A DNA stretch of 64,000 nucleotides. Source: Leptotrichia shahii (lineage in GTDB: Bacteria; Fusobacteriota; Fusobacteriia; Fusobacteriales; Leptotrichiaceae). This document shows, one piece after another, positions 1-64,000 of the stretch; position 1 is the first letter of the stretch; each line of letters begins with the position of its first letter. The stretch is from positions 1,240,001 to 1,304,000 of the forward strand of contig NZ_AP019827.1 in the NCBI RefSeq assembly GCF_008327825.1, given 5' to 3'. A program made the translations under genes and the position numbers. Under the pieces are notes generated by a model. That model had not been told where the DNA came from. It saw only the letters and a program-made list of their open reading frames with translations, and ran no database searches.

Positions 1-9
1 AAACTTCAA

Positions 10-780
10 CTAATTTTCCATAATTTCCACTGCTTGTGGATAAATTTCTCTAATTTCATTTGCAATTTTATCAATTTCTGCAATCAAATAATCTGTACTT
101 CCACGATCTCCTTTCATCGCAATTCTAACATGAACACATCCTTCCTTCGCATAAGGGGCAACTGTCGGATTCGACATTTCAAAATAACCTTTTAGTCTAT
201 CATCAATTCTCCCTTCTGGAACTCCTTTTATTTCAAGAGTCTTCATTAATAAAACATCATTTGAATATTGCTTCAAAAGTGGCAAAACCTGATTATCAAC
301 CATCCATGTCATTTCTCTTGGAGGTCCTGGCAAAACTATTATTTTTTTATTATTTTTTTCATAAAAAAATCCAGGTGCAAGCCCAACTTCATTTTCCAGC
401 AATTTTGAATTTTTCAAAATTGAAGCCTCTTTTCTTCCGCCAGAAGCCACTTCTCCAAAGCCCCTTTCATTATATTTTTTCACAATCAAATCATAATATC
501 TCTCAATAACTTCCAGCTCTTCTCCAAAATAATCAGCCACAACTTCCTTCGTAATATCATCAACCGTAGGTCCAAGCCCTCCAGTAGTAATTACCAGATC
601 AACCCTTTTAAAAGCATTTTCCAAACATTCCTTAAGCCTTCCATAATTATCTCCAACAGTAGTTTGATAATACAAATCAATCCCGATATTTGTAAACTTT
701 GCTGAAATATATTGTGCATTTGTATTTACAATATCTCCAACCAGTAATTCTGTTCCAACGCATATAATTTCTGTTTTCAT
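10..780 (-). CDS. cinA: CinA N-terminal (MoCF-like) domain protein
   Basis: A complete 256-residue protein matching the molybdopterin-binding/competence-damage domain of CinA. It opens with the family start IICVGTELLVGD and has the conserved TTGGLGPTVDD stretch at about residues 65-75 and VLPGPPREM at about 149-157. The usual C-terminal amidase (PncC-like nicotinamide-nucleotide deamidase) domain of about 150 residues is absent; translation stops near the window edge, so this is a one-domain form. The ATG is preceded by an AAAGGA ribosome site. Known role of the domain: ADP-ribose/NAD-derivative pyrophosphatase activity in several bacteria. The stand-alone function here is inferred. Confidence 0.88.
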   Translation of the reverse strand: MKTEIICVGTELLVGDIVNTNAQYISAKFTNIGIDLYYQTTVGDNYGRLKECLENAFKRVDLVITTGGLGPTVDDITKEVVADYFGEELEVIERYYDLIVKKYNERGFGEVASGGRKEASILKNSKLLENEVGLAPGFFYEKNNKKIIVLPGPPREMTWMVDNQVLPLLKQYSNDVLLMKTLEIKGVPEGRIDDRLKGYFEMSNPTVAPYAKEGCVHVRIAMKGDRGSTDYLIAEIDKIANEIREIYPQAVEIMEN

Positions 781-890
781 CTCAGTTTCCTTTCTTTTTT
801 ATTTTTCTGCTTTTTTATTTAAAATACCGCTAAATAAGTTTTAAAGTTAAAAATCCTATTCAACGGTAAATTTATATTTTCAATATTTAA

Positions 891-2576
891 CTATTTTTTT
901 AAAATAATGCTTTCATAAGGTTTCAAAATAATTTTATCATTTGAAATTTTAGGCCCTTCAATGTAATTTGACAATAAAATCGACGTATTTTCTAAATCCA
1001 ATCCTTTAACATCAAACTCGCAAGTTTCACCATAAAAATTAGAAATTACTATCAATTCAGCATTTTCTCCAACTCTCTTGTAGGCATAAACCTTTTCATT
1101 TTCAATATCAAAATCTTCATATCTTCCAGTTATCAGCAATTCTTCATTTCTTCTCAATTTAATCAAATTTTGATAATGATAGAATACAGAATTTAGATCT
1201 TCCATCGCTTTTTTCGCATTAATTTCTTTGTAATTTTCTGAAACTGAAATCCAAGGTATTCCTTCTGTAAATCCTGCATTTTTAGAGTCATCCCATTGAA
1301 CAGGCGTTCTTGAATTATCTCTTGATTTTTGCATTAAAATTTCAATAGCTTCTTCTTCTGAACATCCTTTATCTAATAAAATTTTATAATTATTAGTTGA
1401 CTCAACATCACGATATTTTTCAATTTTATCAAAATACGGATTTGTCATTCCAAATTCTTCACCTTGATAAACATAAGGCGTTCCTTGTAATCCATGAAGA
1501 ACTGTCGCTAACATTTTTGCTGATTCATCGTGATATTCTTTATCATTCCCAAATCTCGATAATGCCCTTGGCTGATCATGATTATTCCAGAAAGTCGCAT
1601 TCCATCCGTTCCCTTCATACATCCCAATTTGCCATTTAGACAATATCTTTTTCAATTGTACAAAATCAAACGGAGCTTTTACCCATTTTTCACCATTTGG
1701 ATAATCAACCTTCAAATGATGAAATGAAAATGTCATTGCCAATTCTTTTTCTTTTGGATTTGAATATTTTATACAATTTTCAATAGCAGTAGACGACATT
1801 TCTCCAACTGTCAATAAATCACTTTCTCCAAATGCTTCTTTATGCAATTCTTTCAAAAATTCATGAATTCTAGGACCATCTGTGTAATATCTTCTCCCAT
1901 CAGCCACAAATCTTTTATCTGTTCCGTCATCATTCAAAAATCTCTGGTCTTTTGAAATCAAATTTATTACATCGAATCTAAATCCATCTACTCCTTTATT
2001 TAACCAATATCTAATCATTTCATACAATTTTTTTCTAACATTTTCATTTTCCCAATTCAAGTCAGCTTGAGTAACATCAAATAGATGTAGATAGTATTGT
2101 CCTCTATTTTCACTCCATTGCCAAGCATTTCCACCAAATTTTGATTCCCAGTTTGTCGGCTCTCTCCCATCAACTGGATCTTTCCAAATGTAAAAATCTT
2201 CAAATTCTGGATCTCTAGCTTCAGATTTTTTAAACCATTCATTTTCAGTCGAAGAATGATTTATAACAATATCCATCACAATTTTTAATCCTCTTTTGTG
2301 AGCTTTATTTAACATTTCCTCAAAATCTTCCATTGTTCCATAACTTTCATCAATGCTGTAATAATCACTAATATCATATCCGTTATCATTCTGAGGCGAT
2401 TTATACATTGGTGTTAACCACAAAACCTCCACTCCAAGTTTCTTCAAATAATCCAGTTTTTGCGTAATTCCTTTTATATCTCCTTGACCACTTCCAGTTG
2501 TATCATTAAAACTTTTTGGATAAATTTGGTATACAACAGATTTATGCCACCATTTTTGTTCAAAATCTTTTTTCAT
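891..2576 (-). CDS. treC: trehalose-6-phosphate hydrolase (GH13)
   Basis: A 561-residue GH13 alpha-glucosidase, full length for the family. The catalytic set is visible: nucleophile D202 in DGFRFDV, acid/base E259 in VGEMSS and transition-state Asp in NNHDQPR (D334). The sequence follows Bacillus TreA very closely, including the YPKSFNDTTGSG and FHHLKVDYPNGEKW stretches that characterise trehalose-6-phosphate hydrolases, so I prefer this over oligo-1,6-glucosidase. It would split PTS-imported trehalose 6-phosphate to glucose and glucose 6-phosphate in the cytosol. No trehalose-specific PTS gene or TreR lies beside it; only a general IIA-Glc is found 15 kb away. Confidence 0.88.
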   Translation of the reverse strand: MKKDFEQKWWHKSVVYQIYPKSFNDTTGSGQGDIKGITQKLDYLKKLGVEVLWLTPMYKSPQNDNGYDISDYYSIDESYGTMEDFEEMLNKAHKRGLKIVMDIVINHSSTENEWFKKSEARDPEFEDFYIWKDPVDGREPTNWESKFGGNAWQWSENRGQYYLHLFDVTQADLNWENENVRKKLYEMIRYWLNKGVDGFRFDVINLISKDQRFLNDDGTDKRFVADGRRYYTDGPRIHEFLKELHKEAFGESDLLTVGEMSSTAIENCIKYSNPKEKELAMTFSFHHLKVDYPNGEKWVKAPFDFVQLKKILSKWQIGMYEGNGWNATFWNNHDQPRALSRFGNDKEYHDESAKMLATVLHGLQGTPYVYQGEEFGMTNPYFDKIEKYRDVESTNNYKILLDKGCSEEEAIEILMQKSRDNSRTPVQWDDSKNAGFTEGIPWISVSENYKEINAKKAMEDLNSVFYHYQNLIKLRRNEELLITGRYEDFDIENEKVYAYKRVGENAELIVISNFYGETCEFDVKGLDLENTSILLSNYIEGPKISNDKIILKPYESIILKK

Positions 2577-2663
2577 AAAGTTTTCTCCTATATTTTATAT
2601 ATTTTTACTTTAATTATACCTTACTATTTTCATATATACAAACAAATTTTTATTTTTAAAATT

Positions 2664-2678
2664 TACAAACGCTTTCTA
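2664..2678 (-). promoter_or_regulatory. possible catabolite-responsive (cre-like) operator upstream of treC
   Basis: On the minus strand this reads TAGAAAGCGTTTGTA, matching about 13 of 15 positions of the LacI-family/CcpA cre consensus WTGNAANCGNWNNCW. It lies about 90 bases before the treC start codon, in the only space available for the treC promoter. Catabolite control of a trehalose gene would make sense, but a single near-match in AT-rich DNA is weak evidence. Confidence 0.25.
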
Positions 2679-2724
2679 AAACTCTATTTAATACTAAAAT
2701 CTTACATTAAATCCGCTACTCAAA

Positions 2725-2750
2725 TAAAAAAGAATAGCTATAACTATTCT
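2725..2750 (-). terminator. intrinsic terminator after the ttcA-like gene
   Basis: AGAATAG (2731-2737) pairs with CTATTCT (2744-2750), and an uninterrupted A run on the plus strand gives a U tract on the minus strand. It begins six bases past the stop codon of the thiolase gene. Confidence 0.7.
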
Positions 2751-2755
2751 AACAT

Positions 2756-3589
2756 TTATTTATCTTTATTTATATTGCCACCAGTATATCCAAAAACATA
2801 ATCCAAATTTATATTTTTCATTGAATTAAACACACTTTGCTTTACTCCTGGATTTTTTTCTTCAAGCTCTGCTAATAAATTTTTTACTTCCCTACGTTTA
2901 CTTGAAGTTTTTCCAGCTTCAATTGTACATCCGCAATTCATTGCACGAATCCCATTTGTTTTTGTATAATCAATTATATCAGCTTCTTTCACATAAATTA
3001 AGGGTCGAATTAATTCTAATTTCCCAGAAGTTGAGGGAACTTTTGGAGTCATTGTTTTCATTGTTCCAGCATAAAGCATATTTATAAGAGTGGTTTCAAT
3101 CACATCATCAAAATGATGCCCAAGCGTCAATTTATTAAATCCAAGTTCTTCCACTTGTGTATACAAAATTCCACGTCGCATTTTGGCACATAAAAAGCAC
3201 GGATAATCTTGTGCCTTTTCATTTGCAATTTCCCAAATATTTGTATCAATAATCTCACAGTCAATATTTAACTTATCCAAATTATTTTTAAAATTATCTA
3301 AATCAGAATTTCTAAATCCTGGATTCAAGCTAACTGCCTTAAATTCAAAATTCTTCCGTCTATCTTTCTTCAATTCCTGAAATAATTTTACCAAAAGTAA
3401 GCTGTCCTTTCCACCAGAAACACCAATTGCAATTTTATCCCCATCTTGAATCATATCAAAATCACTAATTGCCTTCAAGAATTTTGACCAAATACTTTTT
3501 TTATAAGTTGTCACTATACTCTTTTCAATTTCCTCCACATCCTTCATCGGACAATCTGGAAGAATTGCTTCACATACTAAATTTACCAC
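2756..3589 (-). CDS. TtcA-family tRNA 2-thiolation protein (copy 1)
   Basis: A 277-residue PP-loop ATP pyrophosphatase. SGGKDS lies at residues 58-63. The cysteines expected for the iron-sulphur cluster of TtcA are present: a CxxC pair (C131, C134 in PCFLC) and a C-terminal CGC (C219/C221). GHHFDD at about 157-162 is another family signature. TtcA makes 2-thiocytidine at position 32 of tRNA; bacterial relatives of this length are annotated the same way. The start is a GTG behind a strong AAAGGAGAAGG site. A second paralogue lies at 60258-61181 with the same motifs; which one modifies C32 cannot be told from the sequence. Confidence 0.82.
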   Translation of the reverse strand: MVNLVCEAILPDCPMKDVEEIEKSIVTTYKKSIWSKFLKAISDFDMIQDGDKIAIGVSGGKDSLLLVKLFQELKKDRRKNFEFKAVSLNPGFRNSDLDNFKNNLDKLNIDCEIIDTNIWEIANEKAQDYPCFLCAKMRRGILYTQVEELGFNKLTLGHHFDDVIETTLINMLYAGTMKTMTPKVPSTSGKLELIRPLIYVKEADIIDYTKTNGIRAMNCGCTIEAGKTSSKRREVKNLLAELEEKNPGVKQSVFNSMKNINLDYVFGYTGGNINKDK

Positions 3590-3911
3590 TTTCCTTCTCC
3601 TTTAATATTTTATACTTTTATTTTTTTATTTTTAAACAAGAAATCAAGACTCTCATTAAGCATTTATACTTTCGATTTTAAATAAAAATAATAAAAAGCT
3701 GCCATATATAAGGATTTCACCACTTATTTTAAGACAACTTTCACTTTAAAGATTACACTTCTCATTCACATGAACTGCTCCTACTTTTAAAAGTCAGAAA
3801 CCTCCTGTTATTTTTTGCTAAATTCTAAAATCAATTGTTGGAATGCTTTATTACAATATTACTGACTACATGCTTAATTTTTGCCATTTTATCTAATTAT
3901 TTTCGCTAACA
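3590..3911. other. intergenic, no gene seen
   Basis: About 320 AT-rich bases without an open frame of interest. Around 3634-3655 the text acaagaaatcaagactctcatt looks like a worn version of the palindromic core found in the A/B repeats elsewhere in the window, but the flanks do not match well enough to call a copy. Confidence 0.4.
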
Positions 3912-4529
3912 TTAAATAACTTCTGCATTTTTAGCTGTAAAATTTATTTTCTTATTTTCTTCATTAATTACATTTCCATATTTATCTTCTATATAATGTA
4001 TTTTTTCAATAAGCCCTTCATCTCGTGAATCAATTCTAAATGCCGCTTTATATTCTTCAAGAGCCTTTTTGTGCCGCCCCATATGCTCATACTTTCTAGC
4101 AAAATCAATATGTGCAATATACATATCAAAATCAAGGAATATCGCAAGATCATAACAATCAACTGCTTCTGATATTTTACCCTTTCTTGAGTAAATATTT
4201 CCCAAAAGGAACAAAATAAATGGCTCATCCTTTGTACTCACATCAAGTGCCTTGTTAAAATTTTCCTCAGCTTTTTCAAGTTCTTCGTTTTCATAATACA
4301 AATAACCTAAAAAGGCTCGTATTTCAATTTCATTTGGCTGTAATTTAACTAATTTTTCATAAATTTCAATTGCTTTATCATTTTCCTTTAGTGCATGATA
4401 AATAGAAGCCAATGTTTTTAATACTTCCACATCATCTGGATTATTTTTTATTTTTTCTAAATTTTCTTTAAGAAGCTGTTCATTATTTTCGTTGTATCTT
4501 ATTTCTCTAAAAATCAATGTTTCTAACAT
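3912..4529 (-). CDS. TPR-repeat protein
   Basis: A 205-residue soluble protein made of about four tetratricopeptide repeats: ALKENDKAIEIYEKL, ENEELEKAEENFNKAL, RKGKISEAVDCYDLA and HMGRHKKALEEYKAA show the alternating small/large residues of TPR helices. There is no signal peptide and no catalytic domain. TPRs are protein-interaction scaffolds; the partner is unknown. The ribosome site upstream of the chosen ATG is poor (GGGAAATA), so a slightly different start is possible. It stands alone between two long intergenic gaps. Confidence 0.7.
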   Translation of the reverse strand: MLETLIFREIRYNENNEQLLKENLEKIKNNPDDVEVLKTLASIYHALKENDKAIEIYEKLVKLQPNEIEIRAFLGYLYYENEELEKAEENFNKALDVSTKDEPFILFLLGNIYSRKGKISEAVDCYDLAIFLDFDMYIAHIDFARKYEHMGRHKKALEEYKAAFRIDSRDEGLIEKIHYIEDKYGNVINEENKKINFTAKNAEVI

Positions 4530-4951
4530 TATTTCCCATTGCTACTATATCTACTTTTAATTAAAACACCGGTCTTTCTTAATTAAATAGCCTGTATTAA
4601 TGTAGCATCTCCTTTCTTTTTCTTAATTTTGGCAAAAGTTTCAAAAATTATCTAAAATCTAATAAAAAATCTATAATTTGGAGAATTTATAATTTTAGGT
4701 TGTTTTTAAGTTGAATATTATAATCATAATTTATGTGAGATTTAAAATTATAAAATTAATAATTAAATTTTTAAAACCATAGAATTTATATTTAATTAAA
4801 ATAAAAATTATAGAATTGCATAAACATATTTAAATTTCTTAACTTATTTTATCACAAATAACGATTTTAGTAAATAACATTATTCAGAAAATTTTTTCTA
4901 CCCTTTTAAAATTTAAGATTAGAAAACCACATAAAATGGGAATTTTAAACA
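4530..4951. other. intergenic, no gene seen
   Basis: About 420 bases of extremely AT-rich DNA between the TPR gene and the Sel1 lipoprotein gene. I see no open frame, no clear hairpin terminator and no copy of the A, B or C repeats. Confidence 0.5.
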
Positions 4952-5683
4952 TTATTTTAATTTTTCCAATTTATTTTTCGCTTCTTGACTTCCAGATTTT
5001 ATAGCCTTTTCATAATATTCTCTAGCTTCCTTTGTACTTTTTTCTACACCTTTTCCATTTGAATATAAATCTCCAAGCGCTTCATACATAGGGGCTGCTT
5101 CTTTATCCATTCTACCTTCCGTCTTTTTATAAAACTCTATTGATTTTGCATAATCTCCAACTTTTTCATAAAGTTTTCCAAGTCTATAACTTGAAACTAA
5201 ATCTCCGCTGCTATCCCCAATTTCATAGTAAAATTCTGCATCATCCAGGCTCTTTTTCACTCCGAGTCCATTTTCGGACATTATTCCCAAATATCTAGGT
5301 CCTTGTGCATCTCCACCATCAACAGAACTTGAAAATGAATCAAATGCCTTCTTATAATCTTTTTTTACTCCCAGTCCTTCCAAGTAAAGAATTCCAATAT
5401 TTCTCATTGCACGATAATTCTTCTTTTCAGCAGCTTTCTTACTCCATTCCATAGACTTCTTGTAATCCGCCTTTACTCCATTTCCTTGAAGATATATTTC
5501 TCCAAGCTCAGCCTGTGCTTCCACATCTCCTTTTTTTGCTTTTTCTGTCAATTCCTTAATTCTATCATTCATTTTATTTTCCAAAGTTACATTATCTTTG
5601 AAATTTCTTGTTCTTTTATTTTTCTTTCCACAGCTGAATACTAAAATCAATATTAATACTGCAATAATATATTTTTTTTTCAT
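4952..5683 (-). CDS. Sel1-repeat lipoprotein
   Basis: A 243-residue protein with a lipoprotein signal: charged MKKKY, a hydrophobic core and the lipobox LVFSC with cysteine at residue 18. The mature part holds about five Sel1-like repeats of roughly 36 residues (for example AELGEIYLQGNGVKADYKKS, NIGILYLEGLGVKKDYKKAF, YLGIMSENGLGVKKSLDDAE), followed by a TPR-like stretch and a final Sel1 repeat. It is probably anchored to a membrane and acts in protein-protein contacts. It is one of several Sel1/TPR genes in the window, none adjacent to another. Confidence 0.78.
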   Translation of the reverse strand: MKKKYIIAVLILILVFSCGKKNKRTRNFKDNVTLENKMNDRIKELTEKAKKGDVEAQAELGEIYLQGNGVKADYKKSMEWSKKAAEKKNYRAMRNIGILYLEGLGVKKDYKKAFDSFSSSVDGGDAQGPRYLGIMSENGLGVKKSLDDAEFYYEIGDSSGDLVSSYRLGKLYEKVGDYAKSIEFYKKTEGRMDKEAAPMYEALGDLYSNGKGVEKSTKEAREYYEKAIKSGSQEAKNKLEKLK

Positions 5684-5817
5684 AATTTCCTTCTTTCTAT
5701 TCCATTACCACTTTTTTATCTTAAATTTCTTGATACATATTTCTTTTAATTTATATTTTTCCCATTCAAACAGGAAACTGGCTATAAATTTCTTTACAAT
5801 ACCTGTTAGAAAATAAT

Positions 5818-5857
5818 ATAAAATATAACCTCTATTTTTAAACGGGATTTAACATTA
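5818..5857 (+). repeat. partial copy of repeat B (one arm)
   Basis: ATAAAATATAACCTCTATTT followed by TTAAACGGGATTTAACATTA matches the terminal arm of the full B copies at 43052-43174 and 8768-9013. The other arm is not recognisable, so this is a fragment. Confidence 0.55.
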
Positions 5858-5968
5858 GCAAAAAATAAAAATCCTTTGCCTTACAATATCATTTTCTAAT
5901 AAAGCTAATTTAAAATTAAACTTATAAATTTAATTATTTTATTTTTATCAATCTATTTTAAAAAAATT

Positions 5969-6511
5969 TTAATAAATTATAATTCCTGCAATCGCTGCAA
6001 TTACTGTCAGCAATATTGGGCTCATTTTCCATTTTAATACAAGTGCCACTGACACAGCAAATATCACAACACTTTTCCAGTCAATAAAATTATTTTTATC
6101 AATCAATAACATTGCAGCCGCTAAAATCAGTCCAACAACAACAATTTTAAGTCCAGCAAATGCATTGTCTATATATTTATTGTCTTGAAACTTTAAATAA
6201 AATTTACTAAAAAAAGACATTACAATGACTGATGGAAAAATCAGCCCTATCGTCGCAACTGTTCCAGTCAAAACCCCATTCCAAACTCCCGCTTTGTTCC
6301 CAACTAAATATCCAACATAAGTCGCTGAATTTAATGAAATTGGACCTGGGGTCACCTGAGAAATTGCTACAATATCTGTAAACTGCTGTACATTTATCCA
6401 TTTATGAAAATCTACTACATCGGCTTGAATAAGGGGTAAAATCGCATATCCTCCTCCAAAACTGAACAATCCTATCTTAAAAAATATAGAAAATAATGTC
6501 AACAATATCAT
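5969..6511 (-). CDS. chromate transporter family half-protein
   Basis: A 180-residue membrane protein of the CHR family. It has the family opening FFKIGLFSFGGGYAILPLIQADVV (residues 10-33 region) and SQVTPGPISLNSATYVGY. CHR proteins come as about 400-residue two-domain forms or as pairs of about 180-residue halves encoded together, as here. About six membrane segments are expected. The gene overlaps the upstream half by four bases (ATGA), so the two are translationally coupled and probably form a heterodimer. Substrate by family is chromate/sulfate efflux; the real substrate in this organism is unknown. Confidence 0.85.
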   Translation of the reverse strand: MILLTLFSIFFKIGLFSFGGGYAILPLIQADVVDFHKWINVQQFTDIVAISQVTPGPISLNSATYVGYLVGNKAGVWNGVLTGTVATIGLIFPSVIVMSFFSKFYLKFQDNKYIDNAFAGLKIVVVGLILAAAMLLIDKNNFIDWKSVVIFAVSVALVLKWKMSPILLTVIAAIAGIIIY

Positions 6512-7047
6512 TTATTTTTCCTCCAAATCATCCAAATATTCCCAAAAACAGCACCTAAAACAATCATTGCAACAGGCGGAAATTTCAAAAATACTACCAT
6601 TGCTGCCACCAAAATCACAATCCATAATGTTTTACGATTAATTTTAGCCGATTTCCCAATAGTATAAACACTCGCTGCAATTAATGCAACCACCATCGGT
6701 CTTATAGCCTTAAAAGCCTTTATCACATAAACGTTATCTTGTATATTGCTAAACAACGAAGCTATAAGAAGAATTACTATAAACGACGGCAATGTCGAAG
6801 CTATGACAGTAACTGCTACTCCTAGCATTTTTTTCATCTTATATCCCACAAAAACCGATATATTTACCGCCAATGCACCAGGTGAGGACTGTGCAAGAGC
6901 CAAAAGTTTGACAAATTCCTCTTCCTCAATCCACTTTTTCTTAGCCACAATTTCAGCCTGAATAATCGGAACCATGGCGTATCCACCACCAAGAGTAAAC
7001 GCACCAATTTTAAAGAAAATCCAGAATAATTCTAAATATACTTTCAT
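6508..7047 (-). CDS. chromate transporter family half-protein
   Basis: A 179-residue CHR-family half, first gene of the pair. It repeats the signatures of its partner with changes: FFKIGAFTLGGGYAMVPIIQAEIV near the N-terminus and AQSSPGALAVNISVFVGYK at about residues 50-68. Several hydrophobic spans follow, ending in a short KNK tail. The four-base overlap with the downstream half supports a heterodimeric exporter. Nothing upstream resembles a ChrB regulator. Confidence 0.85.
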   Translation of the reverse strand: MKVYLELFWIFFKIGAFTLGGGYAMVPIIQAEIVAKKKWIEEEEFVKLLALAQSSPGALAVNISVFVGYKMKKMLGVAVTVIASTLPSFIVILLIASLFSNIQDNVYVIKAFKAIRPMVVALIAASVYTIGKSAKINRKTLWIVILVAAMVVFLKFPPVAMIVLGAVFGNIWMIWRKNK

Positions 7048-7237
7048 TTTACTTTACTGCCTTTCCAAATCATTTATTTCTCATTTTATCACAAATATTA
7101 TAATATTACAAATATCGAAAAATATGGAGACATAATTTCCTCCATGAAAATAAAATTCAGACATTTTTCTCTATAATTACAAATTTTTAAAAATATTGTA
7201 AACTTGTCAAAATGTAGAGATATAGCATGATGCCACA

Positions 7238-7270
7238 TAAAAAAAGATAGCCAGCTTTTGACTATCTTTC
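7238..7270 (-). terminator. intrinsic terminator after the M18 peptidase gene
   Basis: On the minus strand AAAGATAG (from 7269-7262) pairs with CTATCTTT (7250-7243) around an 11-base loop, and a T tract follows. It begins about 15 bases past the peptidase stop codon. Confidence 0.75.
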
Positions 7271-7284
7271 TAAAAACAGCAATT

Positions 7285-8637
7285 CTAACCTTTTGAAAAA
7301 AATTCCTTTGCCAATTCCTTCAAATAAAATACATCAAAAATTCCACATAATTCACGCACCGAATGCATTGCAAACATTGGAATTCCAAGATCTACTCCAT
7401 CTACATCCAGATGTGTTGATGAAATTGGACCAATTGTACTTCCGCCAAGCTCATTTGACTCATTTACAAATGGCTGTATCTGTATTTCTGTACCTTCAAC
7501 AAGCTGCTTAATTACCGCAATCGAATATCCATCAGAAGTATATTTCTGCTTTGCACTTATCTTTATTGAAATCCCTTCGTTTATTTTTCCACGATTTGTA
7601 GGATCTGTTTTTCCTAAATGTGCAGGATGTGCCGCATGTGCCGCATCAGCTGACAAAATATATGAACTTTCAAGCATTTGTAAAAAATCTTCTCGATTTA
7701 GCCCAAGAGCCAATGAAATTCTTTCTAGCGTATTTAATAAATAATTAGAATCTGCCCCCTGTTTTGTTGCACTTCCTATCTCCTCATTGTCAAAAGCTAC
7801 AAAGACATTAATTCTATCCTGATTTTCTTCAGCTTCCACAAGACCAATCAGTCCCGTATAAACAGAAGCAAGATTGTCAATTTTTGGCGATGACATGAAT
7901 TCCTCATTTGCCCCCAAAAGACATCCTTTTTCTGTTGCATATAAATACAAGTCAAAATCAATTATATCTTCTTTTTTTATCTCAGTTTTCTTCAAAATAA
8001 TTCTTTCAAGATACCCTTCTCTTTCAAAATTCTTATTAATAAGTGAAATTACAGGTAGAACATCATTTTGCTTATCAATTTTTACACCATTATTTACTTC
8101 TCTGTTTTGATGAATTGCTAAATTTGGTATTGTCAAAAGCGGTTCATCTATCCTAATTTTTATAGTTTTCGGGAAAAATGTATCCTCTCCTCTCACAATA
8201 ACACGGCCAGCAATGGAAAGTGGCCTGTCAAACCATGTACTTAAGATTGGCCCTCCATAAACTTCCGTATTCAATCTCACTACATTTTCTGTGACTATTT
8301 CAGGACTAGGCTTTATTCTAAAACAAGGAGAATCCGTATGTGCCCCAAATATCTTAAAACCTTTTTTTACATCAAAATTTTCTCCAACTGTAAAAGCAAT
8401 TATTGTGGAACTAGATTTTTTTAAAAAATACTTTCCGCCTTTTTTAATTTCCCATTTCTCACGTGGCATAATTCTTTCAAACCCGTTTTCATCCAAAATA
8501 TCCGAACAGTTTTTCACAACGTGATAAGTACTTGGACTTTCATCGATAAATTCGATAACTTCCCTTGCAAAACTTTTCACTTCCATCTCAATAAAATTTT
8601 TCTGTATCTCTTCCAGCTCTCTCGTTGTGTGTATCAT
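7285..8637 (-). CDS. apeB: M18 family aminopeptidase
   Basis: A 450-residue zinc aminopeptidase of the M18 (aspartyl/ApeB) family. Metal-binding motifs are visible: GAHTDSPCFRIKP with H100, the FDNEEIGS glutamate pair near residue 290, SADAAHAAHPAH near 328-340 and the C-terminal AMHSVRELCG histidine. Cytosolic; it would trim N-terminal residues from peptides, fitting a peptide-fermenting organism that also carries an OPT peptide transporter and PepF in this window. Monocistronic with its own terminator. Confidence 0.9.
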   Translation of the reverse strand: MIHTTRELEEIQKNFIEMEVKSFAREVIEFIDESPSTYHVVKNCSDILDENGFERIMPREKWEIKKGGKYFLKKSSSTIIAFTVGENFDVKKGFKIFGAHTDSPCFRIKPSPEIVTENVVRLNTEVYGGPILSTWFDRPLSIAGRVIVRGEDTFFPKTIKIRIDEPLLTIPNLAIHQNREVNNGVKIDKQNDVLPVISLINKNFEREGYLERIILKKTEIKKEDIIDFDLYLYATEKGCLLGANEEFMSSPKIDNLASVYTGLIGLVEAEENQDRINVFVAFDNEEIGSATKQGADSNYLLNTLERISLALGLNREDFLQMLESSYILSADAAHAAHPAHLGKTDPTNRGKINEGISIKISAKQKYTSDGYSIAVIKQLVEGTEIQIQPFVNESNELGGSTIGPISSTHLDVDGVDLGIPMFAMHSVRELCGIFDVFYLKELAKEFFSKG

Positions 8638-8767
8638 CTCTATTCATTCCTCTCAAATACAAATTTAAATTATTTAAAAATATTTCCCTATTAACAATAT
8701 TGTACCCCATAATTTCAGATAATCAAAAAAAATTTTGATATTTTTTTAAATTTTTTTCTTTTTGCGT

Positions 8768-9013
8768 TATACTATTTCCCATTAAAATAATATAATTGGT
8801 ATACCTTCTGTTACTCAAAGGGTCAAGACCCCTTGCTTCAAGATATTTATTTTATTAAATTCTAAGTTTGTATAGTTATCGAACAGGTCTAATGTATTCT
8901 CACTTTATCCTATTATTAAAACAATAAATTTGATATATCTTCTACAAGGAATTAAGACTCCTTGTCAGAAACTGTAAAATATAATTTCTATTTTTCAAAT
9001 GGATTTAGCATTA
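8768..9013 (+). repeat. repeat B, interrupted by a copy of repeat A
   Basis: The left end TATACTATTTCCCATTAAAA (8768-8787) and the right part from 8915 (ATTAAAACAATAAATTTG through to GATTTAGCATTA) together reproduce the B element at 43052-43174. The sequence between is foreign to B and contains an A core. ATTAAAA occurs at 8781-8787 and again at 8915-8921, as expected for a 7-base target duplication. The distal B end supplies the TAA stop of the downstream esterase gene. Confidence 0.7.
8788..8914 (+). repeat. repeat A copy nested in repeat B
   Basis: Contains the core CAAAGGGTCAAGACCCCTTG (8816-8835), the shared right arm CTTCAAGATATTTATTTTAT and the terminal GAACAGGTCTA (8881-8891), which is the exact reverse complement of the left end TAGACCTGTTC of the copy at 27300. 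Its left arm is diverged. Confidence 0.65.
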
Positions 9014-10282
9014 TTTCACTCTTGAAGAATTTCTTTTCTGTTTGAATAGCCATTCCATGACAGGTTTCATATCGTATGCATGCTGCCAGGTATAACGATG
9101 ATTTCCATTTTTGTAAACCGTGTAATAAATATTATATCCATTTTCTATTTTACTTTGAACTTCTTTATTTACTTCATCTTGATTTTGTTCTGCATCAACT
9201 ATCATTCTTTGAACTTTTGCACCATTTTTTTCCAAATAATCTGATATTTCAGTCAAACTTGGATAAGCTCCGGGATCTCCTTCTGACGCAACAAACCATA
9301 TATTTTGATTTTTCATTGGTTCTGTTACATTTACGTCCCATTTACTTGCAACAATATACGAACCACCAAATAAATCAGGATATCTTGAATCCAATGAAAT
9401 AGAAGACATTCCACCCATTGATTGTCCTGTATTGTAAATTCTGTCTTTATCTATTGAATATTTTCCAGTTAAACTGTTTATCAATTCAACTGTTCTGTCC
9501 AGTTCAGGACCATATTCATAATTATCATTTACCGTTACTACTTCATATTGCGGTGCTAATACAAAACTAGGATGGTTTTCCTGCCATTCAGGACTTGCCC
9601 AAACTGTAGCACCATTTCCTTGACTTAGTGTGTACTTAGTTTCAGAAGATACAGCTCCTGCATCATGCATAAATACTACCATCGGATATTTTTTAGATGG
9701 GTCATAATTTTTAGGAATATACAAATTATATTTCAAAGTCTTCCCATCTTTTTCAGTAAATACAAATTGCTTGAAGTCTTCTATTATTAATTGTCTTGTT
9801 TTTGTTGAAACTTGTTTTTCCTCAGAATTGTAAACTTTTCCATTTACAGTTTTTACACTTCCTGTTTGAGTTACTTCTGCTGTAATTGTTTTTAAAGGTT
9901 TTGCATCGCCTTTTCCACCCAATGTCGGTCCTTTTTGTCCTGTTGCTTTTTTCTTTTCCATTTCTTCTTTAGAATGGTCGCTTGCCTGAGCTACCATCGG
10001 AAGTCTTTTCAATTCCAAAATTACATATTTTCCATTTTTTGATTTTTTCTCATTTCTTTCATTTTGTTTACTTACATATACTTTTTCAATTTCTCTGCCT
10101 TCTACTTTATAATCTGAAACAGAAACTGAATTCCCAACAATTTCTTTATCGTATGTAAGCACAACTGCTGATAATTTTTCTCCATCTCCAAACACTTCTG
10201 TTATCGCTTCCACATTTTTAATATTACCTGCAAAAGACAAACTTGCAATTCCTAATAATCCTATTACTATATTTTTTATCAT
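9011..10282 (-). CDS. secreted esterase, alpha/beta hydrolase (prolyl-oligopeptidase/PHB-depolymerase-like)
   Basis: A 423-residue protein with an N-terminal signal peptide (cleavage likely after SLSFA, residue 18). Residues 20-165 form an Ig-like/unknown N-terminal region rich in Lys and Glu. Residues 170-415 form an alpha/beta hydrolase with the oxyanion strand MVVFMHDAG at about 201-209, nucleophile S288 in GQSMGGM and a late histidine in GNHRYTWQHA. The layout resembles predicted peptidases of the PHB-depolymerase/feruloyl-esterase type. Substrate unknown. The stop codon lies in the end of a B repeat, so the extreme C-terminus may have been altered by that insertion. Confidence 0.75.
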   Translation of the reverse strand: MIKNIVIGLLGIASLSFAGNIKNVEAITEVFGDGEKLSAVVLTYDKEIVGNSVSVSDYKVEGREIEKVYVSKQNERNEKKSKNGKYVILELKRLPMVAQASDHSKEEMEKKKATGQKGPTLGGKGDAKPLKTITAEVTQTGSVKTVNGKVYNSEEKQVSTKTRQLIIEDFKQFVFTEKDGKTLKYNLYIPKNYDPSKKYPMVVFMHDAGAVSSETKYTLSQGNGATVWASPEWQENHPSFVLAPQYEVVTVNDNYEYGPELDRTVELINSLTGKYSIDKDRIYNTGQSMGGMSSISLDSRYPDLFGGSYIVASKWDVNVTEPMKNQNIWFVASEGDPGAYPSLTEISDYLEKNGAKVQRMIVDAEQNQDEVNKEVQSKIENGYNIYYTVYKNGNHRYTWQHAYDMKPVMEWLFKQKRNSSRVK

Positions 10283-10411
10283 TGTTTTCCTCCAAATTAT
10301 TTTTTTATTAAATTAATTTTATCAATTTAATGTGTCATATTTGCGACTATTTCCTTTAATTTTTCTTTGTCTATCTTTTTTTAAAGTTTAGCAGAAAAAG
10401 CAAATATTAAT

Positions 10412-10435
10412 AAAAAAAACTGGATTTTACTCCAG
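10412..10435 (-). terminator. intrinsic terminator of the lysine operon
   Basis: On the minus strand CTGGA-GTAAAA-TCCAG is followed by eight Ts. It sits about 40 bases after the dapA stop and closes the lysA-lysC-SDR-dapF-dapA run. Confidence 0.8.
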
Positions 10436-10473
10436 CTCTTTTCATAATTCAAAATTTTCCAGCAAATAAAAAA

Positions 10474-11358
10474 TTAAAAAATCCCTTTTTCTTTAAATAC
10501 TTTAGTTAATTTCCCGTAGGTATCCGCTTCAGCTGCAACCAATGGCAATCGCACTATATCATTATCCAATTTTCCAAGTATTTTCATAGCTGCCTTTACA
10601 GTCACAGGATTCCCTTCAACAAACATATTTCTGCTTACATCGTATAATTTCGTATGAAGTTCAAATGCCTTGTCAAAATTTTTGTTTAAGAATGAACTAA
10701 TCAAGTCGCTCATTTCCTGTGGCATTATATTAGCAACTACTGAAACTACTCCTTTTGCTCCAATCGAAAGCATTGGCAAGATTAGATGATCTTCTCCTGA
10801 CAAGATTTCAATTTTATCTCCACATAAATCTTGGATTTTTATCATTTGTTCCAAACTTCCTGTTGCTTCCTTTACAGCCACAATTTCAGGCAGTTCAGCC
10901 AATTTTGCAATAGTTTCCGCTTCAATGTTTGTTCCTGTTCTTCCCGGCACATTATAAAGCATTACCGGAAATTTTGCCTCTTGCGCAATTGTTTTATAAT
11001 GTTCGTAAAGTCCTCTTTGGCTAGGTTTGTTGTAATACGGGCAAGTGCTTAATGCTGCATCTGCTCCTAGTTCTTTTGCATATTTTGTCAATTCTACTGC
11101 TCTCGTTGTATTATTTGAACCTGCTCCTGCAATTACTTGTATTCTTCCTTTCACTTCTTCTACAACTATTTTTATCACTTTTTCATGTTCTGCAAATGTT
11201 AGTGTTGGAGCTTCTCCAGTCGTTCCACAAGGTACAATTCCAGCTGTTCCATTTTCAATGTGATAATTTACCAGTTCTCTCAATTTATCTTCATCTAATT
11301 CCGTTCCATTATTTTTAAACGGCGTAATTAAAGCTACGTAAGATCCTTCAAATTTCAT
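10474..11358 (-). CDS. dapA: 4-hydroxy-tetrahydrodipicolinate synthase
   Basis: A 294-residue (beta/alpha)8 lyase condensing pyruvate with aspartate semialdehyde, the first committed step of the DAP/lysine branch. Schiff-base lysine K163 lies in AVKEATGS, the catalytic tyrosine Y135 in YNVPGRTG, and the CGTTGE phosphate-site loop is at 44-49. Full length. It is the last gene of the riboswitch-led lysine operon, 85 bases after dapF, with a terminator behind it. Confidence 0.95.
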   Translation of the reverse strand: MKFEGSYVALITPFKNNGTELDEDKLRELVNYHIENGTAGIVPCGTTGEAPTLTFAEHEKVIKIVVEEVKGRIQVIAGAGSNNTTRAVELTKYAKELGADAALSTCPYYNKPSQRGLYEHYKTIAQEAKFPVMLYNVPGRTGTNIEAETIAKLAELPEIVAVKEATGSLEQMIKIQDLCGDKIEILSGEDHLILPMLSIGAKGVVSVVANIMPQEMSDLISSFLNKNFDKAFELHTKLYDVSRNMFVEGNPVTVKAAMKILGKLDNDIVRLPLVAAEADTYGKLTKVFKEKGIF

Positions 11359-11443
11359 TTTTTCCTTCTTTCCTTAATTTTTACTTTACTTTTATATTCT
11401 TTTATTTTTTCAAAAATTTTAATTAATACTAAATTCAAAAAAA

Positions 11444-12295
11444 TTATCTTTGAAATTTATACAATCCTTCAGCAATTTTTTCACTAGGCCCAGTCATAAA
11501 AGTGTTATTTTCTCCACCTTCATATTCAATAACAAGCTGTCCGCCAGGTACTTTCACATTTACCTTATTATCTACAAAACCAAAAGTTCTAGCAAGCACT
11601 GCTGAAGCTGTTGCACCTGTTCCACAAGCCAATGTTCTCCCTGCTCCACGTTCCCAAGTAATTACTTCTATTCGCTTTCTATCATATACTTTTACAAAAT
11701 TCACATTCACTTTTTTAGGAAACAAATCAGTATAATTTTCAATTTTTTCCCCAATTTCATCAATATTGTAATCACTGAAGTCATCTACAAATATTACAGA
11801 ATGGTCAGTCCCCATAAAAATATATGAAATTTCAATTTCTTTTCCATCAATATTTATTTTTTCTCTTAAAAACTGCTCTTTTTCTGTATTTATTAATTCT
11901 TTTATGTTAAAAATAGGTTTTCCCATATTTACTCTTGCAGAAAAATCATCTCTTTCCTCATCATAATTCACTCTTATTGTCAAATCTCCAGGAACTGTCT
12001 TTACAACAAATTCATTTCCAGCGACTAAATGATTATTTACAAGATAATGTGAAAAACATCTTATTCCATTTCCGCACATCGGTGCTTGACTTCCATCTGC
12101 ATTAAAGAAAAACATAAACGGCATACTTGCCACATATTTTAAAATAATTAACCCGTCTGCACCTATTCCAAAATGTCTATTGCAAACTTGACTTGCAAAT
12201 TCACCGTATTCAGGTATCCCCTTTTCAATTAGCTCCTTTTCACTAACAATAACAAAATCATTCCCTGCACCCTGATATTTTTCAAATTTTAACAT
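11444..12295 (-). CDS. dapF: diaminopimelate epimerase
   Basis: A 283-residue epimerase converting LL- to meso-diaminopimelate. The two catalytic cysteines are present: C74 in MCGNGIRC and C224 in LACGTGATAS. The N-terminal QGAGNDF motif is also standard. It follows the SDR gene by 12 bases, indicating co-transcription. Meso-DAP feeds LysA, encoded in the same operon, and peptidoglycan synthesis. Confidence 0.95.
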   Translation of the reverse strand: MLKFEKYQGAGNDFVIVSEKELIEKGIPEYGEFASQVCNRHFGIGADGLIILKYVASMPFMFFFNADGSQAPMCGNGIRCFSHYLVNNHLVAGNEFVVKTVPGDLTIRVNYDEERDDFSARVNMGKPIFNIKELINTEKEQFLREKINIDGKEIEISYIFMGTDHSVIFVDDFSDYNIDEIGEKIENYTDLFPKKVNVNFVKVYDRKRIEVITWERGAGRTLACGTGATASAVLARTFGFVDNKVNVKVPGGQLVIEYEGGENNTFMTGPSEKIAEGLYKFQR

Positions 12296-12307
12296 TTCAA
12301 ACCTCCA

Positions 12308-13120
12308 TTAATTTTTATTTTTCTTTTCCTGCAACTTTCTAGCCATTTTTACAACGAATTTTCTCGATAGAAATCTAGTTACAAAAACTGCAATTCTATT
12401 AAAAATCCCAGGAATGATAACTACTTTTCCCTTCTGAAACTCTTTATATCCGATTTCAGCCACTTTTTTCGCAGTCATAACTTTCATTTTTTCAAATAAT
12501 GAACTTTCTGTCAGATTACTGCTTTTCTCAAAACCAGTATCTGTTGGACCAGGGCAAAGTACTGATATTTTAATATTTTTTCCTCGAATATCATTTCTCA
12601 CTTCTTCCCTAACTGCTTCTGTAAATGACTGTACAAATGCTTTACTTGCATAATATGTACTCATTAAAGGTCCTGGCATAAAAGCTGCAATTGAAGACAC
12701 ATTTAATATCCCACCATTCCCATCTTTCATCATATCACCTAAAAACAGTCTTGTCAATTCCACAACTGCCTTTATATTCAAATTTATCATTGCTCCATTT
12801 TTTTCCATTATTTTCTCATTAAATTCAGAAAACTTGCCATAAATCCCAACTCCAGCATTATTCACAAGCACTTCAATTTTAAGTCCCTCTAATTTTATCC
12901 GATTATAAAGCCTTTTAGCCGCATTTTCCAGCGACAAGTCAGCTTCAATCACAGTTACTTTCACATTTTTAGAAATTCCTTCAAAAATCTCTTTTTTCAA
13001 AACTTCCAATTTATCCCTGCTTCGTGCTACGACAACTAGATTATACCCATTTTTTGCATAAATTTTAGCAAGCTCATAGCCAATTCCACTGCTTGCCCCT
13101 GTTATTAAAACCGTTTCCAT
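12308..13120 (-). CDS. short-chain dehydrogenase/reductase (SDR) in the lysine operon
   Basis: A 270-residue classical SDR with TGASSGIG (residues 7-14) for NAD(P), NNAG at 87-90, the catalytic serine in NVSS (about 142) and YxxxK at Y156/K160. A basic, hydrophobic C-terminal tail (about 240-270) could bind membranes. It sits between lysC and dapF with gaps of 57 and 12 bases, so it is under the lysine riboswitch. No lysine-pathway step in this family is known to me that it would perform; it does not resemble DapB. The substrate is unassigned. Confidence 0.82.
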   Translation of the reverse strand: METVLITGASSGIGYELAKIYAKNGYNLVVVARSRDKLEVLKKEIFEGISKNVKVTVIEADLSLENAAKRLYNRIKLEGLKIEVLVNNAGVGIYGKFSEFNEKIMEKNGAMINLNIKAVVELTRLFLGDMMKDGNGGILNVSSIAAFMPGPLMSTYYASKAFVQSFTEAVREEVRNDIRGKNIKISVLCPGPTDTGFEKSSNLTESSLFEKMKVMTAKKVAEIGYKEFQKGKVVIIPGIFNRIAVFVTRFLSRKFVVKMARKLQEKKNKN

Positions 13121-13177
13121 AAAAATTCCCTTTTTTGTATTAAACCCAATCCTGTAAAAAGATACTTCAATAATTTT

Positions 13178-14395
13178 TTATATATCAAACTCTCTTGCAA
13201 ATAATTCTGCAACTTTTTTCCCCATAACTTCATCCACAACCAACGAAATACTGATTTCTGAAGTCGAAATTTGGTGGAAACTTATATCATTTTCCGCTAA
13301 GATTTTAAACATTTTCGCAGCTACTCCAACATTGCTAATTAATCCAATTCCTACGATTGAAACTTTTGTAACATACTGGTTAATTATAAATGATGTTTGT
13401 GGAAATTCAGATTCGATTTCTTTTCCAATTTTTTCAAGAGCTGCTATATCAGTTTTTGGACAAGTAAAGGCAAAACTTCCATGATGGCTAGTTACATCAT
13501 TTTGACTTATCATATCAATATTTATTCCATTTGCTTCAGCTTTTTCAAAAATTTCGTAAACATTTTGTGCATTTGTAGGGATTTCCTCTACATTTACCAT
13601 TATTACATTTTCGTTTATTGACACTCCAGTTATTACTCTTTCTTCCATTTCTTTAATCTCCTTTATTTTTTGAATTGAAGTTATTATCGTTCCATTTTTT
13701 TCACCCAATGATTTTCCAACATAGATTTCCACTCCATATTTTCCACCAAGCTCTACTGCTCTAGGCTCCATTACTCCAGCTCCCAAATAAGCCAATTCCA
13801 TCATTTCATCATAAGAAATGTACGGTAATTTTTTCGCATCCCCGTATACTCTTGGATCAATTGAATAAATTCCATCAACATCTGTATAAATCTCACATTT
13901 TCCTCCCAAAGCCGCCGCAAGTGCAACCGCAGAAGTGTCAGAACCTCCACGCCCCAAAGTAGTTACATCTCCATCTTTATTAACTCCTTGGAATCCAGCT
14001 ACAACAACAATTTTCCCTTCATTCAAGTGATTTTTTATAACATCACCGTTTATATCGTCAATTTTATTTTTCATATAATGTCCGCTTGTTTTTATCCCAG
14101 CTTGAGCCCCTGTCAACGAAATCGCTTCATATCCCAATGTTTGCAACGCAATGCTTAGAAGCGAAATAGTTTGCTGTTCACCAGTTGACATCAATCTGTC
14201 CATTTCTCTGGAATCTGGATTTTCAGTAATTTCATGAGCTAATTTAATTAACGCATCGGTTGTTTTCCCCATAGCCGAAACTACTACAACTACATCATTT
14301 CCCGAATCTTTTACACTACCTAAATATTTAGCAATATTCATAATTTTTTCAGTTGTGGCAACCGAAGTTCCACCATATTTATGTACAATAATCAT
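13178..14395 (-). CDS. lysC: aspartate kinase
   Basis: A roughly 405-residue monofunctional aspartokinase. The N-terminal VHKYGGTSVA motif, the GRGGSDTSAVALA nucleotide-site loop and two C-terminal ACT domains (from about residue 265) are visible; ACT domains give feedback control by lysine and/or threonine. I place the start at the ATG of MIIVHKYGG because AGAGGTG lies nine bases upstream; an in-frame TTG 27 bases earlier is less likely. It follows lysA by about 45 bases and shares the lysine riboswitch. Confidence 0.93.
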   Translation of the reverse strand: MIIVHKYGGTSVATTEKIMNIAKYLGSVKDSGNDVVVVVSAMGKTTDALIKLAHEITENPDSREMDRLMSTGEQQTISLLSIALQTLGYEAISLTGAQAGIKTSGHYMKNKIDDINGDVIKNHLNEGKIVVVAGFQGVNKDGDVTTLGRGGSDTSAVALAAALGGKCEIYTDVDGIYSIDPRVYGDAKKLPYISYDEMMELAYLGAGVMEPRAVELGGKYGVEIYVGKSLGEKNGTIITSIQKIKEIKEMEERVITGVSINENVIMVNVEEIPTNAQNVYEIFEKAEANGINIDMISQNDVTSHHGSFAFTCPKTDIAALEKIGKEIESEFPQTSFIINQYVTKVSIVGIGLISNVGVAAKMFKILAENDISFHQISTSEISISLVVDEVMGKKVAELFAREFDI

Positions 14396-14439
14396 AATAA
14401 ATGCACCTCTATCCTTTCTCAATATTTTTTTATTATAGA

Positions 14440-15750
14440 TTATAACTCAAAAATCTCATCATTTCTTAATAAATCTTCATAAGTTTCCCTTCTAACGGCA
14501 ACTTTTGCTTTACCGTCTTTTACAAATACAACTCCTGGTGTAACCATTCTATTGTAGTGGCTTGACATTGTGTAACAGTAGGCTCCTGTCGTACCAACTG
14601 CAACTATATCCCCAATTTCAGTTGATTTTGGCAATTTACCATTTTGAATGATAATATCTCCTGATTCGCACAATTTTCCAGCCAACGTAATGTCTTTTGT
14701 GTCAGTATCTTCCATTTTATTTACAACTCCAGCCTCATATTCAGCTTGGTATAATGCCGTTCTTATATTATCTGACATTCCTCCATCAATGAATACATAA
14801 GTTTTTCCACCAACAGTTTCTTTAATTCCACCAACTTCATACAAAGTAGTTCCAGCATTTCCAACAATGCTTCTTCCCGGCTCAATACAAAGTTCTTTAA
14901 ATCCAATTTGATATTTAATTTCCATCGCTTCAGTATAAGTTATAATTTCGCTAAGCACTTCTTCTATTGGTTTAGGATCATCTCCATTTTTGTAATAAAC
15001 TCCAAATCCTCCACCCATATTTACTGTGTGAACTACGATTCCCAATTCTTTTTTCAATCTATCCAAATATTTAAAAATTTCATCTAACGCAAAAATAAAG
15101 AATGCAGATTGGAATATTTGCGAACCAATATGTGTGTGGAAACCTTTAAATTCAATATATGGACTATCATTCAATCTTTTTACAATATCAATCAAATTTT
15201 CTTGGAAAAGTGAAATCCCAAATTTTGATGTAAGTCCTGAAGTTTTTATATAATGATGTGTATGTGCCTCAATCCCTGGATCAATTCTCACTAAAACCGC
15301 TTGTTTCTTACCTTTTTCCTTACAAACTTTTTCAATCTTAGCAATTTCATCTTCATTATCTACAACAATCGTGTCAATCCCATATTCAACAGCCATCTCA
15401 ATCTCATTTACTAATTTATTATTTCCATGCAAATGCACTCTTTTCATTGGAAATCCTGCTTTATGTGCTGTATACAATTCTCCACCAGACACCACATCTA
15501 AGTCTAATCCTTTAGATTCAACCAATTTAATCATCCCAGTTGTCAAAAATGCTTTCCCCGCATAAGCTATTCTCGTTTTAAATCTTGATGATTGAAAAGC
15601 CTCTTTCATCTTATCAATAGTCGTTTCAATTAATTCCTGATCCATTACATAAAGTGGCGTTTTAAACTCTTTTGCCAGCTCAATTGTGTCAACTCCTCCT
15701 ATTGATAAATTTCCTTTTTTATTAATTTTTGCCGTTCCAAATAACTTCAT
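14440..15750 (-). CDS. lysA: diaminopimelate decarboxylase
   Basis: A 436-residue fold-III PLP enzyme that makes lysine from meso-DAP. The PLP lysine is K66 in AYAGKAF, the HTHIGSQ and EPGRSIVGNAG motifs bind PLP phosphate and substrate, and CESGDII holds the cross-subunit cysteine. It is a LysA rather than carboxynorspermidine decarboxylase by length and by operon. It is the first gene after the lysine riboswitch, so its transcript is the direct target of attenuation. Confidence 0.94.
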   Translation of the reverse strand: MKLFGTAKINKKGNLSIGGVDTIELAKEFKTPLYVMDQELIETTIDKMKEAFQSSRFKTRIAYAGKAFLTTGMIKLVESKGLDLDVVSGGELYTAHKAGFPMKRVHLHGNNKLVNEIEMAVEYGIDTIVVDNEDEIAKIEKVCKEKGKKQAVLVRIDPGIEAHTHHYIKTSGLTSKFGISLFQENLIDIVKRLNDSPYIEFKGFHTHIGSQIFQSAFFIFALDEIFKYLDRLKKELGIVVHTVNMGGGFGVYYKNGDDPKPIEEVLSEIITYTEAMEIKYQIGFKELCIEPGRSIVGNAGTTLYEVGGIKETVGGKTYVFIDGGMSDNIRTALYQAEYEAGVVNKMEDTDTKDITLAGKLCESGDIIIQNGKLPKSTEIGDIVAVGTTGAYCYTMSSHYNRMVTPGVVFVKDGKAKVAVRRETYEDLLRNDEIFEL

Positions 15751-15893
15751 ATTTTCACAAAATTTTTTTATTTTTATAAAACCTAAATACTAAATCCTTA
15801 TAAAAAATTAAGATTCTTTATTAAATAATTAAGAAATAATATAAATAAAAAAATTCTCTTCTCCTTTCAATATTTGTATTTTTTTGGATAATT

Positions 15894-15921
15894 AAAAAAT
15901 GCTGATAACAAGCATCAGCAT
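15894..15921 (-). terminator. terminator of the lysine riboswitch expression platform
   Basis: On the minus strand ATGCTGAT (15921-15914) pairs with ATCAGCAT (15906-15899) across a 7-base loop and is followed by a run of Ts. It lies about 75 bases downstream of the aptamer and 140 bases before lysA, the expected place for lysine-dependent attenuation. Confidence 0.85.
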
Positions 15922-15995
15922 ATAAAACATATATTTAAAAATTTTTTTATTATTTTCATTTCAAACTAAAAACTTAAAAAATTTATATGAATTAT

Positions 15996-16168
15996 ATCTG
16001 ACAGCTCCCCATTATCCCTTGATAATGACAGTCCTATGGATATTATCCATAGCCCCAGCAAAAAAGATAGTCAATCCCTATGCTTCGGCAGTTATTCCTT
16101 TCAACTTATTTCACAGAATCGACTTTTCTCCGTAAATTTACTTTTAATAACTGCACCTCTATCATATA
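15996..16168 (-). promoter_or_regulatory. lysine riboswitch (L box) aptamer
   Basis: Read on the minus strand, the conserved L-box blocks occur in order: AGAGGTGC near the 5' end, AGTAA and ACGGAGAAAAGTC, GAAAGGAATAACTGCCGAAG, TTGCTGGGGCTATGGATA, and the closing GGGGAGCTGTC. The closing P1 helix can be drawn (TTATATGATAG with CTGTC-AG-ATATAA). The promoter lies just upstream and a terminator downstream, before lysA. It should repress lysA-lysC-SDR-dapF-dapA when lysine is abundant. Confidence 0.95.
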
Positions 16169-16177
16169 ACTTATATT

Positions 16178-16206
16178 ATTATAACTAATTTTTTTCGATT
16201 TGTAAA
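16178..16206 (-). promoter_or_regulatory. sigma-70-type promoter of the lysine operon
   Basis: On the minus strand TTTACA (16206-16201) and TATAAT (16183-16178) are separated by exactly 17 bases. The predicted transcript begins at the 5' edge of the lysine aptamer. Confidence 0.8.
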
Positions 16207-16304
16207 GTATTTTTCAAAATTTTAATTTATTTTCATATTAAATTTTTTTAAATTCAAACTTTATTTGTGATAATAAACAAAGAAAATCATAAGAAAAAAA
16301 ATAT

Positions 16305-16333
16305 TTTAAAATCTCAAAAAAAAATGTTATAAT
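16305..16333 (+). promoter_or_regulatory. extended -10 promoter of the MATE gene
   Basis: TGTTATAAT ends at 16333, an extended -10 (TGn-TATAAT); the -35 position (16305-16310, TTTAAA) is weak. It lies about 40 bases before the MATE start codon. Confidence 0.6.
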
Positions 16334-16374
16334 AGTAAGATACGATAATTTTAAAAAGGAAGGAAAAAAAGAAA

Positions 16375-17781
16375 ATGAAAACAATATTTAAAACTCAATC
16401 TAATGAAGAACGCCGTGAAATGATTTTAAACGGAAAAGTTATAAATACCCTGCTTTTCTTATCTATCCCAACATTGCTAGTTGGAATTATTCAAGCACTT
16501 ATTCCGCTTTCTGACAGCCTGTTTCTAAATAGGCTTACAAGTGTTGAAGTGGCTAGTTCTGTAACATTTAGCCAGCCTGTGCTGAATATTATGATTGCGT
16601 TGTCGCAAGGGCTTGGAGTGGCTACTCTTGTTATGCTTGGAAGACTTTATGGAAAAGGGAGAATGCTGGCTGTAAAGGAAACTATGCTGCAGATTTTTGT
16701 ATTCAGCTTTGTTATTGGGCTTTTTATAATTCCAGTCTGTGTATTTTCAGCCTTCATAATTTCCAAATATACAACCATTGAAATTCGTAACAATGTCTAT
16801 ATTTACATTGCCCTCTATTCTCTTGTAATGCCCTTTGTATTTTTAGCCGCAATTTATAATTCGTCAAAAAATGCGATTGGACGTCCTGAAGTTACATTTA
16901 TTAGAATTTTTTTATTATTAATTTTGAAAATAATTTTCAATTCAGTTTTTCTATATGTATTAAAAATGGGAATTACAGGTGCAGTAATGGCTTCACTTTT
17001 TTCCTACATTGCAATTACAATCTGGATGTTTTATGATTTATTTCTAAAAAACGGAGATGTCAAGCTGGATTTAAGAAATTACTCAATGAAGCTACCCATA
17101 ATAAAAAGGCTTCTAAATATCGGCTTTCCAGCAATGCTAAACTACGCTTTTCTATATCTCGGATTTTTCCTTATAAACAAGGAAATGGAAAAATTCGGTG
17201 CAATTGCCTTAAATGCACAAGGAATCGCCTCTAACATCAATGCAATCTGCTTTATTTTGCCATCTTCAATCGGAACTACAGTTTCTTCAATGATCAGCAT
17301 AAATATGGGAACTGGAAATGTGAAGAAATCTAAAGATGTATTTAAAATTGGCTGGAGAACAGGGGTTATACTTTCTATTTTAACAATTATCCTGATTTTA
17401 CCAATTTCAATGCCTCTTGTTCTCACTTTTACAAAAGTTACAAAAGTTATTGAGATTGCCAACAAGGCTTTGCATATTTATACATATTCAGTAATTGGAT
17501 TTAGTATTTTTATGATTTCACAAGGAGTTTTCATTGCACTTGGAAGAACAAAAGTGCCTTTATTTATGTCTATTTTAAGAATTTGGCTGTTAAGATATAT
17601 TTTTATTTTAATGACTCAAAGATATCTTGGACTTTACTCAATTTTCTGGGGAAATTTATTTTCAAATACTTTAGCAGGTTTAATCTTCTTTATTTCTGTA
17701 AAAAGTATCAACTGGAAAAAAGGTTTCAAAAATAAAGAAAGCAATTATATAAAATTACAAAAAAAATCTCTAAATAAATGA
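16375..17781 (+). CDS. MATE family efflux transporter
   Basis: A 468-residue inner-membrane protein with two MatE domains of six helices each. Typical features are an amphipathic N-terminal stretch before VINTLLFLSIPTLLVGIIQ, the PLSDSLFLNRL region of helix 1-2 and the internal repeat beginning at about RLLNIGFPAMLNYAF (residue 243). It is a sodium- or proton-coupled exporter of cationic compounds by family. It stands alone, divergent from the lysine operon, with its own extended -10 promoter. The stop codon lies inside the terminator hairpin. Confidence 0.88.
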   Translation: MKTIFKTQSNEERREMILNGKVINTLLFLSIPTLLVGIIQALIPLSDSLFLNRLTSVEVASSVTFSQPVLNIMIALSQGLGVATLVMLGRLYGKGRMLAVKETMLQIFVFSFVIGLFIIPVCVFSAFIISKYTTIEIRNNVYIYIALYSLVMPFVFLAAIYNSSKNAIGRPEVTFIRIFLLLILKIIFNSVFLYVLKMGITGAVMASLFSYIAITIWMFYDLFLKNGDVKLDLRNYSMKLPIIKRLLNIGFPAMLNYAFLYLGFFLINKEMEKFGAIALNAQGIASNINAICFILPSSIGTTVSSMISINMGTGNVKKSKDVFKIGWRTGVILSILTIILILPISMPLVLTFTKVTKVIEIANKALHIYTYSVIGFSIFMISQGVFIALGRTKVPLFMSILRIWLLRYIFILMTQRYLGLYSIFWGNLFSNTLAGLIFFISVKSINWKKGFKNKESNYIKLQKKSLNK

Positions 17782-17812
17782 GAAACTTCTCACTTAAATA
17801 GAGATTTTTTTA
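17759..17812. terminator. bidirectional terminator between MATE and IIA-Glc genes
   Basis: AAATCTCTA (17764-17772) pairs with TAGAGATTT (17799-17807), with further pairing inside. An A run lies upstream and a T run downstream, so it can serve both converging genes. The MATE stop codon falls in the left arm. Confidence 0.85.
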
Positions 17813-17829
17813 TTGACTTGAAATTAAAA

Positions 17830-18348
17830 TTATTTTACAACATTCAATACAAGTGTTTCTCCAGCTACTGCTTTTCCAGATTCAACTGGATTTAATGAGC
17901 TGTAATCATCACTATTTGAAATTATTACTGGTGTAATGATTGATTTTGCATTTGCTTTTAAAAAATCGTAATCATATTTAACAATTGGGTCTCCTGCTTT
18001 TACTACTGCCCCTTCTTCTGCAACTCTTTCAAATCCTTTTCCTTCAAGTTTAACTGTATCCATTCCAAGATGCACGAAAATTTCGATTCCAGCAGGTGTT
18101 ACAATACTAAAAGCGTGGTTAGTATCAAATATTTTTTCTATTCTTCCAGAAGCTGGTGCAACCATCACACCTGATGCAGTTGGTTCAATTGCAATTCCGT
18201 CTCCTATCATTTTTTGTGCAAAAACTTCATCAGGCACTTCTGACAAAGGTAGTAAATTTCCTGAAATAGGAGCTATTACTTTCCCGTCAAATTCTTTTTT
18301 AACTTCTTCACCTTTGTTACCTTTTTTGAATAAATCAAATAATCCCAT
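17830..18348 (-). CDS. crr: PTS IIA-Glc-type phosphocarrier
   Basis: A 172-residue soluble EIIA of the glucose class. The phospho-accepting histidine is H93 in EIFVHLGMDTV and the stabilising histidine is H78 in DTNHAFS. The SPVSG-like AP(I/A)SG pairs at about residues 26-30 and 64-68 are standard. It takes phosphate from HPr for membrane IIBC proteins and could serve trehalose uptake upstream of the trehalose-6-phosphate hydrolase at 0.9-2.6 kb. No IIBC, HPr or EI gene lies in the window. RBS GGAGG is clear. Confidence 0.93.
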   Translation of the reverse strand: MGLFDLFKKGNKGEEVKKEFDGKVIAPISGNLLPLSEVPDEVFAQKMIGDGIAIEPTASGVMVAPASGRIEKIFDTNHAFSIVTPAGIEIFVHLGMDTVKLEGKGFERVAEEGAVVKAGDPIVKYDYDFLKANAKSIITPVIISNSDDYSSLNPVESGKAVAGETLVLNVVK

Positions 18349-18544
18349 TTTAATTCCTCCAATTTATTTATTTTATATTTTAATTATCTCATTTCAATGT
18401 TACCACATATAATCAAATTAGTCAAATTTTTCTTTTAATAATGAAAAAAATTTAGAAACAATTATTAAATATCACACTCCTATTTTTTTCAACTATTATT
18501 TTTCCAGTATTTTATCTATAATTTATTTTACTTTTTCAAAATAA

Positions 18545-19759
18545 TTAATCAACTAATACAGGATTAAAATCTTCAACCCAAGGCAGCCCAAATTTATTTA
18601 ACGCATCCATAAATGGATCTGGATTCATTTCTTCTACATTAAATACTCCCGGTTTTTTCCATTCACCTGTAAGCACCATTGCAGCTCCAATCATTGCTGG
18701 AACTCCTGTTGTATAGGAAATCGCCTGTGAGCTGACTTCCTTATAACATTCTTGATGGTCACAAACATTATAAACATAATAAGTTTTTTCAACTCCATCT
18801 TTTTTACCTCTAAAAATGTTTCCAATATTAGTTTTACCTTTTGTTCTAGGTCCAAGTGAAGCTGGATCAGGCAATACTGCTGTCAAAAATTGTAGTGGTA
18901 CAATTTGCTTTCCTTCAAATTCTATTGGCTCAATTGACGTCATTCCAACATTTTCCAGTACTTTTAGATGAGTCAGGTAACTTTGCCCAAAAGTCATAAA
19001 AAATCTAATTCTTTTAATTCCTTTTATATTTAACGCAAGTGATTCTAATTCTTCATGATGCAATAGATACATATCTTTTTCACCAATTTGTGGAAAATCA
19101 TATACCCGTTTAATTTCCATAGGCTTTGTTTCCACCCATTTTCCATCTTCCCAGTAACTTCCATTAGCTGTAACTTCCCTAATATTAATTTCAGGATTAA
19201 AATTTGTTGCAAACGGATAACCGTGATCCCCAGCATTTGCATCAAGAATATCAATATAATTTATTTCATCAAAATAATGCTTTTGTGCATAAGCCGAAAA
19301 TACTCCAGTAACACCTGGATCAAATCCACTTCCCAAAATAGCCGTAATCCCAGCTTTTTCAAATTTTTCCTTATAAGCCCATTGCCATTTATACTCAAAT
19401 TTGGCAGTATCTAACGGCTCATAGTTTGCTGTATCCAAATAGTCAGTCTTAGTTTCCAGACAAGCATCCATAATTGTCAAATCTTGATACGGCAAAGCCA
19501 CATTTATCACAATATCAGGCTTATATTCATTAATCAATGCCACCAATTCAGGCACATTATTAGCATCCACCTGTGCAGTCTGAATTTCAATTCTTCCAGC
19601 ATATTTGCTTTTTTCAATTCTTTCCTTAATTTCATCACATTTCGCCTTCGTACGGCTAGCAATCATAATCGAACTAAACACTTCTGAATTTTGTGCACAC
19701 TTATGGCAAACTACATTCGATACTCCTCCAGCTCCAATTACTAATGCTTTTTTTCCCAT
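18545..19759 (-). CDS. carboxynorspermidine dehydrogenase (saccharopine dehydrogenase family)
   Basis: A 404-residue protein with an N-terminal Rossmann loop VIGAGGVSNVV (residues 6-16) and the saccharopine-dehydrogenase fold. Stretches such as SGFDPGVTGVFSAYAQ and LDANAGDHGYPFATNFNPEIN are those of the carboxynorspermidine/carboxyspermidine synthases, which reductively join aspartate semialdehyde with a diamine. It would share aspartate semialdehyde with the lysine operon 3 kb away. The usual partner, carboxynorspermidine decarboxylase NspC, is not adjacent. Confidence 0.85.
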   Translation of the reverse strand: MGKKALVIGAGGVSNVVCHKCAQNSEVFSSIMIASRTKAKCDEIKERIEKSKYAGRIEIQTAQVDANNVPELVALINEYKPDIVINVALPYQDLTIMDACLETKTDYLDTANYEPLDTAKFEYKWQWAYKEKFEKAGITAILGSGFDPGVTGVFSAYAQKHYFDEINYIDILDANAGDHGYPFATNFNPEINIREVTANGSYWEDGKWVETKPMEIKRVYDFPQIGEKDMYLLHHEELESLALNIKGIKRIRFFMTFGQSYLTHLKVLENVGMTSIEPIEFEGKQIVPLQFLTAVLPDPASLGPRTKGKTNIGNIFRGKKDGVEKTYYVYNVCDHQECYKEVSSQAISYTTGVPAMIGAAMVLTGEWKKPGVFNVEEMNPDPFMDALNKFGLPWVEDFNPVLVD

Positions 19760-19827
19760 TATTTTCGCCTCCTCAAATTTACTTTATTTTTTACTTTAAG
19801 TATCACCTTTAATTCTTTTTTTATTAA

Positions 19828-19932
19828 TATACTCAAACTCATTTAAAATTAAACTGTTAAAAACTGTATAAAATAAAGTCTAAGTAAAATAATCATAGCT
19901 TTTGTGTTTGATTTTAAATCAATCTTACTATA
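19828..19932 (+). repeat. repeat C copy 1
   Basis: A 105-base element beginning TATACTCAAACTCATTTAAA and ending CTTACTATA, with the shared middle TCTAAGTAAAATAATCATAGC and the subterminal TTTTGTGTTTGATTTTAAAT. It matches copies at 24017, 53023 and 58733. Confidence 0.75.
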
Positions 19933-19986
19933 TTTATTATAGTATAAAATATTTATTCTGTAAATTATTTTTTTCAATTTTTTATT

Positions 19987-20238
19987 CTATTTAAAATTTA
20001 TTTCAGTTCCATTATCATAACTTTCAATCCTTCTTATGTAAATTCTTACTCTCCAATTATTTTTTCTCCTTCTTTCTAAGTTTAAATTTTTCCCTATTTC
20101 CTTAATATCTGCTTCTTTATCCAAATTAGGCACTTTATTTACAGTAAAACCTTCTTCTGTCATTTTTATCTATTCTTCAGCTACTTCCCTACTTAATTCT
20201 AAATTTTTAAAAAAACTTGAAGTTGCTATTTTTATCAC
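19987..20238 (-). pseudogene. decayed small gene with an in-frame stop
   Basis: An 84-codon frame runs from GTG at 20238 to TAA-type stop at 19987 but is broken by TAG at 20170-20172. Its downstream half reads as a 58-residue charged peptide from ATG 20163 (MTEEGFTVNK...). The composition is protein-like (Glu/Lys/Arg-rich, ending VRIYIRRIESYDNG), not random AT DNA. I recognise no family. It could instead be a short intact 58-residue gene; no convincing ribosome site precedes ATG 20163. Confidence 0.4.
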
Positions 20239-20349
20239 TTCGTTTAATTTTTACTTTCACAATAATATTATATCACATCTTATAATTTTTTCAATCTGAA
20301 TTTTTAAAATTAGATTAATATTTAAATATACCTAGAATTTTTAGTAATA

Positions 20350-20396
20350 CAAAAAATACTCAACTAGCAAATCATATCGCCATTTGAGTATTTTTA
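20350..20396 (-). terminator. intrinsic terminator after the DUF421 gene
   Basis: On the minus strand AAATACTCAA pairs with TTGAGTATTT across about 20 bases and ends in a T run. It begins about 15 bases after the DUF421 stop codon. Confidence 0.75.
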
Positions 20397-20411
20397 TTTC
20401 TTAAAATTTTT

Positions 20412-21044
20412 CTATTTCTTCACAATAAAAAGTTTTCCATTACCGCTGTATTCAACAATAAAAAGCTCGCTAATATTAGTGATATTATATTTTTCCAGCT
20501 CTTCTTTCAACCAAGCATCATCTTTTCCAATATGCTCTAGATTATCCTCTTGTATATTCCCTTCTGAAACCAGTAAATTTGAATAACCATCTTTACCTTT
20601 TTGGATAACTATAAGCTGTCCATTTGATTCCATGAAAGCATCTTTTATATCTGATATTTGCGTAATCCCTTTTGTTCTCAATTTAGTATAAAAATCAGGA
20701 ATAGAAAGTGTCGCCTGTGCAAAATTTTCTATCAACATTTTTCCATCTCTTATTAAATATACAACTTGTCCATCTATCATTTTTTTTACACTTTTATTTG
20801 TATTTTTTAGAAAATCAGTTATTGTCATTAGCAGTCCCCATATCAAAAGAACTATCAAAAACTGAATTATTGATATACTTGGACTGTAAATAACACCACC
20901 GATAATTCCCCCAAGAACATAGTTACCTATCTGATCTTCTGTTGATGTTGGTGCCAATTGGCTTCGTCCATTTAAATTCATAAATAAAACTAATGCAATA
21001 AATCCGATTGTAAGTTTTATTGCTACAAGAATTATGAAATCCAA
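20412..21044 (-). CDS. DUF421 (YetF-like) membrane protein
   Basis: A 210-residue protein. Two to three hydrophobic helices fill the first 80 residues (AIKLTIGFIALVLFMNL, then IIQFLIVLLIWGLLM), followed by the cytosolic DUF421 domain with the familiar VVYLIRDGKMLIENFAQATLS segment and a C-terminal beta-rich part. The family is of unknown biochemical role and often occurs beside DUF3290, exactly as here (gap of 48 bases). The pair is probably a membrane complex. Confidence 0.83.
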   Translation of the reverse strand: MDFIILVAIKLTIGFIALVLFMNLNGRSQLAPTSTEDQIGNYVLGGIIGGVIYSPSISIIQFLIVLLIWGLLMTITDFLKNTNKSVKKMIDGQVVYLIRDGKMLIENFAQATLSIPDFYTKLRTKGITQISDIKDAFMESNGQLIVIQKGKDGYSNLLVSEGNIQEDNLEHIGKDDAWLKEELEKYNITNISELFIVEYSGNGKLFIVKK

Positions 21045-21092
21045 AATTACATCATCTTCCTTTCTTTATATATTTTTCCAGCTTAAATGCCA

Positions 21093-21536
21093 TTATTCTT
21101 TAATTGTTTTAACTTCATCCACATAAGGCACTGTCATTTGTTCAACCAAGATATTATTTCCTACCCAGTGAATTTGGTAAAATTTGTCTTTTATTTTATA
21201 AACGGTATCTTCTGTTATTTCAGGTGTATTTATAAAAATATCATTTTCGTTAACTTTAAATTTTTCAGATAATTTTTTTATAACGCTTGCCGAATTTTTA
21301 TAAACTTTTTCTTCGTTATTTTTAGCTCTATAATTATCATAATGATACAATGCAAATAAAAAGATAAACATCAATCCAAGCAAACTAAGCTGCTTATCCC
21401 TCAACGAAATACTTCCTTTAAACCATTTCCAAAATGCAAATACAATAAATGCAATTACAAAAATAATTACAACAAGAAAAAATTTATCTGTTACAAATTT
21501 TTGGTTTTCTAAATAATTAAAATTATAAAATTCCAT
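21093..21536 (-). CDS. DUF3290 membrane protein
   Basis: A 147-residue protein with two hydrophobic segments (residues about 18-38 and 51-67) joined by a short loop, and a soluble C-terminal domain of about 75 residues. Family membership is by overall pattern and its usual coupling to DUF421, which follows 48 bases downstream. No enzymatic motif is visible. It is the first gene of the two-gene unit. Confidence 0.78.
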   Translation of the reverse strand: MEFYNFNYLENQKFVTDKFFLVVIIFVIAFIVFAFWKWFKGSISLRDKQLSLLGLMFIFLFALYHYDNYRAKNNEEKVYKNSASVIKKLSEKFKVNENDIFINTPEITEDTVYKIKDKFYQIHWVGNNILVEQMTVPYVDEVKTIKE

Positions 21537-21854
21537 ATTTTTAGTATTTCTCTCCTTTCTAATAATTTTTATTTAGTCATTTGTAAAAGTCTGAAAAGTA
21601 CGATAAATACAGTATTTTACATTTAATTTTCTTCTTTTCTCCACTTTTGGACAAGGGGCTTAACCATAAATACTACTGTTATTCAATTTTACTTTTACAA
21701 CTGCCTAGATAATTTTTATTATTTATCTTAAATAAATTAAATGACTTTTTTAAATTTATCACAATTAATCAAACTTGTCAAACCTTTTTCAATCTTCAAA
21801 TCAAATTTACATAATTAAATATTTATGTTTGTAAAATTTTTTTTATTTCTATAA
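21537..21854. other. intergenic between divergent DUF3290 and ktrB
   Basis: No gene seen. Around 21651 a short ACAAGGGGCTTAACC resembles half of the A/B repeat core but no full element can be drawn. I looked for a c-di-AMP (ydaO) riboswitch before the potassium genes and did not find one. Confidence 0.4.
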
Positions 21855-21883
21855 TTGACAAAAAAAATTAAATGTGGTAAATT
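21855..21883 (+). promoter_or_regulatory. promoter of the Ktr operon
   Basis: TTGACA (21855-21860), a 17-base spacer and TAAATT (21878-21883) preceded by TG (extended -10). It lies about 50 bases upstream of the potassium transporter gene. Confidence 0.72.
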
Positions 21884-21935
21884 TATTTTAAAGAGTTAAA
21901 TAATTCAAAAAGGAAAAATGAATAGAGGAAATAAA

Positions 21936-23276
21936 ATGTTTTTTAAAAATAAATCTTTTTCACCATATATGACAATATTATTATCATTTGTAATAGTGAC
22001 AGTTTTAGGCGGAATCTTATTATCTTTGCCAATTTCTGTGAATTATGGAAAAAGTGTAAAGTTGATTGATGGATTTTTTATAGCAACTTCAGCTATTTGT
22101 GTGACAGGGCTTTCCAGTATTGATATTGGCAGTGTTTACAATACTTTCGGGCAAATTATAATTTTGATTTTGATACAGCTTGGAGGACTTGGGGTTATAA
22201 CGTTCACATCAGTTATAATTATTATGATTTCAAAGAAAATTGGATATTATACCAAAAAAATAGTTCAAGAAGATATAAACATTGACACAACTTTTAGAAT
22301 TGAAGAATATGTGAAAAAAGTTATTTTTTCTGTAATCTTGATTGAATTTATTGGAGCTGTTGTTTTATTTTTTGAATTTATAAAAAAGTTTAGTTTTTTT
22401 AAAGCAGTTTATTATTCACTTTTCCATTCTGTTTCAGCATTTTGCAATGCTGGATTTTCATTATTTTCAGACAATTTATATGGATTTAAAAATAGCTTCT
22501 TGATAAATATTACAATTCCGCTTTTGATATTTTTAGGTGGAATCGGATTTTCAACGATTTTAAATTGTTACAATGTTTTTAGAAAAAAAGAGGAAAGATT
22601 AACTTCAACGACTAAATTAAGCATTAAAATATCCATTTTTTTGATAATTGCAGGAACAATTGCGATGCTTATCTTAGAATATTCCAATAAAAGTACGATT
22701 GGAAACTTATCTTTTGTGCAAAAATTAGAAGCATCATTTTTTCAAAGTGTATCAACGAGAACCGCTGGATTTAACACAATTTCAATTTTAGGTCTAAAAA
22801 GGTCAACTTCACTTTTATTTATTATTTTAATGTTTATCGGCGCTTCTCCAGGCTCAACTGGTGGAGGAATAAAGACTACGACGCTTGGGCTTATAGTCTT
22901 AGGAACTTTGGCAACACTTAAAAATAAGGATGCAGTCGAATATGACAAGAGAAGTATTAGCTGGAGAATTTATAGCAAAGCAATCGCTATATTATTTATT
23001 TCACTTATTTATACGGTAATTTGTGTATTTTTATTAATTTTATTTGAAAGAAATAAAAATTTTCTGGATTTGGCATTTGAAGTATATTCAGCATTTGGAA
23101 CAGTTGGACTTTCTAGAGATTTGACACCAAGTCTTTCGGATATTTCAAAATTTATACTTATTGTTACAATGTTCGTTGGAAGAGTTGGACCGCTCACAAT
23201 CACTTTGGCATTGTCAAAGTCAAATTTAAAAAAAGGACATTATACCTATCCACAAGAAAATATTTTGATAGGATAA
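21936..23276 (+). CDS. ktrB: Trk/Ktr potassium transport membrane subunit
   Basis: About 446 residues with the four-repeat MPM architecture of TrkH/KtrB. The filter-type loops are visible: SAICVTGLSS, HSVSAFCNAGFS, STRTAGFNTI and SAFGTVGLSRD, each with the conserved glycine. Length fits KtrB better than TrkH. I choose the ATG of MFFKNK because AGAGGA lies at ideal distance; an ATG 18 bases earlier is also possible. It is followed after 15 bases by its regulatory subunit. Confidence 0.9.
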   Translation: MFFKNKSFSPYMTILLSFVIVTVLGGILLSLPISVNYGKSVKLIDGFFIATSAICVTGLSSIDIGSVYNTFGQIIILILIQLGGLGVITFTSVIIIMISKKIGYYTKKIVQEDINIDTTFRIEEYVKKVIFSVILIEFIGAVVLFFEFIKKFSFFKAVYYSLFHSVSAFCNAGFSLFSDNLYGFKNSFLINITIPLLIFLGGIGFSTILNCYNVFRKKEERLTSTTKLSIKISIFLIIAGTIAMLILEYSNKSTIGNLSFVQKLEASFFQSVSTRTAGFNTISILGLKRSTSLLFIILMFIGASPGSTGGGIKTTTLGLIVLGTLATLKNKDAVEYDKRSISWRIYSKAIAILFISLIYTVICVFLLILFERNKNFLDLAFEVYSAFGTVGLSRDLTPSLSDISKFILIVTMFVGRVGPLTITLALSKSNLKKGHYTYPQENILIG

Positions 23277-23291
23277 TTTTGAGGAGGAAAA

Positions 23292-23963
23292 ATGGCAGGA
23301 TATTTAGTTATAGGAGCAGGAAAATTCGGGAGAAGTATTGCAAAAACACTTTATAGACACAATGAAACTGTACTTGTAATCGACAAAAATGAGGAACTTA
23401 TACAGCAAATAATAGACGATGGTACCGTCGGAGAAGCAGTTTCTTTTGATGTAACAGAAGAAAATTCACTAAAGAAAATGGTAAATAGCGATGATTTTGA
23501 GGTAGCATTTATTTGTATTGAGGGCAGTTTGCAAACAAGTGCATTAGTTACGGTTATGTTAAAAGAATTAGGAATAAAAACTATTATTTGTAAAGCTATT
23601 ACAAAAATTGAAGGAAAGGTTTTGGAAAAAATTGGAGCGACCAAAGTTGTATTTCCCGATGAAACCGTTGGAAGAGATTTAGCTTTTGAATTTTTAAAGC
23701 CAGATGTCACAGAACATTTAAAATTTTCTGAAAAATACAGAATTTTTGAATTTAAAGTTCCAAAAAAAATTATAGGAAAAAACCTTGTTGAGTTAGATTT
23801 GAGGAAAAAATATGAAATGAATGTAATTGGAATAAAAAGGGAGGGTGAAGAACTAAGAATATCACTCTTGCCAAATGAAAATATTTTAGAAAATGATATG
23901 CTCTTAGTCATTGCAAATGTTGGAAAGATGATACAATTTAATAAAGAGTATTTGGAAAATTAA
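23292..23963 (+). CDS. ktrA: Ktr potassium uptake regulatory subunit
   Basis: A 223-residue RCK protein with an N-terminal RCK_N Rossmann fold (GAGKFGRSIAKTL at residues 7-19, then the acidic VIDKNEE strand end) and a C-terminal RCK_C domain from about residue 135. KtrA rings bind ATP/ADP and c-di-AMP in related bacteria and gate KtrB. GGAGG precedes the ATG. Together with ktrB it is a complete uptake system. Confidence 0.93.
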   Translation: MAGYLVIGAGKFGRSIAKTLYRHNETVLVIDKNEELIQQIIDDGTVGEAVSFDVTEENSLKKMVNSDDFEVAFICIEGSLQTSALVTVMLKELGIKTIICKAITKIEGKVLEKIGATKVVFPDETVGRDLAFEFLKPDVTEHLKFSEKYRIFEFKVPKKIIGKNLVELDLRKKYEMNVIGIKREGEELRISLLPNENILENDMLLVIANVGKMIQFNKEYLEN

Positions 23964-24016
23964 TACTATTCTTTTGAAATAATGAATTTATACTAAATCC
24001 ATTATTCCAGTGGAAA

Positions 24017-24122
24017 TATACTCTAACCAATTTAAAATCGAACTATTAAAGATTATATAAACTTAGGATTTAAATAAAATAGTCAGAGCTTTTGAGTTCT
24101 GTTTTAAATCAATTTTACTATA
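24017..24122 (+). repeat. repeat C copy 2
   Basis: A 106-base element from TATACTCTAACCAATTT to ATTTTACTATA. The interior AAACTTAGGATTTAAATAAA and AGAGCTTTTGAGTTCTG align with the other C copies. It lies just after ktrA. Confidence 0.75.
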
Positions 24123-24137
24123 AAATTTTAAGAATGT

Positions 24138-24187
24138 AAAAAAGGATTGACAGCTGTATAACAGAAGTTAATCCTCTTACTTTTTTA
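24138..24187. terminator. bidirectional terminator between ktrA and the Sel1 gene
   Basis: AGGATTGAC (24143-24151) pairs with GTTAATCCT (24167-24175) and a CTGT/ACAG inner helix caps it. T-rich on one side and A-rich on the other, so it can act on both converging genes. Confidence 0.8.
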
Positions 24188-24241
24188 TTATTAACAAAAT
24201 ATAAAATTTATTATTTTAAATCTTTCAATATAAAAGTTATT

Positions 24242-24835
24242 TTACTTTTTCAAATTTTCTTCCAATACTTTCAAATTATTCTTTGCATGCTCATCTCCCA
24301 ATGCCGCAGCCTTTAAAAACCATTTTTTTGATTCCTTAAAATTCCCTTCATTTCCAAAAATCATTCCTAACCTATTCATCGCATCAATATCATTTTTCCA
24401 AGCCAAATGCAAATACAAGTCTTTTGCCTTCTCAATCTGATTTGTACTATTGTAAAATATAAGCAAATTCTTTTCTGCACCTTCACAATTTTTCTCAGCC
24501 GACTCCAAATAATATTTTTCCGCCTCTTCAATTTTCCCATATTGCTCATACAGAATTGCCAAATTATTCAAGGCATCATAATCATTATTTTTAATTGCAA
24601 TCAAATAATACTTTTCTGCATTTTTAAAATCATGCCGACTGGCATACAAATATCCCAGATTATTGGCATATTCATAATCTCCAGCTTCAATTGCCTTCAA
24701 AAACCATTTTTCTGCATTTTCATCTTCATAGTTATTTTGAAAAATAAGAGCAATTTCATTCATAGCCTTTGTATCTCCAGACTGAATCCTTTTAATATAT
24801 TTATCAAATAACTTATCCATTCCAGTTTTTTTCAT
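24242..24835 (-). CDS. Sel1/TPR-repeat protein
   Basis: A 197-residue cytosolic repeat protein with about five Sel1-like units of 36 residues, marked by A(L/W)KNND-type turns and EKWFLKAIEAGD, EKYYLIAIKNND, EKYYLESAEKN and KKWFLKAAALGD. No signal peptide. It starts 22 bases after topA with a good AGAAGGTG site, so it is probably co-transcribed with topA. Function unknown; scaffold role inferred. Confidence 0.75.
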   Translation of the reverse strand: MKKTGMDKLFDKYIKRIQSGDTKAMNEIALIFQNNYEDENAEKWFLKAIEAGDYEYANNLGYLYASRHDFKNAEKYYLIAIKNNDYDALNNLAILYEQYGKIEEAEKYYLESAEKNCEGAEKNLLIFYNSTNQIEKAKDLYLHLAWKNDIDAMNRLGMIFGNEGNFKESKKWFLKAAALGDEHAKNNLKVLEENLKK

Positions 24836-24856
24836 ACTTTTTTCACCTTCTCGCCT

Positions 24857-27250
24857 TTATGATTTTTTAGTCGTTTTCTTCTTTTTCACTGTTGCTGTTT
24901 TTTTAGTTTTTGCAGCAGATGTTTTTGCTTTAGAAGTCGATTTTTTAACTGTTTTTTTAGAAGCTGCTTTTTTAGTTTTTGTTTTTTCTTCCTTTTCAGT
25001 CACTCTTGTCACTTTTCCAGTTTTTATATTTTTTATTGTCTTACATTCTGGATAACCTGTACAAGCAAGGAATTTTCCAAATCTTCCAGTTTTTATTTCA
25101 TAAGGTTTTCCACAAAACTCGCAAACTCCAGCTTCTTCTATTATTTTCCTGTCAATTTCAAAAAGCCGTTTCATCTCCTCATTTATTTGCAAAACGCCAT
25201 CCAGCTCAATTACAGAACCTTTTCTATATTTTTGCTTCAATTCCAGCGGCAGTGACATTCGTTTTTCATCTGCTTCATAATTTTCGCTTTCAAGATATTC
25301 CCCAAATCTTCCGACTTTTAATACGTATTTTACTCCATTTTCATCAAAATAATCAGTCGGGATTCCCTTTTTGTTATTTTGAAGTTTTTCAACCGCTTCC
25401 TTTACAAAAATTTCTCCCTTTCTAATCTCTTCAGGCGATACAGGAATTCCCTTTAATGAAATTTTTTCCTTTTCATTTGTTTCACTTATCAAATATTTTC
25501 CATACAATCCAGTTTTTAAAACCATTGGATTCCCTTCAGAATCCATCACATCCGCTACAACTCTACGAGTTTTTATTTCATCAATTTCCTTTTCAAACTT
25601 TACAATATCCTTTTCCAGCGAACTATAAAAATCCCTTAAAAGCTGAACCCATTCAACAGTTCCTTCCTCAACTTTATCCAAATCCTTTTCCATATTCGCA
25701 GTAAATTTCACATTCATAATGTCTTTAAAATTTTTTACAAGCTCATCTTTTACTTCATATCCCAAATATGTCGGAAAAAAACGTTTTTCAATAATTTCCA
25801 CATATTCCCTTGTTTTCAAAGTTTCAACAATTGAAGCATAGGTTGATGGACGTCCGATTCCTTCAGATTCTAATTTTTTTACAAGAGTAGCTTCTGAAAA
25901 TCTTGTTGGCGGCTTTGTAATTCCTTCTTCGATATTTAATTTTTCAATTGGATGAACGCTTCCTTCTTTTAATTCTGGAAAATCTCCAGTCTTAATTTCA
26001 TCTTCATCTTTAAAAATCTTGTAATATCCATCAAAAATAACTTTATTAATTGTTCCTCTAAAAAGGTATTCTTTATTTACAGCATTAATTTGCATTTGCT
26101 CATACTGCATCGCAGCAAACTGTGAAACTAAAAATCTATCCCAAATTAACTTATACAGCTTATATTGATCATTTGTCAAATATCCCTTTATTTCATCAGG
26201 AACTAAGTTTATATCAGATGGACGAATTCCTTCATGGGCATCTTGAACATTTGATTTTGAATTTTTTACGATATATTTTCCTACATATTTTTCACCATAA
26301 TTTTGAGTAATATAATCCTTTGCCATATTTATTGCATCAACAGAAATCCTTGTCGAATCTGTTCTCATATAAGTTATAAGTCCTTTATTTTCTCCATTAA
26401 TCGGAAGCCCCTCATAAAGCTGCTGTGCAATTCTCATAGTCTTGCTTGCACCATACCCAAGATATGATGAAGCAAGCTGCTGTAACGTACTCGTTTTAAA
26501 TACAAGTGGCGGTTTTTGAGATTTTTTCTTAATTTCTATTTTTTCAAGTGTCAATGATTCATTTTTCAAGTCTTTTTTTAGTTTTTTTATAACTTTTTCA
26601 TCAAATATTTTATTCACTTTTTCATCTGCAATTTTTACTAAATTAAGGTTAATATCTTTTTCAATTAATGTACTGACTTCCCAATATTTTTGGGGAACAA
26701 ACGCATTTATTTCATCTTCCAGGTCGCAAATCAACTTTAACGCAACCGACTGAACCCGTCCAGCACTTGCATTACGATTAATTATTTTCCATAAAAGCGG
26801 ACTTATTTTATAACCAACTATCCTATCCAGCAATCTTCTAGCCTGCTGTGCATTCACAAGATTATCATTGATATCCCTTGGATTCTTAATCGCATTATTT
26901 ACAGCTGTCTTCGTTATCTCATTAAATTCAATTCTCCTAGTTTTATCAGGCTGCTTAATATAATTAAAAATATGCCAGGCAATAGCTTCCCCTTCCCTAT
27001 CCTGATCCGAAGCCAGATAAACATTGCTTGCCTTTTTTGCCTTTTCCTTTAATTTCTTTAAAACCTCGCCTTTTCCTTTTATAACCTTATACTGAGGTTC
27101 AAAATTATTTTCCACATCTATTCCAATTTTAGTTTTTGGCAAATCAATCACGTGTCCATAAGATGCAACAACTTCGTAATTCCTCCCAAGTATTTTTTCA
27201 ATGGTCTTTGCCTTTGATGGTGATTCAACAATAACTAACTTTCTAGCCAA
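24857..27250 (-). CDS. topA: DNA topoisomerase I
   Basis: A 797-residue type IA topoisomerase relaxing negative supercoils. The TOPRIM domain at the N-terminus carries E9 and D82/D84 (SDQDREGE), and the DNA-linking tyrosine is Y294 in ITYMRTDST. One four-cysteine zinc finger (CEFC...C...C) lies near residues 708-735. The C-terminal tail of about 45 residues is almost entirely Lys, Thr, Ser and Ala, histone-H1-like, replacing the additional zinc fingers of E. coli TopA. It follows dprA after 183 bases that contain repeat A. Confidence 0.96.
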   Translation of the reverse strand: MARKLVIVESPSKAKTIEKILGRNYEVVASYGHVIDLPKTKIGIDVENNFEPQYKVIKGKGEVLKKLKEKAKKASNVYLASDQDREGEAIAWHIFNYIKQPDKTRRIEFNEITKTAVNNAIKNPRDINDNLVNAQQARRLLDRIVGYKISPLLWKIINRNASAGRVQSVALKLICDLEDEINAFVPQKYWEVSTLIEKDINLNLVKIADEKVNKIFDEKVIKKLKKDLKNESLTLEKIEIKKKSQKPPLVFKTSTLQQLASSYLGYGASKTMRIAQQLYEGLPINGENKGLITYMRTDSTRISVDAINMAKDYITQNYGEKYVGKYIVKNSKSNVQDAHEGIRPSDINLVPDEIKGYLTNDQYKLYKLIWDRFLVSQFAAMQYEQMQINAVNKEYLFRGTINKVIFDGYYKIFKDEDEIKTGDFPELKEGSVHPIEKLNIEEGITKPPTRFSEATLVKKLESEGIGRPSTYASIVETLKTREYVEIIEKRFFPTYLGYEVKDELVKNFKDIMNVKFTANMEKDLDKVEEGTVEWVQLLRDFYSSLEKDIVKFEKEIDEIKTRRVVADVMDSEGNPMVLKTGLYGKYLISETNEKEKISLKGIPVSPEEIRKGEIFVKEAVEKLQNNKKGIPTDYFDENGVKYVLKVGRFGEYLESENYEADEKRMSLPLELKQKYRKGSVIELDGVLQINEEMKRLFEIDRKIIEEAGVCEFCGKPYEIKTGRFGKFLACTGYPECKTIKNIKTGKVTRVTEKEEKTKTKKAASKKTVKKSTSKAKTSAAKTKKTATVKKKKTTKKS

Positions 27251-27299
27251 CTCTATTTCTCCTTGTTTCTTAACTATCTTTATATATAATTTTTACTAT

Positions 27300-27405
27300 T
27301 AGACCTGTTCAATAATTTAATTTTTTTGCACAAGGGGTCAAGCCCCCTTGCTCCAGAACATTTGTTTTATTAAATTTTAAATACATATATTTTAGAACAA
27401 GTCTA
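27300..27405 (+). repeat. repeat A copy 2 (best-preserved termini)
   Basis: A 106-base element bounded by inverted ends TAGACCTGTTC (27300-27310) and GAACAAGTCTA (27395-27405), differing at one position. The core CAAGGGGTCAAGCCCCCTTG is at 27331-27350, followed by the shared arm CAGAACATTTGTTTTATTAA. It lies between dprA and topA. Confidence 0.8.
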
Positions 27406-27433
27406 TTCTTGTTATCTTTTATTATTTTTAAAA

Positions 27434-28525
27434 TTACACTATCCTTATATACTTCGCCCCATTTGTTTCTGTAATCAATCCTTTAATTTTTAAACTCATA
27501 ATTATCGAAAATAATTTATTTTTCTCAATTTTTCCCTTCACAATTTGTAATATTTGCTCAAAACTTACTTCCTCTGTAATCGTTTCAAATACAGTCTGCT
27601 CTTCCTCTGTCAATTTTTGCAATTTACTTTTTTCCTTTTTTATATCCCACAAAAACTCGATTGCAATGTCATTTCCACAAGTTGTTAATTTTGCCTTATT
27701 ATTTTTAATCAAATCATTACAGCCTTCAAAAGATGGATAATTTATAAATCCTGGAATGGCAAAAATTTCACGATTCATACTGAATCCTAATTCTGCAGTA
27801 ATTAATGCACCGCCTTTTTTGAAACTTTCAGCCACTAAAATTCCATCTGACATTCCCGCAATAATACGATTTCTTCTTGGAAAAGTCCATCTGGTTGGTT
27901 GCGTTCCCAACGGATATTCACTTACAATAGTTCCAGTTTCCGCCATTCTCTCCCACAAATCTCGATTGTCATAAGGATATACAATGTCTAGCCCTGTCCC
28001 AACTACCGATATAACTCCTATTCCCTTGTCAAGTGCAGTTTTTAGAGCAACTGTGTCAATTCCTTCTGCAAGTCCGCTAATTAAAGTCACATCATAATTT
28101 ACAAGTTCATTTACAATTTTCTCACAAGCCATTTTTCCAAATTTTGTAGCCCTTCTTGTACCCACAACTGCTATATTTCGTTTATTTTCTACTGAAATCT
28201 TATCCTTGTCAATCTTTATTTTCTCATAATCCTTCAGCTTTTTCCCCTTTAAATATAAAAATACTGGATAATCTTTTATTTCCTTTAGCTTTTTTGGATA
28301 TTCCTTATCATTTGCACTAATTATTCTTACTCTGTTTCGCTTGTAAAGCTCGATTCTTTCTTTCATATCAATTTTCATTGATTCTTCCAGCTGATGTTTT
28401 AATTCATCGTTGAACAATTTAAAATTTTCCTCATAAAATAATTCTTCAAAATCTTGAAAAATCAACATCAACTTTTTTATATGGTTATTTTTCATTCCAT
28501 ATTCCTTTAATCTAAGCCATTCCAC
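27434..28525 (-). CDS. dprA: DNA processing protein DprA
   Basis: A 363-residue DprA/Smf protein. The Rossmann core has VVGTRRATKFG (about 120), ISGLAEGIDTVA, SEYPLGTQPTRWTFPRRNRIIAG and ESFKKGGALITAE, all diagnostic. An N-terminal helical region and a C-terminal winged-helix-like DML1 segment (about 300-363) flank it. DprA loads RecA on incoming single-stranded DNA in transformation; with the CinA-type protein it hints at natural competence. It begins 18 bases after the TPR gene. Confidence 0.95.
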   Translation of the reverse strand: MEWLRLKEYGMKNNHIKKLMLIFQDFEELFYEENFKLFNDELKHQLEESMKIDMKERIELYKRNRVRIISANDKEYPKKLKEIKDYPVFLYLKGKKLKDYEKIKIDKDKISVENKRNIAVVGTRRATKFGKMACEKIVNELVNYDVTLISGLAEGIDTVALKTALDKGIGVISVVGTGLDIVYPYDNRDLWERMAETGTIVSEYPLGTQPTRWTFPRRNRIIAGMSDGILVAESFKKGGALITAELGFSMNREIFAIPGFINYPSFEGCNDLIKNNKAKLTTCGNDIAIEFLWDIKKEKSKLQKLTEEEQTVFETITEEVSFEQILQIVKGKIEKNKLFSIIMSLKIKGLITETNGAKYIRIV

Positions 28526-28542
28526 AATAATCCCCCCTATTT

Positions 28543-29223
28543 TTATCTTGAACCAGCTAATATTTCATTTAATATTGTAATTTCCTTTTTTACTTCATCA
28601 TCGGCATGTGTAGAATTATAATCTCTTAAATATCCCAATGCTTTTGAAAAATCCCCTTTTGATTTGTAGGCAATGCCTATCCCTAATTTTGCTTCAGCCT
28701 GATTTTCATCCTGCGATAAAATTCTCGCATAATAATCAATCGATCTGTCATTATTTCCCATAAGCCGAGATCCAATCGCAATTACGTACATCACAGAAAT
28801 ATCAGGATTTTCATCCTTCAATGCCAAATTTACCGCTTTTTCATAAAGTCCATCACGAAAATACAGCTGAGCCATTCTAAATGTCGCCGATGAACTTTTT
28901 TTAGCAAGTGTAGCATTTTCATAATTTGTATAGGAATTATACTTTGCCTCTGTAGATATGTCTTCCGTCTGTGTCGCTGGCATTGTCCCAGTATCTTTTT
29001 CTTTTGGCTTCAATGACTCATCTTTTGGCGGTTTAAATGCTTTTTTTGTAGTTTCATCAGCTTTAGCTGTTGGCGGCAAAACACTTTCTTCATCATTATT
29101 TACAGTTGTTGCATCTCCACCTTCGGTTTCTGTATTTTCAGCAATATAATAATTTCCTTTTACAACTGTTGCAAAAGTGAGAAGGATTGCCACCATCATC
29201 ATTACTCTTTTTGCTTTTCCCAT
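28543..29223 (-). CDS. secreted/anchored TPR protein
   Basis: A 226-residue protein with an N-terminal hydrophobic signal or anchor (RVMMMVAILLTFATVV), a low-complexity Lys/Glu/Thr/Pro linker to about residue 90, and two to three TPR units in the C-terminal half (RMAQLYFRDGLYEKAVNLAL, YYARILSQDENQAEAKLGIG, YKSKGDFSKALGYLRDY). The arrangement places the TPRs outside the cytoplasm. It lies between asnS and dprA with gaps of 18-19 bases, so it is part of the same run; no functional link is evident. Confidence 0.72.
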   Translation of the reverse strand: MGKAKRVMMMVAILLTFATVVKGNYYIAENTETEGGDATTVNNDEESVLPPTAKADETTKKAFKPPKDESLKPKEKDTGTMPATQTEDISTEAKYNSYTNYENATLAKKSSSATFRMAQLYFRDGLYEKAVNLALKDENPDISVMYVIAIGSRLMGNNDRSIDYYARILSQDENQAEAKLGIGIAYKSKGDFSKALGYLRDYNSTHADDEVKKEITILNEILAGSR

Positions 29224-29241
29224 CTTGTTCCTCCTAAATAA

Positions 29242-30630
29242 TTAGAACTCCAAATTTTTAGTTGTTCTTGGGAACGGAATTACATCTCTAATATTTGTCA
29301 TTCCTGTAATATACATAAGCATTCTGTCAAATCCAAGCCCAAATCCTGAATGTGGCACGCTTCCATATTTTCTTAAGTCTAAGTACCACCAGTAGTCTTC
29401 CTCTTTTAATCCCATTTCCTGAATTTTTCCTAAAAGGACTTCATAGTCATCTTCTCTTTGACTTCCACCTACAATTTCCCCAATTCCTGGTGCCAATAAG
29501 TCAACTGCTCTTACAGTTTTCCCATCTTCATTTAATTTCATATAAAATGCCTTTATATCTTTAGGATAATCAGTTACAAATACTGGCTTTTTAAAATGTT
29601 TTTCTGCCAGATATCTTTCGTGTTCAGTTTGTAAGTCAATTCCCCATTCCACTTCATATTCAAATTTCTGTTTTGAATTTTTCAAAATTTCAATAGCTTC
29701 AGTATAAGTAATTCTATCAAATTTATTGTTTACTAATGTATCAAGCCTATTAAATAAATCCTTATCTACAAATTTATTGAAAAATTCCATTTCTTCCTTA
29801 GCATTTTCTCTCACATAATTTACAATATATTTTATCATTTCTTCAATAATATCCATATTTACATCCAAATCAGCAAATGCAATTTCAGGCTCCATCATCC
29901 AAAATTCTGCAGCATGTTTTGGAGTATTAGATTTTTCAGCCCTGAATGTAGGTCCAAAAGTATAAGTATTTTTAAATGCTGTTGCAAATGTTTCAACATT
30001 TAACTGTCCACTTACTGTAAGATTCGCTTCTTTTCCAAAGAAATCCTGTTTAAAGTCAATGCTTCCATTTTCAGTTTTTGGAACATTATTTATATCAAGC
30101 GTTGTAAGTCTGAACATTTCTCCAGCACCTTCCGCATCACTTCCAGTAATTATTGGTGTTTGCACATATACAAAGTTTTTTTCCTGAAAGAATTTATGAA
30201 TTGCATAAGACAAGATTGAACGCACTCTGAATGTTGCAAAAAAAGCATTAGTTCTTGGACGTAAATGTGCAATTGTTCTCAAAAACTCAAATGTATGTCT
30301 TTTATTTTGCAATGGATAATCTGAATCAGCTTTTTGATAAACAGAAATTTTTGTTGCCTTAATTTCATAATCCTGTCCTTTCCCCAATGATTCTACCACA
30401 GTTCCTGTAACTTTAACAGAAGTTGAAATTGTAAGTTTAGAAATTTCTTCAAAATTTTCCAACGCTTCATCAAACACAACTTGAATCCCAGTAAAAAAAG
30501 TCCCATCATTTAACTCAATAAATCCAAAGTTCTTTTGACTTCTAATTTTTTTTACCCATCCGTTAATTTCGATTTCTTTCCCTAAATACTCTTTTGTATT
30601 TGTCTGAAGTTCTCTTAATTCTAATAACAT
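29242..30630 (-). CDS. asnS: asparaginyl-tRNA synthetase
   Basis: A 462-residue class IIb synthetase. The N-terminal OB-fold anticodon-binding domain ([22 protein letters not shown]) is followed by the catalytic core with motif 2 [21 protein letters not shown] and motif 3 [12 protein letters not shown]. It is AsnRS rather than AspRS by the HAAEFWM motif and length. First gene of the asnS-TPR-dprA-topA-Sel1 run. Confidence 0.95.
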
Positions 30631-30812
30631 ATATTTTCTTCTCCTCTTCCAAAAATTATTTTATTTTTATTCAATTTTTTATTTATACTTATATTTTCAC
30701 ATTATACCACAATTTTTTATATATTTTAATAATAAATTCAAAAATTTATTGTAATTTCCAATAAATCTAATACTAAATCATATTATAAATTAATTATATT
30801 TCTAAAATTTCA

Positions 30813-30842
30813 TTGACAAACACCCTCTAAATGAAGTAAAAT
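30813..30842 (+). promoter_or_regulatory. promoter of the OPT-coaX operon
   Basis: TTGACA (30813-30818), 18-base spacer, TAAAAT (30837-30842). The start site would fall at the edge of the B repeat, giving a leader of about 165 bases. Confidence 0.6.
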
Positions 30843-30850
30843 TTTAATAA

Positions 30851-30971
30851 TAATACTAAGTCCCTTTTGCAAAGATAGTAATTATAGTTTATTTATTTTT
30901 TTGACAAGGAGTCTTGAACTCTTGTGTAGTAAAAGTTATAACAAATCTATTATTTTATGGGAAATAGTATA
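30851..30971 (-). repeat. repeat B copy in the OPT leader
   Basis: A 121-base reverse-complement copy of the element at 43052: TAATACTAAGTCCCTTTT at one end, ATGGGAAATAGTATA at the other and the core CAAGGAGTCTTGAACTCTTG in the middle. It lies between the OPT promoter and its ribosome site. Confidence 0.75.
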
Positions 30972-31012
30972 AATATAGTTTCATACAAAAATAAAATTAG
31001 GAGGAAACTTAA

Positions 31013-32665
31013 ATGGCAGAAACAAAAAAAATAGTATCAAAGATTGGAAGGAATGAAACAAATATAACTTTTCCAGTGATTTTAACAGGAACTATTGGAG
31101 CGGTTCTAGTATCTTCCAGCTCTTTTTACATCGCACTAAAATTTGGAGCATTACCGTGGCCGACTATAATGGTTACGCTCTTATCTATGATGACGTTAAA
31201 TTTATTTAAAAAGGCAAATAACAAGGAAATTACAATTTCTCATACTATTATGAGTGCTGGGTCAATGGTAGCTGGAGGAGTTGCCTTTACAATGCCTGCT
31301 TACATTATTCTAGGTGGAAAATTAATGGATATTAATCAGTATCAGCTGCTTTTAACTATTTTGGGCGGAAGTATTGCAGGAGCATTTTTATCGTACATTT
31401 TTCGTACAAAGTTAATTGAAGAAGAAAAACTGGAATTTCCAATTGGAGAAGCTGCCTATAACCTTGTAAATTCAGGAAAAAGTGCAGAAAATATCAGATA
31501 TGTTGCTTTTGGAACATTATTTAGCTCAATCGTTGCTTTTTTTCGTGATTTTAGCTTTACAAAAGGTAAGGCACCCATTATTCCATCACTACTTTCATTA
31601 AAAAATGGTCTTTTCAGTTTTTATGTATCGCCACTTTTAGTTGGAATGGGATATGTACTTGGATTTGTAAATACATTTGTCTGGTTTTTAGGTGGAGCGA
31701 TTGTCCTTTTTATCGGAGAACCATTTGCAAAAATGTTTAAAATTGCTGATTTTCCCATTATGAAAAATAGTTTTGGAATGGGATTTATGATTGGGATTGG
31801 AATTGCTATAGTTTTAAAAATTATTTTTTCAAATAAAATGAAAAAGGATACAGAAAATAAAAGCATTGTAGCGAAATTGCTCATTTTATTGGTTATTTCC
31901 ATAATTGTTATAACTTTTATTTATAAATTACCAATTTTTCTTTCATTAGTTTTAGTGCTAATTTCAATTTTATGTACAATCATCGCTGGATATTCGACTG
32001 GAAAAACTGGAGTCAATCCAATGGAAATTTACGCTATAATTACAATTTTATTAATTTCATTCTTAAATAAAATGCTAAATGGCTTAAATATTGGCGGAAT
32101 AAAATTTTATACAAATTTAAATACCTTAATATTATTTATGCTAGCCTGCATTATAACAGTTGCTTGCGGACTTGCAGGCGATATTTTAAATGACTTTAAA
32201 TCAGGATACAAAATGAAAGTAAAACCATCCGAACAACTTTTTGGAGAATTAATTGGTGCAATCGTAAGCTCTTTCGTAATAACATTTTTATTTTTTGTTT
32301 TTTTCAAAGTCTACAAAACAATCGGACCTGTTGAAAATACTGAATTAATAGCATTGCAGGCTTCCATCGTAGCAACAGTCATAAACGGAATACCGTTTTT
32401 AGGCATCTTCTTTATTGGACTTGCAGCTGGACTAATTCTAAGCCTTTTAAATTTACCAGTTCTAACTTTTGGAATTGGAATTTATGTACCGTTTTATTTG
32501 ACTTCAACTGTATTCTTAGGTGGTCTTGCAAGTTTTTTTGGTAACAGAATTTCAAAAAAATCCAATTCAAAACTGCTTTTAATATCAAATGGACTAATGA
32601 GCGGAGAAGCAATTGTTGGAGTTATTTTATCAGTTATGGCTTATATTGGATTATTTATAAAATAA
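31013..32665 (+). CDS. OPT family oligopeptide transporter
   Basis: A 550-residue integral membrane protein with about 14 hydrophobic spans. OPT-family signatures are present: GAVLVSSSSFYIALKFGALPWP near the N-terminus, the EEEKLEFPIGEAAYNLV loop and CGLAGDILNDFKSGYKMKVKP near residue 385. These transporters import peptides or metal chelates with protons. Strong AGGAGG upstream. It heads a plus-strand unit with coaX, a hydrolase and a PLD-like protein. Confidence 0.88.
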   Translation: MAETKKIVSKIGRNETNITFPVILTGTIGAVLVSSSSFYIALKFGALPWPTIMVTLLSMMTLNLFKKANNKEITISHTIMSAGSMVAGGVAFTMPAYIILGGKLMDINQYQLLLTILGGSIAGAFLSYIFRTKLIEEEKLEFPIGEAAYNLVNSGKSAENIRYVAFGTLFSSIVAFFRDFSFTKGKAPIIPSLLSLKNGLFSFYVSPLLVGMGYVLGFVNTFVWFLGGAIVLFIGEPFAKMFKIADFPIMKNSFGMGFMIGIGIAIVLKIIFSNKMKKDTENKSIVAKLLILLVISIIVITFIYKLPIFLSLVLVLISILCTIIAGYSTGKTGVNPMEIYAIITILLISFLNKMLNGLNIGGIKFYTNLNTLILFMLACIITVACGLAGDILNDFKSGYKMKVKPSEQLFGELIGAIVSSFVITFLFFVFFKVYKTIGPVENTELIALQASIVATVINGIPFLGIFFIGLAAGLILSLLNLPVLTFGIGIYVPFYLTSTVFLGGLASFFGNRISKKSNSKLLLISNGLMSGEAIVGVILSVMAYIGLFIK

Positions 32666-32695
32666 AAAATATGAAAGGTAAAAAAGGTGAAAATA

Positions 32696-33496
32696 ATGAT
32701 TTTAGGATTTGACATTGGAAATACACATATTATACCAATCTTTTTTAATAAAAATGGAAATATTTTGGCAACATTCAGAATACCGACACATCTGGAATTT
32801 ACCGAAGATACTTTTTTTATAATGTTAAATGAATTTGCAAAAAGCAAAAATTTGGAAATTTCAAATATAAAAAATATTATAGTTTCATCGGTTGTTTCAA
32901 ATATTAATGAAAATTTTACAAGACTTGGGAAAAAATATTTTGACATTGATCCAACTTTTGTAACACTTGAAAATGTGGAAAATAAAATAAAAGAAATAAA
33001 AATTTTGCCAAATATGGAACGTGGGCTTGGAGCAGACAGAATTGTCGATATTTTAGCAGCAAAAAAACTTTATCCAGAAAAAGAACTTTTAATAATTGAC
33101 TTTGGAACAGCCACAACCTTTGATATGATAAAGGATTCCACTTATATGGGCGGATGCATTATGCCAGGAATTGCACTTTCAATAAACGCCCTATTTAGCA
33201 ATACTGCCGCTTTGCCTAAAATCGAATTTACAGAACCTGAAACTGTTCTGGGAATAAATACAGTTTCTCAAATTAATGCTGGCATCTTTTACGGAAATGT
33301 TGGATCAATAAAAGAATTAATTTTGCAATATAAAAAATTTTTCCCCAATGCTTACGTTATCACAACTGGCGGACAAGGGCAAAAAATTTCAGAATACATT
33401 GAAGAAATTGATGAATACGTTCCAAAACTTGGAGAAATCGGGATTTTTGAGTTTTATAGACTTAATTTTTTGAGAAAAAATAGTGATGAAATATAA
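32696..33496 (+). CDS. coaX: type III pantothenate kinase
   Basis: About 266 residues from the ATG preceded by AAGGTG (a GTG nine bases earlier is possible). CoaX motifs: FDIGNTH at the N-terminus for the phosphate loop, GLGADRIVD and DFGTATTFD in the centre, and YMGGCIMPG. It phosphorylates pantothenate in coenzyme A synthesis. Many CoaX proteins need a monovalent cation. It is 30 bases after the OPT gene and 22 before the hydrolase. Confidence 0.93.
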   Translation: MILGFDIGNTHIIPIFFNKNGNILATFRIPTHLEFTEDTFFIMLNEFAKSKNLEISNIKNIIVSSVVSNINENFTRLGKKYFDIDPTFVTLENVENKIKEIKILPNMERGLGADRIVDILAAKKLYPEKELLIIDFGTATTFDMIKDSTYMGGCIMPGIALSINALFSNTAALPKIEFTEPETVLGINTVSQINAGIFYGNVGSIKELILQYKKFFPNAYVITTGGQGQKISEYIEEIDEYVPKLGEIGIFEFYRLNFLRKNSDEI

Positions 33497-33518
33497 TGAA
33501 AAGGAATAACCATAAAAA

Positions 33519-34400
33519 ATGAATGAAATAATAAAAGACATATTAATTGGTTCAACAGTCAAAGTAGCTGAAATTGTTGTAGCAAAAAATGTTATAACTA
33601 AACTTCTCTATCACAATTATGAAGTTAAAATCTATTATGAAAAAAATGATGAATCTCGGAAAAATCAGGATTTTTTGGTACTTCTTCACGGTATTTATGG
33701 AAAAAGTTCAGATATGGAAAGTATTGCTCAAAATTTTAAGAGCAATTACAGGATTATCAATATTCAATATCCTACAACGAAAGAAACTGCTGAGGAAATT
33801 TCTGATCTTTATATAAAACCAAATATTGAAAATATTAAAGAGCAGATTTTCTCAGAAAATTTTCATAAAAAAATAGAAAGTCAATATTCTCAAACAGATG
33901 AAAATAATAATAAAATAAACAAAAATTTTAATCAAAATGTAAAAATTAATTTTGTGGCACATTCGATGGGAACTGGAATCCTTCGGTATTATTTAAAGGA
34001 AAATTCACTTGAAAATCTAGGAAAAGTCGTATTTATTTCTCCGCCATCGCACGGAAGCCATCTAGCAGACGTACCTTTTGTCGACAAACTCCCGTCTATG
34101 CTTGGAAAAGTCGTTCCACAATTTAGCACAAAAAAAGACAGTTTTGTAAATCAGCTTGGCGAGCCTGATTACAACTATATGATTTTAATTGGAAATAAGA
34201 CAAATAATTTGCTGTATTCAATGATAATTCGTGGAAAAGACGATGGAATGGTGCCTCTAAAAACTGCAAAAATGAAATCTGATAATTTCAAAATTATTGA
34301 AAATACAACTCACACCAGTATTCTAAAGGACAGACGAACAATGAAGGAAATTTCTGAATTTTTAAAAAATTCAGATCTAAATAAAGAGAAGGAAAAATAA
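33519..34400 (+). CDS. alpha/beta hydrolase, lipase-like
   Basis: A 293-residue hydrolase with the oxyanion strand VLLHGIYG (about 54-61), nucleophile S149 in VAHSMGTG, an Asp in GKDDGMVP near 246 and a His in TTHTSI near 271, a full triad. It resembles triacylglycerol lipase/palmitoyl-thioesterase-like esterases; there is no signal peptide, so it acts inside the cell. Its stop codon overlaps the start of the next gene by one base (TAATG), suggesting paired translation with a membrane PLD-like protein and a lipid substrate. That is inference. Confidence 0.75.
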   Translation: MNEIIKDILIGSTVKVAEIVVAKNVITKLLYHNYEVKIYYEKNDESRKNQDFLVLLHGIYGKSSDMESIAQNFKSNYRIINIQYPTTKETAEEISDLYIKPNIENIKEQIFSENFHKKIESQYSQTDENNNKINKNFNQNVKINFVAHSMGTGILRYYLKENSLENLGKVVFISPPSHGSHLADVPFVDKLPSMLGKVVPQFSTKKDSFVNQLGEPDYNYMILIGNKTNNLLYSMIIRGKDDGMVPLKTAKMKSDNFKIIENTTHTSILKDRRTMKEISEFLKNSDLNKEKEK

Positions 34401-35227
34401 TGAAAAAAACTACAACAAAGCGAACAAATAATTCAACAAAAAAAACTGTAAAAACAAAAACTGAAAGAAAAAAAAGCATCCCAAAATTTGAACAATCTTT
34501 TTTAGAAGGGATTTCCTGTGACATTTATGTTGGAAAAAAGGCTGGAATTAGTGTTAGAAATGCAATACGGAAAGCTAAAAAATCAATTACGGTAATTTCT
34601 CCATTCTTAAGCGGAAATATGATAACTGAAGATGTTTTTGAAGTATTAAATAAAGATGTTCAAGTAAACATTATTTCAAAAGACAATGAAAGAATTTATC
34701 CTTTTTTAAAAAAGAATTTATATAGCCAAAATCCTATTTTAGGTTCTGAAAAATGGTTGTTTCTTTTGGGAAAATACATATTAATATTTTTTTATATTAT
34801 TTTATCTATTGCAGCATTAGAAATTTTTACATCCTTTATTTTTGATGTTTCTTTTACAAAAAATGTACTCCCAATTTCTAAAAATAATTTTTTAGTGCTT
34901 ACCATTATTTTGGGAATACTGACCTTCTTTTTGAGAAAATTGACAATAAACCACGAATTTTACTATTCAAAACGAGATAATTTCAATGTACATATTCTTG
35001 AAAAAAGCTATAATCTTCATAGTAAAATCTATATAATAGACAACAAAATTGCCTTTTTAGGCTCTTTAAATTTTACTACTACAGGTTTTCTTTTTAATCA
35101 CGAAACTTGTATAAGAACAACTGATAAATCTGTAATCAGACATTTAAATAACGTCTATAAAGATTTAATAAAAAGTTCAAAGCCTATTCCATCAGGAGAA
35201 TTGAAAAAAAGAATAAATCAAAAATAA
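34400..35227 (+). CDS. membrane PLD-like protein with a single HKD motif
   Basis: A 275-residue protein. Residues 1-27 are Lys/Thr-rich. Residues 40-115 resemble the N-terminal half of a phospholipase-D-like domain but lack an HKD. Two membrane spans (about 119-146 and 163-179) follow, then a PLD half with HxKxxxxD at H207, K209 and D214 and GSLNFTTTGF. A single HKD usually means two chains form one active site. Candidate activities are phosphatidyl transfer, lipid hydrolysis or nuclease. Start overlaps the hydrolase stop. Confidence 0.7.
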   Translation: MKKTTTKRTNNSTKKTVKTKTERKKSIPKFEQSFLEGISCDIYVGKKAGISVRNAIRKAKKSITVISPFLSGNMITEDVFEVLNKDVQVNIISKDNERIYPFLKKNLYSQNPILGSEKWLFLLGKYILIFFYIILSIAALEIFTSFIFDVSFTKNVLPISKNNFLVLTIILGILTFFLRKLTINHEFYYSKRDNFNVHILEKSYNLHSKIYIIDNKIAFLGSLNFTTTGFLFNHETCIRTTDKSVIRHLNNVYKDLIKSSKPIPSGELKKRINQK

Positions 35228-35269
35228 GAGCTATCTATACTCGTAATTGAATTTAGATAACTCTTTTTA
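35227..35269 (+). terminator. terminator of the OPT-coaX-hydrolase-PLD unit
   Basis: AGAG-C-TATCTA (35227-35236) pairs with TAGATA-A-CTCT (35254-35264), then a T run. It starts at the last base of the PLD gene stop codon. Confidence 0.8.
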
Positions 35270-35352
35270 TCTATTCTATGATGTTTGTTTTAAATTTATT
35301 CTAATACTAAACCCTATAAATCCGTGTTTTGGGTAAAAAAACTCTCTGTATA

Positions 35353-35421
35353 CTAATCCATTGCTTCTCCAAAAACAAAATTTCCTAAAATAAATATTAA
35401 TATTAAAATAAATTTTTTCAT
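35353..35421 (-). pseudogene. truncated secreted-protein gene: signal peptide only
   Basis: ATG at 35421 opens a 22-codon frame, MKKFILILIFILGNFVFGEA then a stop. This is a textbook signal peptide ending in a plausible signal-peptidase site, with nothing after it. Beyond the stop the DNA contains TAATACTAAACCC, which resembles the end of a B repeat. I read it as the head of a deleted exported-protein gene. Confidence 0.5.
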
Positions 35422-35462
35422 AATTTAGACTCTACTTCTTAATATCTTCAAAATATTAAAAA

Positions 35463-35831
35463 TTAATCTATCGGAAGAAAATCTCCTTCCCAGTCTATTC
35501 CCTGATCTTCTGCATAACTAAAATTATCTGTCGCAAGTTCTCCAGTTATTTTATTCACAGTATAACTAAACAAACGTGGCTCAACACTTGGATCTCCACC
35601 ACATTTCGCATTATTACTTCGTACATCAATTTCAAATTCTTCAGCTGTTTCATCAACATAAAATCTCATACATTTCGTTCCTTGATTACCACCAAATCTA
35701 TGCTTAATTATTGAATTTTGCACAAGTCTTAAAGCCTCGTCCTCACTTCTCACAGGTTTAGCATTCAAAAATCCAGCACATACCAAAGAAAAAACTAAAA
35801 TACCAATCTTTTTATTAAAAATTTTTCTCAT
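35463..35831 (-). CDS. small secreted protein, unknown
   Basis: About 122 residues from the ATG of MRKIFNK, chosen because GGAGAAGGTG lies at ideal distance; an in-frame start seven codons upstream has none. An N-terminal signal peptide ends near LNAKP (about residue 25). The mature part has two cysteines (TKCMRF and NAKCGG) that could form a disulfide, and a C-terminal YTVNKITGELATDNF strand reminiscent of small PepSY-like or YpeB-like domains. I do not assign a family. Confidence 0.6.
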   Translation of the reverse strand: MRKIFNKKIGILVFSLVCAGFLNAKPVRSEDEALRLVQNSIIKHRFGGNQGTKCMRFYVDETAEEFEIDVRSNNAKCGGDPSVEPRLFSYTVNKITGELATDNFSYAEDQGIDWEGDFLPID

Positions 35832-35910
35832 CAAAATCACCTTCTCCTTCAACCTTTTTTCAATATTGATTATACCATATCTTTTTGTAAAATCGAAACT
35901 TTTTCAAAAT

Positions 35911-36642
35911 TTATTCATCTTTCAATTGATTCAGCAAGTTACTAATATCAATTTTCTTAACTTTCCCATTTTTTAACAAAATTTCAACACGACGATTATT
36001 GTATCTTCCCTCTACTGTATCATTCGTATCAATTGGATCTTCAGATCCTTTTCCAATCATTTTAGTAATTTTTATATCTTTTCTCAATCCATTTTGTTTC
36101 AGAAATTCTGCCATTTTTTCAGCTCTTGATAAAGATAATTTCTTTTTATTCTTTTCAGTTTCATCAGTATATCCAACAATTTCAAATTCTTCATTTTCAA
36201 AAAAGATATTTAACAAATATTCTATTTCTTCTCTAATTTCCTGTTTTTCTGTTTCAGTCACTTCTTCTTTATCAACGGGAAATCCTCTTATTACCATTTT
36301 TTCTATTTTTCCATCTTCTTCTACAAATCTAATCGTTGTCCAATTTTCACATATCGCTCTTTCAGGACATAATTTCGGAAGTTTATTTGCTATTTCAAGA
36401 TTTTTACTAGCAATTTCAGAACCATTTTTTATTGCCAATCTATAATATTCTTTCGCTTTAGGAATATTGCGGGAATTTTCATTTTTTGCATACAAATTTC
36501 CTAAATTATTAATTGCTTTTTTATCTCCATTTTTTATTTTTTCTTCCAATATCTCTACTTTTTGAGAAAACTCATCATACGATGTATTTGAAAACAAATT
36601 AATTGTCAAAACCAATGTGAAAAATAAAATCATTTTCTTCAT
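35911..36642 (-). CDS. OmpA-like protein with Sel1/TPR N-terminus
   Basis: A 243-residue exported protein with a signal peptide (to about residue 19), one Sel1-like repeat at 33-70 (AINNLGNLYAKN...AKEYYRLAIKNGSE), and a C-terminal OmpA domain from about 125. The OmpA signature is clear: IVGYTDETEKNKKKLSLSRAE, GKGSEDPI and YNNRRVEI, where the Asp and Arg bind diaminopimelate of peptidoglycan. It has no lipobox, so it is periplasmic or outer-membrane associated. AAGGAG site upstream. Confidence 0.83.
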   Translation of the reverse strand: MKKMILFFTLVLTINLFSNTSYDEFSQKVEILEEKIKNGDKKAINNLGNLYAKNENSRNIPKAKEYYRLAIKNGSEIASKNLEIANKLPKLCPERAICENWTTIRFVEEDGKIEKMVIRGFPVDKEEVTETEKQEIREEIEYLLNIFFENEEFEIVGYTDETEKNKKKLSLSRAEKMAEFLKQNGLRKDIKITKMIGKGSEDPIDTNDTVEGRYNNRRVEILLKNGKVKKIDISNLLNQLKDE

Positions 36643-36699
36643 AAAAAATCCACTCCTTCATAATACTAAAAACTCAAAACTATATTCAAACAATTTACT

Positions 36700-36975
36700 T
36701 TATACACCAAGTGCCTCTCTCAACTCCTCTATGCTATCATATCCTTTTACACTATCATCTCTTGCAATTCTATCAGCTTCTCTCATTGCTTCTAAAGTTA
36801 TTTCATTTGGCTCTTCTTCCAATTTCAATTCAAAAGGGATTCTATTTTCTCTAATTGCAGTTTTTAAGAACATATTTACTGCGGTTGTCATTGTCAAGCC
36901 AAATTTGTTAAATAATTCGTTCGCTTTTTCTTTTGTTTTTTTATCAACTCTAATACTTAAATTTGCATTTGCCAT
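36700..36975 (-). CDS. RelB/DinJ family antitoxin, orphan
   Basis: A 91-residue protein with the N-terminal ribbon-helix-helix of DinJ (NLSIRVDKKTKEKANELFNK, then FGLTMTTAVNMFLK) and a C-terminal acidic tail that would wrap a YafQ/RelE-type toxin. The tail pattern READRIARDDSVKGYDSIEEL is standard for the family. No toxin gene follows: the next minus-strand gene is the OmpA-like gene, whose start lies 58 bases away. It could act as a repressor, protect against toxins encoded elsewhere, or be left over. Confidence 0.83.
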   Translation of the reverse strand: MANANLSIRVDKKTKEKANELFNKFGLTMTTAVNMFLKTAIRENRIPFELKLEEEPNEITLEAMREADRIARDDSVKGYDSIEELREALGV

Positions 36976-37122
36976 AACAAATACCTCTTTTTTTCTTCAT
37001 TGTATCAATTTATAATTACATTGTCAATACAATAAACCAATGTTTTCCTAATTTGAGAACTTAAATATATGATCTTTATAATTTATGTAGAATGTCGTGA
37101 TTTTTTTGGAATGAAAACGACT

Positions 37123-37345
37123 AAACACATTTATGTGTTTCTTTTTCGTAGTAATTCAGGTTTATCCAAATAATAAATGTTTTGACTACTTTCCCAAATA
37201 AAATTTGGGAATATTTCAAAAAAATTCTTAGACGAGCCAGGGTTAGTGCGTAGCACTTTCGCCATTATCTTTAATATGTCATTAGTTAAATATGTTAAAA
37301 TAACTATTATTGCGAAATGAAGGGAAATGGCGAATGATTTCCCTT
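37123..37345. other. non-coding region with four consecutive hairpins
   Basis: Stem-loops: AAACACAT/ATGTGTTT (37123-37140, 2-base loop), TTCCCAAAT/ATTTGGGAA (37191-37211, 3-base loop), AGTGC/GCACT (37245-37257) and AAGGGAAAT/ATTTCCCTT (37320-37345). TTCGCCATT near 37258 and AATGGCGAA near 37326 are also complementary and could form a longer-range stem. No open frame. The local base composition is richer in G and C than the surroundings. It may be a structured RNA or the end of a lost element. Confidence 0.45.
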
Positions 37346-37378
37346 GCTTTAAAACATTAATTATTTAACCAAAATAAA

Positions 37379-37421
37379 AAGGGCAAGATACATCCTCCCC
37401 AAACAAGAATCCTCTGCCCTT
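37379..37421 (-). terminator. terminator-like hairpin behind the frameshifted lipoprotein gene
   Basis: On the minus strand AAGGGCA (37421-37415) pairs with TGCCCTT (37385-37379) and is followed by TTTTTATTTT. The loop is long (29 bases), so efficiency is uncertain. It lies about 60 bases after the small lipoprotein gene. Confidence 0.5.
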
Positions 37422-37479
37422 CCTATATAAATTCCTAATTTCCTTTACGTTATATGATATTTCAACTTTCACATTCTAA

Positions 37480-37651
37480 TTAGTACCTATTTCCTTCTTT
37501 GTCTTCACAATGTACATTCCCATACTGCCTATAACATTCCACTCCTCTTTCATCTCTTCTTTTATTATATTCGCTCCATTCAGTAGGACTGAAAAGTTCA
37601 CATCCAACAACAGTCATGGCAAGTATAACCAGCATAATTATTTTTTTTCAT
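37480..37651 (-). pseudogene. small lipoprotein gene, frameshifted in an A8 tract
   Basis: Reading from ATG 37651, behind GGAGATGG, the frame passes A8 and then hits a stop. Removing one A gives a coherent 56-residue lipoprotein: MKKIIMLVILAMTVVGC with lipobox VVGC at residues 14-17, then a hydrophilic region ending ECYRQYGNVHCEDKEGNRY. The intact downstream frame reaches the TAA at 37480. The single-base change in a homopolymer at codons 2-4 could be phase variation, a recent mutation or a sequencing error. Confidence 0.65.
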
Positions 37652-37785
37652 AAATACACCATCTCCTTTTGTATTGCTCTTTTCCATATCAAATTATCAT
37701 TCCATTTCATGTATTAACTATTTATGTGTATTTTTTTTATTATACAATATTTTGAGTTTGGGTGCAAGTTATTTTATATTTCCAC

Positions 37786-38455
37786 ACAACAAACGCATGA
37801 ATATTTTAAACTATTTCTTTACATCTATCCATTTTTTTAACAACAGCATTTCTATATATCAAAAAATAATTTTAAATATCTTCTTACATCTAATGATATG
37901 ATATATCTCTTTATCCTTCTGCTAAATTTCTTTCTGAACGGCAGTTCTTCCAGTATTGAGATTGCTAATTTCCTTAGAATATTTAAATTTCTTGCCACAT
38001 TTTTGTTCAATGTCCTACTTGCATCTTCTCTGAATGTCATATCCAGTATCCAGTTATAGCTTGTCCTCTTACCGCTCTTACAAATTCTTCTACTCTCCCT
38101 GCTATATTCGTTATGTAATATCTTTTCTGTTCCTGGTTTTTTCCATTTTCTTCTATTGTTAAAATTGATGCACCTATCCCTTTTACTTCTTTTCTTTTAA
38201 TAAGCCATTCTGTTTCTTCAGTATAGTAATATTCCCTCGTTTCCAGCCATCCCCTTTGCTTTTCTGTTTTCCTGCTGTACATTCCTTCTTCCTTTAATTT
38301 TTTTCTGAATCCCTTGTCAGCAAAGTAATCTTCTATATCTTCTTTTAAAGTCTTCTGGTTACCTTTTACCTGGAGACAGAAATAGCCCTTCTTCTTTCCT
38401 ATCTTTTTTATGATTTCTTTCTGGGTTCCTATCGCATCTATAATTCCAATTTAAT
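37786..38455 (-). mobile_element. degenerate ISAs1-family transposase remnant
   Basis: The C-terminal half of an ISAs1 (DDE) transposase is recognisable across frames: IDAIGTQKEIIKKIGKKKGYF and VKGNQKTLKEDIEDYF (about 38450-38330), RGWLETREYYY (38260-38210), ITNIAGRVEEFVRAVRGQ (to about 38050), then a frame change and TFREDASRTLNKNVARNL to a stop at 37852. The text ACAACAAACGCATGAAT at 37786-37802 resembles a terminal inverted repeat of this family. The N-terminal half is missing; the relic begins inside the 3' end of the neighbouring glycosylase-like gene. Confidence 0.82.
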
Positions 38456-38806
38456 CCCTTTTTTTCGCAAGTTTTCGATACACTCAACTAAATATTCATT
38501 ATCATGTTCTTTGTAAATTGGGCTATCTATAATTTTTTCTTCAAGATTATTATAATTTTCTGCTTTCTTTCCCCTATAATTCTTATCTCTCCATTCTTTA
38601 GAAACTTTATACCCTCTTTTTTCCATTTCATCCATAACCAATGAATGATAAACAAATAAATAATATGGAGAATATAAGAATACATAATCTACTGTTTTAT
38701 GTTTCTTTTTCCATCCATTTCCCCTAAGTGCACAACATTCTCTATGTTGACCAAGAAGCTGGTTTTTAGGCAACAGATGAATAATTTGTTCATGCCATAG
38801 TCTCAT
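38438..38806 (-). CDS. pyrimidine-dimer-glycosylase-like protein (TIGR02328 type)
   Basis: A 122-residue protein with the signature MRLWHEQIIHLLPKNQLLGQ and HRECCALRGNGW, followed by YVFLYSPYYLFVYHSLVMDEMEKRGY. This is the family related to T4 endonuclease V-type pyrimidine dimer DNA glycosylases; activity of these bacterial forms is inferred. Good GGAGAAAAAG site. Its 5' end overlaps the end of the DUF1722 gene by 17 bases, so they are coupled. Its last codons run into the ISAs1 relic, so the natural C-terminus may have been altered. Confidence 0.75.
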   Translation of the reverse strand: MRLWHEQIIHLLPKNQLLGQHRECCALRGNGWKKKHKTVDYVFLYSPYYLFVYHSLVMDEMEKRGYKVSKEWRDKNYRGKKAENYNNLEEKIIDSPIYKEHDNEYLVECIENLRKKGIKLEL

Positions 38807-39194
38807 CTTTTTCTCCTGTTAATAAAGTAGATTCTTGTAAATATTTATTTGGATATTTCTTTAGTAAAGTATTGATATATTCAATTACTGATTTCTGATT
38901 ATTTCTCCCTCCCATATATTCTTCCAGAATGTTAAATAATCCTTGTTTTTCAATCTTCGTTGCCTTTTTTTTGAAATATCCCCATAAATGAAGAATTGCA
39001 TTACTAAAATCTTTTTTACTTTCTTTTATATCCCTTACTTTTTGTATTCTTTCACTAATAAATACAATATCAATTTCTTTTTCTTTCAAATACTTTCTTA
39101 TTTCTAAGTACATTTTATGCGATTTGCTTAACACATAATATTTATTTTTTGCCCATAGCTCTTCACATTCTTTTTTTTTATTCATGTGGTTCAC
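38790..39194 (-). CDS. DUF1722 (YbgA-like) protein
   Basis: A 134-residue protein covering the DUF1722 domain: ELWAKNKYYVLSKSHKMYLEIRKYL near the N-terminus, AILHLWGYFKKKATKIEKQ in the middle and LKKYPNKYLQESTLL at the end. In other bacteria this domain is found beside or fused with DUF523 and close to DNA photolyase genes, pointing to a role in light-damage repair, but biochemistry is unknown. The start is GTG at 39194, within an ATGTGA junction with a 17-codon upstream frame; ATG at 39185 is an alternative. Confidence 0.78.
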   Translation of the reverse strand: MNHMNKKKECEELWAKNKYYVLSKSHKMYLEIRKYLKEKEIDIVFISERIQKVRDIKESKKDFSNAILHLWGYFKKKATKIEKQGLFNILEEYMGGRNNQKSVIEYINTLLKKYPNKYLQESTLLTGEKDETMA

Positions 39195-39244
39195 ATCAGC
39201 CTTTCTTTCAAGATATTCAAATCATATATGAGCATTAACTTCAT
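39191..39244 (-). CDS. 17-codon upstream ORF coupled to the DUF1722 gene
   Basis: ATG at 39244 behind AAAGGAG encodes MKLMLIYDLNILKERLM and stops at 39191. Its stop overlaps the GTG start of the DUF1722 gene (ATGTGA), the geometry of translational coupling. It could be a leader peptide or the stub of a deleted gene. Being so short, it is tentative. Confidence 0.35.
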   Translation of the reverse strand: MKLMLIYDLNILKERLM

Positions 39245-39364
39245 CTATGTTCTCCTTTGAGTTTTTTGTTAGTTAATTTTTTTTATAGCTATTTTTTCTA
39301 TGTTTGCGAGTATTAAAAATTTAATCTTATCTTCATGCGTTTGTCGTGATATTTCAATATCTTT

Positions 39365-41194
39365 CTACAACTTCCCAATCTCCACTTCCAATTTATCTAA
39401 CAGCAAATCAAACTGTTTTGCTACAGCCTCGATTGTTTCAATTTTTGACAAGTCAACTCCTGCTTTTTTAAGCTGTTCCATCGGGAAGTCATTTCCTCCT
39501 GAGCTTAATAATTGAATGTATTTGTCTAATGTTTGTTTTTTCTCGCTTTCATCACTTGAATTTATCATTTTTTCATATAAAATCGCTGATGAGGCAAAGC
39601 AAGTTGCGTATTGATACACGTAAAATGGCGAGTTGAAAAAGTGTGGAACTCTTGCCCAGAAAATATAGATTAAATCATCTTTTTCAATTATGTCGCCGTA
39701 ATATTTGTCAAACAAGTCTTCCATAATTTTGCTCAAAACCTCCGCTGTAATCGGCTCTCCAGCTTCTGCCAGCTTGTGTGCCTGATATTCATAATCTGCT
39801 AATAATGCCTGAAAATAGAATGTCCCAACAATATTTCCAATTTCCTGCTCCAATAGTGCGATTCTTTCTTTTGGATCATTGGTATTTTCTAGCATATAGT
39901 CAAGCAGTAATCTTTCGTTAAATGTGGAAGCCACTTCCGCTACGAAAATTGTGTAGTCTGCCATCGAGAAAGGCTGATTTTCGTCTGAATAAAGAGTGTG
40001 CAAAGTATGTCCCAATTCATGTGCCAATGTGAATACGCTATCTAAAGTCTTGTTGTAATTTAAAAGCATATATGGGTGAACTCCGTAAACTCCTGCAGAA
40101 TATGCTCCTGTTCTTTTCCCTTTCGCCTCAAATACATCCAGCCAGCCTTCTGAAATCGCTTTTTTCATTTTTTCTACGTAATCTTTTCCAAGCGGAGCAA
40201 CTGAATTTAACACCATTTCCTTCGCATCATCATACTCATATTCCTTATCAAATTCTATTAGGTTAATTGAGCCGTCAAAATTATAATATTTTTTAAGTCC
40301 CAAAATTTTCTTTCTCAATTTTAAATATCTTTGCAATGGTTTTGTATTATTTTTTGCCGTATTGACAAGATTTAAGTAAATTTCTTCTGGAATATTGTCA
40401 CTTTCCAGATGGCTTAACAAAAATGAATCGTAATTGTAGGCTTTCTTTGAAGCAATCCCTTTTTGCAAAATTGAGTTATAAATTGCAGCGATCGTATTTT
40501 TTTTCTTTTCATAAATTGTATAAAACGTCTGAAACATCAGTTTTCTGTCTTCCTGATTTCTATTTTTAGACAAAATTTTAGAATAATTGGCAGGCGTTAC
40601 ATCCACTTTTTCTCCAGAATTAAGCGTAACTTGAGGCCATTCCACATCCGTAACCGTAACTTCCGAATAAATGCTTCTCGGTGATGAAAAGAATGAACTG
40701 TAGTACGACAGCAGTTTGCTTTCCTTTTCTTCCAGAATATGCTTTTGCAGTCTAAATAAATTTTTCAGTCCAAATCTATAATCATCAAATTCTTTTTTTT
40801 CAATCCATTTTTCAATATTCTCACGATTTTCAACAAGTTCCGAATTTACCCAGGACAATTCAGTAGAAATCTCTGCAAACAAAAACTGTACCTTCTGCAA
40901 ATGCTCCACAGCCTCCTTATCCGATGAGTTCAAATCCCTCGCAAGCTGAGGATACCGATACAATTTATAAGAAATCTTATCCATTTCCTCCTGCTTCTGA
41001 AAAAACTCCAATAACTTCCCTTCGTTCCCAAATTGCCCTTTAAATCCAGCCAATTCTTTTTTCAGCTCACTAACTTTCTCAAAATCCTTCTCCCAAGCTG
41101 AATAATTTTCATAAATATCAGATAAATTCCATTTGTATTCTTGTCCTACATTATCTCTTTTCAATTCTTTTTTTTCTATCTTGTTTTTTCCCAT
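39365..41194 (-). CDS. pepF: oligoendopeptidase F
   Basis: A 609-residue M3B zinc metallopeptidase. The zinc motif HExxH is in FTLAHELGHTLH with the downstream glutamate in FVAEVASTFNE. The N-terminal helical domain and the C-terminal FWARVPHFFNSPFYVYQYATC substrate-loop block are typical of PepF. It is cytosolic and cleaves oligopeptides of about 7-17 residues, complementing the peptide transporter and M18 aminopeptidase of the window. Monocistronic. Confidence 0.95.
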   Translation of the reverse strand: MGKNKIEKKELKRDNVGQEYKWNLSDIYENYSAWEKDFEKVSELKKELAGFKGQFGNEGKLLEFFQKQEEMDKISYKLYRYPQLARDLNSSDKEAVEHLQKVQFLFAEISTELSWVNSELVENRENIEKWIEKKEFDDYRFGLKNLFRLQKHILEEKESKLLSYYSSFFSSPRSIYSEVTVTDVEWPQVTLNSGEKVDVTPANYSKILSKNRNQEDRKLMFQTFYTIYEKKKNTIAAIYNSILQKGIASKKAYNYDSFLLSHLESDNIPEEIYLNLVNTAKNNTKPLQRYLKLRKKILGLKKYYNFDGSINLIEFDKEYEYDDAKEMVLNSVAPLGKDYVEKMKKAISEGWLDVFEAKGKRTGAYSAGVYGVHPYMLLNYNKTLDSVFTLAHELGHTLHTLYSDENQPFSMADYTIFVAEVASTFNERLLLDYMLENTNDPKERIALLEQEIGNIVGTFYFQALLADYEYQAHKLAEAGEPITAEVLSKIMEDLFDKYYGDIIEKDDLIYIFWARVPHFFNSPFYVYQYATCFASSAILYEKMINSSDESEKKQTLDKYIQLLSSGGNDFPMEQLKKAGVDLSKIETIEAVAKQFDLLLDKLEVEIGKL

Positions 41195-41302
41195 TTTATT
41201 CTTCCTTTCAAAAAATTAAATACAAATATAGTATACCCTTTTTCCAAAAATTTTAAAAGATATTTTCCCAAATTTATTCTTTTTTATTTTTTTATTTATA
41301 TA

Positions 41303-41382
41303 TTAACCCCTGTCTGATAACCTAATTTTTTTTATTTAAGCTTCAGAATATTTGTTTTATCAAATTCTAACGAACAATTCTA
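41303..41382 (+). repeat. repeat A copy 3, core deleted
   Basis: CCTGTCTGATAACCTAATTT at the left and CTTCAGAATATTTGTTTTAT plus CGAACAATTCTA at the right match the two arms of repeat A, but the CAAGGGG palindrome between them is missing. About 80 bases remain. It ends seven bases from the stop of a truncated gene. Confidence 0.6.
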
Positions 41383-41388
41383 ATAGAT

Positions 41389-41496
41389 TCATTCTCTTGT
41401 AAATTTTGTCTTATCAAAATAATAGTAATTATTTTCAATAACATCCTTGAAATCAGATATTCCAACTGGTAATTTTACTTTCTTATTACTTCTCAT
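41389..41496 (-). pseudogene. N-terminal stub of an AAA-ATPase-like/DUF1703 gene
   Basis: ATG at 41496, behind a perfect GGGAGG site, opens a 35-residue peptide containing LPVGISDFKDVIENNYYYFD. That is the conserved opening of the AAA-ATPase-like plus PD-(D/E)XK (DUF1703) proteins, which are normally about 500-580 residues. The frame ends with TGA at 41389, next to a core-less A repeat, so nearly all of the gene has been lost. No downstream remnant is recognisable. Confidence 0.7.
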
Positions 41497-41615
41497 ATTT
41501 GATTTCCTCCCTTTTTTTCTTTATACAATTATATCATATCTGTATAATAAAACAAAAATTTATGTTTTTTAATTATTCAAATTTATTTTTTATGCTTTTA
41601 AATATTCTTCTTTTT

Positions 41616-41624
41616 TGTTATAAT
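41616..41624 (+). promoter_or_regulatory. extended -10 of the argH promoter
   Basis: TGTTATAAT (TGn-TATAAT) about 40 bases before argH; the -35 region is not recognisable. Same form as the MATE promoter. Confidence 0.55.
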
Positions 41625-41664
41625 ATTAGTAAAAATAACAACTTTGGAAAGGAAAAAATAAAAT

Positions 41665-43044
41665 ATGAAAAAAATGTGGGAAGGACGGTTTCATAAGGAA
41701 ACTAATAAATTATTAGAAAAATTTAATGCGTCTATAACTTTTGATAAAAGAATGTATGAAGAGGATATTACTGGGAGTATTGCACATAGCAGAATGCTTG
41801 CTAAGCAAGGGATTATTTCAGAAAACGAGCAAAAGGAAATTGAAAATGGGCTGCTTCAAATAAAAGAAGAGATTCAAAATGGAAAATTTGAATTTAAAAT
41901 TGAAGATGAAGATATTCACATGTCGATTGAAAAAAGATTGACTCAAATTATTGGGTCTGTGGCTGGAAAACTGCATACTGCTAGAAGCCGTAACGATCAA
42001 GTGGCTCTTGACGTGCGTATGTATGTGCGAAAAGAAGCTCATGAAATTTCAAAATTGCTTGTAAAAATGGAAAATGTTCTGTTAGAACTTTCTGAAAAAT
42101 ATAAAAATGTTATTATTCCAGGATACACGCATTTACAAAGAGCTCAGCCTATTTTGTTCTCTCATCATTTGATGGCTTATTTTCAAATGTTTAAAAGAGA
42201 TATTTCTCGAATTAAAGACTTTTTAGAAAGAAGTGATGAAATGCCGCTTGGAGCAGGAGCTTTGGCTGGAACTACTTTTGACTTAGACAGACATTTTGTT
42301 GCAAAGGAGCTTGGATTTTCAAAACCAACTGAAAATAGCTTAGATTCTGTAAGCGACAGAGATTTTATAATTGAACTTGCGATGATTATTTCTGTAATCT
42401 CAATGCATTTGTCAAGATTTTCAGAAGAAATTATTATCTGGTGCACATCCGAATTTTCCTTTATAAATCTAGATGATGCCTTTGCAACTGGATCTTCAAT
42501 TATGCCACAGAAAAAAAATCCTGACATTGCAGAGCTTGTAAGAGGAAAAACAGGTAGAATTTATGGAAATCTTATGGGAATCTTAACTACAATGAAGGCA
42601 CTTCCGTTAGCCTACAATAAAGATATGCAAGAAGATAAAGAAGGAATTTTTGACTCGATTGACAATATTAAATTATCAATTGAAATTTTTTACTCAATGC
42701 TTAACACACTTACAGTAAATAATGAAAAGATTTACGCTTCAATGAAATCTGGTTTTCTAAATGCAACAGATGTAGCCGATTATTTGGCAAAGTATGACGT
42801 CCCATTTAGACAAGCCCATAAAATTGTCGGAGAAATTGTATCTTACTGCGAAGATAAAAAAATTGCAATTGACGATATGAAACTTGAAGAATTCCACAAG
42901 TTTTCAGATATTTTCAAAGATGACATTCTTTCTGAAATCACAATTGAAAATTGTGTAAATAAAAGAAATTCCTTTGGTGGAACTTCAATAAAAAATGTGG
43001 AAATGCAAATTGAAAATGGAAAGAAATTTTTACAAGCTCTTTAG
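41665..43044 (+). CDS. argH: argininosuccinate lyase
   Basis: A 459-residue member of the fumarase/aspartase superfamily. The mobile-loop signature GSSIMPQKKNPDIAE with catalytic Ser, HTARSRNDQVALD and the TxxHLQ-type GYTHLQRAQP motif are all present. It splits argininosuccinate into arginine and fumarate. No argG or other arginine gene is adjacent; carAB lies 1 kb away on the other strand. GGAAAGG ribosome site. Confidence 0.95.
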   Translation: MKKMWEGRFHKETNKLLEKFNASITFDKRMYEEDITGSIAHSRMLAKQGIISENEQKEIENGLLQIKEEIQNGKFEFKIEDEDIHMSIEKRLTQIIGSVAGKLHTARSRNDQVALDVRMYVRKEAHEISKLLVKMENVLLELSEKYKNVIIPGYTHLQRAQPILFSHHLMAYFQMFKRDISRIKDFLERSDEMPLGAGALAGTTFDLDRHFVAKELGFSKPTENSLDSVSDRDFIIELAMIISVISMHLSRFSEEIIIWCTSEFSFINLDDAFATGSSIMPQKKNPDIAELVRGKTGRIYGNLMGILTTMKALPLAYNKDMQEDKEGIFDSIDNIKLSIEIFYSMLNTLTVNNEKIYASMKSGFLNATDVADYLAKYDVPFRQAHKIVGEIVSYCEDKKIAIDDMKLEEFHKFSDIFKDDILSEITIENCVNKRNSFGGTSIKNVEMQIENGKKFLQAL

Positions 43045-43051
43045 TTAATTT

Positions 43052-43174
43052 TATACTATTTCCCATTAAAGCAATAGATTTATTATAAATTCTATTTAAC
43101 ATGAGGTCTTGATCCCTTGCCACAAAAAAATAAATAAAATATAATTTCTATTTTTCAAATGGGATTTAGTATTA
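43052..43174 (+). repeat. repeat B copy (full length)
   Basis: A 123-base element from TATACTATTTCCCATTAAAG to TTCAAATGGGATTTAGTATTA, with core CATGAGGTCTTGATCCCTTG. The ends are imperfect inverted repeats. It lies between argH and the GNAT gene and serves as the reference copy here. Confidence 0.78.
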
Positions 43175-43249
43175 AATAAAAATTTTAGAAAATTATTCAT
43201 TTATAGCGAAAAACTTATTTAACAATACATTGAAAGGAAAATTTATACA

Positions 43250-43723
43250 ATGAAGGAAATTAGACCAGCCCAAGAAAAAGACATTCCAAAAATAGAAAAT
43301 CTGCTAGAACAAATTTTATTAGTTCATCACAAAAACCGCCCAGATATTTTCAAGGCAACTGGTAAAAAATATAATGTACAGGAACTTACACAAATGTTAA
43401 ATGATCCTAGCAAACCGATATTCGTAGCAACAGATGAAAATGATAGTGTAATTGGCTATGTTTTCTGTGTTTTTAAACAGAAAATAAATCACAGTGTATT
43501 AACTGACATAAAAACATTATTTATAGACGACCTTTGTGTTGATGAGGGTACACGTGGTCAAAATATTGGGAAAAAACTTTATAACTTTGCATTGAACTTT
43601 GCAAAAATGGAAGGATGTTATAACTTGACATTGGATGCTTGGGCTGATAATGCTGGAGCGGTAAAATTTTATGAAAGATTGGGAATGAAAGTTCAGAAAT
43701 ATGTTTTTGAAGAGATTTTATAA
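43250..43723 (+). CDS. GNAT family N-acetyltransferase
   Basis: A 157-residue GNAT protein. The acetyl-CoA loop motif A is visible as DDLCVDEGTRGQNIGKKLYNFAL (Q/RxxGxG/A pattern at about residues 104-112), followed by motif B TLDAWADNAGAVKFYERLGM. The N-terminus IRPAQEKDIPKIENLL is standard. Substrate unknown. It is about 200 bases after argH with repeat B between, so it is probably a separate unit. Confidence 0.85.
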   Translation: MKEIRPAQEKDIPKIENLLEQILLVHHKNRPDIFKATGKKYNVQELTQMLNDPSKPIFVATDENDSVIGYVFCVFKQKINHSVLTDIKTLFIDDLCVDEGTRGQNIGKKLYNFALNFAKMEGCYNLTLDAWADNAGAVKFYERLGMKVQKYVFEEIL

Positions 43724-43858
43724 TTTTGTTATTGAGAAAATTTAGACAGTACTTTATTTCTTCAATATCAGAATGTCTTAAATTTATGATAAATTTATAA
43801 ACAAAAAAAATAACAAGAGGACTTAACCTCTTGCTAGATAATAATTTAAAACAAATCT

Positions 43859-43905
43859 AAGAAAATTAATAATTTTAAAATTATTAATTTTCTTATTTTT
43901 TATAA
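43859..43905. terminator. 36-base perfect palindrome, bidirectional terminator
   Basis: AAGAAAATTAATAATTTT (43859-43876) is the exact reverse complement of the next 18 bases (43877-43894), and T-rich sequence follows. It sits between the converging GNAT and carB genes. It has no G/C clamp, so its termination strength is uncertain. Confidence 0.6.
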
Positions 43906-43923
43906 TTTTTACTAGAACTAAAT

Positions 43924-46900
43924 CTATATTGAACTTACATTAAATGAAATAGACTCCAGAACTTTTAGTAAAGCATCTGTTGTATCAAGTGAAGTAAGAC
44001 AAGCGATTTCCTGTTCACTTGCAGCACGTCTAATCTTAAATCCGTCATTTCTGGCAGTTTTCTTTTTAGCCGCTGTATTTATTACCATATCAACAAGTCC
44101 TTTATAAATCAGTCCTAGCACATCATGTTCATATATTCCTTCCTCTTCGATTTTTCCAACAGTTTCCACACGTAGACCTTTATCTTCAAAATATTTGGCA
44201 GTTCCTTTAGTAGCCATTATATGGTATCCTAAATCAGAAAATCTCTTGGCTAATCCATAAGCCTCCTCTTTGGCAGTTCCACTAATTGTAAATAAGACGC
44301 TTCCTTGATCCTTAACTTTTATTCCAGCTGAAACAAGTCCTTTGTAAAGTGATTTTTCAAGGTTTTCATCACTTCCCATAACTTCTCCAGTCGATTTCAT
44401 TTCAGGCCCTAATGTTGTATCAACGTCTTTTAATTTTTGGAAACTGAATACAGGAACTTTTGTATATACATTTTTACTTTCTTCAATTAATCCAGTTTCA
44501 TATCCTTTGCTCTTCAATGATTCTCCAAGAATTCCCTTCATTGCGAGATTTGCCATTGGAACTCCTGTGATTTTACTCAAAAATGGAACTGTTCTCGAAC
44601 TTCTCGGATTTACTTCCAGTACATAAACTTCTCCGTCACTAATTACATATTGAATATTTAAAAGACCAATAATATTAAGCCCTTTTGCAAGTCTAACTGT
44701 GTAGTCAATCAATGTACGCTTATGTGCTTCAGAAACATTTTGTGGAGGATAAACGGCAATGGAATCCCCAGAATGAACTCCTGCTCTTTCAATATGCTCC
44801 ATAATTCCTGGAATTACAACTGTTTCCCCATCGCAAATCGCATCCACTTCGATTTCCTTTCCAACTAAATATCTGTCAGTCAATACTGGATGATCAGGTG
44901 ATACTTTTACTGCATTTTCCATGTATTGTCTAAGTTCTTCTTCACGATATACGATTTCCATTGCTCTTCCACCTAATACATAAGATGGACGGACTAAAAC
45001 TGGATAGCCAATTTCTGCCGCATTTTTTACAGCTGTTTCTGTATCAAACGCAGTTTTTCCTAATGGTTGAGGAATATTTAACTTATGTAATAATGCTTCA
45101 AATTTATCACGGTTTTCCGCATTATCAATTTCCTCAAGTGATGTTCCCAATATTTTTACACCGTGTTTTGACAATTTTTCAGCCAAGTTAATCGCAGTTT
45201 GTCCACCGAATTGAACGACAACCCCTTCTGGATGTTCAAGTTCGATTATCGCCATAACATCTTCTTCTGTAAGCGGCTCAAAGTAAAGCTTATCTGAAAT
45301 CGAAAAATCTGTAGAAACAGTTTCTGGATTGTTATTTATAATAATTGCCTCGTAACCAGACTCTTTTATAGCCTTTACCGCATGAACTGTCGCATAGTCA
45401 AATTCAACTCCTTGTCCAATTCTAATAGGTCCTGAACCAAGCACGACAATTTTTTTCTTGTCTCCTATGACGCTTTCATTTTCCTGCTCATAAGTTGAGT
45501 AAAAATAAGGTGTTTCTGACTTAAATTCAGCCGCACAGGTATCAACCATCTTAAATACAGGCTTAATATTGTATTTTTCACGAAGTTTATAAACTTCATC
45601 TTCTGTCGTATTCCAACGATGTGCAATAACTTTATCTGAAAATCCATATCTCTTAGCAAAAAGAAGTACATCTGGATTATTCACATTTGCCTTTAATTCC
45701 ACTTCAATATCAATAATATTTTTCATTTTATCAAGGAAAAACATATCAATTTTTGTCATTTCATGTATCTGCTGCGGAGTAACTCCACGTCTTAACGCTT
45801 CTCCAATAAAGAACAGTCTTTCATCTCCAGCCTTATGGATTCTCTTTAAAATATATTCCGAATTAAATTCATCCCCATTTGGAAGCCCTAAATGATGAAC
45901 TCCATACTCAAGTGAACGAATAGCCTTTAACAAACTTTCCTCATAAGTTCTACCAATTGCCATTACTTCCCCAGTAGCCTTCATCTGTGTTCCTAAATGT
46001 CTATCCGCCTTTTCAAATTTATCAAATGGGAATCTTGGTATTTTACTTACAACATAATCAAGTGCAGGCTCAAAGCAGGCATAAGAATTTTTCGTAACAG
46101 GATTTATAATTTCGTCAAGCGTAAGTCCGACCGCAATTTTTGCAGCGATTTTTGCAATCGGATAACCTGTCGCCTTTGAAGCAAGAGCCGATGAACGTGA
46201 TACTCTCGGATTTACCTCAATAATATAATAATTGAATGAATATGGGTCTAATGCCAATTGAACGTTACATCCACCTTCAATCTTCAATGCTCTTATTATT
46301 TTTAGTGAAACATCTCTCAACATGTGATATTCCCTGTCTGTCAATGTTTGCGACGGTGCAACTACAATCGAATCTCCAGTATGAATTCCAACTGGATCAA
46401 TATTTTCCATGTTGCAGACAACAATTGCCGTATCATTGCTGTCACGCATTACTTCATATTCAATTTCCTTATATCCTGCAATTGATTTTTCCAATAAACA
46501 TTGAGTTACTGGCGAATATCTAAGTCCATTTGTAACAATGTCTTCCAATTCTTCATCATTATGGCAAATTCCACCACCAGTTCCACCCATTGTAAATGCA
46601 GGCCTTACAATTACTGGATAACCAATTTTTTCCACAAATCTACGTGCTTCTTCCAAATTATGAATAATATCAGATTCAGGCACAGGTTCTCCCAGCTCAT
46701 TCATCAAATCTCTAAATAATTCCCTGTCTTCAGCTTGCTTTATAGATTCAAGTTTAGTCCCTAGAAGTTCTACTCCACATTCTCTTAAAACACCAGACTC
46801 ATGCAATTCCACAGCCAAATTCAGCCCAACTTGCCCTCCAAGAGTCGGAAGCAATGCATCTGGCCGTTCTTTTCTTATAATTTTTGACACAAATTCAACA

Positions 46901-47109
46901 GTCAACGGCTCAATATAAACTTTATCTGCAATTTCCTTATCTGTCATAATAGTTGCAGGATTGGAATTTACAAGGATAACTTTATATCCTTCTTCACGCA
47001 ATGAAAGACAAGCCTGTGTCCCCGCATAGTCAAATTCAGCAGCCTGTCCTATAATTATTGGACCTGATCCTATTACTAAAATCGTTTCTATATCTTTTCG
47101 TTTAGGCAT
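43924..47109 (-). CDS. carB: carbamoyl-phosphate synthase large subunit
   Basis: A 1061-residue protein, full length. Two homologous ATP-grasp halves: first half begins [21 protein letters not shown], second [21 protein letters not shown] at about residue 556. ATP-grasp motifs such as [12 protein letters not shown] and [12 protein letters not shown] are present, with a C-terminal MGS-like allosteric domain from about 930 ([21 protein letters not shown]). It makes carbamoyl phosphate for pyrimidines and arginine using ammonia tunnelled from CarA. It follows carA by 76 bases. Confidence 0.97.
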
Positions 47110-47185
47110 TTTTCTACATCTCCTTCGATTATTTTTATTCTTTTTGTTTGCTTTTAATTAATGTTAAAAATGTTTTTCAAAACTA

Positions 47186-48268
47186 CTAATCTCGATTTTT
47201 TTTCATATTTTCAATAAATATGTCAAATAAATAATTTGGATCGTGTGGTCCTGGTGAAGCTTCTGGGTGATATTGCACTGAAAATACTGGATATTTTTTA
47301 TGTCTTACACCTTCACAAGTTCTATCATTTACTGCAATATGTGTCAGTTCCAAATCTGTGTCCTTCAACGAATCAATGTCTACTGCAAATCCATGATTTT
47401 GGGCTGTAATGTCAACTCTTCCAGTTTGCAAGTTTAATACTGGCTGATTTGCTCCACGATGCCCAAATAATAATTTATATGTTTTTGCTCCACAAGCAAG
47501 TGAAATTAGCTGGTGTCCCATACAAATTCCAAAAATCGGAACTTTATCCATCAATTCTCTAAGTGCAGCAATTGTTTCTGGAACATCTGTCGGATCTCCA
47601 GGCCCATTACTCAACATTATTCCATCAGGCTTTTGTCTCAAAATTTCTTTAGCAGTTGCATTATGGGGCATTACAACAATATCACAATCCCTTGAATTAA
47701 GTTCTCTCATAATTCCTGATTTCATTCCTAAATCAAGCAATACAACCCTCATACCCCTTCCAGATGAAAGAAATGCTTTTTTTGTTGACACTTGTTCAAT
47801 TTGATTAGTCGGCAACGAATTACTTTTCAAATTTTCTACAACTTCTTGCGGGTTTTTGTCTGCACTTACAATAATTCCCTTAATTGTTCCATGTTCTCTA
47901 ATTTTTTTTGTCAAGCTACGTGTATCAATTCCTGAAATTCCTGGAATATTCAAATCTTTCAAAACTTCATCCAATGTAAATTCATTTCTAAAATTAGAAG
48001 GCTTTCTACATATTTCACGAGTTATAATTCCTTTAATACTTGGATTGATAGTTTCATAATCATCCCTATTTATCCCATAATTTCCAATTAACGGATAAGT
48101 AAATGTAATAATCTGCCCATTATACGATGGATCTGAAATAGTCTCCTGATACCCGGTCATTGCAGTATTAAAAACAACTTCTCCTGCCATTTCCACATCT
48201 GCTCCAAATCCATATCCCTTATACACACTACCATCTTCCAAGACAAGCTGCTTATCCAATGCATACAT
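47186..48268 (-). CDS. carA: carbamoyl-phosphate synthase small subunit
   Basis: A 360-residue glutaminase subunit. N-terminal CPSase_sm domain (FNTAMTGYQETISDPSY) and class I glutamine amidotransferase domain with nucleophile C249 in FGICMGHQL and H334/E336 in QYHPEASPGP. It supplies ammonia to CarB. A strong GGGAGG lies before the ATG; the upstream promoter region contains a 7-base tandem repeat. Confidence 0.97.
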   Translation of the reverse strand: MYALDKQLVLEDGSVYKGYGFGADVEMAGEVVFNTAMTGYQETISDPSYNGQIITFTYPLIGNYGINRDDYETINPSIKGIITREICRKPSNFRNEFTLDEVLKDLNIPGISGIDTRSLTKKIREHGTIKGIIVSADKNPQEVVENLKSNSLPTNQIEQVSTKKAFLSSGRGMRVVLLDLGMKSGIMRELNSRDCDIVVMPHNATAKEILRQKPDGIMLSNGPGDPTDVPETIAALRELMDKVPIFGICMGHQLISLACGAKTYKLLFGHRGANQPVLNLQTGRVDITAQNHGFAVDIDSLKDTDLELTHIAVNDRTCEGVRHKKYPVFSVQYHPEASPGPHDPNYLFDIFIENMKKNRD

Positions 48269-48302
48269 AAATACTACCTCCCTAAAATTTTATAATGATT
48301 CA

Positions 48303-48328
48303 ATATTATATATTATATATTATATATT
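48303..48328 (-). promoter_or_regulatory. tandem 7-base repeat made of TATAAT boxes upstream of carA
   Basis: On the minus strand three TATAAT hexamers occur at exact 7-base spacing (plus-strand ATTATA at 48305, 48312 and 48319). ATGACA, a 5/6 match to the -35 consensus, lies 19 bases upstream of the first hexamer. Changes in repeat number would alter promoter spacing or the number of -10 boxes of carAB. Confidence 0.5.
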
Positions 48329-48614
48329 TTTTATTTGTTTAATTGTCATTAATATGTCCGACTTGTGATATAAAATTACTTTAAAGTCAAGCTCAAAAGT
48401 TATGCTAATATCTCCAATCTCATAATTATACTATATTTTTCAAGTTTTATCAATAATAATAAAAGATTATTTTTTTAATTCTTGAGAAAATAATTTATTT
48501 TAAATATTTTTAATTTTTTATAAAGAAAATTTTGCCTTTTTTTAAAATACAGAATACTATTTATAATAAAAATTCGATTAAATTAAAAATTTGTAACTTC
48601 TCATCTTTCCTTAA
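48329..48614. other. intergenic upstream of carA, no gene seen
   Basis: AT-rich DNA without open frames or recognisable repeats apart from the promoter elements noted for carA. Confidence 0.4.
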
Positions 48615-48764
48615 TGTTTAAAAGAAGCCTTAGGAAAAATGGAAGAAGAATGGAACAAGGAATTGAATATTATTTACCAAAAAATAATGAAGATTAGTGT
48701 AAAATTGACAGAAGAACGAACTATTAAACTTGCAGAAATGTATGATAACCTTATAAGAAAGTAA
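48615..48764 (+). pseudogene. short protein remnant, weakly LprI/DUF1311-like
   Basis: An open frame from 48615, with ATG at 48639, reads EEEWNKELNIIYQKIMKIS then KLTEERTIKLAEMYDNLIRK and a stop. The pattern of Trp, LN-x-x-Y and the following helix recalls the lysozyme-inhibitor LprI-like (DUF1311) domain, truncated at both ends with no signal peptide. It could equally be an unrelated coiled fragment. No ribosome site is convincing. Confidence 0.35.
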
Positions 48765-48769
48765 AAAAA

Positions 48770-48921
48770 GGGCGTCTTATTAAGTTAAAAGTAATTTTAC
48801 TAACATAAATATTATATATTTTAAAGAATCAAAGAATACTATTTCTATTGACTTTATAAAAATAATAAAATATATATAACTTATGATTAGAATATATTTT
48901 TTACCTTATTAAGACAGTCCC
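48770..48921. mobile_element. MITE-like element with terminal inverted repeats
   Basis: A 152-base AT-rich stretch bounded by GGGCGTCTTATTAAGTTAAA on the left and, in reverse complement, GGGACTGTCTTAATAAGGTA on the right. The ends match over about 20 positions with a few differences and begin with GGG, as in several IS ends (IS1182-like termini are a possible source). It contains no open frame. It is unrelated to repeats A, B and C. Confidence 0.55.
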
Positions 48922-49056
48922 GTCATTACTATATTTTGAATTTATACAATTTTTTAATATTATTCTATTTTTACTATTTCATATAAAAATTTATTTAATA
49001 ATAAGAATTTTTGATTTAAAATTATTCAATTATTTCCAAGACTTTTGTAAGCGGCT

Positions 49057-49163
49057 ATCTTATCTTTTTAGACTTCTCTTCGACTCTATACCCAAAACTT
49101 ACAAAATATGAAATTCCATATTCCTTCAAATCAAATACTCCTTTTTCAGAAAAATATTTTCTA
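49057..49163 (-). pseudogene. decayed copy of the nitroreductase 3' end
   Basis: The stretch from ACTCTATACCCAAAACTTAC through to CTTTTTCAGAAAAATATTTT aligns base by base with 49350-49430 inside the intact nitroreductase gene (about 85-90 percent by eye). No start or catalytic part remains. It runs directly into a copy of the end of the lipoprotein gene. Confidence 0.75.
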
Positions 49164-49288
49164 TTTTAAAACCTTGTAGCTTTCTTATATTTAGAAAATG
49201 CTTCTCTCAGTGCATCTTTATATTCTTTATCTTCATACTAGATTTCCAAAAGATGAGTAAGTATATCATAAATCCAAGTATTCACTAA
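49164..49288 (-). pseudogene. decayed copy of the lipoprotein gene 3' end
   Basis: CTATTTTAAAACCTTGTAGC and the following about 110 bases align with 50042-50150, the 3' end of the intact lipoprotein gene, including its stop region, with scattered substitutions and an in-frame stop (CTA at 49239, TAG in sense). It ends at the stop codon of the intact nitroreductase gene. Confidence 0.75.
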
Positions 49289-49963
49289 CTACTCAACAAC
49301 CTCATAAACTTCCGAAAGTTCTCTTCTAGTTTTTGGAGTAATATCTTCATCTCTATATCCAAAACTTACAAAATATGAAATTCCATATTCTTTCAAATCA
49401 AAGATACCTTTTTCAGAGAAGTATTTTTCAGCCATTTCTTTATTAAATCCTTCAATTGCACAGCTGTCAATCCCAAGAGCCGCAGCCATATTCATCATAT
49501 TTACCATTGCAATGTAAGTCTGTTTTGAAGCCCAGTCAAACAATGCTCTTTCACTTTCCAGCAACTTAAAATGATTTTCTTGAAATTTTGTAAAAAATTC
49601 TTTTCTAATCTTCAAATTTTCATCAGAAATATTTTTTATTTCTTTCCCAATTTTTTCAAAATACTTGCTATCACCAGTAACACCTTTTCTAGCCAATACC
49701 ATAACAATATGGCTCGCCCCATTCAAGCTGTTAATTGCTCCCCAAGCAAACTCTCTCATATCATTCAGCATTTCCTCATTTTTCACAAGAATAAATTTCC
49801 AAGGCTCAAGCCCAAATGAACTGGGAGAAATTCTACCTGCCTCAATAATTGCCATAAAATCTTCATCTGAAACAACTTTTGTCTTATCATATTTTTTGCA
49901 CGCATATCTTCTGTTAAATATTTCAAACATTTCCTTTTTTGTTAATTCTTTATCTTTTTGCAT
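49289..49963 (-). CDS. nitroreductase family protein
   Basis: About 224 residues from the ATG of MQKDKEL, chosen for AAGAAGTGATAA upstream. FMN-binding nitroreductase signatures are present: FNRRYACKKYD with Arg/Lys for FMN phosphate, GRISPSSFGLEPWKFILV and the later AAALGIDSCAIEGFNKE. It is similar to NfsB/YdgI-type NAD(P)H oxidoreductases reducing quinones or nitro compounds. Substrate unknown. A decayed copy of its 3' end lies immediately downstream. Confidence 0.88.
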   Translation of the reverse strand: MQKDKELTKKEMFEIFNRRYACKKYDKTKVVSDEDFMAIIEAGRISPSSFGLEPWKFILVKNEEMLNDMREFAWGAINSLNGASHIVMVLARKGVTGDSKYFEKIGKEIKNISDENLKIRKEFFTKFQENHFKLLESERALFDWASKQTYIAMVNMMNMAAALGIDSCAIEGFNKEMAEKYFSEKGIFDLKEYGISYFVSFGYRDEDITPKTRRELSEVYEVVE

Positions 49964-50046
49964 TTTTATCACTTCTTTCTGTATATTTATCATATTTTAT
50001 ATAAACTTTACTATTTTTTTATTTATTTAAAAAATTATTTTCTATT

Positions 50047-50547
50047 CTAAAATCTTGTAGCTCTTGAATATTGAGAAAATCCTTCTTTAAGTGCTTTTTT
50101 ATAATCTTCATCTTCGTATTTGATTTGTAAAATATGAGAATAATAAATCGAACGACTAATTTCTTTATTCTGTTTTTTATCATAAAATTGATTAATTATA
50201 AACTTAAACTCTATACCCTTTTCCTCACACCATTCTCCAATGGTATCAATAATATCTACTCTATCAATTGTAACTTCTTTTCCTGTTAATTCTTTATTTT
50301 TACCGTCGGTTACGTTTTTTCTTATAAAAAATCGTCCATCTTTTGTTACAGCTATTAATTCTAAATTGTCAAATTTTTTCCGAAGTATATTTTTTATCTC
50401 TTTCACATCACTCCCGCTAAATTGTTTAGAATTATCATATCCGCTAACTTCAATATTCATTAATTCTTTTTCATATATTTTTTCTTCTTTATTATCACAC
50501 GAAACTAAAAGCAATAAAAACAATAAAAATAATCCTTTTTTTACCAT
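50047..50547 (-). CDS. lipoprotein of unknown function
   Basis: A 166-residue lipoprotein: MVKKG, a leucine-rich core and the lipobox LLVSC with cysteine at residue 17. The mature part is alternating charged/hydrophobic and ends in SRATRF. No family recognised. It precedes the nitroreductase by about 80 bases, and both genes have 3' copies in the scar at 49.1-49.3 kb, so they were once duplicated as a unit. Confidence 0.65.
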   Translation of the reverse strand: MVKKGLFLLFLLLLVSCDNKEEKIYEKELMNIEVSGYDNSKQFSGSDVKEIKNILRKKFDNLELIAVTKDGRFFIRKNVTDGKNKELTGKEVTIDRVDIIDTIGEWCEEKGIEFKFIINQFYDKKQNKEISRSIYYSHILQIKYEDEDYKKALKEGFSQYSRATRF

Positions 50548-50584
50548 ACATCAATTCCTTTCATATTTCAAACAATAATAAATT

Positions 50585-51508
50585 TTACTGATTTTTGATT
50601 TTTTCCATCACATTTTCATCAAACTTCCCGGCTCTCAACATCTCAATCTCAAATTTATACGGCGGAACTTTCTTAGCTTTTTTATCATCACTCAAAGCCA
50701 CATAAGGCGTTTCCAGAATTTTTGGCAAATGAGAAAATTTTTCAAAATGTGCAATTTTATTTAACACTTCAAATCCGATTTTTCCAAATCCCAAATTTTC
50801 GTGTCTATCTTTATGTGCACCACATACATTCTTACTATCATTCAAGTGAATTACTGAAATTCTGTCAATTCCAACAATTTTATCAAACTGCTCAATAACT
50901 CCCTCAAAATCATTCACAATATCATATCCAGCGTCGTGAACATGGCAAGTATCGAAACAAACAGTCAATTTATCCTTCAATTTCACACCATCAATAATTT
51001 TGGCAATTTCCTCAAAACTTCTTCCGCACTCTGTACCTTTTCCAGCCATCGTTTCAAGTGCCACAGTCGTTTTCTGATCTTTTGTCAAAACTTCATTCAA
51101 TCCTTCAATAATTTTATTAATTCCAACTTCTGCACCTTCTCCAACGTGAGCACCTGGATGAAGCACAATTCTTTTTGCCCCAATAGCATCTGTCCTTTCA
51201 ATCTCTGTTCTCAAAAACTGTACCGCAATCTCAAAAGTTTCAGGCTTTACAGCATTCCCAAGATTAATTATATAAGGAGCATGCACAACAATATCATCAA
51301 TATCAATATTATTCTCCTTCATAAGTTTAAGCCCAGTTTCAATATTCAGTTCTTCAATCGGCTTTCTCCGTGTATTCTGCGGTGCTCCAGTATAAATCAT
51401 AAAAGTATTCGATCCATAAGAAACAGCTTCCTTAACCGATCCCAAAAGCATATCTTTCCCACTCATTCCCACGTGTGATCCGATTTTAAAAATTTCTTTT
51501 TTTGACAT
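50585..51508 (-). CDS. nfo: deoxyribonuclease IV (endonuclease IV)
   Basis: A 307-residue AP endonuclease of the TIM-barrel EndoIV family. Zinc ligands are seen in [28 protein letters not shown] and [18 protein letters not shown] holds a conserved Glu. It incises at abasic sites in base excision repair. Full length with a good N-terminus [13 protein letters not shown]. It is 37 bases upstream of the lipoprotein gene on the same strand. Confidence 0.95.
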
Positions 51509-51560
51509 TTCTTATTTTTACCTCTCTATTTATTTTTTTTATTAAAATAATATCTAAATT

Positions 51561-52184
51561 TTATTTTTCTATTAAGTCTGCTGCAATTTCATTATCTGGA
51601 ATATATTTTGTCATAAATTTAGGCCCTCTTTCTGCCGTTTTAAAAAATCTCTGTAAAACATCTTTTGCAATATTATTGTATATTTTTATATCCAGTTTTT
51701 CTGATAGTTCCTTTTGTAATTCAAGATAAGATGGCATATCGTCCCCATAAGCATCTTCAAATTGATCTTGTCCTTTAGGTTCTGATTCTTCCACCTTTTT
51801 TTCAAGTGCTTCAAGATTTTCCAAATATTCCCTGTCTGCATAATTTAACCAGAAATTTGCACAATTCAGTAATAATTCAAACCATTCCACTAAATTTTCA
51901 GCAATTCTCCCACATTCAAGAGGAAAATCAAAACAAACATAGCTAATACTACCGTCTTCCAGTAAAATATATGCCCCAGCTCCACCATCTTCCGCAAAAA
52001 CTTTTCCATCAATATTAAATTCATAATCTGGATATTCCTCTTTTACCGATGTCAATTCTTTAAAGTCCAATGCAAATAATGCTTCTGTTTTTTCTTTCAA
52101 ATCTTTATTTTCTAAAACCATTTTAAACAATTCATCTTGAGTATATTTTTGATTTTTTGTTAATTTTTTTGTATTATCAAACAT
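51561..52184 (-). CDS. SUKH/SMI1-like protein, unknown role
   Basis: About 207 residues from the ATG of MFDNTKK; GGAG sits six bases upstream, within an earlier alternative ATG. The centre (DGKVFAEDGGAGAYILLEDGSISYVCFDF) followed by an acidic helix (AENLVEWFELLL) recalls SMI1/KNR4 (SUKH) domains, common as immunity proteins but also housekeeping. The resemblance is moderate. The gene almost touches the upstream methyltransferase gene, so they are co-transcribed. No toxin gene is nearby. Confidence 0.5.
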   Translation of the reverse strand: MFDNTKKLTKNQKYTQDELFKMVLENKDLKEKTEALFALDFKELTSVKEEYPDYEFNIDGKVFAEDGGAGAYILLEDGSISYVCFDFPLECGRIAENLVEWFELLLNCANFWLNYADREYLENLEALEKKVEESEPKGQDQFEDAYGDDMPSYLELQKELSEKLDIKIYNNIAKDVLQRFFKTAERGPKFMTKYIPDNEIAADLIEK

Positions 52185-52197
52185 AAACTTCTCCATT

Positions 52198-52968
52198 CTA
52201 TAAACTCCCCAATTTCTCTCTCATCTTATACAAAAATATCCCTGTCGCCACACTCACATTCAGTGACTCAATATTCCCATAAATTGGAATAATTGCCTTT
52301 ATATCAGAATTTTTTATCAGATATTCAGACACTCCGCCACCTTCATGTCCAAAAATAAACGCATTATTTTCTTGCAATTCAATCTTTTCATAAGAAATTG
52401 AATCTTCGTGTAAAGCAGTTGCTATTTTTAAATAATTTTTGTTATTCAAAAATTTTACAATATTTTCAGGTGTTTCATAAATTATGTTTAGCTTGAAAAT
52501 CCCGCTCATTGTAGCACGTACTGTCTTCGGATTATAAACATCTACTGAACCCTTTGTCAGAATTAAATTCTGAAAGTTTGCAGCAATCATTGTCCTAATG
52601 ATAGTTCCAGCATTTCCTGGATCCTGAATATCATCCAGAATTACCACATCTCCCTGTATATCCTCAATCGTATTCAAATTTTTAGAATACAAAAATATTA
52701 TCCCTTGACTATTTTCCTGAGTTGAAACTTCATCAAATAGATTATCCTTCAAAATTGTCAGATTATCGTGTTTAGAAATCTCATATTTCTCATCAAAATA
52801 GTCAAATTTCGATTCCTTCACAATAATTTTATTAAAATTGATATTCTCGTTTAGAAACTTTTCCCCTTCAGCCTTAAAAATGCTGTTTTCATCACGATAC
52901 TTCTTTTTATCCAGTTTTTTTAATAATTTATAAAATTTGTTATCTGGACTCGCTATTACATCTCTCAT
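52198..52968 (-). CDS. TrmH/SpoU family RNA methyltransferase
   Basis: A 256-residue protein with an N-terminal RNA-binding substrate domain (KLLKKLDKKKYRDENSIFKAEGEK) and a C-terminal SPOUT knot: motif 1 LDDIQDPGNAGTIIRT, motif 2 FIFGHEGGGVSEYL and motif 3 IPIYGNIESLNVSVATGIFLY. It 2'-O-methylates rRNA or tRNA; family members of this length usually act on 23S rRNA. Target not determined. Confidence 0.88.
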   Translation of the reverse strand: MRDVIASPDNKFYKLLKKLDKKKYRDENSIFKAEGEKFLNENINFNKIIVKESKFDYFDEKYEISKHDNLTILKDNLFDEVSTQENSQGIIFLYSKNLNTIEDIQGDVVILDDIQDPGNAGTIIRTMIAANFQNLILTKGSVDVYNPKTVRATMSGIFKLNIIYETPENIVKFLNNKNYLKIATALHEDSISYEKIELQENNAFIFGHEGGGVSEYLIKNSDIKAIIPIYGNIESLNVSVATGIFLYKMREKLGSL

Positions 52969-52984
52969 TTTTTATTCTTTCACT

Positions 52985-53190
52985 TTCTATTTTCTAAATT
53001 TAAAAATAATATTTTTTATTAATATACTCAAACATATTCAAAATTGAACTATTAAAAATCATATAAATTTAGGGTTTAAGTAAAATAGCCCTAACTTTTG
53101 AGTTTGGTTTTAAATCTATTTTACTATAACAAGGGGTCAAGACCCCTTGCTAAAATAACTATTTAGTTTGCTTATATCCTAGTTTGATTT
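52985..53190 (+). repeat. worn repeat A copy interrupted by repeat C
   Basis: The exact palindrome CAAGGGGTCAAGACCCCTTG is at 53130-53149, immediately after the end of a C copy. Left-arm-like DNA (TTTCTAAATTTAAAAATAAT) lies before that C copy, in the order expected if C had inserted into A. The right arm is diverged, so limits are approximate. Confidence 0.45.
53023..53128 (+). repeat. repeat C copy 3
   Basis: A 106-base element from TATACTCAAACATATTC to TATTTTACTATA, with interior AAATTTAGGGTTTAAGTAAA and TTTTGAGTTTGGTTTTAAAT. It is nearly identical to the copy at 58733. Confidence 0.78.
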
Positions 53191-53204
53191 TAAATAATTC
53201 AAAA

Positions 53205-55145
53205 TTATTTTTTAAATTCTTTATAAATTTTATTTTTATCTCTTACTGTAACTCCATTACTTGTCTCAATTATCTTAAAACTTTCTGGGTCTGCACCTTT
53301 AATTTCCCGATCTTCAATATACACTTTATTCTTATCTTTTGCATAACCAAACATTAATTGTACAAATGATGAAGTATCAGCCCCTTTTACTTTGGCGAAA
53401 ACTTTATTTGGATTCAATTCATCTAATCTAAATGCGTCAAAATAATAAACCCCATTTTTATCTTGAAAATAACCCATAGACTCAGATTCATACGAATTAT
53501 CAGCATTAGAATATTTAAAAGAATTTGCATCAAAATTTAAAGCAACTATTTCATATACTTCTTTACCAGCTTTATTTTTTAACACATAAACTTTATCTTT
53601 AGTTTTTAAGAAAAAAATAATATCTTCATTATTTTTAAAGTCACGACCCACAAATTCAAATCCATCTGGATTTATACCTTTCATTTTATTTCCATAATAA
53701 TAAACATTGTTTTTATCTCTTGAAAATTCATCATTCAAAACCTCAAAACTATTTCTATCTGCACCTGCTATTTTTTTCAAGCCCATTTTATACAATTCAT
53801 TTTCGTAATACACGTTATTTTTATCACGAAAATAATTTCCCGAATAACTAAACGTTTCAAAAGTTTTAGAATCTACTTTAGGATTTTTTACAACAGCTGT
53901 TTTTACACTTTTTAGCTCACCAGTTTCTTCATCAAATACTGCAATAAGTTTATATATATTCTTATTATCATTTAAAAAATTGATTGGTAAATTTGGTCTA
54001 TTAACAAGTCTTGTAACTTTAAATCCAGCTGAACTTATATCATTTAATTTTCTTCCTGCGTAATAAACATTTTTCTTGTCATACGAAAAACCATTTTCTT
54101 CTCCAATAGTAAAACTGCTTTTATCCACATCCTGTAACTGCACAACATTATATCCTGCATAATAAACATTATTTTTGTCTTTAGAATAATCACTATTTTC
54201 CATTACTTCAAAAGTATCTTTATCAGCATTTTTTATTATTTTAAGATAACCAGCTTCCTTATACGGTGTCATCACGTATACATTTTTATCATCTTTTCCA
54301 TAAACAACCATACTTGGACTGCTTAAATAATTTTCTATTATTTCAAACTTTTCAGGATTTTTTATATTCACTTTTTCTCCCAAATAGTAGACTTCATTTC
54401 CATTTTTAACCAAATTACTATCCAAAACTTTAAAATCTTTTTCATTTATTTTCCCAAGATTTTTAACATCTCCAAAGTAATAATACAGGTTATTCTTATC
54501 TCTGGCATAATTTGTTTCAGGAATTCTTCTAAAAGTTTGAGGATCTGCATCTTTTATAATGTCTACTGCAGCATACACATTTTTATCATCCTTTGAATAC
54601 ATTCCATCCCCAATTATTTTAAATGTTTTTGGATTCGCACCTTTAATTTTTTCTCCTGAATAATAGACCGCATTTTTGTCTTTTGCATAACTATGGTCTG
54701 CTTCCAGAACTACAAATGAATTTACATCTGCATTTGAAATTTTGTCTGAATCATAATATACATTTTTATCATCCTTTGAATAAAATTCATTCAAAACTTT
54801 TATTGTTTTTGGATTTGCTCCATTTATTTTGTGAATCCATTCATTAATTGGTCTATAAACATTATTCTTATCTCTTGAATAATACTGTGGCAGCACTTCA
54901 AAAGTTTTACTGTCCACATCTTCAAACGATTTATTTCCTGAAAAATAAACATTTTTCCTATCCTTTGCATATTTATCATTCAGTATTTTAAACGTTCCTA
55001 AATCCACATTTTCAACTTTAAATTCTGAATCATCTTCTTCACTGTATTTGTAATAAACTGCATTATCCTTTTTCACATATTCTGCCATTCCTAAATTAAC
55101 TAAAATAAATACTCCAGCAATAATTTTAAAAAATTTACTTTTCAT
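53205..55145 (-). CDS. DKNYY-repeat secreted protein 1
   Basis: About 646 residues from the ATG of MKSKFF, which has GGAGGG upstream. Signal peptide with VLVNLGMAEYVKKDNAVYY at the cleavage region. The mature protein is a chain of roughly 15-20 DKNYY repeats: (K/R)DKNNVYY.G.K(I/M) followed by an acidic turn (A.A.PKTF..L or VD.KTF). The repeats alternate about every 25-45 residues, suggesting a long beta-solenoid or array of strands. Exported; a surface or outer-membrane-associated role is inferred. It is a tandem paralogue of the next gene. Confidence 0.82.
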   Translation of the reverse strand: MKSKFFKIIAGVFILVNLGMAEYVKKDNAVYYKYSEEDDSEFKVENVDLGTFKILNDKYAKDRKNVYFSGNKSFEDVDSKTFEVLPQYYSRDKNNVYRPINEWIHKINGANPKTIKVLNEFYSKDDKNVYYDSDKISNADVNSFVVLEADHSYAKDKNAVYYSGEKIKGANPKTFKIIGDGMYSKDDKNVYAAVDIIKDADPQTFRRIPETNYARDKNNLYYYFGDVKNLGKINEKDFKVLDSNLVKNGNEVYYLGEKVNIKNPEKFEIIENYLSSPSMVVYGKDDKNVYVMTPYKEAGYLKIIKNADKDTFEVMENSDYSKDKNNVYYAGYNVVQLQDVDKSSFTIGEENGFSYDKKNVYYAGRKLNDISSAGFKVTRLVNRPNLPINFLNDNKNIYKLIAVFDEETGELKSVKTAVVKNPKVDSKTFETFSYSGNYFRDKNNVYYENELYKMGLKKIAGADRNSFEVLNDEFSRDKNNVYYYGNKMKGINPDGFEFVGRDFKNNEDIIFFLKTKDKVYVLKNKAGKEVYEIVALNFDANSFKYSNADNSYESESMGYFQDKNGVYYFDAFRLDELNPNKVFAKVKGADTSSFVQLMFGYAKDKNKVYIEDREIKGADPESFKIIETSNGVTVRDKNKIYKEFKK

Positions 55146-55185
55146 AAAAAATCCCTCCAAATCCTTTTTTAAATAATTTATTCAA

Positions 55186-55286
55186 CAGACCTATTTGATA
55201 ACTTAATTTTTTTATTTCACGAGAGGGCAAAAACCCTTGCTTCAGAACATTTGTTTTATTAAATTCTAAGTTTTCAAACAAATCTA
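55186..55286 (+). repeat. repeat A copy between the DKNYY genes
   Basis: A 101-base element with CAGACCTATTTGATAAC at the left, altered core CGAGAGGGCAAAAACCCTTG, then the shared CTTCAGAACATTTGTTTTAT and terminal AAACAAATCTA. It lies between the two DKNYY paralogues. Confidence 0.7.
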
Positions 55287-55424
55287 AATAAACGCTTAAA
55301 AACATTTAAAACCCTTCAAAATTGAATTAGATAATTAAAAAGAATTTTAGCAGGATAATTATGATTTTCTAAATTCTTTTTTAAAGCAGTTTTACTAAAA
55401 TATAAATAAAATAATTTTTACTTG

Positions 55425-57620
55425 TCACTCACAATCATTTTTATAAACTCTATTTTTATCCTTAACTACAACTCCCTCATCTTCCAGTATGACAGTAAAA
55501 CTTGGCACATCCACCCCTTTAAATTCCTTATATTTACAATAAGCTCTATTCTTATCTTTGGAATATCCATATCCAAATGCTTTAAATGTTGGGATATCAG
55601 CCCCTTCTAGTTTAATAAAGGCATTCTGCACATCCTTTGCTTCCAAATTTAATAATTTTCCATAATCAAGATAATAAATCCCATTTTTATCTTTAAAATA
55701 ATTACTCGTATTTTTATTTGCTATATCAAATGAAGCACTGTCAAAATTTAAAGGTACTATCTCATAATCTCCTTCTCCAGTTTCATCTTTCCAAAAATAT
55801 ACACCATTTTTATTTTTTACAATATCTGAACCGACAAATTTAAATCCTTCTGAACTAATATTCTCAATTTGTTTTCCAAGATAATAGACATTTTTATTAT
55901 CCTTTGCAAAAAAATTATCCATTTCGACAAAGCTGTTCCTATCACTACCTTCGACCTTTTTCAGTTCCTTCTTATTCATATCATAATAAAAAACGTTGTT
56001 CTTATCTCTGTAATAACTCCCCGTGTATTCCTTAACAAGTTCAAAGCTCGGAGCATCGACTTTCACATTTGTTACATTAGACAATTTTATATTTTTCAAA
56101 TTATATCTTTCATCATCAAATCCATAAGTAAATTTATACAAATTCCTGCTGTCTGTCAAAAAAGCAATTTTTTCAGAATCTCCAGAATTAACAGTTAAAT
56201 CAATAATTTTAAATCCTTGTGGACTTATTCTGTCTAACTTTTTTCCATAAAAATAAATACTGTTCTTATCATGCGAAAAGCCATTTTCTCCAATAGTAAA
56301 ACTGTCTTTATCTACATTTTTCATTTGTACAACATCAGAATGTGTAAAATAAATATTGTTTTTATCTTTTGTATACATACTGTTTTTCATTACTTCAAAA
56401 GAATTTACATCTGCATTTTTTATTATTTTACTTGAATAAGTTTCATCAAATTTTGAAATTGCATATACATTTTTATCATCTTTTCCATAAATAAAATTTG
56501 GAAAGTTATAATATTTACTCAAAATTATTTCAAAAGTTTCTGGACTTTTTATATTCAATTTTTTCCCTTCTGCAAAAATTCTATTTCTATTTTTTACCAC
56601 GTCAATTCCATCAAAATATAAAATTTTAAGAGTTTTATTGTCAATTTTATCAATTTTTACTTCCCGATAATAAAGATTATTTTTATCCTTTGAATAATAC
56701 GTTGTTTTAGGAAGCCTTTCAAAAGTTTTTGAATCTGCCTCTTTTATTTTGCGTCCTCCAATAAAGACACTATTTTTATCTTTTGAATACATCTGAACAA
56801 GATCACTAGGCTCTAAAATAACTTCAAAAGATTTTGCATCAGCTCCTTTTATTTTTTCACCAAGAAAGTAAACATTATTTTTATCTTTTCCATAAGCTAC
56901 GTTTCCCTCTATGGCTTCAAAAGTAGCTACATCGACATTTTCCATCTTTTGTCCAAAATTCAAAAATACATTTTTATCATCCTTCAAATAAACCTGATCT
57001 AATATTTTTATCGTATCAGGATTCGCATCCTTTATTTTATCAGAGCCACTGTACACATTATTCTTGTCTTTTGCGTAATAATCAGGCATTATTATCTGAA
57101 ATGTACTTTTATCAACATCGTATATCGGTGTTCCAGCATAATAAATATTATACCTGTCCTTTGAATAACTTTCATCAATTGCTTCAAAACTGTCTAAATC
57201 CTGAACATATTCAACTTCAAAAAAACTTCCTCCAATATACAGTTTACCATTATTTCTAAAATACAAAAGTTTATTTTTATTTTTGTAAAGTTTGAAATCC
57301 TTTGGATTTATCTCCATTTTTTCATCATAATTATAAATATATTTTTTATCTTTCCCATTGACTTCCCCAATTACCTGAAAAGTCTTAACATCAGCATCTT
57401 CTAGCTTCTTGTCAATACAAAAAACATTTTTACTATCTTTCCCATAAATCTCATTTAATTTCACAAATGTCTTAAAATCTGCGTCTTCCACTTTTCTTTC
57501 ATCAGTCTGCGATATTTTATCCATATAGTAAACAGCATCATCTTTTTTTATATACTCAGCCATTCCCAAATTTGCCAAAAGAAAGACAAGCACAACAATT
57601 TTAGAAAACTTATTTACCAT
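55425..57620 (-). CDS. DKNYY-repeat secreted protein 2
   Basis: A 731-residue paralogue of the gene downstream. It shares the signal peptide end (LLANLGMAEYIKKDDAVYY), the repeated YxKDKNNVYY.GxKI units and the ending VVVKDKNRVYK. About 20 repeats can be followed along the chain, with variants such as RNRIFAEGKK where the YY is lost. GGAGGG precedes the ATG. The two genes are separated by repeat A and another about 100 bases, so they may be transcribed together or singly. Confidence 0.82.
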   Translation of the reverse strand: MVNKFSKIVVLVFLLANLGMAEYIKKDDAVYYMDKISQTDERKVEDADFKTFVKLNEIYGKDSKNVFCIDKKLEDADVKTFQVIGEVNGKDKKYIYNYDEKMEINPKDFKLYKNKNKLLYFRNNGKLYIGGSFFEVEYVQDLDSFEAIDESYSKDRYNIYYAGTPIYDVDKSTFQIIMPDYYAKDKNNVYSGSDKIKDANPDTIKILDQVYLKDDKNVFLNFGQKMENVDVATFEAIEGNVAYGKDKNNVYFLGEKIKGADAKSFEVILEPSDLVQMYSKDKNSVFIGGRKIKEADSKTFERLPKTTYYSKDKNNLYYREVKIDKIDNKTLKILYFDGIDVVKNRNRIFAEGKKLNIKSPETFEIILSKYYNFPNFIYGKDDKNVYAISKFDETYSSKIIKNADVNSFEVMKNSMYTKDKNNIYFTHSDVVQMKNVDKDSFTIGENGFSHDKNSIYFYGKKLDRISPQGFKIIDLTVNSGDSEKIAFLTDSRNLYKFTYGFDDERYNLKNIKLSNVTNVKVDAPSFELVKEYTGSYYRDKNNVFYYDMNKKELKKVEGSDRNSFVEMDNFFAKDNKNVYYLGKQIENISSEGFKFVGSDIVKNKNGVYFWKDETGEGDYEIVPLNFDSASFDIANKNTSNYFKDKNGIYYLDYGKLLNLEAKDVQNAFIKLEGADIPTFKAFGYGYSKDKNRAYCKYKEFKGVDVPSFTVILEDEGVVVKDKNRVYKNDCE

Positions 57621-57652
57621 AAATTCCCTCCAGAATAAAAATTTTACTTCTT

Positions 57653-57994
57653 CTATTTTAATTTGACTGGCAATTTTTCCCCACCTAAAATGTGATAATG
57701 AATATGGTAAACTTCCTGCCCCCCATTATCCCCGATGTTAGTTATAACCCTATATCCATCTTTATCTAATTCCAAAATTCTAGCCACTTTTGCCACAGTC
57801 AGCTGTAACTTACCAAGCAGTAAAGCATCTTCCTCAGTTGCCGCATCCAAATTTTTAATTTCTTTTTTTGGAATTACAAGCACGTGAACTTTTGCCGCTG
57901 GATTTATATCATGAAAAGCTAAGAATTCTTCATCTTCATATACAATATTTGCAGGTATTTCCTTATCTATTATCTTTTTAAAAATTGTTGACAT
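57653..57994 (-). CDS. HIT family (HinT-like) protein
   Basis: About 113 residues from the ATG of MSTIFKK, with GGGAGTG upstream. The histidine triad is HIHYH near the C-terminus and the N-terminal CIF-like motif is STIFKKIIDKEIPANIVYED. Typical Hint purine nucleoside phosphoramidase (AMP-lysine/AMP-NH2 hydrolase). Cytosolic. It is 32 bases upstream of the DKNYY 2 gene on the same strand but functionally unrelated. Confidence 0.92.
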   Translation of the reverse strand: MSTIFKKIIDKEIPANIVYEDEEFLAFHDINPAAKVHVLVIPKKEIKNLDAATEEDALLLGKLQLTVAKVARILELDKDGYRVITNIGDNGGQEVYHIHYHILGGEKLPVKLK

Positions 57995-58025
57995 AAAAAT
58001 CACTCCCTTATTTTATTTTTCAATA

Positions 58026-58135
58026 TAGATATATTCAAAAACTCATTTTTTTATTTTAACAAGGGGTCAATACCCCTTGCTTTATAATAATATTTGTTTT
58101 GTTTTATTAACTTCTAATAATTTCTGAATAAGCCT
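58026..58135 (+). repeat. repeat A copy between HIT and rpiB
   Basis: Core CAAGGGGTCAATACCCCTTG at 58060-58079, right arm TATTTGTTTTGTTTTATTAA and ends TAGATATATTC and GAATAAGCCTA. The termini are diverged but still inverted. Confidence 0.65.
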
Positions 58136-58188
58136 AATAAATATTTAGTAATCAATTTTAATTAGAATTTTTTAAGATATTTTTTTTA

Positions 58189-58617
58189 TTACAATTCTAT
58201 TTTTCCAACTCTTTTAGCATGTCTGCCACCTTCAAACTCTGTATTTACAAATGCTTCAACACAAGCCATCCCTAAATTTTCACCTAGGACTCTTGCTCCT
58301 AATGCTATAATATTTGCATCATTATGAAGCCTTGCAAGTTTTGCCGTGTATTCGTTGTGACAAAGAGCGGCACGAATTCCTTTTATTTTATTTGCAGCAA
58401 TAGAAATTCCAATTCCAGTTCCGCAAATTAAGATTCCAAAATTCACTTCCCCGTCTAGAATTTTCTGGCTAACTTCCTTAGCAATATCAGGATAATCAAC
58501 CGAATCCAGCGTATTAGTTCCCACATTCACAATTTCATATCCCTTGCTTCTAAGTTCCTGCATAATTTTATTCTTAAATTCCACTCCTGCATGATCATTT
58601 CCAATTGCTATCTTCAT
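58189..58617 (-). CDS. rpiB: ribose-5-phosphate isomerase B
   Basis: A 142-residue RpiB/LacAB-type isomerase: IAIGNDHAGVEFK at the N-terminus, ICGTGIGISIAANK with the catalytic cysteine near residue 66, and the AALCHNEYTAKLARLHNDAN block. It interconverts ribose 5-phosphate and ribulose 5-phosphate. LacA/B is less likely in a lone gene. Between intergenic repeats on both sides. Confidence 0.94.
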   Translation of the reverse strand: MKIAIGNDHAGVEFKNKIMQELRSKGYEIVNVGTNTLDSVDYPDIAKEVSQKILDGEVNFGILICGTGIGISIAANKIKGIRAALCHNEYTAKLARLHNDANIIALGARVLGENLGMACVEAFVNTEFEGGRHAKRVGKIEL

Positions 58618-58659
58618 TTATAAAGCCTCTTTTCTTCTTAATAATAAATTATTTAATAA

Positions 58660-58857
58660 TTTTATCTATTTTTTATTTGACAACGGGGCAAAACCCTCGC
58701 TTCAGAACATTTATTTTATTAAATTCTAAATGTACTCGAACTCATTTAAAACTGAACTATTAAAAATTATATAAATTTAGGGTCTAAGTAAAATAGTCAT
58801 AGTTTTTGAGTTTGGTTTTAAATTAATTTTACTATATATAGTTTATGAACAAGTCTA
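58660..58857 (+). repeat. repeat A copy interrupted by repeat C
   Basis: Left part with core CAACGGGGCAAAACCCTCG and CTTCAGAACATTTATTTTAT; right end TATAGTTTATGAACAAGTCTA. Comparison with the copy at 8788 shows the C element sits at the GTATAG position of the right arm. About 95 bases of A remain around 104 bases of C. Confidence 0.7.
58733..58836 (+). repeat. repeat C copy 4, nested in repeat A
   Basis: A 104-base element from TACTCGAACTCATTTAAAAC to ATTTTACTATA. Both flanks are recognisable repeat A. Confidence 0.78.
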
Positions 58858-59062
58858 CTTTTAGCAAATTCATTTCCAAATATTTAGCATTTTTTCCCTA
58901 AATTTTATAAAATAAATTCTCACTGTATAAACTATGATTATTCTATAAACTAATTTTTTTGATAAAAATAATAAAAATAAATTTCCTTTACTGTAAATTT
59001 TTAACAGCAAATTCTATTTTACAAAACTTTAATTACGACAGTAATATAAATATTTAAAATAA
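58858..59062. other. intergenic, no further feature seen
   Basis: AT-rich DNA after the A/C composite and before the thioesterase stop. No open frame, and no terminator I would trust. Confidence 0.4.
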
Positions 59063-59470
59063 TTATTTAATAAGTTTTTCCAGCAATTCATTTGAAATTC
59101 TTTTCAATTTACCATTTTCATCAACAAAAACATTTACAGTTTCAGCCTTTGCCTTTAAAATTCCATCTGAATTGTGAATTTCATAAGAAAATCTGATTTT
59201 AATATTGTTTATTTCCTCAATTTTTACAGAAATTTCAATTTCCTCATCATACTTTGCCGAATTAATATATTCAATATTCAGTGTCTTTACTGGCAAAATA
59301 AATCCCATATCCTCCATATTCTTATACGGAAAAATATCCCTAAAATACTCAGTTCGTGCCATTTCCATCCATTTTAAATAATTTGAATGATACACAACTC
59401 CCATTTTATCAGTATCATAATAATAAACTCTAAGTTTAAAGATCTTCCTTTTCAAATCAGAAGTTTTCAT
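59063..59470 (-). CDS. acyl-CoA thioesterase, YbgC-like hotdog fold
   Basis: A 135-residue single hotdog domain. The 4HBT signature YYYDTDKMGVVYHSNYLKWMEMARTE is clear, with the catalytic Asp in DTDKMG. It hydrolyses acyl-CoA/acyl-ACP thioesters; Tol-Pal linked YbgC is the closest named type but no tol genes are present here. It lies 55 bases downstream of the KH protein gene on the same strand. Confidence 0.86.
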   Translation of the reverse strand: MKTSDLKRKIFKLRVYYYDTDKMGVVYHSNYLKWMEMARTEYFRDIFPYKNMEDMGFILPVKTLNIEYINSAKYDEEIEISVKIEEINNIKIRFSYEIHNSDGILKAKAETVNVFVDENGKLKRISNELLEKLIK

Positions 59471-59525
59471 AAATCCGCTCCTTGATTAACATAAAATCTA
59501 GTAAAATACCATAATTCTATTTTAT

Positions 59526-59768
59526 CTACATTTCTTTAACTTCAATTTTTACACTTTTTCTATCTTTTTTTGCAACCGAAGACATAAGAACTCTAAGTGC
59601 TGTAATAATCCTTCCATTTTTCCCAATCACTTTCCCCATATCGTCCTTTGTCACATTAATCGTAATATCTACAAATTTCCCTTTTTCATTGCTTTCAATT
59701 GTATAACTTTCAGTCGAATCTAATAAATTCTCAATCCAAAAATCTACAGTTTCAAAATATTTACTCAT
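59526..59768 (-). CDS. khpA: KH-domain RNA-binding protein (KhpA-like)
   Basis: An 80-residue protein consisting of one KH domain. The GxxG loop is GKNG in MGKVIGKNGRIITALRVL, as in KhpA. KhpA with KhpB binds small RNAs and mRNAs in Gram-positive bacteria and fusobacteria. In many genomes it sits beside rpsP/rimM; here it is next to a thioesterase instead. Full length. Confidence 0.9.
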   Translation of the reverse strand: MSKYFETVDFWIENLLDSTESYTIESNEKGKFVDITINVTKDDMGKVIGKNGRIITALRVLMSSVAKKDRKSVKIEVKEM

Positions 59769-59859
59769 TTATTTTTTCCCTCCATTTTTATCCCAATTTT
59801 ATTTTCTTACAGTTATTATACCATATTTTCAATATTCTTATCAAATTTTGTTTTTAATT

Positions 59860-59980
59860 TAACACTAAACACCATTTTAAAAATAGAAATTATATTTTAT
59901 ATTATTTGCTAACAAGTGGGCTTGATCTCTTACAAAGAAATTTATAATTAGTCTGCTATTTAAAAATAGAAAATAGCATA
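59860..59980 (-). repeat. repeat B copy near the second ttcA paralogue
   Basis: A 121-base reverse-orientation B: TAACACTAAACACCATTTTA at one end, AGAAATTATATTTTAT inside, core CAAGTGGGCTTGATCTCTTA and AAATAGCATA at the other end. More diverged than the other full copies. Confidence 0.6.
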
Positions 59981-59998
59981 AATACGGAAAAAATTTAT

Positions 59999-60116
59999 TA
60001 GACCTTTTACCTTTTCGTTAGCTATACGAACTCAGAATCTAATAAAATAAATATCCTGAAGCAAGGGGTCTTGACCCCTTGTATAGATAAAAAAACTTAG
60101 GTTATCGAACATATCT
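59999..60116 (-). repeat. repeat A copy upstream of the second ttcA paralogue
   Basis: A reverse-orientation A of about 118 bases: TAGACCTTTTACCTTTTCG at one end, perfect core CAAGGGGTCTTGACCCCTTG at 60062-60081 and GTTATCGAACATATCT at the other. It follows repeat B by under 20 bases. Confidence 0.72.
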
Positions 60117-60173
60117 ATTTATCAATTCAATATTTTAACAATGGTAAAACAAAAAAATATAATTTTACTATAG

Positions 60174-60202
60174 TTGATTGGAGTATTTTTTTATGTTATA
60201 AT
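60174..60202 (+). promoter_or_regulatory. promoter of the ttcA2-DUF4911 unit
   Basis: TTGATT (60174-60179), 17-base spacer ending in TGT, TATAAT (60197-60202): a near-consensus extended -10 promoter about 55 bases before the start codon. Confidence 0.78.
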
Positions 60203-60257
60203 ATTTTTTGATTACCTAAATCAAGGATAATATGAACTTTAAAAGGAGTTGCAAATA

Positions 60258-61181
60258 ATGAATTCAGAAAATAATCTCGATGATAAAAATACAATAAATA
60301 ATAAAATAAATACTGACAGAATTGCCTCTACTTCCCTTGGAAGTGCAGTTTGTGAAACAATTCTACCATCTGTTCCACTCCAGCCGTTAGAAACTATTGA
60401 AAAAAGTATTCAGAAAAAATACCGTTCAGCACTTTGGACACCATTTGTACGAGCTTTAAAGGAATTTGAGATGGTAAAGGATGGAGATAGAATCGCAGTG
60501 GCTATTTCTGGAGGAAAAGACAGCCTTTTACTGTCAAAATTATTTCAGGAATTGAAAAGAGCCAGCAGAACTAATTTTGAAGTTGTATTTATTTCAATGA
60601 ATCCAGGCTTTAATGCTGCAAATTTGAATAATTTAAAAAAAAATTTGGAACATCTGAATATTCCATGTGAAATTTATGATGATAACATTTTTGAAGTTGC
60701 CGAAAAAATTGCAAAAGACTACCCCTGCTACATGTGTGCTAAAATGCGACGTGGCAGCCTTTACACAAAAGCAACTTCACTTGGCTGCAATAAACTCGCT
60801 CTTGGGCATCATTTTGACGATGTTATCGAAACTACTCTAATGAGTATATTTTATATGGGAAAATTTGAAACAATGCTTCCAAAATTAAAGTCCGATAATT
60901 ATGACATAGAATTAATCCGTCCATTGTTCTATGTCGAAGAAAAAGCAATTATAAAATGGGTTCGAAATAATGGAATCTTGCCGATGAACTGCGGCTGTAC
61001 AGTAGCTGCTGAAAAGACTTCAAGCAAACGCCGTGAAACCAAAGATTTAATTACACAGCTTGTAAAAAACAATCCAGATATAAAAAAACGAATAATTCAA
61101 TCAACACAGAATGTGAATTTGGAAAAAATATTAGGCTGGAAAGATTCAAACGGAAAATACTCGTATTTGGACAAATTTTAA
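60258..61181 (+). CDS. TtcA-family tRNA 2-thiolation protein (copy 2)
   Basis: About 307 residues from the ATG of MNSENN; AAAGGAGTTG lies at ideal distance, and an earlier in-frame TTG is within that site. PP-loop SGGKDS at about 90-95, CxxC in PCYMC, GHHFDD, and the C-terminal CGC are all intact, so both paralogues in the window look active. It has about 30 additional N-terminal residues over copy 1, rich in Asn/Asp/Lys. It is followed after 18 bases by the DUF4911 gene. Confidence 0.83.
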   Translation: MNSENNLDDKNTINNKINTDRIASTSLGSAVCETILPSVPLQPLETIEKSIQKKYRSALWTPFVRALKEFEMVKDGDRIAVAISGGKDSLLLSKLFQELKRASRTNFEVVFISMNPGFNAANLNNLKKNLEHLNIPCEIYDDNIFEVAEKIAKDYPCYMCAKMRRGSLYTKATSLGCNKLALGHHFDDVIETTLMSIFYMGKFETMLPKLKSDNYDIELIRPLFYVEEKAIIKWVRNNGILPMNCGCTVAAEKTSSKRRETKDLITQLVKNNPDIKKRIIQSTQNVNLEKILGWKDSNGKYSYLDKF

Positions 61182-61199
61182 AGAGAAAGGCTGAAAAAT

Positions 61200-61460
61200 A
61201 TGGAAAATAATGAAAAAGAAATGAAAAGCTGGGAATACATCATTCAAACAAAAAAAGAACATATTGACTTTATTAATAAAATCATAGAAGCATACGATGG
61301 CTTAGGAAATGTGAGAACACTTGATAACCAGAATGGTTTAATAAAAATTCTTACAAATTCATATCTTTTAGATGATATGGATAAAGCGATTGAAACGTTA
61401 AAACAAAAAAATATCGAAATGGAAGTATTAGAAAAAAGAGAATGGCTTGGAGTATTATAA
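61200..61460 (+). CDS. DUF4911 protein
   Basis: An 86-residue acidic protein: WEYIIQTKKEHIDFINKIIEAYDG, GNVRTLDNQNGLIKI and a terminal EKREWLGVL. This is the DUF4911 pattern, a small ferredoxin-like-fold domain of unknown function in anaerobes. It is the second gene of the unit with the TtcA-like enzyme, so a helper role in tRNA thiolation is possible but unproven. Confidence 0.7.
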   Translation: MENNEKEMKSWEYIIQTKKEHIDFINKIIEAYDGLGNVRTLDNQNGLIKILTNSYLLDDMDKAIETLKQKNIEMEVLEKREWLGVL

Positions 61461-61480
61461 TTCCAAGCCTTTTATAATTT
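61443..61480 (+). terminator. terminator overlapping the end of the DUF4911 gene
   Basis: GGCTTGGA (61444-61451) pairs with TCCAAGCC (61462-61469) and is followed by TTTTATAATTT. The left arm encodes the last residues of the protein. Confidence 0.8.
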
Positions 61481-61521
61481 AAATATAATAAACAAAAAAT
61501 AGCTTATGAACTAAGATTAAT

Positions 61522-61725
61522 TTATTTACACTTTTTTTCCTTTTTATCTTCTACATTTTTATTATCAGCCTCTGATTCAATTCCAGAAACTGACTTTTTA
61601 AATTCCCGAATCATTTTTCCTATGGCTTCTCCCAGTTCAGGCAGTCTTTTAGGTCCAAAAATAAGTAATGCACCAAGTATCAGAACTATTAGTCCTGGTG
61701 CTCCTATATCTCGAAAAATTCCCAT
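61522..61725 (-). CDS. tatA: Sec-independent translocase TatA
   Basis: A 67-residue protein: one N-terminal helix (GAPGLIVLILGALLIFGP), the hinge FGPKRLPELG, an amphipathic helix and a charged tail ending KKCK. This is the standard TatA/E form; a separate TatB is not seen, so it is a minimal TatAC system. Three bases after tatC. Confidence 0.93.
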   Translation of the reverse strand: MGIFRDIGAPGLIVLILGALLIFGPKRLPELGEAIGKMIREFKKSVSGIESEADNKNVEDKKEKKCK

Positions 61726-61727
61726 TT

Positions 61728-62441
61728 TTAATCATCCCTCCTTCTTTTGTAGACATATTTACAAACAGAAATACTCACTTCATAAAGTAAGATTAATGGT
61801 GCTGCCATTGTTAAATCGCTTATAAAATCAGCTGGCGTCAGAACGACTGCAACTACCAGCAAAATAAAGTAGCCATATCGCCTGTTTTTTATTAAATATT
61901 GCGGTGTCAAGATATGCAGCGAGGTTAGAAATGCCACAATAACGGGCAATTCAAATATTACACCAAGCGGTAATGATGTATGTAATACAAATGTTAAATA
62001 ATTATTTGCTGTAAGTTGAATATTAAACAAATCTTTGCCAAAAGATAGTAAAACATTTAGTAAAGCAGGTGTTACTATAAAAAATCCAAAAGAAAGTCCT
62101 GTAACAAATAATATAAAAGTTGCAGGTACATAAGATAAAATTGCCTTAGCTTCCTTTTCCTTAAGAGCAGGACGAATAAAAGCCCATAGCTGATAACTTG
62201 TAAAAGGCAATGTCAAACTAAAAGCACATATTCCAGCCAGCATTAAATAAATGCTCAAAATATCATTAGGCCCAAGAACTGTGAGCTTCTGCTTGAATGA
62301 AGCCGTCAGTAATTTGTAAATATCGGAGCAAAATATCAAACTTACTAAAAAAGCCACAATAAAAAATATAATTGTGATAATGAGTCTTTTCCTAAATTCG
62401 CTCAAATGTTCTACAAGCGTCTGTTCATCAATTTTAGTCAT
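61728..62441 (-). CDS. tatC: Sec-independent translocase TatC
   Basis: A 237-residue protein with six predicted membrane spans. Conserved LVEHLSEFRKRL at the N-terminus (with the catalytic-site Glu) and GVIFELPVIVAFL in the fourth span identify TatC, the twin-arginine signal receptor. Between FTR1 and tatA on the same strand. Confidence 0.94.
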   Translation of the reverse strand: MTKIDEQTLVEHLSEFRKRLIITIIFFIVAFLVSLIFCSDIYKLLTASFKQKLTVLGPNDILSIYLMLAGICAFSLTLPFTSYQLWAFIRPALKEKEAKAILSYVPATFILFVTGLSFGFFIVTPALLNVLLSFGKDLFNIQLTANNYLTFVLHTSLPLGVIFELPVIVAFLTSLHILTPQYLIKNRRYGYFILLVVAVVLTPADFISDLTMAAPLILLYEVSISVCKYVYKRRRDD

Positions 62442-62484
62442 TCTATTCCTTTCCGATATTTTATCTTTTAAAATTTTTATTTTT

Positions 62485-64000
62485 TTATTTATCTTTTCTC
62501 TTTTTTATCAATGTAGCAATCACGATAATCACAATTAAAATTAATTGACTAATAAATACTTCCATATTTGCATAAATTCCCAAAATTTCCATTGTAGGTA
62601 TAAAATGAACTACGTGTAACGGTAAAATCCCTACAACTTGCAACATGTGAATACTTGTTCCAAGCATTTTAAATGCAAGGAAATAAATTGTCCATGTAAG
62701 TACAAAAAACACTTGATGTATTTTTATTTTTGAAGAAGCATATATTAAAACAAGTGCAATTACAATTAGTATCAATATCGCACTTACAATACCGATAATC
62801 AAATTCTGCAATGAAATTAATGGTAAAATTCCTACATAAAACAATATTGTTTCTGCCCCTTCTCTAAATACCGCAAGAAAACTAAGTACAAACATTGACA
62901 CAAAACTTCCTGTACTTAATACAATATCCATTTTTCTGTCAATATAATCTTGCCAAGATTTCAAGGATGATTTACTATGCAGCCAGAATCCAATCCCAAT
63001 CATCATTATAACTGCAAAAATTCCTACAAATCCTTCCAGAATTTCACGATTTGTTCCTGAAGATACCGCAGGAAATAACGCCTGAAGAGCAAATGCTATT
63101 ACCACACTTGCCAAAATTCCAGCAGCAGCTCCTGCATACACCCAACGTAATCCTTTTTTCTGATTTGCAGCTTTCAAGCTGCTTACCAATGCCAGAACTA
63201 TTAGAAGCGCCTCCACACCTTCACGAAGAAGTATAAACATTGCATCAATAAACGTATATTGTGCTTTTGTATCAATTTGTGATAATTCTGTAATTAATCC
63301 TTGTAATTGTTCCTGATACTCTTTTTCGCTACCTTTTACCATGATTATTGGAGTCTGTGTTTCCACTTTTGTATATAAAGCTGAATTTCTCGTACTTACA
63401 TCGCCTTCAACCGTAGGCCATACCTGAATAAACTCTTTCACTTTTGACTGACCTTTAGATTTATTTCCATTTTTAAAGGCTTCCAACGCATCTTTCAACA
63501 TATCTACAGCTTCTTTTAGTGTAATTGTGCTTGAAATATTATTTTCTATCTTCTTGCCATCTAAATAGTCTTGTATTGTTGATTTCAAGTCATTAAAAGA
63601 ATTGATTGTGCTGTCATAATCAAATGGCTCCACTTCCATAGAACTTCTCAAAAATGACATCGCAGTTTCTACTTTCCCATAGTAAGGAATACTTCTGCTT
63701 CTTATAAAACTTTCATTTCTTGTCCAGACACCATTAAATTTCAGATATTCTTTTTTCATAAGTTCCACATCTTTAGATTGAATTGCTTTTTCCAGCATAT
63801 CTAAAGCAGGATTCATTCTTGACTGGAACTTTTTCTTTTCTGCATTATCGTCAACAGGATTCTGCTCTTTTTCAAAAGCTAGTAATGCTGTTGTAACTTC
63901 TCTCAGGTCATCTTCTGACAATACAGCTTTTTCTTTATTTAAAAGTTCCTGTACCTTTTTCCCTTTCGTAGAATCAGCATTTTTAACCTTTTTAAATTCA
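62485..64000 (-). CDS. FTR1 family iron permease, 5'-truncated by the window edge
   Basis: At least 505 codons remain open to the window edge; the true start lies outside. The visible N-terminal part (roughly 230 residues) is soluble and helical, resembling the extended domain of EfeU/FTR1 proteins. The C-terminal permease has seven spans with both iron motifs REGVE (in LLREGVEALL) and REGAE (in VFREGAETILF). It imports ferric/ferrous iron. Placement before tatC-tatA fits systems in which a Tat-exported peroxidase (EfeB) or EfeO partner works with the permease; such a partner would be upstream, out of view. Confidence 0.88.
   Translation of the reverse strand, partial: EFKKVKNADSTKGKKVQELLNKEKAVLSEDDLREVTTALLAFEKEQNPVDDNAEKKKFQSRMNPALDMLEKAIQSKDVELMKKEYLKFNGVWTRNESFIRSRSIPYYGKVETAMSFLRSSMEVEPFDYDSTINSFNDLKSTIQDYLDGKKIENNISSTITLKEAVDMLKDALEAFKNGNKSKGQSKVKEFIQVWPTVEGDVSTRNSALYTKVETQTPIIMVKGSEKEYQEQLQGLITELSQIDTKAQYTFIDAMFILLREGVEALLIVLALVSSLKAANQKKGLRWVYAGAAAGILASVVIAFALQALFPAVSSGTNREILEGFVGIFAVIMMIGIGFWLHSKSSLKSWQDYIDRKMDIVLSTGSFVSMFVLSFLAVFREGAETILFYVGILPLISLQNLIIGIVSAILILIVIALVLIYASSKIKIHQVFFVLTWTIYFLAFKMLGTSIHMLQVVGILPLHVVHFIPTMEILGIYANMEVFISQLILIVIIVIATLIKKRKDK

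Follow-up and report, generated by a model that had tools for sequence, protein, structure and literature searches.

The locus at 8767-9013 of the window (the whole stretch of 64,000 nucleotides that was analysed) is flanked by two genes on the minus strand, an M18 aminopeptidase gene at 7285-8637 (Pfam PF02127, E 3e-127; NCBIfam NF002759) and an esterase-like gene at 9011-10282, the product of which is predicted to be secreted (EstA_Ig_like plus Esterase, Pfam PF18435 and PF00756). The locus carries sequence of two repeat families, A and B, all on the plus strand. Its leftmost part, named B1 (8767-8835), is the left half of a repeat B; it begins with the outer end, where TA stands at 8770-8771, and takes in the whole of a central palindrome (B profile 6-81). 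The palindrome (8816-8835) is common to the two families, reads CAAAGGGTCAAGACCCCTTG at the locus and CAAGGGGTCAAGACCCCTTG in the consensus, and has the crossover inside it. A young copy of repeat A follows, represented by its right half (8816-8890), an A profile match that extends to the outer end CAGGTCT; AAT at 8891-8893 is the would-be right target-duplication copy of this A part. The last part, B2 (8912-9008), is a second B, worn and nearly complete (B profile 14-128). Its left end is degenerate and its right end, GGATTTAG at 9008, nearly touches the esterase stop codon (9011-9013). The hybrid formed by B1 and the A part is located about 130 nt upstream of the start of the M18 aminopeptidase gene. 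Folding of the hybrid DNA was unremarkable (z -0.72), and a terminator function of the palindrome was rejected, no terminator-like site being found in 8600-9100.

Profiles were built from complete copies at other places of the genome (28 of A and 21 of B), with the locus itself excluded. The B profile gave two matches at the locus, both in one orientation: positions 6-81 aligned at 8766-8841 (44.7 bits; E 4e-13 for the window), and positions 14-128 at 8912-9014 (46.3 bits). B profile positions 14-81 were covered twice. The A profile matched at 8815-8895 only (84.5 bits, profile positions 45-125 of 128) and the left end of A, profile positions 1-44, was missing. The A part was 97% identical to the A consensus and, among its best relatives in the genus, 99% identical over 80 nt to C1:358760-358839. 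The original prediction had compared the locus with the complete B copy at 43048-43176 (plus strand), which is one of the B profile's own training copies and scored 97.9 bits against it. That comparison assigned 20 bases to the left B match and took the right part to be the rest of the same B. In fact the match of B1 to the copy at 43050 covers 8767-8836 (8766-8841 by profile) and includes the whole central palindrome, and the right part is a second B copy.

The assignment of B1 was examined with several measures. Its first 69 bases gave an ungapped match to copies from the genus, with up to 86% identity. The outward arm, scored without the palindrome, reached 26.4 bits, against at most 1.8 bits in 1184 shuffled control arms and at most 13.3 bits in genuine window sequence. 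The spacing from the end of B1 to the palindrome was 47 nt, the commonest value for B (6 of the 19 copies measured, out of 21). The segment 8788-8815 taken alone was moderately B-like, with a mean score of 16.3 compared with 9.6 for shuffles (s.d. 2.7, highest 19.0 of 300), so the case for B1 depends on the whole 69-nt ungapped match. Of the candidates at first look, 40 out of 247 were scored in one comparison and 40 out of 168 in another.

The original prediction read the locus as the insertion of a whole or almost whole A into a single B with duplication of ATTAAAA. The heptamers are located as it said, the first at 8781-8787 and the second at 8915-8921, separated by 127 bases (8788-8914). 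When these 127 bases were excised and the flanks joined, the B profile matched over almost its full length (positions 6-128) with 58.7 bits. This joined-flank alignment is respectable, yet it is poorer than two separate B matches (44.7 and 46.2 bits). The stretch 8788-8836, inside the presumed insert, is B-like too, and with B positions 14-81 doubled and the left end of A absent, entry of A as a unit into a pre-existing B is not supported. A sequence is indeed flanked by two B stretches, but they are not one split B. The heptamer itself is common, being found 80 times in the window on both strands, and at the locus its two occurrences stand at homologous places inside two B copies. The first lies within B1 at the same place in the B alignment as the second, within B2, does in the B profile alignment. 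B copies carry CCATTAAAA or a near variant at this position, which indicates that both have ATTAAAA by descent. Elsewhere A duplicates 3 bp and not 7.

The degree of divergence gave the same answer. B1 and B2 were 69% identical, and random B pairs had a mean identity of 70% with a range of 51-94% (210 pairs, 49% of which were no more alike than B1 and B2). Had a young A produced the duplication, its two copies would be identical. Since the two B pieces are just 69% alike, against 97-99% between the A part and other copies of A, they cannot be a target duplication that A generated. A host interrupted once, a complete insert and identical direct repeats, the marks of a nested insertion, were not found at this locus, and we consider insertion of A into a single B very improbable. 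The case also carries a warning: a 7-mer match beside an insert is insufficient for calling a target duplication when two repeat copies adjoin.

To locate the join, the sequence 8767-8895 was used as query against the 13 genomes of the genus. Among the matches listed, those to A started at or near query position 50 and those to B ended at position 69. The two sets overlap at 8816-8835, which is the palindrome CAAAGGGTCAAGACCCCTTG; since they meet nowhere else, the join falls inside the common palindrome. None of the matches listed in the 13 genomes spanned both halves, except the locus itself. Thus the right half of A is joined to the left half of B within a palindrome owned by both families.

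Repeat A is about 110 nt long, with ends AGATATGTTCGATAAC and GTTATCGAACAGGTCT and terminal inverted repeats AGAYMTGTTCGATAAC. Judged from its length alone, it lacks coding capacity. At least 52 matches were found in this genome, weak partial and palindrome-only ones counted, and A was present in all 13 genomes of the genus. Of 36 full copies, 33 were parsed, and the 3-bp flanks were equal in 19 of these, a figure that is somewhat generous as the ends of A were chosen after the copies had been seen; 10.3 were expected under shuffled pairing, and only 2 of 5000 shuffles were as high. When duplication lengths of 1 to 8 were compared, none but 3 stood out. The flanks were mostly AAT or ATT, with one pair of AAA. 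A 3-bp ANT target is typical of the ISL2-type subgroup of IS5. TA had been considered as the target duplication of A and was replaced by 3 bp on account of the copy at C1:601346, which has AAA on both sides, and of the empty sites.

Nine joined-flank sites (seven of A, two of B) served as queries against the genus. Six were matched across the junction, four were aligned and two were clean. Both clean sites belong to A and have a single copy of the duplicated bases. The copy at C1:358724 is absent in G012 and G009, and that at C1:206007 is absent in G006, G011, G007, G009 and G012. The aligned A site C1:713032 had an untidy junction. Elements of the IS5 family, 902 and 892 bp long and bounded by AGACCTGTTCGATAAC, were found in G006 and G002. 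They contain a two-frame IS5-family transposase gene (HTH_Tnp_4, DDE_Tnp_4/DDE_Tnp_1), the NCBIfam NF033581 match of which was below the cut-off, the gene being split over two frames. Related copies or pieces of this IS5-like parent were found in G012, G010 and G005. Taken together, these features identify A as a short non-autonomous MITE bearing IS5-family ends, with a 3-bp duplication of AAT, ATT or AAA. No intact parent of A was found in its own genome, where two PF01609 matches without A ends were present; these were ruled out as parents, their ends not matching.

Some A copies have internal deletions in the left half, as at C1:1659972 and C1:2103343. Outside the genus, a 22-mer scan gave only an end-like match of 14.6 bits in an Oscillospiraceae MAG (SVQN01000010.1), the wider sequence of which is not A. 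There the outer 22 nt of the A right end (L104, 5179-5200) stand beside different sequence, and the match probably reflects similar transposon ends in a distant phylum. No match to A was found in the plasmid and phage collections. The 17-mer from the A end was present in three viral contigs of 46-48% GC, where the end is unpaired.

Repeat B has the ends TACTAAATCCCATTT and TACTATTTCCCATT, to be compared with the IS630 ends TACTAAACCCCGTTTAAA. IS630 elements in G011 and G006 carry ends TACTAAACCCCGTT, and the transposase of this IS630 parent matched NF033545 with 123.5 bits (cut-off 100). The same dinucleotide, nearly always TA, was found on both sides of 23 of the 26 parsed B copies (of 28). 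At least 50 B matches were counted in this genome, including weak palindrome-only ones. The B copy at C1:524696 is absent in G009, with an untidy junction alignment. By these features B is a non-autonomous MITE of a family separate from A, with IS630-family ends and a position between TA dinucleotides. An intact parent of B was likewise not found in its own genome, whose two IS630 loci have other ends; these elements were rejected as parents of A or B, as their ends match, by eye, repeat C of the window instead. Neither parent was found in this genome, so the mover of A and B has been lost from it or was missed. One of its IS630 elements is inserted right beside the truncated left half of a B (L072, G000:C1, about 623880). 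The empty sites, the target duplications and the IS5 and IS630 parents bear out one part of the original prediction, that A and B are transposable and not mere intergenic structure. Its observation was thus partly right and the repeats are indeed mobile, although its interpretation of the locus at 8767-9013 was mostly wrong.

The palindrome, with up to 2 mismatches, gave 111 strand-wise matches in this genome, with many sites entering this number once for each strand; the pattern read backwards, used as control, gave none. Exact copies were found in 12 of the 33 genomes of the family; 11 of them belong to this genus, which has 13 among the 33, and the twelfth to a different genus. At 74 sites among the matches listed, training copies of the half-models included, both arms were scored with outward half-models, for which shuffled controls gave at most 4.3 bits. 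The sites were classified as 27 A-left/A-right, 11 B, 8 D, one B-left/A-right (the locus at 8767-9013) and one A-right/D-right (C1:339909); at 10 sites one arm only could be classified, and at 16 neither. Palindromes with unclassified arms, such as those at G000:C1:761900 and 1293131, have no counterpart among the half-models for A, B and D and may represent further families or stand-alone palindromes. Family D is a fourth repeat family, with ends near TAGGCAATTGTAAAAG and TA flanks.

The A-right/D-right hybrid at C1:339909 (L191, G000:C1:339700-340100) has its join at the same palindrome. Its arms scored 38.6 and 41.5 bits, and it was not used in training the half-models. At C1:1470244 (L040) a palindromic, inverted B-left/B-left form with a worn palindrome was found, the arms of which scored 30.4 and 25.1 bits. 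Genuine window sequence, used as a control, gave stray half-model scores that reached 24 bits, so scores of about 20 bits are not trustworthy alone. The top stray score came from a copy of D near 21.6 kb; this copy, at 21574-21708 of the window, has a worn palindrome and arms scoring 23.8 and 30.3 bits. At C1:515256, a candidate A-left/B-left hybrid, the B-left arm scored 17.4 bits and the A-left arm gave no score. Overlapping profile matches at C1:374132 suggested a second B-left/A-right hybrid; this was rejected, the B-left arm without the palindrome scoring only 2.1 bits.

The locus, as we read it with good confidence, is a B-left/A-right hybrid that is joined in the common palindrome and followed by a worn B2, and its most likely origin is deletion or template switching between palindromes. 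B1 and B2 would be old neighbours, and a young A would have landed between them or within one of them. The direct copies of the palindrome of about 20 nt in B1 and A would then have recombined, or a replication fork would have switched template from one to the other, and the resulting deletion would have taken away the right half of B1 together with the left half of A. The hybrid would have been left with one IS630-type and one IS5-type end. With such mismatched ends it should be mobilised by neither transposase, in keeping with the single copy found. The unrearranged order B-A-B was looked for among relatives and was not found.

The same anatomy could also have arisen without any role of the palindrome, if a chance deletion, or a truncated insertion of A, had ended at the palindrome of B1. 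The A copies with internal deletions in their left half, mentioned above, speak for this route. However, the junction lies exactly in the 20 nt common to A and B, the B-left spacing is still 47 nt, and the hybrid at C1:339909 joins at the same palindrome, which makes a chance endpoint unlikely. A different variant keeps both the anatomy and the joining site and replaces the deletion between neighbours by gene conversion or a half-crossover between an unlinked A and B. Hybrids between families do recur (C1:339909), and the inverted B-left/B-left form at C1:1470244 is impossible by simple deletion between direct repeats. Against this, the A part adjoins B2 directly, and a same-orientation pair of A next to B, about 21 nt apart, is present at 59858-60121, which indicates that a local deletion is enough. 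We therefore regard the exchange between unlinked copies as a less probable route, though one of some weight, and prefer the deletion or template switch between neighbours.

An empty site without the ATTAAAA pair, which the original prediction had named as a refuting result, was not cleanly readable in the related species G002. G002 has both flanking genes, with 97.9% identity on the right side and 85.7% on the left. Its similarity to the window breaks off at position 8777 and returns at 9012, so that G002 lacks the complete complex; the place is taken by about 61 other bases with a terminator-like hairpin (hairpin by eye) and is not a clean empty site. Either one lineage acquired the complex or the other lost it, and G002 is silent on the order of events.

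MITEs of different transposase families are normally regarded as separate lineages. It is unusual that one palindrome is common to unrelated families and that halves are found swapped. Tentatively, the palindrome could be an exchange point where MITEs of unrelated transposase families swap halves. Such a reading takes in at least three families (A, B and D) and joins in both orientations, with a core that has possibly spread between families and would act as a small site of recombination or template switching. Within one genus, several families combine a common 20-nt core with the ends of different transposons, and two clear hybrids are joined in the core. Hybrids at the core provide a concrete and testable route to new combinations of ends, and the palindrome is a naturally replicated substrate for the study of short-homology recombination.

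A and B are new families of a known kind of MITE. Among the papers listed in a literature search, none was found on the A or B repeats or on half-swapped MITEs. According to passages of PMC3049150, RUP of Streptococcus pneumoniae is an IS630-family MITE of 107 bp with ends like those of IS630-Spn1. B, and perhaps D, resemble IS630-family MITEs of this type in their length of about 120-150 nt, inverted ends, TA on both sides and many intergenic copies. As far as those passages describe RUP-like elements, the present repeats differ from them in their ends, in the 20-nt central palindrome that they have in common with families of other transposons, and in that no parent was found in their own genome. 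MITEPsy1, labelled 'IS5?' in the relevant part of PMC3189936, has been shown to transpose with a 4-nt duplication. A is like IS5 MITEs of the MITEPsy1 type in its length of about 110 nt, IS5-family ends, short target duplication and empty sites in relatives; on that partial account it differs in its 3-bp duplication, in the common palindrome and in its hybrids with other MITE families.

BOX elements are described in sections of PMC3049150 as composite repeats that vary in the number and kind of their inner modules, and TIME transposons in a portion of PMC4133298 as mosaic. The hybrid is like both in having exchangeable modules as building units. In contrast to BOX and TIME as presented there, it consists of whole halves, with ends for different transposases, joined at one palindrome. 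Recombination between MITE copies is named as a source of rearrangement in an extract of PMC10969869. The present case is similar to the one in that extract, in that homologous repeats serve as recombination sites, but here the homology is merely the 20-nt core of unrelated families.

Further features were observed elsewhere in the window. A real nested insertion is present at 58669-58860, where repeat C lies inside an A-like copy. When the flanks were joined, the A score was 59.7 bits, compared with 41.1 and 4.0 bits apart. The ends of C are, by eye, like those of the genome's own IS630 element. At 53205-57620 two reading frames on the minus strand are composed of many repeats (family D1), the copies often being about 90-105 nt apart; these frames may encode repeat proteins of the DKNYY type. 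The sole Rfam match in the window was a lysine riboswitch at 15994-16169 on the minus strand (RF00168, 116.6 bits).

Follow-up and report, generated by a model that had tools for sequence, protein, structure and literature searches.

The 102-bp repeat C, copies of which lie in the window (the whole stretch of 64,000 nucleotides of Leptotrichia shahii that was analysed), is very probably a non-autonomous MITE that is moved in trans by a 940-bp IS of the IS630 family and that, at 58.7 kb, inserted into an older repeat of the A family. The copy number of C, the ends that it has in common with the IS, the duplication of a TA, the empty sites in other species, and the nesting in both directions were observed directly. 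The 940-bp IS would be the actual helper that moves C.

An alignment of 40 copies gives C a length of ~102 bp, beginning with TACTC and ending with ACTA; most of the outer ends read TATA, and the inverted ends of C are imperfect (TATACTCGAACCCATTTAAAAT versus TATAGTAAAACTGATTTAAAAC). The 2.16-Mb genome contains 41 matches, and even the weakest full copies (E ~1e-19) are far beyond chance; one copy (L037) is located on a second contig of 18,220 bases. The count of at least 40 copies was obtained by scoring the best 40 of 254 first-look candidates. As the longest frame across the centre comprises at most 55 codons in 38 of the 40 copies, C is non-coding. C is thus short, non-coding, and multicopy, and bears terminal inverted repeats, as is the case for IS630-family MITEs. 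In addition to the nested copy described below and a copy at 53 kb, the window harbors:

19830-19930, plus strand: C element (profile match, 62 bits)
24019-24120, plus strand: C element (profile match, 79 bits)

The stretches neighbouring these two copies were without matching gene order in eight congeners. In the genus, C is found in at least 28-31 copies in nine congeners and in 2-7 copies in three; outside Leptotrichia, genome comparison gave at most one marginal match in any genome. A shorter C pattern searched against genome contigs led to two named Leptotrichia genomes, a long pattern gave zero matches in the genome-contig search, and C was absent from the plasmid and phage records searched. 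A literature search, which left out most subscription journals, found no paper on Leptotrichia MITEs; as far as checkable, C is a MITE new to Leptotrichia, the kind of element itself being ordinary.

The first-pass annotation described the copies of C as little diverged and the family as possibly recent; neither statement holds. Pairwise identity averages 82%, with a maximum of no more than 94%, and identity to the consensus averages 88.5%; the compared copies were the best matches to one copy, and true divergence is, if anything, larger. The near-identical young copies belong to the A family. Since no pair of C copies is more than 94% identical, the copies give no sign of present mobility of C.

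In the search for a helper, the ends of the IS630-type (PF13358) genes found across the genus were compared with C. Complete ISs of 939-940 bp carry both ends like C: the C ends TATAGTAAAACTGATTTAAAACCGAACTC and TATACTCGAACCCATTTAAAATTAAACTA match the IS ends TATAGTAAAACCTATTTAAAACTGAACTA and TATAGTGAAAC..., the ends of the 940-bp IS also being given as TATAGTAAAACCTATTTAAAACTGAACTA and TATAGTGAAACTYATACAAAACCGACCT, compared with the C end TATAGTAAAACTGATTTAAAACCGAACTC. The right end of C shows ~82-89% identity to the IS termini over at least 28 bases, and the first bases of the left end differ, with TACTC in C versus TAGTG or TAGTA in the IS. C and an autonomous IS630-family IS thus have ends in common, as a MITE derived from such an IS would have. 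The likeness is limited to the outer ~28 bp; since the middle of C is unlike the IS, C did not arise from it by simple internal deletion. Two frames of the IS match PF01710 (HTH_Tnp_IS630), PF13358 (DDE_3), and the NCBI IS630 model, and the break between them lies at a run of nine A. Complete 940-bp copies are present in this genome (two, 98% identical), in G001 (three), and in G012 (one), with decayed remains elsewhere; they are missing from the C-rich congeners G003, G005, G008, G009, and G010. It is supposed that the IS630-family transposase binds both ends of C and excises or copies the element, which would then insert at a TA that becomes duplicated. As a side observation, the 940-bp IS is 96-97% identical between G001 and this genome, compared with ~88% for the stretch of neighbouring genes at 57.6-58.7 kb, and this difference in identity suggests a recent transfer of the IS.

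The target site is resolved by comparing species. In L. hongkongensis (G007), the filled site reads AATTACAAT-TA-(TAGTAAAAC...GAGTA)-TA-ATTTATTTTTC, with the element in parentheses, and the orthologous site in G011 is empty (AATTACCAT-TA-ATTTATTTTTC), as it is in G005. The DNA inserted in G007 relative to G011 amounts to 102 bp plus the duplicated TA, a clean insertion; duplication of the TA target is seen both in this pair and at L026, where C lies in a B repeat. The outer TATA of C consists of the target TA and the terminal TA of the element itself. The earlier proposal that C targets TATA was therefore nearly right: only the TA that is duplicated is the target, and the other TA belongs to the end of C. 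The expectation that the location of C varies was borne out at the level of species, between which it differs and empty sites are found. At L075 1033-1052, a copy of the 940-bp IS630 element directly adjoins a degenerate palindrome (caagagggtcttgatcctttTATAG), as C does at 53 kb, and hairpin-adjacent TA sites may be favoured as targets.

These empty sites with clean TA duplications, together with the ends common to C and the IS, speak against a different reading, in which selection maintains C as a terminator module or structured regulatory RNA and its place in A is incidental. The copy at 58.7 kb is intergenic, and one of its RNA strands folds slightly better than shuffles (z -1.9), as this reading would have it; against it, folding is about that of shuffles for the reverse strand and for the copy at 53 kb, and the consensus fold is weak (-2.8 kcal/mol), with two-sided changes in one of 13 pairs. 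In a search of the window, C had no match to any Rfam family. An RNA structure was rejected on the fold tests and the Rfam search, which revealed no well conserved fold, and this reading is exceedingly unlikely. The sole Rfam match in the window is a lysine riboswitch elsewhere (15994-16169, minus strand, 116.6 bits).

The preferred reading of C as an IS630-type MITE is further examined at 58.7 kb, upstream of a minus-strand reading frame (58189-58617), where the following features are nested:

58669-58732, plus strand: left part of a split A, comprising a degenerate palindrome (CAACGGGGCAAAACCCTCG) and the proximal right arm (A-profile 23-90)
58731-58732, no strand: left target copy, which reads TG and is presumably a mutated TA (TATA at this end in nearly all other copies; TA duplication at another locus)
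58733-58834, plus strand: C element, very probably an IS630-type MITE, TACTCGAAC...TTTTACTA (40-copy alignment; profile match 1-102; IS-like ends)
58835-58836, no strand: right copy of the duplicated TA target (TA duplication; in-silico removal)
58837-58856, plus strand: distal right arm and end of the split A (TATAGTTTATGAACAAGTCT; joined A-profile match 23-110)

C splits A at the GTATAG position (AAATTCTAAATG / TACTCG...TTTTACTA / TA / TATAGTTTATGAACAAGTCTA). In-silico removal of C together with one TA yields a single A match over 23-110 and raises the A score from 44.6 to 55.2 bits. The 104-base C reported in the right arm of A is thereby confirmed, the 104 bases being 102 bp plus TA. C is missing at 58.7 kb in all 12 of the 12 congeners, where 70-250 bases separate the two anchors that are 491 bases apart here. 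The same intergenic stretch of G002 contains CTTTAAAATATTTGTTCTGCCAAATTTTAAATATATATTTAAACAAATCTAAT, a degraded A right arm without C, representing an empty site; the consensus old-type arm was matched equally well by one of 5,000 shuffles and the exact local arm by six of 2,000. Because G002 has the A arm without C, A most likely came earlier and C later, after the split from G002. In the proposed course of events, A would have been the older element, already in decay when C inserted at a TA of its right arm. It could instead be argued that recombination or slippage between AT-rich repeats, not insertion, put C in the A arm: palindrome-joined hybrids attest to recombination among the repeats of this genome, and the left target copy reads TG instead of TA. 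Both halves of A are, however, collinear around a complete C, removal of exactly C and a TA restores A, and other C copies are bordered by clean TA duplications, which makes such an origin very unlikely. Insertion of a mobile C into a pre-existing A at this locus, as originally proposed, agrees with the joined A score and the empty sites in other species.

From this nest and two further loci, the first-pass annotation derived a general sequence in which B was active first, A next, and C last. Neither of these other loci carries the suggested arrangement. At 53 kb, the features are:

53025-53126, plus strand: C element abutting a solo palindrome (profile; common to two sister species)
53130-53149, no strand: solo palindrome CAAGGGGTCAAGACCCCTTG, A arms not recognisable (arm comparison)

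C indeed directly precedes an exact palindrome here, as had been noted, but no A arm is recognisable, and an insertion of C in A was rejected, as the A score is 33.1 joined versus 35.0 nested. This C copy is also present in G002 and G003 and missing from the other congeners in which the stretch could be located. At 8.8 kb, where A had been thought to be inserted in B, a hybrid is followed by a separate B:

8769-8892, plus strand: hybrid repeat of B left arm, palindrome (8816-8835), and A right arm (profile; arm comparison)
8907-9010, plus strand: separate, nearly complete B adjoining the hybrid (profile positions 9-117)

As an observation apart, positions 53,000-55,900 of the window, compared with L099 and L100, are 96-98% identical to G002/G003, with ~83-91% in most neighbouring stretches; this suggests a recent exchange with the G002/G003 lineages or unusual conservation.

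Nesting was assessed by comparing the profile score of the host repeat with the insert in place and with the flanks joined. C lies inside B at L026 (B score 42.8 to 59.0 bits on joining). Conversely, B lies inside C at L115 (41.2 to 48.9 bits) and at L134 (16.2 to 22.6 bits), in each case with a TA at the junction, and a young-type A lies inside C at L112 (30.2 to 56.6 bits). Two further candidates for C in A, both with C at a broken A end, were left uncounted: joining changed the score from 10.6 to 10.0 bits at L016 and only from 48.6 to 49.2 bits at L043. For nine copies of A, the closest other copy is 99-100% identical; A has undergone a recent burst. Further A, B, and C features of the window are:

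55187-55282, plus strand: A element, old type (profile; present in G002 and G003, empty in other congeners)
55309-55396, plus strand: probable ancient C relic, weak match of 14 bits (profile; six congeners match weakly at the equivalent position)
59863-59979, minus strand: B element adjoining the A at 60009-60116 (profile)
60009-60116, minus strand: A element, young type (profile, 102 bits)

A strict stratigraphy, with B first, A next, and C last and recent, has in its favor that C lies in A at 58.7 kb and is missing there in all congeners. It is hardly credible in view of B in C at two loci and A in C at a third, the ~82% identity of C compared with the nearly identical A copies, the probable C relic at 55.3 kb common to seven species, and the hybrid structure at 8.8 kb. 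The general order consequently fails: nesting is reciprocal, the youngest copies are A, and two of its three cases do not hold. Since nesting runs in two directions, the activity periods of A, B, and C overlapped, and C insertions have an old A subfamily on one side and a young one on the other. Nested pairs would accordingly each date a single event only. Nested insertions around C make relative age readable case by case; as a caution, the order of whole families is not readable from one nested pair.

C appears to work in the same way as RUP of Streptococcus pneumoniae, a likeness drawn by description and without a claim of membership. RUP has 107 bp, ~108-110 copies, a TA target, and ends like those of IS630-Spn1, its proposed mover, and has been reported to lie within or close to IS elements (PMC2229807, PMC3049150). 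C resembles it with ~105 bp, tens to ~100 copies per ~2-Mb genome, a TA target, intergenic location, inverted ends as in a resident IS630-family IS, and occurrence in or near other mobile DNA. It differs in its host, which belongs to another phylum, in its restriction to one genus, and in its nesting in and around other MITEs; the similarity of the ends to the IS extends over ~28 bp in C compared with 9 bp listed for RUP. With Correia/NEMIS of Neisseria, C shares the length of the short form (~107 bp), TA in the termini, inverted ends, and target duplication (PMC2229807), in a different host. The candidate helper corresponds to the IS630 family of IS630/Tc1/mariner type by its PF01710 and PF13358 frames and TA target, whereas C, unlike the ISs of this family, carries no transposase. 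C would represent a RUP-like MITE for Leptotrichia, with a resident candidate helper and empty sites at the species level.

The A repeats (~110 bp) have the ends TTAGAYMTGTTCGATAAC, which also delimit a 906-bp DDE_Tnp_1 (IS5-type) IS in G004; judged by these sequences, A is a putative MITE with the ends of this IS. For B, the ends TATACTATTTCCCATT and TAATACTAAATCCCATT are similar to those bounding three genes of a second IS630 type at a spacing of 1,115-1,117 bp, and the assignment of B to this second IS630-type IS is weaker than that of A. A fourth family, D (~136 bp; L132, L114, L121, L139, and window 21595-21705), contains the same palindrome; a parent IS was looked for and none was found.

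A 20-bp palindrome, CAAGGGGTC(AA/TT)GACCCCTTG, forms the core of A, B, and D, families with different ends, and occurs at 8816-8835, 53130-53149, and 60062-60081 of the window and at L112-L151. The exact sequence occurs 27 times in this genome, 0-23 times in congeners, and twice in one further genus of the family. Among 45 palindromes, 17 are flanked by two A arms, eight by two B arms, and five by two D arms, seven have neither, five have one recognisable arm, and three have arms of mixed families, namely B/A at 8.8 kb and D/A at L118 and L120; selection of the sample for nearly intact palindromes makes it uninformative on palindrome conservation. With somewhat less than an even chance, the palindrome is an exchangeable module, at which recombination or template switching makes hybrid repeats. 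The shared palindrome and the arm hybrids may explain the same core in MITE families with different ends. In being one short unit with different modules, it resembles BIME, NIME, and BOX (PMC3049150), from which it differs in that several MITE-like repeats, each with ends of its own, are built around it and three arm hybrids occur. Repetition of another kind is seen at 53205-57620 (minus strand), where two long frames contain many ~90-base repeats (D1-D4) that are apparently coding.
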